32,442 nt of DNA from Flavobacteriia bacterium (GTDB taxonomy: Bacteria; Bacteroidota; Bacteroidia; Flavobacteriales_D; Crocinitomicaceae): assembly GCA_004295165.1 (NCBI GenBank), contig RDZL01000139.1:1-32442 (forward strand). Reading direction: 5' to 3'. Below are positions 1 through 32,442 of the stretch, in pieces. The first letter of the stretch is position 1. Every line of letters begins with the position of its first letter. The position numbers were made by a program, and so were the translations under genes. The notes under the pieces were generated by a model, which was not told the origin of the DNA, searched no databases, and saw nothing but the letters and a program-made list of their open reading frames with translations.

Positions 1-721
<721 letters not shown>

Positions 722-1921
722 TTACTGAGTCTTGCGCATTAAAAATCTGACGGGGAAATAGGTAAACAAAAAAGCTAAGACACTGGAAGCGAAGAGTATG
801 CTAACAAAGTCTTTTGCTTTAAAGACAATGGGGAAGGGCACATTGGCACCCGGCACAATTAACCAACCAAAATATTGCTGACACCAACAGATGAGCAAGC
901 CGAAAACCAAACCAAATACGATCCCTAAAAAAGAAAGCAGTAAACCTTCAAAAAAGAAAATCAGAAAACGGTTTTGAGGGGTCATGCCAAGCGCTTTTAA
1001 AATTTGTAAGTTGGCTTGTTTTTCATGTATCAGCATGGTGAGTGTTGCAATCAAATTGAAAGAAGCTAAGACAAAAACAAATAGCAAAATAATGAACACC
1101 ACTAGGCGTTCCGAACGGCTTGTTTTGTAAATCAATTCGTTCTTTTCTAATTGCGTTCTCACCAAAAAGTCCGGGCCAACTAACTGCTTGATGCACCTTT
1201 GAATCTCGAGTAAATCTACATTGGAATCTGCATAAACATGAATTCTAGTGACCGCACCCACCTGGTCAAAAAGCAAACTCGCGGCGTTATAATCCCAGAG
1301 CAAAGCATTGCTGTTCAACTCTTGATTGTAATTCAGTGCACCTGCAACATCTATGGGTTGTATATGAAATGGCGTTTTGCCTAATTTCATTTTCATGTTG
1401 CGTTTAGGCGCATATAATTGAATGTTGTTTTGCTCAGAGCCCAGCCCTAGTTTTAGTTTTGAAAAAACATCAGCGCCCAAAAATACAAAGCCCGGATTGT
1501 TCAAGTACTCTGCACCTACCTGATTGATCAGGTGCGCATTGACCTTTGCGCGCTTCACAAATTCGGCGTCGACCGCATGCATGTTGGCATTGATCCACCT
1601 TTGATTTTTGCGCAGCACCACCAATTCTTCTAGTTCTTTGCTGAACGCCTGAACGCCATTTATTGCTTTTAACTCTTGAAGGTCTATTTGACGTACAAAA
1701 AAGGTTTTTCTGCTTTGGTGCTGAATGGTGATTGGTGCATCAAATGAAGTGTAGAGCTTCGCAATCATTTGTTCGATGCCATTAAAAGCCGACAATAAAA
1801 TGACCATGGCCGCCGTACAAACAGCAATACCAACAACAGAAATTCTAGAGATAATGCTGACTATCGATCGTTTCGAACGACTAAATAGGTAACGTTTTGC
1901 TATGTAAAGCGCGGTTTTAAT
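722..1921 (-). CDS. LolC/E-like (FtsX-family) ABC transporter permease, apparent ATT start
   Basis: This is an inner-membrane permease of the LolC/LolE type, a family that with a LolD-like ATPase extracts lipoproteins from the membrane. It has one N-terminal membrane segment (about residues 25-50), a long periplasmic domain, then three C-terminal segments typical of the FtsX fold, including a LKALGMTPQNR loop. The first ATG in frame is at 1807, but homologous-looking sequence (ALYIAKRYLFSRSKRSIVS, the usual LolC-type N-terminus) continues upstream in the same frame. The only plausible initiator there is ATT at 1919-1921, one codon after the in-frame rbfA stop; no ATG, GTG or TTG exists between. 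From ATT the protein is 399 residues, the normal family length. A three-base gap from rbfA suggests translational coupling. No LolD-like ATPase gene is adjacent. The function in this organism is inferred. Confidence 0.85.
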   Translation of the reverse strand: MKTALYIAKRYLFSRSKRSIVSIISRISVVGIAVCTAAMVILLSAFNGIEQMIAKLYTSFDAPITIQHQSRKTFFVRQIDLQELKAINGVQAFSKELEELVVLRKNQRWINANMHAVDAEFVKRAKVNAHLINQVGAEYLNNPGFVFLGADVFSKLKLGLGSEQNNIQLYAPKRNMKMKLGKTPFHIQPIDVAGALNYNQELNSNALLWDYNAASLLFDQVGAVTRIHVYADSNVDLLEIQRCIKQLVGPDFLVRTQLEKNELIYKTSRSERLVVFIILLFVFVLASFNLIATLTMLIHEKQANLQILKALGMTPQNRFLIFFFEGLLLSFLGIVFGLVFGLLICWCQQYFGWLIVPGANVPFPIVFKAKDFVSILFASSVLAFLFTYFPVRFLMRKTQ

Positions 1922-1924
1922 CGC

Positions 1925-2260
1925 TTAGTTCTTGAGAAGTGCGTCTATCTTGAGTGCGTAATCAAGGGAGTCGTCTATGTGGAAAACCAAATCTGGAATT
2001 TTGCGGAGGTTTTTGAGTCGTTTTCCTACCTCTAAGCGGATTTTACCTCGGTTGGCTTGAATGTTTTCCAAAACGACTTCTTTTTCGGGACCCGCAAAAA
2101 TACTGAGGTAAATTCTTGCCAAGCTCAAATCTGAAGTAATGCGCACAACTGTAACCGAAACCATTGCACCCAAACAAATTTCTGCGGCTTGTTTTCGAAA
2201 AAATGCGGCTAGCTCAGCCTGAATAACGGCTTCTATTTTTTGCTGACGGATAGAACTCAT
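1925..2260 (-). CDS. rbfA: 30S ribosome-binding factor A
   Basis: RbfA binds the pre-30S subunit and assists 16S rRNA 5'-end maturation and cold adaptation. The 111-residue product starts MSSIRQQKIEAVIQAELAAF and contains the family's KH-like core (VSVTVVRITSDLSLARIYLS), followed by RGKIRLEVGKRLKNLRKIPDLVFHIDDSLDYA, which I split here for reading: the KNLRKIPDLVFHIDDS block is diagnostic. I chose the ATG at 2258-2260 rather than the in-frame ATG at 2290. The upstream extension is unlike the family, and a TACCTTTG promoter element lies between the two. The promoter is so close that the mRNA would be nearly leaderless. It sits three bases upstream of the LolC-like gene, so the two form an operon. 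Confidence 0.95.
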   Translation of the reverse strand: MSSIRQQKIEAVIQAELAAFFRKQAAEICLGAMVSVTVVRITSDLSLARIYLSIFAGPEKEVVLENIQANRGKIRLEVGKRLKNLRKIPDLVFHIDDSLDYALKIDALLKN

Positions 2261-2264
2261 ATTG

Positions 2265-2272
2265 CAAAGGTA
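2265..2272 (-). promoter_or_regulatory. -7 promoter element for rbfA (leaderless or near-leaderless)
   Basis: TACCTTTG on the minus strand ends four bases before the rbfA ATG. If transcription starts a few bases downstream, as usual for this element, the transcript begins at or next to the start codon. It fixes 2260 as the start and excludes the upstream ATG. Confidence 0.5.
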
Positions 2273-2311
2273 AGAATACTTGCAGAGCAAGCCCTCATCT
2301 AAACAAAAATG

Positions 2312-2319
2312 TATCTTTG
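2312..2319 (+). promoter_or_regulatory. -7 promoter element for the MsbA-like exporter (leaderless or near-leaderless)
   Basis: TATCTTTG matches TAnnTTTG exactly and ends five bases before the ATG at 2325. It lies back to back with the rbfA element, 40 bases away on the opposite strand. A well-spaced TTG is not seen. Confidence 0.5.
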
Positions 2320-2324
2320 TGTCA

Positions 2325-4163
2325 ATGTCTTACTACAAAGAAATATACAACTATACCTTTAAATATAAAGGGCTGGCTTGGGCTACCATTCTATTCAATT
2401 TGCTCTTTGTTGTGTTCAATTTGCTCTCACTGGTATTGTTTGTGCCTGTTTTGCAATTGATTTTTAAAAGCGGTGAAGAACTTAAAGCCGTGTCTGCTCC
2501 AAAGTTTCAAGGTGGTGTTTCCGGAATCGTAGATTATGTCCGTGACACCTATAATTTCGAGATGTATTCTTTGGTCAAAGCCGATCCAAAAGGCGCGCTA
2601 CTTTTTGTATGTGTGAGTGTCTTTTTGGCTTTTTTACTGAAAAATATTTTTAGATACGGTGCGGTTTGGACACAATCAAAACTCAGAATGTGTGTGGTGC
2701 GCGACGTTCGCGGCGCTTTATTTGAAAAATCGCTGCGCCTACCGCTTGCCTATCATAGCAATGAAAAAAAGGGGGATTTAATGGCCCGCATGAATAGCGA
2801 TGTCAATGAAATAGAAGTGGCCGTGGTGAGTTTACTCGAGCTCATTTTTCGAGAGCCCCTCGCCATCATTATCAATTTATTGACGCTCATTTACATGAGT
2901 CCACAACTTACCCTCATTTCATTGTTGTTGTTGCCTGTTTCTGCTTTTGTGATCTCTAGAATTGGCAAAAGCCTGAAGCGCACAGCGCAAAAAACCCAAG
3001 AACAACTCGGTTTTCTTTATGCCTCCATGGATGAAAACTTAGGTGGTGTTCGGGTCATTAAAGCGTTCAATGCCATCCGTTTTGTTGCAGATACCTTTGC
3101 CCAAAAGAACAATCAACACCAAAAACTAGCCACCCGGGTTTTTAGAAAACGCGACCTCTCCCCGTTGGTCAACGAAACCCTTGGCGCAACCGTGCTATTG
3201 GCTCTGGTTTACTTTGGTGGCAGACTCATTTTAAACGGCCAACAAATCGGCCTTACCGGCGAAGTCTTTTTGACCTACATAATTGTGTTTTCACAGTTTC
3301 TGCGACCCATCCAAAGTGTGTCAAACAACATGGCCAACATGACCAAAGCCCAAGCTTCTCAAGACCGCATCAATGCACTTCTCAATGCCAACGAAGCAGT
3401 TACCGACAAGCCCAACTGTATAGATATCCAAAACTTTGAAAAAGAAATCACCTTTAGTCAGGTTGGTTTTTCTTATCAAGAACAACCTGTGCTTCAGGAC
3501 ATCGATTGGGTTGTCAAAAAAGGTGATTTGGTTGCAATTGTTGGTGAGTCTGGCAGTGGAAAATCTACCCTAATGGATTTACTACAGCGTTTTTACGACG
3601 TCACAAAAGGAGCCATCAAAGTAGATGGCGTCGATATCAGAGACCTGAGTTTGACCTCGTTGCGCAACATGATTGGTGTGGTGAGTCAAGAATCAATCTT
3701 ATTCAATGTAAGTGCGGCACAAAACATTGCTTTTGGAGATGAGCAACCCGACATGAAAAAAATTATTGCCGCTGCGCAAGTCGCTAATGCACACAGCTTT
3801 ATCACTGAACTAGACAACGGCTACGACACCATATTAGGAGAGCGCGGCAACAAACTTTCCGGCGGGCAAAAACAAAGAATTGCCATTGCAAGAGCTGTCT
3901 ATAAAGACCCCGCTATTCTCATTTTAGACGAAGCCACCTCTGCACTAGATACCGCATCTGAATCCCTGGTTCAACAGGCACTAGAAAAACTCATGGAAAA
4001 CAGAACCTCATTTGTGATTGCACACAGACTTTCTACGGTTCGAAATGCTGATCAAATAATTGTGCTCTCAAAAGGAGAAATAATCGAGCGCGGACAACAC
4101 GAAGAATTGCTCGGCAAACCCAGTCTCTATAAAGATCTTTGCGCACTTCAGGGTTTGTCATAA
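2325..4163 (+). CDS. MsbA-like ABC exporter (transmembrane and ATPase fused)
   Basis: A half-transporter of 612 residues that would work as a homodimer in the inner membrane. The most likely cargo by family is lipid A or another lipid or drug. Residues 1-330 form the six-helix membrane domain (membrane segments near 15-50, 85-110, 170-225, 280-325). The ATPase domain has an aromatic A-loop in VGFSYQEQPV, Walker A GESGSGKST near 407, signature LSGGQKQR near 512, Walker B ILILDEATSALD and H-loop IAHRLSTVRNAD. All catalytic motifs are intact. The start is set at MSYYKEIYNY because the promoter element lies just before it and the upstream 15 codons overlap the promoter. The lipid-export role is inferred from family resemblance. 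Confidence 0.92.
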   Translation: MSYYKEIYNYTFKYKGLAWATILFNLLFVVFNLLSLVLFVPVLQLIFKSGEELKAVSAPKFQGGVSGIVDYVRDTYNFEMYSLVKADPKGALLFVCVSVFLAFLLKNIFRYGAVWTQSKLRMCVVRDVRGALFEKSLRLPLAYHSNEKKGDLMARMNSDVNEIEVAVVSLLELIFREPLAIIINLLTLIYMSPQLTLISLLLLPVSAFVISRIGKSLKRTAQKTQEQLGFLYASMDENLGGVRVIKAFNAIRFVADTFAQKNNQHQKLATRVFRKRDLSPLVNETLGATVLLALVYFGGRLILNGQQIGLTGEVFLTYIIVFSQFLRPIQSVSNNMANMTKAQASQDRINALLNANEAVTDKPNCIDIQNFEKEITFSQVGFSYQEQPVLQDIDWVVKKGDLVAIVGESGSGKSTLMDLLQRFYDVTKGAIKVDGVDIRDLSLTSLRNMIGVVSQESILFNVSAAQNIAFGDEQPDMKKIIAAAQVANAHSFITELDNGYDTILGERGNKLSGGQKQRIAIARAVYKDPAILILDEATSALDTASESLVQQALEKLMENRTSFVIAHRLSTVRNADQIIVLSKGEIIERGQHEELLGKPSLYKDLCALQGLS

Positions 4164-4196
4164 ATGAAATCTATTTCATCTTGATGATTGCCTATT

Positions 4197-4214
4197 TATA
4201 TTTGCTTAACTTTG
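4197..4214 (+). promoter_or_regulatory. Promoter region of the desaturase operon, two overlapping -7 candidates
   Basis: Two TAnnTTTG matches stand ten bases apart: TATATTTG at 4197-4204 and TAACTTTG at 4207-4214. TTG triplets at 4181-4183 and 4188-4190 could serve as -33 elements. The spacing is 23 or 16 bases to the second -7, neither ideal. The start codon at 4232 lies 17 bases after the second. Confidence 0.45.
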
Positions 4215-4231
4215 TTACCTAATCCTGCTAA

Positions 4232-5335
4232 ATGAGTTACGCCCCCGTTCAGTTCTCTAAAGAACACAACACTGAGTTTTATAAAACACTCAGGTCTAGA
4301 GTCAATGCCTATTTTAAAGAAAACAACATTGCCAAAACAGCAAATGCGGCAATGGTTTTTAAAACATTTGCCTTGCTCGCATTATTCTTAATTCCTTACG
4401 GTTTCTTGTTTTGGCAAGAAATGCCAACTCTTGCTTACTACGGACTTTGGGTCGTGATGGGCTTTGGCATGGCCGGAGTAGGTTTGTCTGTCATGCACGA
4501 TGCAAACCATGGTGCGTATTCAAGAAAAGAATGGGTCAACACCCTTGTCAGTAATGTGATGATCATCTTAGGTGGTAGTGCGAGAAACTGGCGCATCCAA
4601 CACAACGTTTTACACCATACCTACACCAACGTAACCGACCACGACGAAGACATCGATCCGCCACTTTTTGCATTGCGTTTTTCGCCACACTCTGAATACC
4701 ACGCTATACACAGATTTCAGCACCTTTATGCTTGGTTCTTTTACGGCATGATGACCCTTTTCTGGTACCTCAGCAAAGACTACCAACAAGCTTTCCGTTA
4801 CAAGAAAAAAGGCCTCATTGAATCTCAAGGAGTAACTTTCGGACAGCACATGTTCAGGATCATCTTCTTTAAAATTATTTACACCGGTCTTTTGTTGTTC
4901 TTGCCTATTTATTTTGGTGGTGCAAGCTGGATCACAAATGTTCTTGGTTTCTTGCTCATGCAATTCATTTGTGGGCTGATCCTCGCCATGATTTTTCAAC
5001 CTGCACACATCGTCCCTACCTCTACCTTCCCAATGCCTAACGATTCCGGTGTTGTAGAAGCAGATTGGGCAGTGAGCCAGTTATACAACACCGCTAATTT
5101 TGCACCTAAAGCCAAGTTATTTTCTTGGTATGTGGGCGGCTTGAACTACCAAGTAGAGCACCACTTGTTCCCTTCAATTTGCCACATCCACTACAACAAA
5201 ATTTCTAAAATTGTGGAGCAAACAGCAAAAGATTTCAATTTGCCTTACCACTCTTACGACACCTTTTTAAGTGCCCTTTCAGAGCACACCAAAATGTTGA
5301 AGAACTTAGGCAAACCCAATCCTGTTATCGCCTAA
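4232..5335 (+). CDS. Membrane fatty acid (acyl-CoA/acyl-lipid) desaturase
   Basis: A di-iron integral-membrane desaturase of 367 residues that would introduce a cis double bond into membrane fatty acyl chains. The three histidine boxes are complete: HDANHG at residue 89, HNVLHH at 124 and QVEHH at 307. Four membrane segments are placed as in the family (about 45-62 and 70-87 before box one, about 215-232 and 240-258 between boxes two and three). There is no fused cytochrome b5 domain, so an external electron donor is needed. The QVEHH third box, with Q in place of the first H, is the front-end/linoleoyl-type signature seen in many bacterial acyl-CoA desaturases, so regiospecificity cannot be read from sequence. 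It is first in an operon with the next two genes. Membrane fluidity control is inferred. Confidence 0.92.
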   Translation: MSYAPVQFSKEHNTEFYKTLRSRVNAYFKENNIAKTANAAMVFKTFALLALFLIPYGFLFWQEMPTLAYYGLWVVMGFGMAGVGLSVMHDANHGAYSRKEWVNTLVSNVMIILGGSARNWRIQHNVLHHTYTNVTDHDEDIDPPLFALRFSPHSEYHAIHRFQHLYAWFFYGMMTLFWYLSKDYQQAFRYKKKGLIESQGVTFGQHMFRIIFFKIIYTGLLLFLPIYFGGASWITNVLGFLLMQFICGLILAMIFQPAHIVPTSTFPMPNDSGVVEADWAVSQLYNTANFAPKAKLFSWYVGGLNYQVEHHLFPSICHIHYNKISKIVEQTAKDFNLPYHSYDTFLSALSEHTKMLKNLGKPNPVIA

Positions 5336-5341
5336 ACGCTA

Positions 5342-5695
5342 ATGAATATTGAGGAACTACACCATTATTGTTCACTCAAACAAGGCGCCACGGATTGCTT
5401 TCCTTTTGACAACCGAACCCTCGTTTTTAAGGTTTATGGTAAAATGTTCGCATTAGTTGATGTCGAAGATTGTAATTCTATTAACCTCAAATGCGACCCA
5501 GACTACGCTATAGAACTTCGGGAGCAATACACTGCCGTTCAGCCTGGGTTTCACATGAGTCATAAACATTGGAATACCATACAGTTCAACAACGACGTCA
5601 ATGATCTGCTTTTAAAAGAATTGATAGATCACTCCTATCACCTCGTTTACAAAGGGCTTCCTAAAAAAGTGCGCGATGAAAACCCGCTTAGATAA
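5342..5695 (+). CDS. MmcQ/YjbR family protein
   Basis: A 117-residue protein of the MmcQ/YjbR (CyaY-like fold) family, often annotated as DNA-binding though the biochemical role is not settled. Family features seen: LKQGATDCFPFDNRTLVFKV at the N-terminus, the KMFALVDVED strand, LKCDPDYAIELRE, and the PGFHMSHKHWNTI block that marks this fold. It begins six bases after the desaturase stop and overlaps the S4-domain gene by 20 bases, so it is translated from the desaturase operon. No signal peptide or membrane segment. The family call is firm, the function unknown. Confidence 0.9.
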   Translation: MNIEELHHYCSLKQGATDCFPFDNRTLVFKVYGKMFALVDVEDCNSINLKCDPDYAIELREQYTAVQPGFHMSHKHWNTIQFNNDVNDLLLKELIDHSYHLVYKGLPKKVRDENPLR

Positions 5696-6056
5696 ATTTC
5701 TTTGGGCTGTTCGCCTCTCCAAAACACGTTCTCAAGCAACAGAACTCATCTCTAAAGGAAAAGTACTGCTCAATGAAAGCGCAATTAAGCCCTCTAGAGA
5801 AGTCAAAGAAGGTGAAACGATCACTCTACTCAAACACAGCGCGCGCTTCCAATTCAAAGTACTACAAGTCCTCGATCGGCGCGTGGGTGCTCCTCTTGTC
5901 AAGGATTACCTCTTAGACATCACACCGGTAGAAGAGATCGAAAAACTCAAAGCATACCAAGAAGCACAGAGAAATTACCGCCTTACAGACGGAAAACCAA
6001 CCAAAAAAGACCGCCGTGAGCTCGACCGCTTTATGGACGACTGGCAAGAAGATTAA
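5676..6056 (+). CDS. S4-domain RNA-binding protein, Hsp15-like
   Basis: A 126-residue protein with an S4 RNA-binding domain covering residues 1-60 (MKTRLDKFLWAVRLSKTRSQ, then ELISKGKVLLNE). After it comes a basic/acidic tail (GKPTKKDRRELDRFMDDWQE) typical of Hsp15/HslR-like proteins. E. coli Hsp15 rescues stalled 50S subunits carrying peptidyl-tRNA; a similar ribosome-associated role is inferred. The start overlaps the YjbR-family gene in another frame, consistent with coupling. Its TAA (6054-6056) overlaps the stop of the convergent dehydrogenase within the four bases TTAA, so no dedicated terminator fits between them. Confidence 0.88.
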   Translation: MKTRLDKFLWAVRLSKTRSQATELISKGKVLLNESAIKPSREVKEGETITLLKHSARFQFKVLQVLDRRVGAPLVKDYLLDITPVEEIEKLKAYQEAQRNYRLTDGKPTKKDRRELDRFMDDWQED

Positions 6057-7012
6057 TTGGATTCGTCGGCCAAAATTTTGTCGGCCAAAACACTGCTTAA
6101 TTTTACATAACTCTCTGTTGTCCAACCACCTACGTGTGGAGAAAGACTCACGTTATCCGCCTGAACAAGATATGAAAAATCTGCCGGCATGTCTTGATCG
6201 AAAAAAGCTTCAAAGCTCTTCTTTTCATATTCCAAAACATCTAAACCAGCTCCTTTGATTTGTCCTGATTGAAGACCCTTCACCAATGTACTGGTCTCCA
6301 CAATTTTTCCACGCGACAAATTCAATAAGTAAAATGGCTTCTTCATTTTCTGAAGAAATGCAGCATTAAAGTACTGTTTGGTTTCACGATTTTGGGGAAT
6401 ATGAAAACTTAGCACGTCAGCTTGTTCTTGAATGGCCTCTATGGTACACTCCTGTACAAAATGATCTCCAAAGCCGGTTTTATATTTGTCGTAGGCCATC
6501 ACCTTTACATCAAAACCCCGCAGCTTTTTTGCAAATGCTGCGCCGTTGTTTCCGTAGCCAATAAGGCCAATGGTTTTTCCATCGAGTTCCTCTCCTCTGT
6601 TTGCTTCTCTATCCCAAATACCAGCGCGCACTTCTCTGTCGGCTTTATGGAGTTTATTGAGCAAACCCAACAACATTCCGAGCGCATGCTCTGCAACTGC
6701 ATTTCGGTTTCCTTCCGGCGAATTATAAAGTTGGATGCCACGCGCTTTACACAATTGCGCATCTATATTTTCTAAACCAGAGCCAGCCCTGGCGATAAAC
6801 TGAAGTGCCGGACAATAAGCTAAAAATTCTTCGTGAATGGTAAAACGTGAACGAATGACAATGCCTGTTGCTAGTGGCAAGATATTTTTTAATTCTTCGA
6901 AAGAAGTTTGGTAATGCAGCTCACATTGAAAACCTGCCTGCGTCAGACGCTCTTCTAAAATCGGATGCACACTGTCTATAAAAATTACTAAGCGCTGTTT
7001 CATTGTATCCAT
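6053..7012 (-). CDS. D-isomer-specific 2-hydroxyacid dehydrogenase (phosphoglycerate dehydrogenase-like)
   Basis: A cytoplasmic NAD(P)-dependent oxidoreductase of about 319 residues. The N-terminal half of the catalytic domain (FIDSVHPILEERLTQAGFQ) and the ARAGSGLENID segment are family hallmarks. The Rossmann motif is GLIGYGNNGAAFA. Catalytic residues are in place: Arg in LNLSRGKIV, Glu in the LDVLEYEKK region, His in LSPHVGGWT. It lacks the C-terminal ACT domain of long SerA enzymes. The substrate cannot be fixed; 3-phosphoglycerate is a common guess for this short type, but no serine-pathway gene is adjacent. Start: ATG at 7012 (MDTMKQRL) or 7003 (MKQRL) are both possible. The in-frame ATG at 7048 adds an unlike extension. 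Confidence 0.87.
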   Translation of the reverse strand: MDTMKQRLVIFIDSVHPILEERLTQAGFQCELHYQTSFEELKNILPLATGIVIRSRFTIHEEFLAYCPALQFIARAGSGLENIDAQLCKARGIQLYNSPEGNRNAVAEHALGMLLGLLNKLHKADREVRAGIWDREANRGEELDGKTIGLIGYGNNGAAFAKKLRGFDVKVMAYDKYKTGFGDHFVQECTIEAIQEQADVLSFHIPQNRETKQYFNAAFLQKMKKPFYLLNLSRGKIVETSTLVKGLQSGQIKGAGLDVLEYEKKSFEAFFDQDMPADFSYLVQADNVSLSPHVGGWTTESYVKLSSVLADKILADESN

Positions 7013-7152
7013 TTTAATTGGAAATGCATTTTTAAGGAAAAATAGCAAAAAAAGCTTGTTTTTTGGTCTTTTCTAATAAAACATCTCGGTGATTGACTGG
7101 TGTTTCCCTTTCAAAACCAATAAAAGGCGCTTAAAACGGCTTAAAATGCAAA

Positions 7153-9024
7153 TTAACGCCCTAAATGAACCAAAAGTACAGATATATCGCTTGGCGAAAC
7201 GCCAGATACCCGCGAAGCTTGGCCAATTGTAGCTGGCTGAATTTTCGACAGCTTTTCCCTGGCTTCTATACTCAAACTTTTGACCTTGCCGTAATCAAGC
7301 GTTTCAGGTAATTGTAAATTTTCTAGACGCTGATGTTTTTGAGCTTGTTCTTCTTCGCGGTCGATATACCCTTCGTATTTCAAAAGGATTTCTGCTTGTT
7401 CTACCGCCAAAGGATTTTGAAGTAAAACTTCATTTACAACTTGGGATGTTGGCTCATGAACGGCCACCACATCTGCTAATGAAATGTGTGGTCTTGTGAT
7501 CAGAGAGCTTACTTTCACTTGTTGACTAATTGGTGCCGATTCTTTTTGAACGAGCATTGGATTTGCTTCAGTAGGGCTAATGCCTATTTCTCGAAGCTTG
7601 CTTTTGAGTTGCTTTGTGAGTTGTTGTTTTTGCTCCACTTTCTCAAGAGCTTCGGCGCTAGCCAAGCCTATTTGAAAACCAAGTGGCGTGAGTCTTTCAT
7701 CAGCGTTGTCTTGACGCAACAAAATTCTGAATTCCGCTCTGCTGGTAAACATGCGGTACGGCTCATTGGTTCCTTTGGTTATCAGATCGTCAATCAAAAC
7801 ACCTATATATGCTTCGCTGCGGGTTAGAATAATCGGGTCTGCTTCGATTACCTTTCTATGCGCGTTGATGCCCGCCATTAATCCTTGGCAGGCCGCTTCT
7901 TCATAACCTGTTGTTCCATTGATTTGACCAGCAAAGAAAAGGTTTTCTATAAGTTTGGTCTCTAAAGAGTGTTTCAGTTGGGTTGGTGGAAAGTAATCGT
8001 ATTCGATGGCGTAGCCTGGTCTGAACATTTTGACATTCTCAAAACCCGGGATGGTTTTCATTGCGGCGTATTGTACGTCTTCTGGTAAAGAAGTACTGAA
8101 ACCATTAACGTATATTTCAACAGTATTCCAGCCTTCAGGTTCCACAAAAATTTGGTGCCTGTCTCTGTCGGCAAAACGCGATATTTTATCTTCTATACTT
8201 GGGCAATATCTTGGGCCGCTACTCTTGATCGCGCCATTAAACATGGGGGAGCGGTCAAAACCTGTGCGCAGCAATTCATGTGTTTGCTCATTAGTATAAG
8301 TAATGTGACAAGGGAGTTGCTTGGCTAAAGCATTGGTGTTGGTATAACTAAATTTGGAGGGGTCTGTATCACCATCTTGTATTTCCATTTTAGTATAATC
8401 TAAACTTCTGCCGTCTACTCTAGGTGGTGTGCCGGTTTTCATCCTACCGGCTTCAAAACCGAACTGAACCAATGATTCTGTCAACCCTGTAGCTGCTTTC
8501 TCACCCGCTCTTCCCCCTCCGAATTGCTTTTCACCAAGATGAATAAGTCCGTTTAAAAAGGTGCCATTTGTAAGTACTACGGTAGTTGCGTAGATGGTGG
8601 TTCCCATGGCCATTTGAACTCCGACTACTTTGTGGTTTTCAACCACAATTCCAACACACATGTCTTGCCAGAAGTCTACGTTATGGTTTTGCTCTAAAAG
8701 ATAACGCCACTCCAAAGAAAAGAGCATTCTATCATTTTGGGTTCTTGGAGACCACATTGCTGGTCCTTTTGAGCGATTCAACATTCGAAATTGTATGGCG
8801 CTTTTGTCACTCACAATTCCAGAGCCCCCACCAAGTGCATCAATCTCGCGAACGATTTGGCCTTTTGCCACGCCGCCCATGGCTGGATTACAGCTCATCT
8901 GCGCAATGGTATTCATGTTCATTGTAACCAACAACACCTTACTGCCCATTCGTGCAGCAGCATTGGCAGCCTCACAACCAGCATGACCTGCGCCTACAAC
9001 AATTACATCGTATTTATCTAACAT
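7153..9024 (-). CDS. mnmG: tRNA uridine-5-carboxymethylaminomethyl(34) synthesis enzyme MnmG (GidA)
   Basis: The FAD- and folate-dependent subunit that, with the GTPase MnmE, installs the carboxymethylaminomethyl group on wobble uridine 34 of several tRNAs. The 623-residue length is normal. The FAD-binding motif DVIVVGAGHAGCEAA is at the N-terminus. Also seen are CNPAMGGVAKGQIVREIDAL, GRMKTGTPPR, GPRYCPSIEDKI with the conserved Cys, the AGQINGTTGYEEAA block, and the C-terminal helical domain ending SDISVLLVHLGR. It is last in a leftward operon with ybeY, an RsbW-like gene and a DUF4175 gene. A parS site lies nine bases upstream of its start. In many bacteria gidA is an oriC neighbour, which fits the other signals here. 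Confidence 0.97.
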   Translation of the reverse strand: MLDKYDVIVVGAGHAGCEAANAAARMGSKVLLVTMNMNTIAQMSCNPAMGGVAKGQIVREIDALGGGSGIVSDKSAIQFRMLNRSKGPAMWSPRTQNDRMLFSLEWRYLLEQNHNVDFWQDMCVGIVVENHKVVGVQMAMGTTIYATTVVLTNGTFLNGLIHLGEKQFGGGRAGEKAATGLTESLVQFGFEAGRMKTGTPPRVDGRSLDYTKMEIQDGDTDPSKFSYTNTNALAKQLPCHITYTNEQTHELLRTGFDRSPMFNGAIKSSGPRYCPSIEDKISRFADRDRHQIFVEPEGWNTVEIYVNGFSTSLPEDVQYAAMKTIPGFENVKMFRPGYAIEYDYFPPTQLKHSLETKLIENLFFAGQINGTTGYEEAACQGLMAGINAHRKVIEADPIILTRSEAYIGVLIDDLITKGTNEPYRMFTSRAEFRILLRQDNADERLTPLGFQIGLASAEALEKVEQKQQLTKQLKSKLREIGISPTEANPMLVQKESAPISQQVKVSSLITRPHISLADVVAVHEPTSQVVNEVLLQNPLAVEQAEILLKYEGYIDREEEQAQKHQRLENLQLPETLDYGKVKSLSIEAREKLSKIQPATIGQASRVSGVSPSDISVLLVHLGR

Positions 9025-9032
9025 GAGTATTG

Positions 9033-9048
9033 TGTTTCACGTGAAACA
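9033..9048. other. parS centromere-like site 1 (ParB-binding)
   Basis: The 16-base sequence TGTTTCACGTGAAACA is a perfect palindrome and matches the widely conserved chromosomal parS consensus bound by ParB (Spo0J). It lies in the 31-base gap between ybeY and mnmG, nine bases before the mnmG ATG. A given 16-mer is expected about 8e-6 times in a window of this size. Confidence 0.93.
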
Positions 9049-9055
9049 ACAAGGT

Positions 9056-9493
9056 TTAGTTTTCGATTGTTTCACGTGAAACAAATCTGTTTATATAAAA
9101 ATCTTCCTTAGCGCGCATCACTTTAATATCGGCATCCGTTTTGTCCTTGTAACCACATAAGTGCAAAACACCATGGAAAACGACACGGTAGAATTCCAAT
9201 TCATAACTCTGGTTCAAGGACTGCGCGTTATCCTTTACGCGATCTAGAGAAATCATAACATCGCCAGAAACTTCAGGAAACGAAGAATAATCAAAAGTGA
9301 TGACATCGGTAAAATAGTCGTGATTGAGGTATTGCTTATTGACTTCTAACAAGTATTCATCATCGGTAAAGACCAAGCTTAGGTCTTTCAAAACCTTCCC
9401 TTCTTGGATTGCTAAATTTTTTACAGCTTCTTTTAAATCCTTTTTCGAAACGAAACTTGGTATTTTCACACCGAGATTTACTATTGTCGTCAT
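9056..9493 (-). CDS. ybeY: Endoribonuclease YbeY (rRNA maturation factor)
   Basis: YbeY is a metal-dependent endoribonuclease involved in 16S rRNA 3'-end maturation and ribosome quality control. The 145-residue product shows the family core YFTDVITFDYS, SGDVMISLDRV and the zinc-motif region HGVLHLCGYKDKT. The first two ligands are His107 and His111. At the position of the third ligand, His in E. coli (GYDH), this protein has Asp117. The start ATG (9491-9493) overlaps the stop of the RsbW-like gene by four bases (ATGA), so translation is likely coupled. The last residues (VSRET, 138-142) are encoded by a parS site. Family identity is firm. Confidence 0.93.
   Translation of the reverse strand: MTTIVNLGVKIPSFVSKKDLKEAVKNLAIQEGKVLKDLSLVFTDDEYLLEVNKQYLNHDYFTDVITFDYSSFPEVSGDVMISLDRVKDNAQSLNQSYELEFYRVVFHGVLHLCGYKDKTDADIKVMRAKEDFYINRFVSRETIEN
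9068..9083. other. parS centromere-like site 2, inside the ybeY coding region
   Basis: An identical copy of TGTTTCACGTGAAACA whose centre is 35 bases from that of the first. Read on the minus strand it encodes part of the YbeY C-terminus (FVSRET). Two identical sites this close are not chance. Confidence 0.93.
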
Positions 9494-9903
9494 TTATGAA
9501 AATACAAATTTACTACACTACCAGTGTTTAGGAATTCTACTTCGTCTGCGAGATTCTTCATCAGAAAAACACCGCGGCCGCTGTCCTTTAAAAGATTTTC
9601 TGGAGCCGTCGGATCTGGTAATTCTAAGAAACCAAAACCCTTTCCTTCGTCTTTTACCTGAATGCAAAACAGCTCGTTGTGATCACCTACTTTTAATTCG
9701 ACTTTAGCGTCGGGAATATCCTTATTTCCGTGTTGAATAGCGTTGTTAACTGCCTCAGAAACAGCTATTAACACGTTTCCGAAAGCATCTTCTTTCACAC
9801 CAAATTCCTCACAAATACCCCCAACTAATTTCTCAACATCAATAAGTGACTGATAATCAGATGGTAGAACCACTTCTGTAACAATAGAAAATCCTTCTTT
9901 CAT
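9490..9903 (-). CDS. RsbW-like anti-sigma factor / HATPase-domain protein
   Basis: A 137-residue protein that is essentially one GHKL ATPase domain of the serine-kinase anti-sigma type (RsbW/SpoIIAB). Motifs: N-box AVSEAVNNAIQHGN, G1 box VKDEGKGFGF, G2 region DSGRGVFLMKNLADEV. Relatives phosphorylate an anti-anti-sigma partner or hold a sigma factor; no STAS protein or sigma factor gene lies nearby, so its partner is unknown. It sits between a DUF4175 membrane protein (19-base gap upstream) and ybeY (ATGA overlap downstream), and would be expressed with ribosome-maturation and tRNA-modification genes. The domain call is firm, the role open. Confidence 0.88.
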   Translation of the reverse strand: MKEGFSIVTEVVLPSDYQSLIDVEKLVGGICEEFGVKEDAFGNVLIAVSEAVNNAIQHGNKDIPDAKVELKVGDHNELFCIQVKDEGKGFGFLELPDPTAPENLLKDSGRGVFLMKNLADEVEFLNTGSVVNLYFHK

Positions 9904-9922
9904 AATATAAAAATCACGAAAA

Positions 9923-12900
9923 TCACTGATTTAAATAAGCATCTGAACGCTGTTTGTAATATAATTGCAACGCAGGATCGATGGCTTTAATTAATTCCAG
10001 CTCATTCCATTTCGACCTTTTATACTCTTCAAATCGAATTTGGTTACCTTTTTCTACATCTTTTCCGGACTTAGATTCACGCTTATCTTCAAAACCACGT
10101 TTCATGATCGCATCTTCGCTTTCTAATAAGCGCGTAAGAATTTCTTTTTGCCTTTGAATCGTTTGCGGATTTACGCGTTTGAGTAACAAATCTTTTTCCT
10201 GTTCTTCTAATTCCTTCAAAAGCGGATTGAGCTGATTTCCTAACCCTTTTCCTTCCTTGTTCAATTCTTGTTTGAGCTGTTCTAAACGTTGTCTGATAGC
10301 CGTTTGCTCAGCTGCCATTCGGGCCAACTCTTTAGAACCTAAACCTGGTAAGCCCTGACCTGCTTGCCCTTCTTTACCCGGTGCAGAACCCGGTTGCTGA
10401 CCCGGTTTGTTTCCTCCTGGGTTCGAACCTTTCTGCATTTGCTCTAGTTGTTTTTTGAGCATTTCCTTCATGTCCCCGGAAGACATACTCTGACCTGCTT
10501 TTGGCCTACCCTTTCCTGGATTATCACAACTTCCATTACCTTGCATTTGCGAATTCATTTGTTGTTGCATTGACTGCAGCGCTTCATTGAGGAGTAGCGC
10601 TAAATTGTTATATGAAGTCATTACCAATTGCTGGTGTTTCTCTATATCCTTCTTACGGTGATCGTCTATGGCCTCAATAGTCGATTTCTGATGACTCACT
10701 ATTGCATTTAGTTCAGTATCTATAAATGTGGCAATCTTGGGTTGTCTTTTTGCCAAAGCAAGCAAGCTATCTCTAATGATTTTGGTGTCGTCGTTGATGC
10801 GCTGCTGGCGCCTACCTAATTTACGGTAGACAGGATCTTTGGTGCTAATTTTAACGAAATTCTTCTGCGTTTTTTCTTGATCAAAACTTAAATTGATCAA
10901 TCCTTCTAATATGGCCCGCAAACTTTCCATGTCCTCTTCTTGCTGTTCTTTATTGGATTGATTTTGCTTGGCGTTTAATTGAGAAGACATTGCTTTCATT
11001 CCATCAGAAGCAGATTTCTGCTTTTCGCTCGCTTTTTTAGATTTACCTTCTGAAATTTCTTGCTCAGCATTTTGTAGGTCATTAGAAACTTGTTCTTCTA
11101 AGGCATCTAATATGTCTAGATCTAATGGGCGTGCTAAATCCTTATTTAGTTCTTGAACTTCATTGAGCTCTTTTTTAATTTCATTGAATTTTTCATTGAG
11201 CTCTTTTTGTTTTTGGAGGAGGTCTTCCTTGGAGAGTTCTTGATTTTGCTCCTTTAGCTCTTCTTGTTCTTTAGCCAATGCATCTAGTTCTTTTTCTAAA
11301 TCATCGATGCGTTCGTTGACCTGCATTTTCTTCAAAAGTTCAAGACTGCGATCGAGTTGCTTATTCATATCTTCGGTAGACTGCTGCAATTCATCTAGTT
11401 TCTCTTTGGTTTGGTCTTTATCTTGTTCTTTTAAAAGCGATTCTAGTTGCTCTAGGAGCGCTTTTAATTCGTCATCCATCACTTCATTAAGAAGTTGTTC
11501 TAAAAGCTGCTGTTTCTCTAATAATTGCTCATCTAAGGGTGAGAGTTGATTCTTCTGTTCGGTACTTTGTTTGATTTCTTCTAAACTTTCCTGAATTTGC
11601 TGTTGCAATTGTTGTTGTTGCTGCTGTAGCTGTTCTACTTTATTGAGTTTATTCCAATTTGTAGTTTTTGATTGTAGGGCTTCTTTTTTAAACTCTTGTA
11701 CCTCTTTTTGAAACTGTTGCGTTTTTTTGAATACGTCCTGCAATTCGTTTAATTGCTCGGCTTGCTCTTCTTTTCGCTGATCATTTAATTGCTCTAAACT
11801 TGGTAATTTATAGGTTAATGTTTCACTTTTTGTTGCCTTATGACCGTTCACACCATCGTTGTCATACACCACAAAATAATAAGTGATGATGTCGTTTAAT
11901 TGTATTTTTTCTCGTCTGAAATCTACGCCGAAATCAAATTTTTGCAACGTACCTTTAACCGTTTGCACATCTAAGCGTTGGGTTCTCTTTTGTCCGTTTT
12001 CTTGTTCGATGGTATAAACAAATTGAAGTTTACTTAGTCCGTAATCATCTGAAATAGCACCTTGAAAATATTTTCTACCATCTATGAGCGTATCTTGTTC
12101 TTCTTGTACCTCAATTCCAGGATGGGCATCTTTCAATACTTCAATTTTAGATACAACTGTGTCATTTTGTCGTGTTTGTGCATTAGTGAGTACAAACTTT
12201 AAGCGGCCGCTACTTCTGTATTCTTGAGTAAACTGACTATAAATTGGATCGAGATTTTTGATTTTATTTTGCCAAAATAACTGCAGTTTACTAGTGTTTT
12301 TTGTTGCAATCTCCCAACGAACGTTAGTTCCTTCGGGTAAAGTAAGATCACTTGTATTTTCAATAACACGCGCTGGCTTTTGAAGATATTCAGGATAGGA
12401 GCAATAGGCTTTCAGCGTACCTAAAACAGCTTTTCTATTGACACGAATCCATTTATGTTGGCTATTGAATTCATTGGTTGTTAAGAAAAATGAAGTTGTT
12501 TTTTGAAGCTGCTGAATTTTGTATGTAAATGAATTTCGTTTAACTTGTTTCATGAGAAACTTTCCTTGATCAAGGACAATGTAAAGTTGTTTTGGCAATA
12601 AATAATAACCTGGAGCCGGCTTCACTTTAACTTGAATCTCAAGGCTACTGCCTTCTTGAATGCTATTTGGGATCGCTTCAAAAATAAAAACATAAGGATT
12701 AGGTTCTTTGAATTCTTTGGAATACTGTAGTACCCTGTTGGTTCCTTGCGTAAGAATTTGAGGTACAAACCAAGCAACCGCTAGAAATCCAAATAAAACA
12801 GGTAACAAATATTTGAGATATTGTCGTTGGGCTTTGTACTCAATGGCTGTTTCAAAAGAAATGACATTCAATTGATTGGCACGCTGGGCAATGCTTGCTG

Positions 12901-13288
12901 AAATGAGGTCAATATTTCCGATGTGTCCGTCGAGGTCTTGCTGGAGTTGAATAGTGTTCTTTAATTTATCGGCAACCTCCGGAAAAAAAGAACCGATGAT
13001 TTCAGCTGCCTGTAAATGAGAAATTCTTTTGCCAAATGCTGATAAACGACTCAAGGGAATACCTATCCATCGAATGAATAAGTAACTTTGAATGACAATA
13101 AAACTAAAAAAAAGAATAGCCCTAATCAGGATTGGAAAACGACCAAAAAATTCCAGAAAAGATGTAGCTAAAAGTGCCAACAGAAAAAACAACGCAAACA
13201 ATAAACTCCCTCTAATCAATTGATTTTTGTAATACTTCCTGATGAAAGCATCAATTTGATCAATAAGATGGTTGAAAGTCGATTGCAT
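9923..13288 (-). CDS. DUF4175-family large membrane protein with long coiled coil
   Basis: An 1121-residue protein of unknown function that resembles the DUF4175 family. Membrane segments are seen at about residues 27-48, 53-75 and 155-175, before a beta-rich region (about 190-500). Then comes a very long Gln/Glu/Lys-rich coiled coil (about 505-770) with a poly-Gln run (QLQQQQQQLQQQIQ). Next is a second helical region, a Gly/Pro/Gln-rich linker (KGSNPGGNKPGQQPGS and around) and a charged C-terminal helix. The domain order suggests an inner-membrane anchor with an extended scaffold on one side. It is first of a four-gene operon with the RsbW-like ATPase, ybeY and mnmG, and its promoter lies at the edge of the candidate origin. 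DUF4175 membership is judged from architecture, not from a search. Confidence 0.75.
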   Translation of the reverse strand: MQSTFNHLIDQIDAFIRKYYKNQLIRGSLLFALFFLLALLATSFLEFFGRFPILIRAILFFSFIVIQSYLFIRWIGIPLSRLSAFGKRISHLQAAEIIGSFFPEVADKLKNTIQLQQDLDGHIGNIDLISASIAQRANQLNVISFETAIEYKAQRQYLKYLLPVLFGFLAVAWFVPQILTQGTNRVLQYSKEFKEPNPYVFIFEAIPNSIQEGSSLEIQVKVKPAPGYYLLPKQLYIVLDQGKFLMKQVKRNSFTYKIQQLQKTTSFFLTTNEFNSQHKWIRVNRKAVLGTLKAYCSYPEYLQKPARVIENTSDLTLPEGTNVRWEIATKNTSKLQLFWQNKIKNLDPIYSQFTQEYRSSGRLKFVLTNAQTRQNDTVVSKIEVLKDAHPGIEVQEEQDTLIDGRKYFQGAISDDYGLSKLQFVYTIEQENGQKRTQRLDVQTVKGTLQKFDFGVDFRREKIQLNDIITYYFVVYDNDGVNGHKATKSETLTYKLPSLEQLNDQRKEEQAEQLNELQDVFKKTQQFQKEVQEFKKEALQSKTTNWNKLNKVEQLQQQQQQLQQQIQESLEEIKQSTEQKNQLSPLDEQLLEKQQLLEQLLNEVMDDELKALLEQLESLLKEQDKDQTKEKLDELQQSTEDMNKQLDRSLELLKKMQVNERIDDLEKELDALAKEQEELKEQNQELSKEDLLQKQKELNEKFNEIKKELNEVQELNKDLARPLDLDILDALEEQVSNDLQNAEQEISEGKSKKASEKQKSASDGMKAMSSQLNAKQNQSNKEQQEEDMESLRAILEGLINLSFDQEKTQKNFVKISTKDPVYRKLGRRQQRINDDTKIIRDSLLALAKRQPKIATFIDTELNAIVSHQKSTIEAIDDHRKKDIEKHQQLVMTSYNNLALLLNEALQSMQQQMNSQMQGNGSCDNPGKGRPKAGQSMSSGDMKEMLKKQLEQMQKGSNPGGNKPGQQPGSAPGKEGQAGQGLPGLGSKELARMAAEQTAIRQRLEQLKQELNKEGKGLGNQLNPLLKELEEQEKDLLLKRVNPQTIQRQKEILTRLLESEDAIMKRGFEDKRESKSGKDVEKGNQIRFEEYKRSKWNELELIKAIDPALQLYYKQRSDAYLNQ

Positions 13289-13292
13289 AGGT

Positions 13293-13322
13293 TAAAGCTA
13301 CTGTTTCATTTGCTAGCTACAA
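13293..13322 (-). promoter_or_regulatory. Promoter of the DUF4175-rsbW-like-ybeY-mnmG operon
   Basis: On the minus strand a TTG (13320-13322) is followed after exactly 19 bases by TAGCTTTA (13293-13300). That is one mismatch from TAnnTTTG and has canonical Bacteroidota spacing. The ATG at 13288 follows four bases later. Confidence 0.5.
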
Positions 13323-13361
13323 AATTAAAAGCTTAAGCGCTCTTTAATAAGATTAATATAT

Positions 13362-13375
13362 TTCTTTTAAAAGAA
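13362..13375. repeat. 14-base perfect palindrome within the origin candidate
   Basis: TTCTTTTAAAAGAA, symmetrical about 13368/13369, in the most AT-rich part of the spacer. Confidence 0.6.
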
Positions 13376-13415
13376 TTTTTAAAAATATTTACTACTACTA
13401 TTAAGGATGTTCATT

Positions 13416-13424
13416 TGTGTATAA
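13416..13424 (-). other. Perfect DnaA box in the intergenic region
   Basis: Minus-strand TTATACACA matches TTATNCACA at every fixed position. It stands next to long A/T runs and a TACTACTACTATTA repeat at 13390-13403. Confidence 0.5.
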
Positions 13425-13795
13425 TTAGAATGTGTTTTAATTGTTTTTTTGAAATAAGGCTGTTTATGAACATTCTATCCACTATTTTAATCATATAAAC
13501 AATTGATAATAAATTAGATACAGATTAATAAACAAAAAGTTAAAATGATAACTTGTTTAAAAAATATAATGAAAACACGCGTCAAATTGGTTTGAAACTG
13601 GTTGAAAAGCATTGCATAAAGAAAGCTAAAAAATAGTGCGTATATCAAGCCTATTTGAGCTTATACAAAAGAACCATATATCCAAAAAACATTATAAAGT
13701 ATTTTCAACACGTTATAAACGCAAATTGGCAGACAACTGTTTGTAAATGCAACCTACTTATTGAGCTGTAGCGTCATTTATTTTTAGTTTGTTTA

Positions 13796-13809
13796 TAAGT
13801 TTAAACTTA
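13796..13809. repeat. 14-base perfect palindrome upstream of rpiB
   Basis: TAAGTTTAAACTTA, about 29 bases before the rpiB start and overlapping a one-mismatch DnaA box (13790-13798). It could be an operator for rpiB or part of the origin. Confidence 0.6.
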
Positions 13810-13837
13810 AAATAGTACTTAATTTAGCGCAAAAAAG

Positions 13838-14266
13838 ATGATAATTCCAATTGGCTCCGATCACGCTGGTTTTGAAACCAAGCAAATACTCATCGCTCAT
13901 CTAACCGCGTTAGGATACGAGGTAAAGGATTACGGCTGTTATTCTGAACAAAGTATTGATTACCCAGACTACGCACATCCTGTTGCTGCTCATATTGAAG
14001 CCAACCCTGGTAGTCTTGGTATTTTACTTTGTGGATCTGGCAATGGCATTAGCATGACCGCCAATAAACACCAAGCTATTCGTTGTGCACTTTGCTGGAC
14101 GCCAGAAATCGCTGAGCTTGCGCGCCTTCACAACGATGCTAATATCATTTCGTTACCCGCCCGATTTATCTCTGTAGATGAAGCCAAAGAAATGGTAAAC
14201 GTCTTTTTAAATACAGCTTTTGAAGGCGGGCGTCACGCAACGCGCGTAGCTAAAATTTCTTGCTAG
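13838..14266 (+). CDS. rpiB: Ribose-5-phosphate isomerase B
   Basis: Interconverts ribose-5-phosphate and ribulose-5-phosphate in the pentose phosphate pathway, in the cytoplasm. The 142-residue product shows the RpiB signature GSDHAGFETK at the N-terminus. The catalytic Cys65 lies in LLCGSGNGISM and the ring-opening His98 in RLHNDANII. These features separate it from LacA/LacB-type subunits only by degree. It is a single-gene unit pointing away from the candidate origin. A palindrome lies upstream. Its TAG (14264-14266) overlaps the stop of the convergent OmpA-family gene within CTAG. Confidence 0.95.
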   Translation: MIIPIGSDHAGFETKQILIAHLTALGYEVKDYGCYSEQSIDYPDYAHPVAAHIEANPGSLGILLCGSGNGISMTANKHQAIRCALCWTPEIAELARLHNDANIISLPARFISVDEAKEMVNVFLNTAFEGGRHATRVAKISC

Positions 14267-15354
14267 TTTTCTTTGATCAAGATTTCTACCCTTCTGTTCG
14301 CTTCTTTTTCTTCTTCGTCTTTGGGCTTCTTATAAACGGGTTTAGAAGAACCAAAACCTATTGGATATAAGCGTTTGGCCGACACCCCATTTTGAACCAG
14401 GTAATTCTTCACCATTTCAGCACGTTGTTTGGATAGTTTTTGTGCTTTTTTTGCACCGTTCTCATCTAAATTAACATGCCCGTGAATTTCAATATTGATC
14501 TGCGGATTCAGTAGCAGTAAGTCGCGCAAACGATTGAGTTGCGCGTAAGATTCTTCCATTATTTCGGGTAAACCTGCACTGAAATAAACTTGTTCGAGTT
14601 TGGTAAGCTCACCAGTTTTGAAACCGCTTAAGTAAATAGTATCTATGTAAGTGGCTCCAAGTGGTATACGGTGTTCTTTGTATTCAACAGGAAAATAACC
14701 TGGCGCTTCAATTTTGAGGGAACCTTTTTTAATAGGTTGTTTAAGACTGATGCTTAATTGCGAGGCAAAATATGAACCGTTGATTTCAGGGGCGCCCTGT
14801 AAACTAATTCTGCCCGAAATAGGCGCTCGTGTTTGTCCGTCGCGTAAAACTAGGGTGTAAACAGGAAGCGCTTCGTCGTAAGTAAAATCTAAAATTTGTT
14901 CTTCCTCCCCTAAATTAGTTGCAAGAAAGGCACTTTCAAATAATACAGCATCTCTTAAGTTTCCCTGAGTTTCTAAGCAAATGGTGGCAAATTGGTTTTT
15001 TTCTAATTCCACATTTTGCAGCGCCAAAAAGTTCTTTTCGTCAAATGCAACACTATCCGTTTGTGTTTTTTGCAGCGGTGTAAGATCGCACCATTCTTCG
15101 TTACTGATGTAGAGAACGCCTTTCGCATAATGCAAGGAAGCGCTGATAGTTGTGATATTCAAATTAAATTTTCCTGTTTTTGGAGCTATGAAAACCAACC
15201 ACATTTGATTTTGTTTTTTCTCTCCTAAGAAGTTGAGAGAAAAAGAGCCTTCTATAGGAGCAAAAACTGCTCCCGCACAATTGTTGTAGGAAGAGCGCTG
15301 GGCAAACAGCACGTTGAGCGCTGTGGTGAAAAGAAGAAATAGAAAAATTTTCAC
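14263..15354 (-). CDS. OmpA-family outer-membrane protein
   Basis: A secreted protein of 363 residues. An N-terminal signal peptide (MKIFLFLLFTTALNVLFAQ) is followed by a beta-rich domain that begins RSSYNNCAGAVFAPIEGSF. A middle region resembles a carboxypeptidase-regulatory-like fold (VYTLVLRDGQTRAPISGRIS). The C-terminal OmpA peptidoglycan-binding domain covers about residues 255-360 (VYFSAGLPEI, IEIHGHVN, LSKQRAEMVKNYLVQNGV, IGFGSSKPV, RRVEILI). By family it tethers the outer membrane to peptidoglycan. It is last in a three-gene leftward cluster with a DUF4403-like lipoprotein and a small signal-peptide protein, 16 bases after the former. Confidence 0.9.
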   Translation of the reverse strand: MKIFLFLLFTTALNVLFAQRSSYNNCAGAVFAPIEGSFSLNFLGEKKQNQMWLVFIAPKTGKFNLNITTISASLHYAKGVLYISNEEWCDLTPLQKTQTDSVAFDEKNFLALQNVELEKNQFATICLETQGNLRDAVLFESAFLATNLGEEEQILDFTYDEALPVYTLVLRDGQTRAPISGRISLQGAPEINGSYFASQLSISLKQPIKKGSLKIEAPGYFPVEYKEHRIPLGATYIDTIYLSGFKTGELTKLEQVYFSAGLPEIMEESYAQLNRLRDLLLLNPQINIEIHGHVNLDENGAKKAQKLSKQRAEMVKNYLVQNGVSAKRLYPIGFGSSKPVYKKPKDEEEKEANRRVEILIKEN

Positions 15355-15370
15355 AAAACCTTTGTACGGC

Positions 15371-16768
15371 TTATTCTATTTTAAGTTTCAACTTTCCGTT
15401 CAAGCGCAGGTCTACGACTAAAAAGCCAGTCGTTAAAAGCAGGTTTTGTACAATTAATTCGTCTATTTTTCCTTGAAGCCAGACTCCTTTTGTGATTTCA
15501 CTATTGATTTGTTGTTCAATAGCCGCTTTTGTTTCCAAGAGAATAGGGCTTAAATCAATGTCGATATTGGCCTCTAATTGTTCTTTGAGTTTGGAATTGA
15601 GTATCCATTTGGCGGAGTGCAACAAGACGCTTTTCGTCCGCAATTCATAATCGACATCTCTGATTTTTAAATGTTGCTGCGGGTCAATATAAGGCTGGAC
15701 CACTAAATAAAGCGTTCCCTTTTTTGTCCCCGAAAATTGTACAGAGAGCACCAAGCGTTCACCTTGCGGCCCTAGCACCTGTACTTTATCGATATTGATA
15801 TATTTTTTGTCTGTGATTTTGATTTGTTGTGTATCGAAGTCGCGCAGTAAAAAGCGGTTGATTGAATCATAAGATGCAACAGTTCTGAGGTTGAACACAC
15901 TGATTTTGCTTGCATTTACCTGAGGGGTGTTTTTAGGTAGGCGCGTTTTGGGACGATCAATGGCATCTGTCGAAAACAATGGTTTGGCGACCATTTGGGT
16001 TGTAAAATAAGCCTTTTGTCCTTCATTTTTTAAAGTCAGGTTGTCGATACCGATTTGTTGTGGACGCAAATAAAAATAACCGTAAGGCGCCACTAAAATA
16101 GGGTCTTGTAGCGCTTTCCAAACTTCCGTCATGGTGCTGTGTATCGGTGCTGAAGCCAATTGTTTATCTACTTCTTTTTCGAGCTGCACCAAGGATGTTT
16201 TTACTTCTTTTTGAATAGTTGGTGTGGCATCGTATTTGAAAACCGTGATTTTACAAGGATCAATTAATTGAAAGGCTTTGAGCTTTGTTTGCGCATGCAG
16301 GCTAAAATCTTCAGTAATGCCAATTTTACTAGAGTAGGTGATGTGCACCTTTCTTTTGGGCTCGCCAACGCCACACGAAGCAGAAACGCGTGGAATGATA
16401 CACGTTGGTTCACCAAATATATTTTGACAATCTGGGCAGTAAGACAAACTTAGATCAAACTTACCGTCTATGTCACACAAGACCTCTTGGTCTTTGAGTT
16501 CAAAAGATAGCGGTTCGCGATCAAAATGATATTTATATTGAATCCCTTCACAGGGTTCTTCACCGCCACTAAATTTTTTATCTAAGCTTTTATCCGCTTC
16601 GCTCAAGTAGGGCTTGAGTGCTAATTCGGTTTCTAAAGAAAGAAAAGAAGGCTCTGGCGCACTGACCTCTTCTACGACTTTGAAGTCCGGAACGGGTAAG
16701 TCAATTTTAATTGTTTTACAAGAAAACAAACCTAAAATTAGAAAGACAACGATGTTGATTGCCTTCAT
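15371..16768 (-). CDS. DUF4403-like lipoprotein
   Basis: A 465-residue predicted lipoprotein: the signal sequence MKAINIVVFLILGLFSC ends in a lipobox with Cys17. The mature part is beta-rich with repeated lipid-binding-like modules and a conserved late segment (HLKIRDVDYELRTKSVLLHS, then AKWILNSKLKEQLEAN). That is the pattern I associate with DUF4403 (PF14356), a Bacteroidota family of unknown function; I could not run the search. A pair of CxxC-like cysteines occurs in LSYCPDCQN. The start overlaps the previous gene by four bases (ATGA), so the two are coupled. Confidence 0.7.
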   Translation of the reverse strand: MKAINIVVFLILGLFSCKTIKIDLPVPDFKVVEEVSAPEPSFLSLETELALKPYLSEADKSLDKKFSGGEEPCEGIQYKYHFDREPLSFELKDQEVLCDIDGKFDLSLSYCPDCQNIFGEPTCIIPRVSASCGVGEPKRKVHITYSSKIGITEDFSLHAQTKLKAFQLIDPCKITVFKYDATPTIQKEVKTSLVQLEKEVDKQLASAPIHSTMTEVWKALQDPILVAPYGYFYLRPQQIGIDNLTLKNEGQKAYFTTQMVAKPLFSTDAIDRPKTRLPKNTPQVNASKISVFNLRTVASYDSINRFLLRDFDTQQIKITDKKYINIDKVQVLGPQGERLVLSVQFSGTKKGTLYLVVQPYIDPQQHLKIRDVDYELRTKSVLLHSAKWILNSKLKEQLEANIDIDLSPILLETKAAIEQQINSEITKGVWLQGKIDELIVQNLLLTTGFLVVDLRLNGKLKLKIE

Positions 16769-17304
16769 TTTTTGGGTTTGAGTAACACACTTTGCAGAAA
16801 GTCGAAATGCAATGTTTCAACAGAACATTCAGCTTCTTTAATGTATGGGCTTGTATATGTTGGTTTTTTTTGTCCACCGGTAATTTGGAATATCAGGTTT
16901 TCATCTTGTTTACAAAGCGATGAATTGAAAAACATGCCGCTCAATTCAAAGTGGTCATAAAAGCAATTGCCTAAATGCGTCATTTCGATGAGTAAACTGT
17001 CACCTTCGTCCAGCCAAAGTTTTTTAGTCTCTTCCGCATAAAATATTTTGTATGCTTTGGTACTCGCGACTTCTCCATCTTTTAGATTGATATATGACAT
17101 ATTATAGGTCCAATAATTAGGCCTATCCATGATTTGTAAGTCAAAGTTGACCCCAATTTTTTGTTGTAAACCATTGTTATTATAGATTTCCATTACACCT
17201 TCATAGGAGCCAAGCCAATCATCGGGAATACCATTATTAGGAGAGGCAGGGAGTTGACTCCAAACAAAAGAACTTAAAAAAGAAAAAAAGAAAAGTAGAC
17301 GCAT
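16765..17304 (-). CDS. Signal-peptide protein of unknown function
   Basis: A 179-residue protein I do not recognise. It has a clear signal peptide (MRLLFFFSFLSSFVWSQ) with likely cleavage after SFVWSQ. The mature part is rich in aromatic residues and beta strands, beginning LPASPNNGIPDDWLGSYEG. That last phrase recalls secreted small beta-barrels of the lipocalin-like kind, but this is only an impression. Two cysteine-containing segments (LGNCFYDHFEL and NSSLCKQDE) could form a disulphide. It precedes and overlaps the DUF4403-like gene and probably works with it and the OmpA protein in the envelope. Its start codon directly follows the T-tract of the icd terminator, so its expression may depend on read-through. 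Confidence 0.8.
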   Translation of the reverse strand: MRLLFFFSFLSSFVWSQLPASPNNGIPDDWLGSYEGVMEIYNNNGLQQKIGVNFDLQIMDRPNYWTYNMSYINLKDGEVASTKAYKIFYAEETKKLWLDEGDSLLIEMTHLGNCFYDHFELSGMFFNSSLCKQDENLIFQITGGQKKPTYTSPYIKEAECSVETLHFDFLQSVLLKPKK

Positions 17305-17326
17305 AAAAAAAGGGGCTAAAGCCCCT
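17305..17326 (-). terminator. Intrinsic terminator of icd, abutting the next start codon
   Basis: On the minus strand the hairpin AGGGGC-TTTA-GCCCCT (17311-17326) is followed by an unbroken run of seven T. It begins about six bases after the icd stop. The T run ends exactly where the ATG of the next gene (17304) begins. Confidence 0.85.
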
Positions 17327-17331
17327 CTAAA

Positions 17332-18561
17332 TTAATTCATTTTTGCTTTCAGACCTTGGTCGAGCGCATCTAAGAACTCTTCGGTATATACAAAGTGTTC
17401 ACCGTGGTTCACTTTGTTGCCGTGAATACACACCGCTAAGTCTTTGGTCATGATGCCGCTTTCTACGGTTTCAATACAAACTTTTTCTAGTGTGTCACAG
17501 AAGTCAATCAGTGCTTGGTTGTTGTCGAGCTTACCTCTGAAAGCCAAACCGCGCGTCCAGGCGAAGATCGATGCGATAGGGTTGGTAGAGGTTTTTTTGC
17601 CTGCTTGGTGGTCGCGGTAGTGGCGTGTTACGGTGCCGTGCGCGGCTTCCGACTCCATGATTTTTCCGTCTGGTGTGATCAAAACGGAAGTCATGAGACC
17701 CAATGAACCAAAACCTTGGGCTACGGTGTCGGACTGTACGTCGCCATCGTAGTTTTTACAAGCCCAAACAAAATTGCCGTTCCACTTTAGTGCCGAGGCC
17801 ACCATGTCGTCGATGAGACGGTGTTCGTAAACGATGCCTGTAGCTTCAAAAAGCGCCTTGAATTCTTGTTGGTAGATTTCTTCGAAAATATCTTTGAAAC
17901 GGCCATCGTATTTTTTAAGGATGGTGTTTTTGGTAGAAAGATAAAGTGGCCATTTTTTGGTCAAAGCCATATTGAAGCAGCTTCTTGCAAAACCTGAAAT
18001 AGATTCGTCGGTGTTGTACATAGCCATTCCGACGCCATCTCCTTTGAAATTGTACACTTCAAAGGTTTGTGTTTCGCCGCCATCTTCTGGTGTGAAGGTC
18101 ATGGTGAGCTTGCCTTTTCCTTTGAAAACAGCATCGGTAGCGCGGTATTGATCGCCAAAGGCATGACGACCCACAATAATTGGAGCGGTCCAGTTGGTGA
18201 CCAAACGCGGAACGTTTTGCATCACGATAGGCTCGCGAAAAACAGTGCCGTCTAGGATGTTGCGGATGGTTCCGTTTGGAGACTTCCACATGGATTTCAA
18301 ATGGAATTCTTCGACGCGGGCTTCATCAGGGGTAATGGTGGCACATTTGATACCGACTTGATATTTTTTGATGGCTTCAGCAGCATCTATGGTAATTTGG
18401 TCGTTGGTTTCATCGCGTTTTTCTATACCGAGATCGTAGTATTTGATATCTAGATCGAGGTAAGGTAAAATGAGTTTGTCCTTGATGAATTTCCAGATGA
18501 TACGGGTCATTTCATCTCCGTCGAGCTCTACGACTGGATTGGCTACTTTAATTTTTGACAT
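17332..18561 (-). CDS. icd: NADP-dependent isocitrate dehydrogenase
   Basis: Oxidatively decarboxylates isocitrate to 2-oxoglutarate in the TCA cycle. The 409-residue protein is of the dimeric type close to eukaryotic cytosolic and mitochondrial enzymes rather than the E. coli type. The isocitrate-binding block is [20 protein letters not shown], followed by the Arg of [20 protein letters not shown] preference is indicated by the [20 protein letters not shown] segment, where Arg-His contact the 2'-phosphate in the eukaryote-like enzymes. A TAATTTTG element lies upstream at 18578-18585 and a strong terminator downstream, so it is a stand-alone unit beside fumC. Confidence 0.96.
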
Positions 18562-18577
18562 TGAAATTTTTTATGTA

Positions 18578-18585
18578 CAAAATTA
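18578..18585 (-). promoter_or_regulatory. -7 promoter element for icd
   Basis: TAATTTTG on the minus strand, 16 bases before the icd ATG. No well-placed TTG. Confidence 0.4.
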
Positions 18586-18636
18586 AACAATAATATGTTT
18601 CGGACCATTGCTAATTTGCTCTGGACACCAGCTGAA

Positions 18637-20034
18637 TTAGTCCAAAGAACCAATCATTTTAGATGGGTCTACGATTTGATCGTATTCTTCAGCGCTTACA
18701 TGTCCTAAGCCAACAGCTGCTTCCTTGAGCGTGGTGCCGTTTTTGTGCGCGTATTTGGCAATTTCTGCAGCTTTGTAATAACCGATTTTTGTATTGAGCG
18801 CCGTCACGAGCATAAGGGAGTTGTCTAAGTGTTGTTTGACGACAGGCAAATTGGCTTGGATGCCCACAGCGCAATTATCGGCAAACGAAACACAAGCATC
18901 GCCAATGAGGCGAGCAGATTGCAATACGTTGGCCGCAATAACTGGCTTAAACACATTGAGTTCGAAATGACCATTTGACCCAGCAATGCTGACAGTAACG
19001 TCATTGCCCATCACTTGTGCAAAAACCATCGTTAAGGCTTCGGGTTGGGTGGGGTTGACTTTTCCTGGCATAATTGAAGAACCCGGTTCGTTGTCAGGAA
19101 TGATGATTTCTCCGATACCACAACGCGGCCCAGAAGACAACATGCGGATGTCATTTGCAATTTTCATGAGTGAAACTGCACTGCGCTTGAGCGCTCCTGA
19201 AAGTTCCACCATGGCGTCATGGGCAGCTAGAGCCTCGAATTTATTGGCTGCAGTGATAAACGGCAAACCGGTGAAGTCGGCAATTTTTTGCGCCACCAAA
19301 ACATCGTATCCTTTTGGCGTGTTGAGGCCCGTACCAACTGCGGTTCCGCCCAATGCGAGTTCTGAAACGGCAACTAACGCGTTGTTGATAGCGCGCATGG
19401 AGTAATCAAGCTGTGCAACATAACCACTGAATTCTTGACCCAATGTAAGTGGTGTGGCATCCATAAAGTGGGTGCGCCCAGTTTTCACGATGTCTTTGAA
19501 TTCAACTACTTTTTGTTGAAGCACAGTGCGCAAATGTTGTAAGCCAGGCAAAGTAACTTCGACAGCCATTTTATAGGCTGCAATGTGCATAGCAGTAGGG
19601 TAGGTATCGTTGGAAGATTGCGATTTGTTGACGTCGTCATTTGGGTTCAATACTTTTTGCTCGTCGAGCAACTGACCACCATTGACGACATGGCCGCGGT
19701 TGGCAATAACTTCGTTACAGTTCATGTTAGACTGTGTTCCCGAACCTGTTTGCCAAATGACTAATGGAAATTCGTCGTCGTGTTGGCCGGTCAGGATCTC
19801 GTCACATACTTTAGAGATGAGGTCTCTTTTTTCTTGTGGCAAAACACCAAGTTGGTGGTTGGCATGTGCAGCTGCCTTTTTGAGGTAAGCAAAAGCGTGG
19901 ATCACTTCAATTGGCATCGAGCCCTCTGGGCCAATTTTAAAGTTGTTGCGCGAACGTTCTGTTTGAGCGCCCCAATAGCGGTGAGCGGGTACTTTGACCT
20001 CACCCATAGTGTCTTTTTCGATGCGAAATTCCAT
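18637..20034 (-). CDS. fumC: Fumarate hydratase, class II
   Basis: Reversibly hydrates fumarate to malate in the TCA cycle; the class II enzyme is iron-free, heat-stable and oxygen-tolerant. The 465-residue length is standard. Seen: [20 protein letters not shown] at the N-terminus, [32 protein letters not shown], the [20 protein letters not shown] block, and the lyase signature [16 protein letters not shown]. The start is the ATG at 20032-20034; an in-frame ATG at 20088 adds 18 residues unlike the family and lies inside the promoter. Transcription probably starts from TATTTTTG at 20086-20093, overlapping the promoter of the divergent small gene. Confidence 0.96.
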
Positions 20035-20036
20035 TT

Positions 20037-20069
20037 TTTGGTGTTTATGAATTAATTTGTGTAATTTTG
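20037..20069 (+). promoter_or_regulatory. Promoter of the 51-residue membrane protein gene
   Basis: TTTG at 20037-20040, a 21-base spacer and TAATTTTG at 20062-20069 form the most complete Bacteroidota promoter I see in the window. It points right, lies partly over the fumC 5' region, and is 31 bases before the ATG at 20101. Confidence 0.6.
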
Positions 20070-20085
20070 GACAAGTTTTCAACTG

Positions 20086-20093
20086 CAAAAATA
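20086..20093 (-). promoter_or_regulatory. -7 promoter element for fumC
   Basis: TATTTTTG on the minus strand, 51 bases before the fumC ATG. It matches TAnnTTTG exactly and rules out the longer start at 20088. Confidence 0.45.
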
Positions 20094-20100
20094 ATAGAAG

Positions 20101-20256
20101 ATGAGCACTTTCGGTATTGTAATGTTTCTTTTAATTGGCGGGATGGCCTTTTGGATGTTATTCTTTTTATTAGGATTTATCCTTCCTTATTGGCTTACGC
20201 TAGGTTTGTTCGAACAATTGCGTCCAAAACGCATTTTTGACGAAGAGTCTAAATAA
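20101..20256 (+). CDS. Small membrane protein of unknown function (51 residues)
   Basis: A short gene that a length cutoff would miss. The product begins [20 protein letters not shown] and has one or two hydrophobic segments covering residues 4-37, with a PYW turn near residue 30. It ends in a charged tail ([13 protein letters not shown]) that the positive-inside rule would place in the cytoplasm. Support that it is real: a well-spaced promoter upstream (20037-20069), an AGAAG purine stretch before the ATG, and a strong intrinsic terminator starting about 20 bases after the stop. It is isolated between fumC and a bestrophin gene. I do not recognise the family. A single-pass or hairpin subunit of a membrane complex is possible. 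Confidence 0.75.
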
Positions 20257-20276
20257 AGAAACCACCATTTTTTCCG

Positions 20277-20300
20277 AAAGCGCCACACGGCGCTTTTTTT
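20277..20300 (+). terminator. Intrinsic terminator after the small membrane protein gene
   Basis: Hairpin AAAGCGCC-ACAC-GGCGCTTT (20277-20296) followed by T residues to 20300. The T run reaches the stop codon of the convergent bestrophin gene (20299). On the minus strand the same hairpin has only a short T run, so it may work weakly in the other direction. Confidence 0.85.
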
Positions 20301-21165
20301 ATGCCCCAAAGATTTGTGTACAATTGCCTTGAATGGTCAGGCAAATTTGGTCAGTTGGCAAGTCGTTTGCGTCTCCCCCAAAAGGATCTTCAATTTCTTC
20401 AGCGAGTAGCTCCATACTGACCAGCGCATAAAAAACAAAAGTTGAAATAAATGCCGACAGATACCCGAACAATGGTACGAAAGCCAAAGGCATGGTCAGG
20501 ACATAAATAAAGATGAACTTCTTGATAAACAAGCTATAAGAAAAAGGAATGGGTGTGTTTTTGATGCGCTCACAAACGCCAAGCGAAGCCACTAGCGAAT
20601 CGAGGTCTCGTTGAACAGCCAACCAACATTCAGCACTCATGGTTTTGTTGGTGTATAATTGCTCGATTTCAGATCGGAGTACTTGTTGAATCCGCAGCGG
20701 CTGGTGCCCACTTAAGTCGAGGCCTGAGAGTTTGTCATGACAAGCGTTATCTTGCTCAACGCGCTTTGACCTCAAATGATTTTTGACGCTAAAGACATAT
20801 AAGCTGATCAAATTGCTCAAAGTGGCTTTTTCTGCTTGGCTGAGTTGTAGTGCACTCAATTTGGCACTCAGACTTCTGCTGTCATTGACCATTGCTCCCC
20901 ACGCTTTGCGGCCCTCCCACCAGCGGTCATAAGCTGTGTTGGTTCGGAATACGAGTAAAAGCGAAATCACAAAACCGAGTAGTGAATAGACGGTCGTTAA
21001 ATTTTTAAGATAAAAGGCCTTCGGAAAAAAGGTAATTTCGGTGTAGGTGATCAGTATGGACAATAAGCTGATGTAAATCAATTCCTTCCACATCATGCGT
21101 GCGGTGTCGCTTTTGTGAAAAGAGAAAATAAAGGACAGCCAATTTTTTGGGTTGTAATTGATCAT
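20299..21165 (-). CDS. Bestrophin-family ion channel protein
   Basis: A 288-residue membrane protein of the bestrophin/YneE (UPF0187) family. Bacterial members form pentameric cation-selective channels and eukaryotic ones chloride channels. The family block VFRTNTAYDRWWEGRKAWGAM is near residues 72-92 (LVFRTNTAYDRWWEGRKAWG), and the late GGDANDLPTD motif near the C-terminus is the conserved acidic cytosolic clasp. Membrane segments are at about 28-45, 57-73, 210-230 and 233-255. A TACATTTG element lies at 21185-21192 upstream. It stands between the small membrane protein and tryptophan dioxygenase with no clear functional link. Confidence 0.9.
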   Translation of the reverse strand: MINYNPKNWLSFIFSFHKSDTARMMWKELIYISLLSILITYTEITFFPKAFYLKNLTTVYSLLGFVISLLLVFRTNTAYDRWWEGRKAWGAMVNDSRSLSAKLSALQLSQAEKATLSNLISLYVFSVKNHLRSKRVEQDNACHDKLSGLDLSGHQPLRIQQVLRSEIEQLYTNKTMSAECWLAVQRDLDSLVASLGVCERIKNTPIPFSYSLFIKKFIFIYVLTMPLAFVPLFGYLSAFISTFVFYALVSMELLAEEIEDPFGGDANDLPTDQICLTIQGNCTQIFGA

Positions 21166-21184
21166 AGGTCTTGCATTGAGAACA

Positions 21185-21192
21185 CAAATGTA
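21185..21192 (-). promoter_or_regulatory. -7 promoter element for the bestrophin gene
   Basis: TACATTTG on the minus strand, exact TAnnTTTG match, 19 bases before the ATG at 21165. Confidence 0.45.
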
Positions 21193-21252
21193 AAAATTCT
21201 TTAAGCACTTAAATTTTGTTTAATTTCGAAGTGTCAAATCAAGCAACAAAAG

Positions 21253-22203
21253 ATGGAAATCACACCCGAACTCAAAGAGAAACTCAGTCTATTAAATGAA
21301 AAATACGCAGCGCTCGGCGAAGATTTCAATGCCTATTTAGAAGGCTTGCTTTACGCCGATGTCACTACCTATTGGGATTACATACAATTAGACACGCTCT
21401 TGAGCTTGCAAAAACCCAAAACATCTTTTCCAGATGAGGTGGTTTTTATCATGTACCATCAAATCACTGAATTGTACTTCAAGCTGGCGCTGCGCGAGTT
21501 TGAGGCTTTGGGCAACATCCAAACACCAACCAAAGCACATTTTATTGATCGTGTAACGCGCATCAACCGTTATTTTGATGCTTTAGTCAAGAGTTTTGAA
21601 ATCATGATCAACGGCATGGACCGCGAAGAATTCTTGAAGTTCCGCATGAGTTTACTACCCGCATCAGGGTTTCAGTCTGCGCAATACCGCGAAATCGAAA
21701 TCTTCAGTACCGATTTCATCAATCTAGTGGCAAAAGACCAGCGCGAGCAACTTAGAGATGAAACAGATCTTACCCGCTTGTTTGAACATATCTATTGGAA
21801 GGCGGGCGCCACAGAAGTAGCTACCGGCAAAAAAACACTCACCCTGATCCAATTTGAAGAAAAGTACCGCGACCAATTTATCGCATTGGCCAACAATTGC
21901 AGGGATAAAAATCTTTGGCAAGTTTATTTGCGCCTAAGCGAAGCAGACCAAGCCGATGAAAATGTGCAGCAAGCCTTGCGTCAAAACGACATCAATGTCA
22001 ATATCAATTGGCCTTTGGCGCATTACAAATCAGCCGTACGTTATTTGGCCAGACAAGACAAAGATGTAGCTGCCACCGGCGGAACAAATTGGCAAAAGTA
22101 CCTGCCACCACGTTTTCAAAAGCGTATTTTTTACCCCACTTTATGGACCGCAGACGAACAAGAAAATTGGGGTAAGGCTTGGGTAGAAGAAAGCCTAAGT
22201 TGA
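21253..22203 (+). CDS. Tryptophan 2,3-dioxygenase family protein
   Basis: A heme dioxygenase that by family opens the indole ring of L-tryptophan to N-formylkynurenine, the first step of the kynurenine route. The 316-residue protein shows TYWDYIQLDTLLSLQKP, the distal-pocket His69 in FIMYHQITELYFK, the FRMSLLPASGFQSAQYREIE block, and the proximal-His region around His257 followed by ATGGTNWQKYLPP. All core motifs are present, though spacing and flanks differ enough from classical KynA that I leave the symbol empty. No kynureninase, kynurenine monooxygenase or formamidase gene is in the window. It ends seven bases from the convergent binding-protein gene. Confidence 0.88.
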   Translation: MEITPELKEKLSLLNEKYAALGEDFNAYLEGLLYADVTTYWDYIQLDTLLSLQKPKTSFPDEVVFIMYHQITELYFKLALREFEALGNIQTPTKAHFIDRVTRINRYFDALVKSFEIMINGMDREEFLKFRMSLLPASGFQSAQYREIEIFSTDFINLVAKDQREQLRDETDLTRLFEHIYWKAGATEVATGKKTLTLIQFEEKYRDQFIALANNCRDKNLWQVYLRLSEADQADENVQQALRQNDINVNINWPLAHYKSAVRYLARQDKDVAATGGTNWQKYLPPRFQKRIFYPTLWTADEQENWGKAWVEESLS

Positions 22204-22210
22204 TCTTGCA

Positions 22211-23902
22211 TTATTTCAATTCTTTGATAAACAGCGCAGAAAAGTCCAGCATTCCAGACGCCTCCAATTGAAAGCCCCTCACGCGCAACTGATTGAGGAC
22301 TATAAAATCTTCTGTGTAAATCGGAATAAGGGCCTGTTGGTCTATGATCGCTTTTTCACAAAGCATTTGCGCGCGCAAGCGTTTTTCGTTTGATTGAGCC
22401 TGTATGGATGCTAAATAGTAAGCATCGACCCCGATGTGATCAAACACAAGCGGATTTTGCGCTGCGCTGTAAAAAAGCCTGAGGTAAGACTCAGCGCCAG
22501 GGTAGTCGCCAACCCAGCCACTGCGCCACATTTCACCAATATTTTTACCTGCGTGTTGCTGGGTCTTTTTTGTTTCTTTTAATATAATGCGAACAGGCAG
22601 TGCTTTTTGGAGCTGCTGTGCTGCTGCCGCGGCCCATTTGTAGGCCAACGTATTTTTTGCTGCCCCCACATAAAAATGAATAGAAGGCAAGGGATGTTGG
22701 GCATCATAGCCAGCTTGGGCAAGTAATAATTTGGCTTGTGCTATTTTTTGTGTAAGGGTTCTATTGTCTGAAAAAAGCAAGTTGTTTTCATACTGTTTTT
22801 GGGTTGGAATGAATTGCCCATTTAGTTCTTGTCCTTCGCCTTTCAAGATGTCATTGCAAATTGTTTTTGTATCGATGACAAGTGCAAATGCCTGGCGAAT
22901 TGCAAGCTGGTCAAAAGGACTTTTACAACTATTGAAATGAATGAAGTGCACCTTTGCTGCATTTTTGATGTAAACTTCATGCAGCGGATTTTTACCCTGC
23001 TTGGCATCGTTGAGTGTGCCAAAAGCTTCTCTGAGGTCGTCTAATGGGAGGTCGAAAAGAAGATCGAGTTTGTTTTTTAAAAATAGTTTTTGTGCAAGTT
23101 GTCCGGACGTACCACAACTCAACTCAACACGGTCGAGATAGGGGAGTTGGTTGCCATATTTGTCGTGTCGCCAATAAGAAGGGTTGCGTTCAAATATGTA
23201 GGTGTTTTTTAATTTGTTTTGCAAGAGAAAAGGGCCTGTTCCGACAGGATTTTTATGTAATAAGCGCCCATAAAATTTAGCCGCTTGTTTGCTAAGAATA
23301 CTCAGGCTTGGGCTAGTCAAAAGACTTAAAAAATGATTGTAGGCACCTGTTAATTCTATTTTCAAGGTGTGTTTATCCAGAACACGTATGCCTTTTACAC
23401 TTGCTTTTGTTGGGTCTTGGTGTTTGTCAAAAAATTTTGTTCCTCCAACGATAAGCCTAGGTAAAATCAGTTCTTGCTGAATGTTGTCTTGTTGTGAGCA
23501 CGCCAAGCTGAGGCTAAATGCAACGTCTTCTGCAGTGAGTTCTGAAGAGTGAAAACGAAAGCAAGGATTATCTGTGAAATGGATGTTTTTCTTTAAGCGA
23601 ATAATGACCTGATTTCTTTTGGCGTTTAGGCGGACTTTAGAAGCCAAGCAATAGCGCCATCCCCGTTCATTTTGCGCCGGCTTGAGTATCGGTTCAAAAA
23701 TGAGTTGTTGAAGGCGTTGTGCTTCTAGGGTATTATTAGCGAGCGGATAAAGACTAAGCGCTTTGTTTTTTGAGCTGATGCTGAGTGTGCCACCGTATGC
23801 TTTGCCACCTTTAGCACCGACATTTTTTTGTGTAGCAAAATAGAGGATCAGCCCACCAAGCGCTAGAACGAAAACAAGCCAGATGATTTTATTTTGCTTC
23901 AT
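22211..23902 (-). CDS. Oligopeptide-type ABC transporter substrate-binding protein (SBP family 5), orphan
   Basis: A 563-residue exported binding protein of the DppA/OppA family. The N-terminus (MKQNKIIWLVFVLALGGLIL) is a hydrophobic segment without a lipobox Cys, so it is either a membrane anchor or an uncleaved signal. Family motifs: LIFEPILKP, the HFTDNP segment, VGTGPFLLQN, YDAQHPLPSIHF and the late GWVGDYPGAESYLRLFYS. No permease or ATPase gene is adjacent, so the partner transporter lies elsewhere or the protein has another role. I chose the ATG at 23900-23902; the in-frame ATG at 23914 lies inside the TACATTTG promoter element. Confidence 0.88.
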   Translation of the reverse strand: MKQNKIIWLVFVLALGGLILYFATQKNVGAKGGKAYGGTLSISSKNKALSLYPLANNTLEAQRLQQLIFEPILKPAQNERGWRYCLASKVRLNAKRNQVIIRLKKNIHFTDNPCFRFHSSELTAEDVAFSLSLACSQQDNIQQELILPRLIVGGTKFFDKHQDPTKASVKGIRVLDKHTLKIELTGAYNHFLSLLTSPSLSILSKQAAKFYGRLLHKNPVGTGPFLLQNKLKNTYIFERNPSYWRHDKYGNQLPYLDRVELSCGTSGQLAQKLFLKNKLDLLFDLPLDDLREAFGTLNDAKQGKNPLHEVYIKNAAKVHFIHFNSCKSPFDQLAIRQAFALVIDTKTICNDILKGEGQELNGQFIPTQKQYENNLLFSDNRTLTQKIAQAKLLLAQAGYDAQHPLPSIHFYVGAAKNTLAYKWAAAAAQQLQKALPVRIILKETKKTQQHAGKNIGEMWRSGWVGDYPGAESYLRLFYSAAQNPLVFDHIGVDAYYLASIQAQSNEKRLRAQMLCEKAIIDQQALIPIYTEDFIVLNQLRVRGFQLEASGMLDFSALFIKELK

Positions 23903-23911
23903 CGATAGCAA

Positions 23912-23919
23912 CAAATGTA
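23912..23919 (-). promoter_or_regulatory. -7 promoter element for the binding-protein gene
   Basis: TACATTTG on the minus strand, nine bases before the chosen ATG. It implies a very short leader and excludes the start at 23914. Confidence 0.45.
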
Positions 23920-23934
23920 CAGATGTTGCAGCAT

Positions 23935-23960
23935 AAAAAAGGGGACCTAAGCCCCCTTTT
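23935..23960 (-). terminator. Intrinsic terminator of the type-IX-secreted protein gene
   Basis: On the minus strand AAAAGGGG (23953-23960) pairs with CCCCTTTT (23937-23944) around an eight-base loop, and the T run continues to 23935. It starts two bases after the stop codon at 23963. Confidence 0.8.
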
Positions 23961-23962
23961 CA

Positions 23963-26305
23963 TTATTTTTTGTCAACCAAATGCAAGAAGCCGTGACCGC
24001 TTACTTCCTGATTGTTGAGTCCGGAACCGACATACTTGTAAAAGTATACACCTTCACTTGCTGGTTCTCCGTTGATTTTTCCATCCCAAGCGGGTTTGTT
24101 GTTGATGAGGTCAACTGAAGTAACATCCATTAAGACATTGCCCCAACGGTTCATGATAATGAGCTGCAAGGAAATGACATTTTTGGTGTCTAGGTAGAAA
24201 GTTTCGTTGTTGTTGTCTGCGTTCGGACTGAATACGTTTGGCGCAATGACCTCTGGGCGGGCGTATTCACAGCTGCCGTCTTCGATGAGTGCGTTTGGAT
24301 CGTAATTGAGCGCGAGCGGATCGGTACAGCCAGTTGGGTAGACACAAGAACCATCGTTTACATTGGCGAGCGGGTTATAGTTGGTGCCAAGCGGATCGGT
24401 ACAACCACATACATTTACAGTGATGACAATGGACGCAACATCGGAACATTGTGGACCTTGATTGGCAGTTAAGGTAACAGTATACGTTCCAAAAGGCACA
24501 TCGAATACGTGGCTTTGCGCACTGAGGTCGTTGCTGTTACCGGTTTGTCCGTCGCCAAAGTTCCAGCTGTATGCACTAGCGTTCTGACTGGTGTTGGTAA
24601 ACGTGACGCTGAGAGGCGCACAGCCTTCCGTTACGCTTGCGCTGAATTCGGCTACTGGAGGGTCAAGTACATCTACAAATGCGCTGTCACTCACCGTACA
24701 AACGTTGTCTTCAATGGTGATATAATACCATCCGGAAGGGATATTTTGCCAAACAGATGCATCGATAAAGCCATTTGGCCCAGGGCCGGTCCAGTTGTAT
24801 TGTGGCACACCTTGCGTACCAGATGCCTGTACAGAAACGAAACCAGATGGCACACAGGTCGAAGGCCCAACATAAATAGTATCAATTGCCAACGTCTGGT
24901 TCATTGTAACGGTGACGGTATCGGTTTGCGTGAAGTTACAGTTGTCTGTGGCGGTCACTAAATAGTACATGGTGCCATTCTGGCTAATGCCTACGGAGAT
25001 GGAGTCGTTGGTGCCTAGGTTGGCTCCGGCTAAATTGACCCATGAATAATTATAAGGTGCATAACCACCCGAGGCGCTCGCAGCGAGCCAAACACTATCG
25101 GTAGCGCAGTAAACAGTTGGGTTGTTGCCGGCAATATTGATAATAGGCCCCTCACCAATATAAATGGTTCCGGTGGAGGTAATGGTGTCTCCGCAAGGGT
25201 TGATCAATTGAACAGTAATCACAACAGATTCAAAACCTTCATTGATACCATCTTGGGTAGGTGTGAGGTTAATGATTACGGTGTCTTCACCAGGTAAGAA
25301 AGTGATAGGATTCGGCAGGGTGTTGTAATCAATGCCTTGTTGTGCTACACCACCAATAGTGTAATTGATGATGAGGGTGTCGTTTACCTGTCCTGGAGGG
25401 CGTGTGAAGATAAAATCTGCATAAGTACAGCCTTCTACAATAGTGGTGTCGCCCGATACAGTAGCAACGGCAACATCTACTGCAGCAGAACTAAATGAAC
25501 CCGCTTCTAAGAAAACACCGGAGTCATATGATTGGTCACCCACGTTAGAAATCGCTAATTTGATGTGGTATAATTGGTTGCACTGCACACTTGCGGCTGC
25601 AGTCAGTAAAACGGTTGTGCCGTCGTATTGAATGGCATCGCCATAGGTGAGTGTGGAGCTTGCTTCGTTGAATACGTAATATTGGGTGTTGGATACATCA
25701 CCTACGTTGTTGATGGTAACAGGTGTTCCGCCTGGAATTGTGGCAATATTGGCCCCTCCATTTGCGTATCCCGCAAGTGCATATGGGCCCGAAATACCAG
25801 GGCCCCATAAGAACAAGCCAAATGCGTCATTGAAGCTTGATGGAGAAAACTCAGGATATTCATCAGAGCCGAACATATAATTGAAGACGAGTGTGTCTCC
25901 GGATGGAATAAAATCGAATTCTAATACCACACCATTTGTAACGTTACCAGCCGCAATATCATTGAGGTGCGGATCAGATGAAACTACAGATGTTTGTGGA
26001 TTATTAAGTGTAAATGAGGTGCTGTTATTTGGTCCAACAGCAGCACTTGCATTACCAGTAGTTAATACTAGGCCATTATTAATTGGAAAAGTGGGGTTGG
26101 TATTTGTAAAGTACCCTACATTTGATTGTGCTGTATTGGCCAAAGCCGGGTTGCCATTGATCGTGACATTAAAGGCCGTTACACCAAAACCAAGCAATAC
26201 GTTGTCTACTAATTGTTGGGGTGTTTGGGTGGTGGAAACAGCAATAGGCTGCGCGAGTAAAGACCCGATTGAAAATAAAAATACGAGGTGTAGTAAGTGT
26301 TTCAT
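23963..26305 (-). CDS. Type-IX-secreted cell-surface protein: choice-of-anchor L, Calx-beta-like, PKD and gliding-motility C-terminal domains
   Basis: A 780-residue exported protein. A signal peptide (MKHLLHLVFLFSIGSLLAQ) precedes a choice-of-anchor L domain (about 22-265), with its typical GLVLTTGNA, FDFIPSGDTLVFNYMFGSDE and SYDSGVFLEAGSF segments. Next is a Calx-beta-like domain (about 275-375, ending in ESVVITVQL). Two Ig/SprB-like repeats follow (about 380-545), then a PKD domain with WNFGDG (about 550-635). Two tandem 22-24-residue repeats of the form GCTDPLxxNYxPxAxxxDGSC come next. The end is a gliding-motility-associated C-terminal domain (FSPNADNNNETF, MNRWGNVL, PAWDGKINGEPASEGVYFYK), a type B sorting signal for type IX secretion. 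The ATG at 26303-26305 gives the proper signal peptide. Probable role: surface adhesin or structural protein, inferred. Confidence 0.93.
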   Translation of the reverse strand: MKHLLHLVFLFSIGSLLAQPIAVSTTQTPQQLVDNVLLGFGVTAFNVTINGNPALANTAQSNVGYFTNTNPTFPINNGLVLTTGNASAAVGPNNSTSFTLNNPQTSVVSSDPHLNDIAAGNVTNGVVLEFDFIPSGDTLVFNYMFGSDEYPEFSPSSFNDAFGLFLWGPGISGPYALAGYANGGANIATIPGGTPVTINNVGDVSNTQYYVFNEASSTLTYGDAIQYDGTTVLLTAAASVQCNQLYHIKLAISNVGDQSYDSGVFLEAGSFSSAAVDVAVATVSGDTTIVEGCTYADFIFTRPPGQVNDTLIINYTIGGVAQQGIDYNTLPNPITFLPGEDTVIINLTPTQDGINEGFESVVITVQLINPCGDTITSTGTIYIGEGPIINIAGNNPTVYCATDSVWLAASASGGYAPYNYSWVNLAGANLGTNDSISVGISQNGTMYYLVTATDNCNFTQTDTVTVTMNQTLAIDTIYVGPSTCVPSGFVSVQASGTQGVPQYNWTGPGPNGFIDASVWQNIPSGWYYITIEDNVCTVSDSAFVDVLDPPVAEFSASVTEGCAPLSVTFTNTSQNASAYSWNFGDGQTGNSNDLSAQSHVFDVPFGTYTVTLTANQGPQCSDVASIVITVNVCGCTDPLGTNYNPLANVNDGSCVYPTGCTDPLALNYDPNALIEDGSCEYARPEVIAPNVFSPNADNNNETFYLDTKNVISLQLIIMNRWGNVLMDVTSVDLINNKPAWDGKINGEPASEGVYFYKYVGSGLNNQEVSGHGFLHLVDKK

Positions 26306-26354
26306 AAGCGCAAGTTGTCGGTTAGACGTCAATGTTGACAAAAAAGTTGCATAA

Positions 26355-26362
26355 CAAAATTA
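26355..26362 (-). promoter_or_regulatory. -7 promoter element for the type-IX-secreted protein gene
   Basis: TAATTTTG on the minus strand with a TTG 18 bases upstream of it, 49 bases before the ATG at 26305. Confidence 0.45.
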
Positions 26363-26423
26363 ATATAAACTACGACGCAACAAAACACCGCGATTTTTCG
26401 CAACTTTGAAGCATAGAAGATTT

Positions 26424-27806
26424 ATGGAAAAAACACAACAATTTATTCAAAGCAATAAGCAAAAATTTGTCGACGAATTATTTGCACTTTTAAGAATCCC
26501 CTCAGTGTCTGCAGACCCAAATTACCAAGGAGACGTAGCAGCTTGCGCCGCTCATTTGGCCACACATCTCCAGCAAATAGGGCTCGATGCAGTAGAGGTC
26601 ATTCGCACGGCCGGACACCCTATTGTTTATGCCGAAAAAATAATTGATCCGAAGTTGCCAACCATTTTGGTTTATGGACACTACGACGTACAGCCGGCAG
26701 ATCCACTTGAACTTTGGCATAGCCCAGCTTTTGAGCCCGTGATCAAAACCACACCGATACATCCCAAAGGCGCCATTTTTGCCCGCGGCGCTTGCGACGA
26801 CAAAGGTCAGTTCTTCATGCATGTCAAGGCAGTTGAGGCCATGTTACAGGCCCAAGAATTGCCGTGTAACGTCAAACTCATGATAGAAGGCGAAGAAGAA
26901 GTGGGCAGTCCTAATCTCGCTATTTTTGTCAGCGAAAACAAAGCCAAACTCAAGGCGGATATTATTTTAGTATCCGATACCGGCATGCTCTCCAACGACA
27001 CACCATCCATTACAACTGGTCTGCGCGGTTTGAGTTATGTTGAAGTAGAAGTAACGGGCCCGAATAGGGATTTACATTCAGGCCTTTATGGGGGTTGTGT
27101 AGCTAACCCAATCAATACCCTCACGCAAATGATCGCAAGTTTACACGACCAAAACATGCGCATCACCGTACCCGGTTTTTACGACAAAGTAGTAGACCTT
27201 TCAGAAGAAGACCGCGCAGAAATGGCCAAAGCACCATTTTCTGAACAAGCTTATTGCGCTGCACTCGACATCGCCGCCACACACGGTGAAGCAGGCTACA
27301 GCACCATGGAGCGCGGCTCTATTCGTCCTACGCTAGATGTGAACGGCATTTGGGGTGGCTATATTGGCGAAGGCGCCAAAACCGTTATTGCCTCAAAAGC
27401 TTTTGCTAAAATATCAATGCGCTTGGTCCCGGACCAAGATCCAGAAGAAATCACGGCATTGTTTCAAACGCATTTTGAAAAAATAGCTCCAGCCAGTGTG
27501 CGCGTCAAAGTAACGCCTCACCATGGTGGCCAGCCAGTTGTGACGCCAACAGACTCTGCAGCCTATGCCGCAGCGAGCCAAGCCTATGAAAAAACATTTG
27601 GTAAAAAACCAATTCCGGTGCGCAGCGGTGGCAGTATTCCTATCATTGCCATGTTTGAACAAGAATTGGGATTAAAGACCATCTTAATGGGCTTTGGTTT
27701 GGATAGCGACGCCATTCACAGCCCCAACGAGCATTATGGTTTGTTCAATTTCTATAAAGGAATCGAGACCATCCCGTATTTTTTCAAAAATTTCAGTCAA
27801 ATCTAA
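26424..27806 (+). CDS. M20-family metallopeptidase (dipeptidase)
   Basis: A 460-residue cytoplasmic zinc peptidase of the M20/M25/M40 family, of the carnosinase-like dipeptidase type. Metal ligands and catalytic residues are in place: His and Asp in VYGHYDVQPADP (near residue 84), the bridging Asp in RGACDDKGQ, the catalytic and metal-binding Glu pair in EGEEEVGS, Asp in LVSDTGML and the late His in HSPNEHYGLFNF. The lid domain shows RDLHSGLYGG and RSGGSIPI. I start it at the ATG 26424 since the upstream TTG at 26406 falls within the likely promoter (CAACTTTG, 26401-26408, one mismatch to TAnnTTTG). It leads an operon with the lipoprotein gene and polA; the gap to the next start is two bases. 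Confidence 0.94.
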   Translation: MEKTQQFIQSNKQKFVDELFALLRIPSVSADPNYQGDVAACAAHLATHLQQIGLDAVEVIRTAGHPIVYAEKIIDPKLPTILVYGHYDVQPADPLELWHSPAFEPVIKTTPIHPKGAIFARGACDDKGQFFMHVKAVEAMLQAQELPCNVKLMIEGEEEVGSPNLAIFVSENKAKLKADIILVSDTGMLSNDTPSITTGLRGLSYVEVEVTGPNRDLHSGLYGGCVANPINTLTQMIASLHDQNMRITVPGFYDKVVDLSEEDRAEMAKAPFSEQAYCAALDIAATHGEAGYSTMERGSIRPTLDVNGIWGGYIGEGAKTVIASKAFAKISMRLVPDQDPEEITALFQTHFEKIAPASVRVKVTPHHGGQPVVTPTDSAAYAAASQAYEKTFGKKPIPVRSGGSIPIIAMFEQELGLKTILMGFGLDSDAIHSPNEHYGLFNFYKGIETIPYFFKNFSQI

Positions 27807-27808
27807 GC

Positions 27809-28279
27809 ATGAAACAGCTCTTTATTTTTGCTTTATTATGCACCTTGGTTTCTTGTAAAAGTTGGGATGAGCCTATTGAAATGATGAGTTTTGACGGCAC
27901 CGAAATGGAACAATTTACCGGCCAACTGATCAAGTGCAAAGCTGGATTTCATGTCCAAAACAATTTGTGGGTGCCTGTCAAAATGAAGCCCGGTAGTTTT
28001 GAGCTTTTTATCGATCAGCAAAAAGTTGGTAATTTGTACATAGACGAGCCTGTTAAACTGAAGGCGCACCGCGAATCTACTCTCAAAGTGCCTATGCGTA
28101 TTATTCCTGAGCCGGGTTTCATGACTACGGCCTACAAAGCCACTAAAAAAGCCAAAGTGCAAGTCAAAATCAGCGGCTATCCCTCGGTTGGCGTCTTCTT
28201 TTTGTACAAAACACTCCCGGTCTCTGAAGAAACACAAATAGAGCCGGCGCTATTTATACCTTACTTCCCTTCTTTCTGA
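27809..28279 (+). CDS. Small lipoprotein, LEA type 2/WHy-like
   Basis: A 156-residue predicted lipoprotein: signal MKQLFIFALLCTLVSC with lipobox Cys16. The mature domain is one beta-sandwich with the order seen in LEA14/WHy proteins (FHVQNNLWVPVKMKPGSFEL, then QQKVGNLYIDEPVKLKAHRE, then STLKVPMRII). That family is linked with desiccation or stress, but the resemblance is judged by eye only. It begins two bases after the peptidase stop and its TGA shares one base with the polA ATG (TGATG), so it is translated in a tight operon with both. Confidence 0.8.
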   Translation: MKQLFIFALLCTLVSCKSWDEPIEMMSFDGTEMEQFTGQLIKCKAGFHVQNNLWVPVKMKPGSFELFIDQQKVGNLYIDEPVKLKAHRESTLKVPMRIIPEPGFMTTAYKATKKAKVQVKISGYPSVGVFFLYKTLPVSEETQIEPALFIPYFPSF

Positions 28280-31086
28280 TGCTCACACCCGCCGCACCCA
28301 AAAAACTGTTTTTACTCGATGCTTATGCGCTCATTTATAGAGCATATTTTGCCTTTGCCAAAAATCCTCGCGTCAATTCAAAAGGCGAAAACACATCAGC
28401 TGCATTTGGTTTTACCAACGTATTGATAGACATCCTCAAAACAGAGCAACCTACGCATATTGCTGTTGTTTTTGACCCTCCTGGTGGCTCTACACAGCGC
28501 CAAGAGGAATACGTTGAATACAAAGCGCAGCGCGAACAAATGCCCGAAGACATCCGTTCGATGATTCAGCCAATTAAGCAAATCGTTCAAGCATTTAATA
28601 TTCCCATTTTAGAAGTTGCGGGTTTTGAAGCCGATGACGTCATTGGAACAGTTGCTAAATTGGCAGAGCCAAGAGGCTTCATCACCTACATGATGACCCC
28701 CGATAAAGATTACGCGCAACTCGTCAGCCCTCAAACTTTCATGTACAAGCCCGGAAGAGGCGGTAACCCGCCAGAAATCATGGGCGTAAAAGAAGTGTGC
28801 GAAAAGTTTGAAATCAGCAATCCATCACAGGTAATTGACATCTTAGGTTTGTGGGGCGATGCTTCAGACAACATTCCAGGCATTCCAGGCATTGGCGAGA
28901 AAACCGCAAAAGTATTGGTGGCCAAATATGGTTCCATGGAAGGTTTGTTTGCCCATGTGCACGAGCTCAAAGGCAAGCAAAAAGAAAACGTTGAGAATTT
29001 TCAGCAGCAAGGCCTTATGTCTAAATCTTTGGCCACAATTATCTGCGACGTACCTGTCGAGTTCAATGAAAAAGAGCTAGAAATTTGTCCGGTAAATACC
29101 GAGGCCATCAAAGAGATTTTTACGGAGTTAGAATTTAGAACGCTCGCCAAGCGAGTCATTGGCGAAGAAATTGTGGTCACGCAAGCGGTTTCGACAAAAG
29201 AGGAAGCTCAGCTCGATTTATTTGGCATGCAAAGCATGCTCGAACCACAAGAAGCAGCGCCAACGGCCAATTATAAAACCATTGCCACAGAAAAGCCGAG
29301 TTATCACCTGATCACTTCCGCTGAGGAACGAAAAGAATTACTCGATTTACTATTGGTACAAAGCGAGGTTTGCTTTGATACTGAAACCACCTCAATAGAT
29401 GCGCTGCATGCTGATTTAGTTGGCTTCTCTTTCTCTTACAAAGCCCGAGAAGCATTTTATGTGGCGGTCCCCAACGATTTTGAAGGTGCAAAAGCAATCC
29501 TTCATGAATTTGCGCTTGTTTTTGAAGACATCTCCATTGAAAAGATAGCACACAACCTCAAATATGACTTGAAGGTTTTGCACCGTTACGGTATAGCACT
29601 CAAGGGTCCGCTCTTTGACACCATGATTGCTCAATACCTCATCAATCCAGAGTCTAAGCAAGGCATGGATTTTCTGGCTACTTATTACCTCAATTACCAG
29701 CCTATTTCAATAGAGGCACTGCTCGGCAAAAAAGGTAAGAACCAAGGCAACATGGCAGATCTGAGTCCAGCACAAATCAAAGACTATGCTTGCGAAGATG
29801 CCGATATTACTTTTCAGCTCAAGAAATTACTCGAGCCTGAAATTGAAAAACCACACTTGCACCATTTGTTTTACGATGTAGAAATGCCGCTTGTAACGGT
29901 CCTCAAAGACATCGAACAAGAAGGAATAGCCATCGATACAGCAGCACTTCATGCTTTTTCAAAAGAGCTCGACGAACGCCTTATTGAGCTCGACGAACTG
30001 ATCAAAGACCTCGCAGGTGAGCCCTTTAACATTGACTCACCCAAACAACTCGGCGAAATCCTTTTTGAAAAACTGCAAATTTCTAGTAAGGCCAAAAAAA
30101 CCAAAACTGGTCAGTACGCCACATCAGAAGACGTCCTTCAAAAGCATGAAAACGACCACCCAATTATTGGTCATATTTTAGAATACCGCCAATTGCGTAA
30201 GCTCAAGAGCACCTACGTAGATCCGCTTCCTACACTTTGCGATCCTATTGATGGTCGCATCCACACGAATTTCATGCAAACCGTTACAGCAACTGGTCGC
30301 TTGAGTTCAAACAACCCCAACTTGCAGAATATTCCTGTGCGTTCTGCTAAAGGAAGAGAAATTCGCAGGGCTTTTGTACCGCGATCTGCTGATTTTCAAC
30401 TCATGGCGGTAGACTACTCGCAAATAGAATTGCGCATTATTGCCGCGCTTTCCGGCGATCCGAACATGATCAGCGCCTTCAAAAGCGGCCACGATATTCA
30501 CGCAGCCACTGCTGCTCAGGTTTTTCATACGCCTTTAACCGAGGTGACGAGAGAACAGCGCAGCGCAGCCAAAGCGGTCAATTTCGGCATTATTTATGGC
30601 CAATCTGCTTTTGGCTTGGCCCAAAATCTACAAATTTCTCGCACCGAGGCCAAAGGCATTATTGACGCTTATTTTGAACAATACGGCACCATTAAAACAT
30701 ACATGGATAAAGTCATCGCGCAAGCAAGAGAATTAGGCTATGTAGAAACCATCTTGAAGCGCCGCCGTTATTTGCCAGACATTCATTCTGCCAACGCAGT
30801 TGTGCGCGGTTTTGCTGAGCGCAATGCCATTAACGCACCCATACAAGGTTCGGCTGCAGATATCATCAAGCTAGCTATGGTTGCCGTGCACAAAGCAATG
30901 AGCAAGGAAAACTTGCAATCAAAAATGATTTTGCAAGTACACGATGAACTTGTGTTTGATGTCCATAAGAACGAAATCGAACAAATGCAGCAACTGGTCA
31001 AAAAAGCGATGGAGGATGCCGTGGCCATGGAAGTACCAATGGAGGTCGAAATGAAAACAGCACCTAACTGGCTAGAGGCCCACTAA
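28279..31086 (+). CDS. polA: DNA polymerase I
   Basis: Repair and Okazaki-fragment-processing polymerase, 935 residues, three domains. The 5'-3' exonuclease (about 1-300) shows LLDAYALIYRAYFAF, VVFDPPGG, GFEADDVIGT, TPDKDYAQLV and DASDNIPGIPGIGEKTAKVL. The 3'-5' exonuclease is intact: DTETT (Asp367, Glu369), HNLKYDLKVLH and YACEDADITF. This proofreading domain is lost in some bacterial PolI. The polymerase domain has TGRLSSNNPNLQNIP, motif A DYSQIELRI (near 711), O-helix KAVNFGIIYG with Phe at the ddNTP-discriminating position, and motif C QVHDELVFD (near 888). It is last in an operon with the M20 peptidase and a lipoprotein. Confidence 0.98.
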   Translation: MLTPAAPKKLFLLDAYALIYRAYFAFAKNPRVNSKGENTSAAFGFTNVLIDILKTEQPTHIAVVFDPPGGSTQRQEEYVEYKAQREQMPEDIRSMIQPIKQIVQAFNIPILEVAGFEADDVIGTVAKLAEPRGFITYMMTPDKDYAQLVSPQTFMYKPGRGGNPPEIMGVKEVCEKFEISNPSQVIDILGLWGDASDNIPGIPGIGEKTAKVLVAKYGSMEGLFAHVHELKGKQKENVENFQQQGLMSKSLATIICDVPVEFNEKELEICPVNTEAIKEIFTELEFRTLAKRVIGEEIVVTQAVSTKEEAQLDLFGMQSMLEPQEAAPTANYKTIATEKPSYHLITSAEERKELLDLLLVQSEVCFDTETTSIDALHADLVGFSFSYKAREAFYVAVPNDFEGAKAILHEFALVFEDISIEKIAHNLKYDLKVLHRYGIALKGPLFDTMIAQYLINPESKQGMDFLATYYLNYQPISIEALLGKKGKNQGNMADLSPAQIKDYACEDADITFQLKKLLEPEIEKPHLHHLFYDVEMPLVTVLKDIEQEGIAIDTAALHAFSKELDERLIELDELIKDLAGEPFNIDSPKQLGEILFEKLQISSKAKKTKTGQYATSEDVLQKHENDHPIIGHILEYRQLRKLKSTYVDPLPTLCDPIDGRIHTNFMQTVTATGRLSSNNPNLQNIPVRSAKGREIRRAFVPRSADFQLMAVDYSQIELRIIAALSGDPNMISAFKSGHDIHAATAAQVFHTPLTEVTREQRSAAKAVNFGIIYGQSAFGLAQNLQISRTEAKGIIDAYFEQYGTIKTYMDKVIAQARELGYVETILKRRRYLPDIHSANAVVRGFAERNAINAPIQGSAADIIKLAMVAVHKAMSKENLQSKMILQVHDELVFDVHKNEIEQMQQLVKKAMEDAVAMEVPMEVEMKTAPNWLEAH

Positions 31087-31097
31087 TAAACTTAAGG

Positions 31098-31105
31098 TAT
31101 CTTTG
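31098..31105 (+). promoter_or_regulatory. -7 promoter element for the RseP-type protease gene
   Basis: TATCTTTG, exact TAnnTTTG match, 18 bases before the ATG at 31124. No good TTG at the expected distance. Confidence 0.45.
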
Positions 31106-31123
31106 TAACTCTTAATAGACAAA

Positions 31124-32442
31124 ATGGAAATTCTCATCAAAGCAGCTCAGCTCATTACTTCTCTAGCGATCCTCGTGACGCTTCACGAATTTGGTCATTT
31201 CATACCGGCTAAATTATTCAAAACCCGCGTCGAGAAATTTTATCTTTTCTTCAATCCCTATTTTTCTTTTTTCCGTTGGAAACGAGTAAATGGCGTGAAG
31301 AAAAAATCTTGGTTCAGTAAGTCTTCGCCAAGTGAATGGTCCGAAGACCCAGACACTACAGAGTGGGGAATTGGTTGGGTGCCGCTCGGAGGTTATGTCA
31401 AAATAGCCGGCATGATCGACGAATCAATGGACACCGAACAACTCAAAAATGAACCACAACCTTGGGAATTCAGAAGCAAAAAAGCTTGGCAGCGCCTGAT
31501 CATCATGATTGGCGGGGTTACTGTCAATCTCGTATTGGGTTTCATTATTTACATTGGTGTAGTTTTTACTTGGGGCCAGTTGACACTTGATCAAAACAAG
31601 TTGAAAGAAGGCCTAGGTGTGCATCCTTATATGGCTAAATACGGCATTTATTCTGGCGACATCATTTTAGATATAGAAGGCAAGAAACCCCTCAATTTAG
31701 ATGATATCAATAAAGAAATTTTATTGCGTGGTGCGCACAAGCTGACTGTTCAACACCAAGATGGCACCATAGCGCAACTCACACTTCCTGCTGATATCGA
31801 TAGCAAATTATTTCAAGCGGGCGCCTTGCCTGCATTTACCTTGCGCTCCAATTCTCTCAAAGTTGCAGAGGTGAGCAAAGATTCTCCTGCTCTGCGTGCG
31901 GGGCTCAAAGCAAAAGACCACGTTTATGAAGTGAATGGAAAAGTCATTCGCTATTATGACGAGTTTCAAGCGGAGCTTTTTGCCCATAAGAAAGAGAAGG
32001 TGGCTATAAAGGTGGCTAGAAATGGTGATTCAAAAGACACGATGACGCTTGAGGTCAAAGTGAAGTCTAATGGAACGATCGGCATCATGGCCAATTCAGA
32101 GTACATCGACCAAAAAGCAATTTCTGAGAAAAAATACGGTTTTGCACAGAGCGTAAGCATCGGGATGGGTTACGGTTACAATACCTTATCTGACTACGTG
32201 AGTCAATTCAAGTTTGTCTTTACCAAAAAAGGCGCGACGCAAATAGGTGGTTTTGCTTCTATTGGCAATATGTTCCCACCACTCTGGGATTGGCATACTT
32301 TCTGGCTCACCACCGCCTTGTTGTCCATTATTTTGGCCTTCATGAATATTCTACCGATTCCGGCTCTCGACGGTGGCCATGTTGTTTTTCTATTGTACGA
32401 AATGATCACCGGTAAAGAAGCGCCTCAAAAAGTGTTGGAGGT
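31124..32442 (+). CDS. rseP: RIP metalloprotease RseP (site-2 protease), cut by window end
   Basis: An inner-membrane zinc protease that cleaves anti-sigma factors and leftover signal peptides within the membrane. 439 codons are present and the frame is open at the window edge. The zinc motif HEFGH is at residues 21-25 in the first membrane segment. It is followed by the GWVPLGGYVKIAGMIDE loop, a second segment (RLIIMIGGVTVNLVLGFIIY), and two PDZ-like regions. The second of these is clear (VAEVSKDSPALRAGLKAKDH). The C-terminal metal-binding motif NILPIPALDGGH is near residue 415. An insertion between the first segment and the loop (WKRVNGVKKKSWF and following) is common in Bacteroidota members. 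Only the last few residues are missing. Confidence 0.95.
   Translation, partial: MEILIKAAQLITSLAILVTLHEFGHFIPAKLFKTRVEKFYLFFNPYFSFFRWKRVNGVKKKSWFSKSSPSEWSEDPDTTEWGIGWVPLGGYVKIAGMIDESMDTEQLKNEPQPWEFRSKKAWQRLIIMIGGVTVNLVLGFIIYIGVVFTWGQLTLDQNKLKEGLGVHPYMAKYGIYSGDIILDIEGKKPLNLDDINKEILLRGAHKLTVQHQDGTIAQLTLPADIDSKLFQAGALPAFTLRSNSLKVAEVSKDSPALRAGLKAKDHVYEVNGKVIRYYDEFQAELFAHKKEKVAIKVARNGDSKDTMTLEVKVKSNGTIGIMANSEYIDQKAISEKKYGFAQSVSIGMGYGYNTLSDYVSQFKFVFTKKGATQIGGFASIGNMFPPLWDWHTFWLTTALLSIILAFMNILPIPALDGGHVVFLLYEMITGKEAPQKVLE

What the first reader, a model, noticed from the sequence alone, without database searches (positions are those of the whole stretch)
9033..9083. Twin perfect parS sites 35 bp apart between ybeY and mnmG
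Two identical copies of TGTTTCACGTGAAACA, the conserved ParB-binding palindrome, lie at 9033-9048 and 9068-9083. By chance one copy is expected about 8e-6 times in this window. They mark this locus as a likely ParB nucleation centre and suggest that the window is close to the replication origin. No parA or parB is in the window.
Basis: partly seen in the sequence, partly recalled or inferred. Interest (0 to 1): 0.75.

Follow-up and report, generated by a model that had tools for sequence, protein, structure and literature searches.

The report
Twin chromosome-segregation sites beside replication origin
The two identical 16-letter palindromes are real docking sites (parS) for the bacterial chromosome-segregation protein ParB, kept next to the same gene throughout this bacterial family and in most of its phylum, and they mark where chromosome copying starts; the sites are of a well-known kind, but their fixed position far from dnaA and parAB, with one copy written into a protein's tail, is a useful detail.

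Summary
Confirmed. Two exact TGTTTCACGTGAAACA sites lie at 9033-9048 and 9068-9083, the only matches (up to 2 mismatches) in this incomplete MAG (Crocinitomicaceae, Flavobacteriales). One correction: the second site is not intergenic; it lies in the last codons of ybeY and encodes the tail VSRET. Of 30 ybeY loci fetched from the genus without reference to parS, 29 carry two sites here and all carry at least one. Where YbeY residues match, parS codons are identical in 86/86 comparisons against 46% elsewhere, so the constraint is on DNA. ParB occurs in 44/51 genus genomes; its absence here fits an assembly gap. In a near-complete relative, fourfold-site GC skew changes sign at the block holding parS (16/16 negative, then 14/14 positive); dnaA and parB lie far away. 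A length-conserved, 25% GC gap 4.2 kb away (13289-13837), enriched in DnaA-box-like motifs, is the best oriC candidate. Across Bacteroidota, parS abuts mnmG in 21 of 29 sampled genomes from 28 families. The mechanism is ordinary ParABS; the conserved mnmG anchoring apart from dnaA and parAB is the interesting part.

The parts
9033..9048 (.). parS site 1, exact 16-bp palindrome TGTTTCACGTGAAACA, in the mnmG 5' leader (ends 8 bp before the mnmG ATG)
9068..9083 (.). parS site 2, exact palindrome, inside the ybeY 3' end; encodes V-S-R-E-T on the minus strand
7153..9024 (-). mnmG (gidA), the gene that parS abuts across most of the phylum sample
   Evidence: Pfam PF01134 E 1.4e-165; synteny
9056..9493 (-). 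ybeY (endoribonuclease); Pfam domain ends at residue 136 of 145, the parS-encoded tail follows
   Evidence: PF02130 E 3.8e-28
9490..9903 (-). RsbW-like HATPase gene in the conserved block
   Evidence: PF13581
9923..13288 (-). 1121-aa coiled-coil protein (weak DUF4175 match below cut-off), conserved neighbour between parS and the candidate oriC
13289..13837 (.). candidate oriC: about 550-bp noncoding gap, 25% GC, 532-551 bp long in the window and 11 close relatives, footprint TGTTCATATGTGTATAA, DnaA-box-like motifs
13416..13424 (-). best DnaA-box-like site in the gap, TTATACACA (1 mismatch), conserved in most close relatives
13838..14266 (+). rpiB, far border of the candidate oriC
   Evidence: PF02502 E 1.7e-57

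Best explanation
The palindromes are two chromosomal parS sites forming the (probably only) centromere of this chromosome, a few kilobases from oriC. By established ParABS biochemistry, a ParB dimer would bind each palindrome, load CTP, close into a clamp and slide onto flanking DNA to build the partition complex; ParA would then move the newly copied origins apart. Shown here: site identity, conservation, DNA-level constraint, ParB with parS-type specificity residues in relatives, and coincidence with the GC-skew switch in a near-complete relative. Inferred: ParB binding, clamp loading and segregation in this organism, and that the AT-rich gap 4.2 kb away (13289-13837) is the oriC itself. Two sites probably give a more reliable loading centre; spacing varies (24-50 bp) with no fixed helical phase, so they most likely act independently rather than as one composite operator.
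For: Exact twin sites, nothing else in the assembly. Of 30 ybeY loci fetched without reference to parS, 29 have two sites and all have at least one, at YbeY identities from 100% down to about 50%. parS codons identical in 86/86 residue matches against 738/1588 elsewhere. 49/50 good genus genomes have a site with up to 1 mismatch. ParB in 44/51; G067 ParB aligns to solved Spo0J/ParB structures and keeps R173 and G201, the parS-determining residues of PMC7383237. Fourfold GC skew in G262: 16/16 blocks negative up to and including the parS block, 14/14 positive after; the switch is also at parS in G181 and near it in G109. Candidate oriC gap: and a DnaA-box cluster in the equivalent gap of G109. 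CTP-clamp mechanism: PMC7053999, PMC8367383 (abstracts).
Against: The MAG itself contains no detectable ParA or ParB. One 99%-complete genus member (G082) has ParB but no parS with up to 1 mismatch and no ybeY hit; not resolved. parAB is not next to parS as in many model bacteria. The skew test was done on relatives and on sampled 20-kb blocks, not on this fragmented genome. Relatedness of the sequences inflates the codon and motif statistics. No binding experiment.
Confidence: 0.95

Rival explanations
1. The palindromes are DnaA boxes and form part of oriC itself: Ori-Finder's authors read this same 16-mer next to gidA in Bradyrhizobiaceae as two DnaA boxes TGTTTCACG.
For: PMC2275245 states this for ten Bradyrhizobiaceae genomes; the sites here are also next to gidA and at the skew switch.
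Against: The 16-mer is the published parS consensus (PMC10197239) and relatives carry a ParB with parS-type specificity residues. More ordinary DnaA-box-like motifs cluster in the AT-rich gap 4.2 kb away (TTATNNACA 50 observed against 8.6 in shuffles). The half-site TGTTTCACG differs from TTATCCACA or its complement at several positions.
Confidence: 0.03
2. An operator of a transcription regulator: the palindromes contain CACGTG and lie in the mnmG leader, so they control mnmG or ybeY expression.
For: Site 1 ends 8 bp before the mnmG ATG; ParB spreading could also silence neighbours.
Against: In other families the site lies 3' of mnmG, or in or near rsmG (gidB), with the same sequence, so position relative to a start codon is not kept; the sequence is the universal parS.
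Confidence: 0.01
3. The sites belong to a plasmid or integrated mobile element.
For: parS sites also occur on plasmids (general knowledge).
Against: The window carries housekeeping genes (mnmG, ybeY, rpiB; by inspection also fumarase, isocitrate dehydrogenase and polA), and the mnmG-to-rpiB block is conserved across the genus.
Confidence: 0.005
4. Chance or an assembly duplication.
For: Two identical copies 35 bp apart could come from a local misassembly.
Against: The same pair at the same place in 29 of 30 independently assembled loci, with diverged flanks and sometimes single-base differences between copies.
Confidence: 0.005

Closest known systems
Chromosomal ParABS centromere (B. subtilis, Caulobacter, Pseudomonas type), parS consensus TGTTTCACGTGAAACA
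   Same: Identical 16-bp site, near the inferred origin; ParB in genus members with the ParB fold and R173/G201 specificity residues.
   Different: In the relatives parAB is far from parS (for example 1.64 Mb in G181; about 2.1 Mb in the 4.55-Mb G109, i.e. the other side of the chromosome). One of the two copies is embedded in the ybeY coding tail. No canonical bacterial SMC passes the family cut-off in 9 genomes.
gidA-linked palindrome/oriC of Bradyrhizobiaceae as listed in PMC2275245
   Same: Same palindrome, next to gidA (mnmG), at the skew switch.
   Different: Different phylum; there the palindrome was interpreted as DnaA boxes.
oriC of Bacteroidetes far from dnaA (Prevotella intermedia, PMC4755523; gut Bacteroidetes, PMC10197239)
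   Same: Origin unlinked to dnaA; PMC10197239 places origins next to parS clusters by skew.
   Different: Neither passage read ties the origin to mnmG; that anchoring across families was measured here.

Membership tests
Chromosomal parS (ParABS centromere) | Matches the 16-bp palindromic parS consensus | tested here: met
   Two exact matches; consensus as used in PMC10197239
Chromosomal parS (ParABS centromere) | A cognate ParB is encoded in the same genome | tested here: inconclusive
   Not in this 75%-complete MAG (adjacent dapB also missing); in 44/51 genus genomes, 29/30 high-quality ones
Chromosomal parS (ParABS centromere) | ParB has residues that select parS over the Noc site (R173, G201) | tested here: met
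   G067 ParB, SKSRSHIAN...VTMGHAR in register with N178 and R204; tested in a close relative, not in the MAG
Chromosomal parS (ParABS centromere) | Sites lie close to the replication origin | tested here: met
   Skew switch at parS in G262, G181 and, weakly, G109; transferred to the window by synteny
Chromosomal parS (ParABS centromere) | ParB binds the site in vivo | not testable with these tools
   Needs ChIP-seq or EMSA
oriC (candidate at 13289-13837) | AT-rich noncoding region at the skew minimum with clustered DnaA boxes | tested here: inconclusive
   25% GC, conserved length, motif enrichment and a box cluster in the G109 equivalent, but no exact TTATCCACA in the window and boxes sparse in the most diverged relatives
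oriC (candidate at 13289-13837) | Replication starts there | not testable with these tools
   Needs marker-frequency analysis or a plasmid replication assay
DnaA boxes / oriC element (rival) | Match to TTATCCACA-type box | tested here: not met
   The only matches with up to 1 mismatch in the window are at 1978, 6135, 13416, 23373 and 25995, none at the palindromes

The most novel reading that the evidence does not exclude
In Bacteroidota the centromere was fixed beside mnmG (sometimes beside rsmG) early in the phylum and has stayed there while dnaA and parAB moved away, so parS-mnmG, not dnaA, is the general origin landmark of the phylum; in the Crocinitomicaceae genus studied the centromere has even fixed part of YbeY's C-terminal sequence.
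Probability: 0.6. Interest if true: 0.45.

Novelty: new member of a known kind. Interest (0 to 1): 0.33.

Why it matters
It gives a simple, testable origin landmark for a phylum in which dnaA is known not to mark the origin (PMC4755523, PMC10197239), usable even on fragmented MAGs. It also shows a DNA-level constraint (a centromere) shaping the tail of an unrelated, conserved protein. A compact oriC-parS candidate within 5 kb is now available for experiment in Crocinitomicaceae.

Tried and rejected
DnaA-box scan of the window alone: no enrichment (5 found, 7.9 expected); only comparison of relatives revealed the candidate gap. GC skew within the window is too noisy to place an origin. tRNA and Rfam scans of the window: nothing. 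Helical phasing of the twin sites: spacings from 24 to 50 bp fit no common phase, rejected. The twin pattern (spacing 33-37) occurs in many phyla, so the twin layout by itself is not distinctive. Livny et al. 2007, the main parS survey, is not held, so I could not check whether the mnmG anchoring was already tabulated there. Literature searches for parS with Bacteroidetes, Flavobacterium or gidA found no statement of it.

Full report
OBSERVATION. Two exact copies of TGTTTCACGTGAAACA lie at 9033-9048 and 9068-9083. Allowing 3 mismatches, shuffled windows give 0.31 matches on average; exact copies are expected about 8e-6 times. In the whole 1.59-Mb assembly (259 contigs, 75% complete) these are the only matches with up to 2 mismatches. 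mnmG (7153-9024) and ybeY (9056-9493) are both on the minus strand and were confirmed by Pfam. Site 1 lies in the 31-bp gap and ends 8 bp before the mnmG ATG. Site 2 lies inside ybeY and encodes V-S-R-E-T, three residues before the stop. The YbeY Pfam domain ends just before this tail.

CONSERVATION. ybeY loci were fetched from the genus by protein similarity, without reference to parS. Of the 30 loci read (the window's own included), 29 have two parS sites (up to 2 mismatches) at the same place and the other has one, although YbeY identity falls to about 50%. Spacing ranges from 24 to 50 bp, commonly 33-37. In 19 YbeY proteins aligned, wherever a residue of the VSRET tail matches the window's, its codon also matches: 86 of 86, against 738 of 1588 at other matching residues (Fisher p about 3e-28, inflated by relatedness; in the ten most diverged, 47/47 against 305/702). 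The constraint is therefore on DNA, not only on protein. Among genus genomes of at least 90% completeness, 49 of 50 have a site with up to 1 mismatch, usually exactly two at this locus.

TAXON. Contigs of the relatives G067, G308 and G048 agree in length and sites with named records JAIPCC010000013.1, JAURNL010000062.1 and JAIXUE010000026.1, labelled Crocinitomicaceae or Cryomorphaceae MAGs, so the window is most likely from a Crocinitomicaceae species (Flavobacteriales).

PARB. The MAG has no ParB hit. A query of ParB, ParA and DapB from the close relative G067, which are neighbours there, found only paralogous ATPase fragments; since dapB is missing as well, a gap in the assembly is the simplest reason. 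44 of 51 genus genomes encode ParB, 29 of 30 of the good ones. The G067 ParB matches solved Spo0J/ParB structures (E 9e-52). Using the numbering of PMC7383237, anchored on K171-S172, N178 and R204, it has R173 and G201, the residues for parS rather than the Noc site, with H179 and K184.

ORIGIN. Three relatives with long contigs were sampled in blocks of 10-20 kb and skew was measured at fourfold-degenerate sites. In G262 (same genus) all 16 blocks up to and including the one with parS (1.1186 Mb) are negative and all 14 after it are positive. In G181 (another genus of the family) skew turns positive at the 130-150 kb block holding parS (147.5 kb), and 12 of 13 blocks stay positive to 1.8 Mb. 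In G109 (complete, 4.55 Mb) the signal is weak, but the change lies at 4.34-4.36 Mb, with parS at 4.347 Mb. dnaA lies 570 kb from parS in G262 and about 1.9-2.0 Mb away in the others; parB is 1.64 Mb away in G181 and on the other side of the chromosome in G109. That the origin is commonly far from dnaA in Bacteroidetes is already known (PMC4755523; PMC10197239).

CANDIDATE ORIC. The order mnmG, parS, ybeY, rsbW-like, 1121-aa coiled-coil gene, gap, rpiB is shared by G262 and G109 and by 19 of 20 genus relatives read; the other lacks rpiB in the stretch read. The gap before rpiB (13289-13837 here) has 25% GC against about 42% in the window, is 532-551 bp long in the window and 11 close relatives, and carries a footprint TATTAAGG.TGTTCATATGTGTATAA. 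TTATNNACA motifs number 50 in 20 gaps against 8.6 in shuffles (related sequences, so not independent). In G109 five DnaA-box-like sites, one exact, cluster in this gap. I put this region being oriC at about 0.7.

PHYLUM. In the order sample 101 of 299 genomes have exact parS; all 30 fetched loci abut mnmG. In the phylum sample 164 of 296 have exact parS; all 29 fetched loci abut mnmG, on its 5' or 3' side. Because that list covered few families, I took one genome from each of 28 further families, with a second genome for one of them: 21 of 29 first-listed sites abut mnmG. By inspection of the reading frames, two of the other eight are in or near rsmG (gidB), five are near murQ/mfd- or recF-like genes, and one is elsewhere. 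This sample was chosen to contain parS, so it says where parS is, not how often it occurs.

MECHANISM AND NOVELTY. The best explanation is an ordinary ParABS centromere: ParB loads at parS as a CTP-dependent clamp and spreads (PMC7053999, PMC8367383; abstracts), and ParA separates origins. A canonical SMC, the other usual ParB partner, does not pass the family cut-off in any of 9 genomes tested, in line with the report that two gut Bacteroidetes lack known condensins (PMC10197239); how ParB is used without it is open. An earlier reading of this palindrome beside gidA as DnaA boxes in Bradyrhizobiaceae exists (PMC2275245) and is kept as a rival at low weight. The sites are new members of a known kind. 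The conserved mnmG anchoring apart from dnaA and parAB, and the parS-written YbeY tail, are the points of interest; I found no statement of either in the searchable library, but the main survey of parS sites (Livny 2007) was not available.

Noticed in passing
window 13289-13837: 550-bp AT-rich, length-conserved intergenic gap with DnaA-box-like motifs; candidate oriC.
   Followed up: yes
window 9068-9083 / ybeY C-terminus: YbeY ends in a parS-encoded VSRET (or close variant) tail throughout the genus sample; the codons never vary where the residue is kept.
   Followed up: yes
L326-L336, L319-L323 and genus members G163, G112: In other families, and in a few genus members, two parS sites about 1.9 kb apart seem to bracket the mnmG gene, one on each side.
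   Followed up: partly
L352, L355: In two distant Bacteroidota genomes parS lies inside an rsmG (gidB)-like reading frame, encoding FVSRET or MFHVKH peptides.
   Followed up: partly
G082: A 99%-complete genus member with ParB but no parS (up to 1 mismatch) and no ybeY hit; may have lost or moved its centromere, or the region is missing from the assembly.
   Followed up: no
G000, G262, G008, G067, G048, G058, G214, G109, G181: No canonical bacterial SMC over the family cut-off in any of nine genomes; what ParB works with here is unknown.
   Followed up: partly
window 9923-13288: 1121-aa coiled-coil protein with only a sub-threshold DUF4175 match, conserved between the centromere and the candidate oriC.
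   Followed up: no
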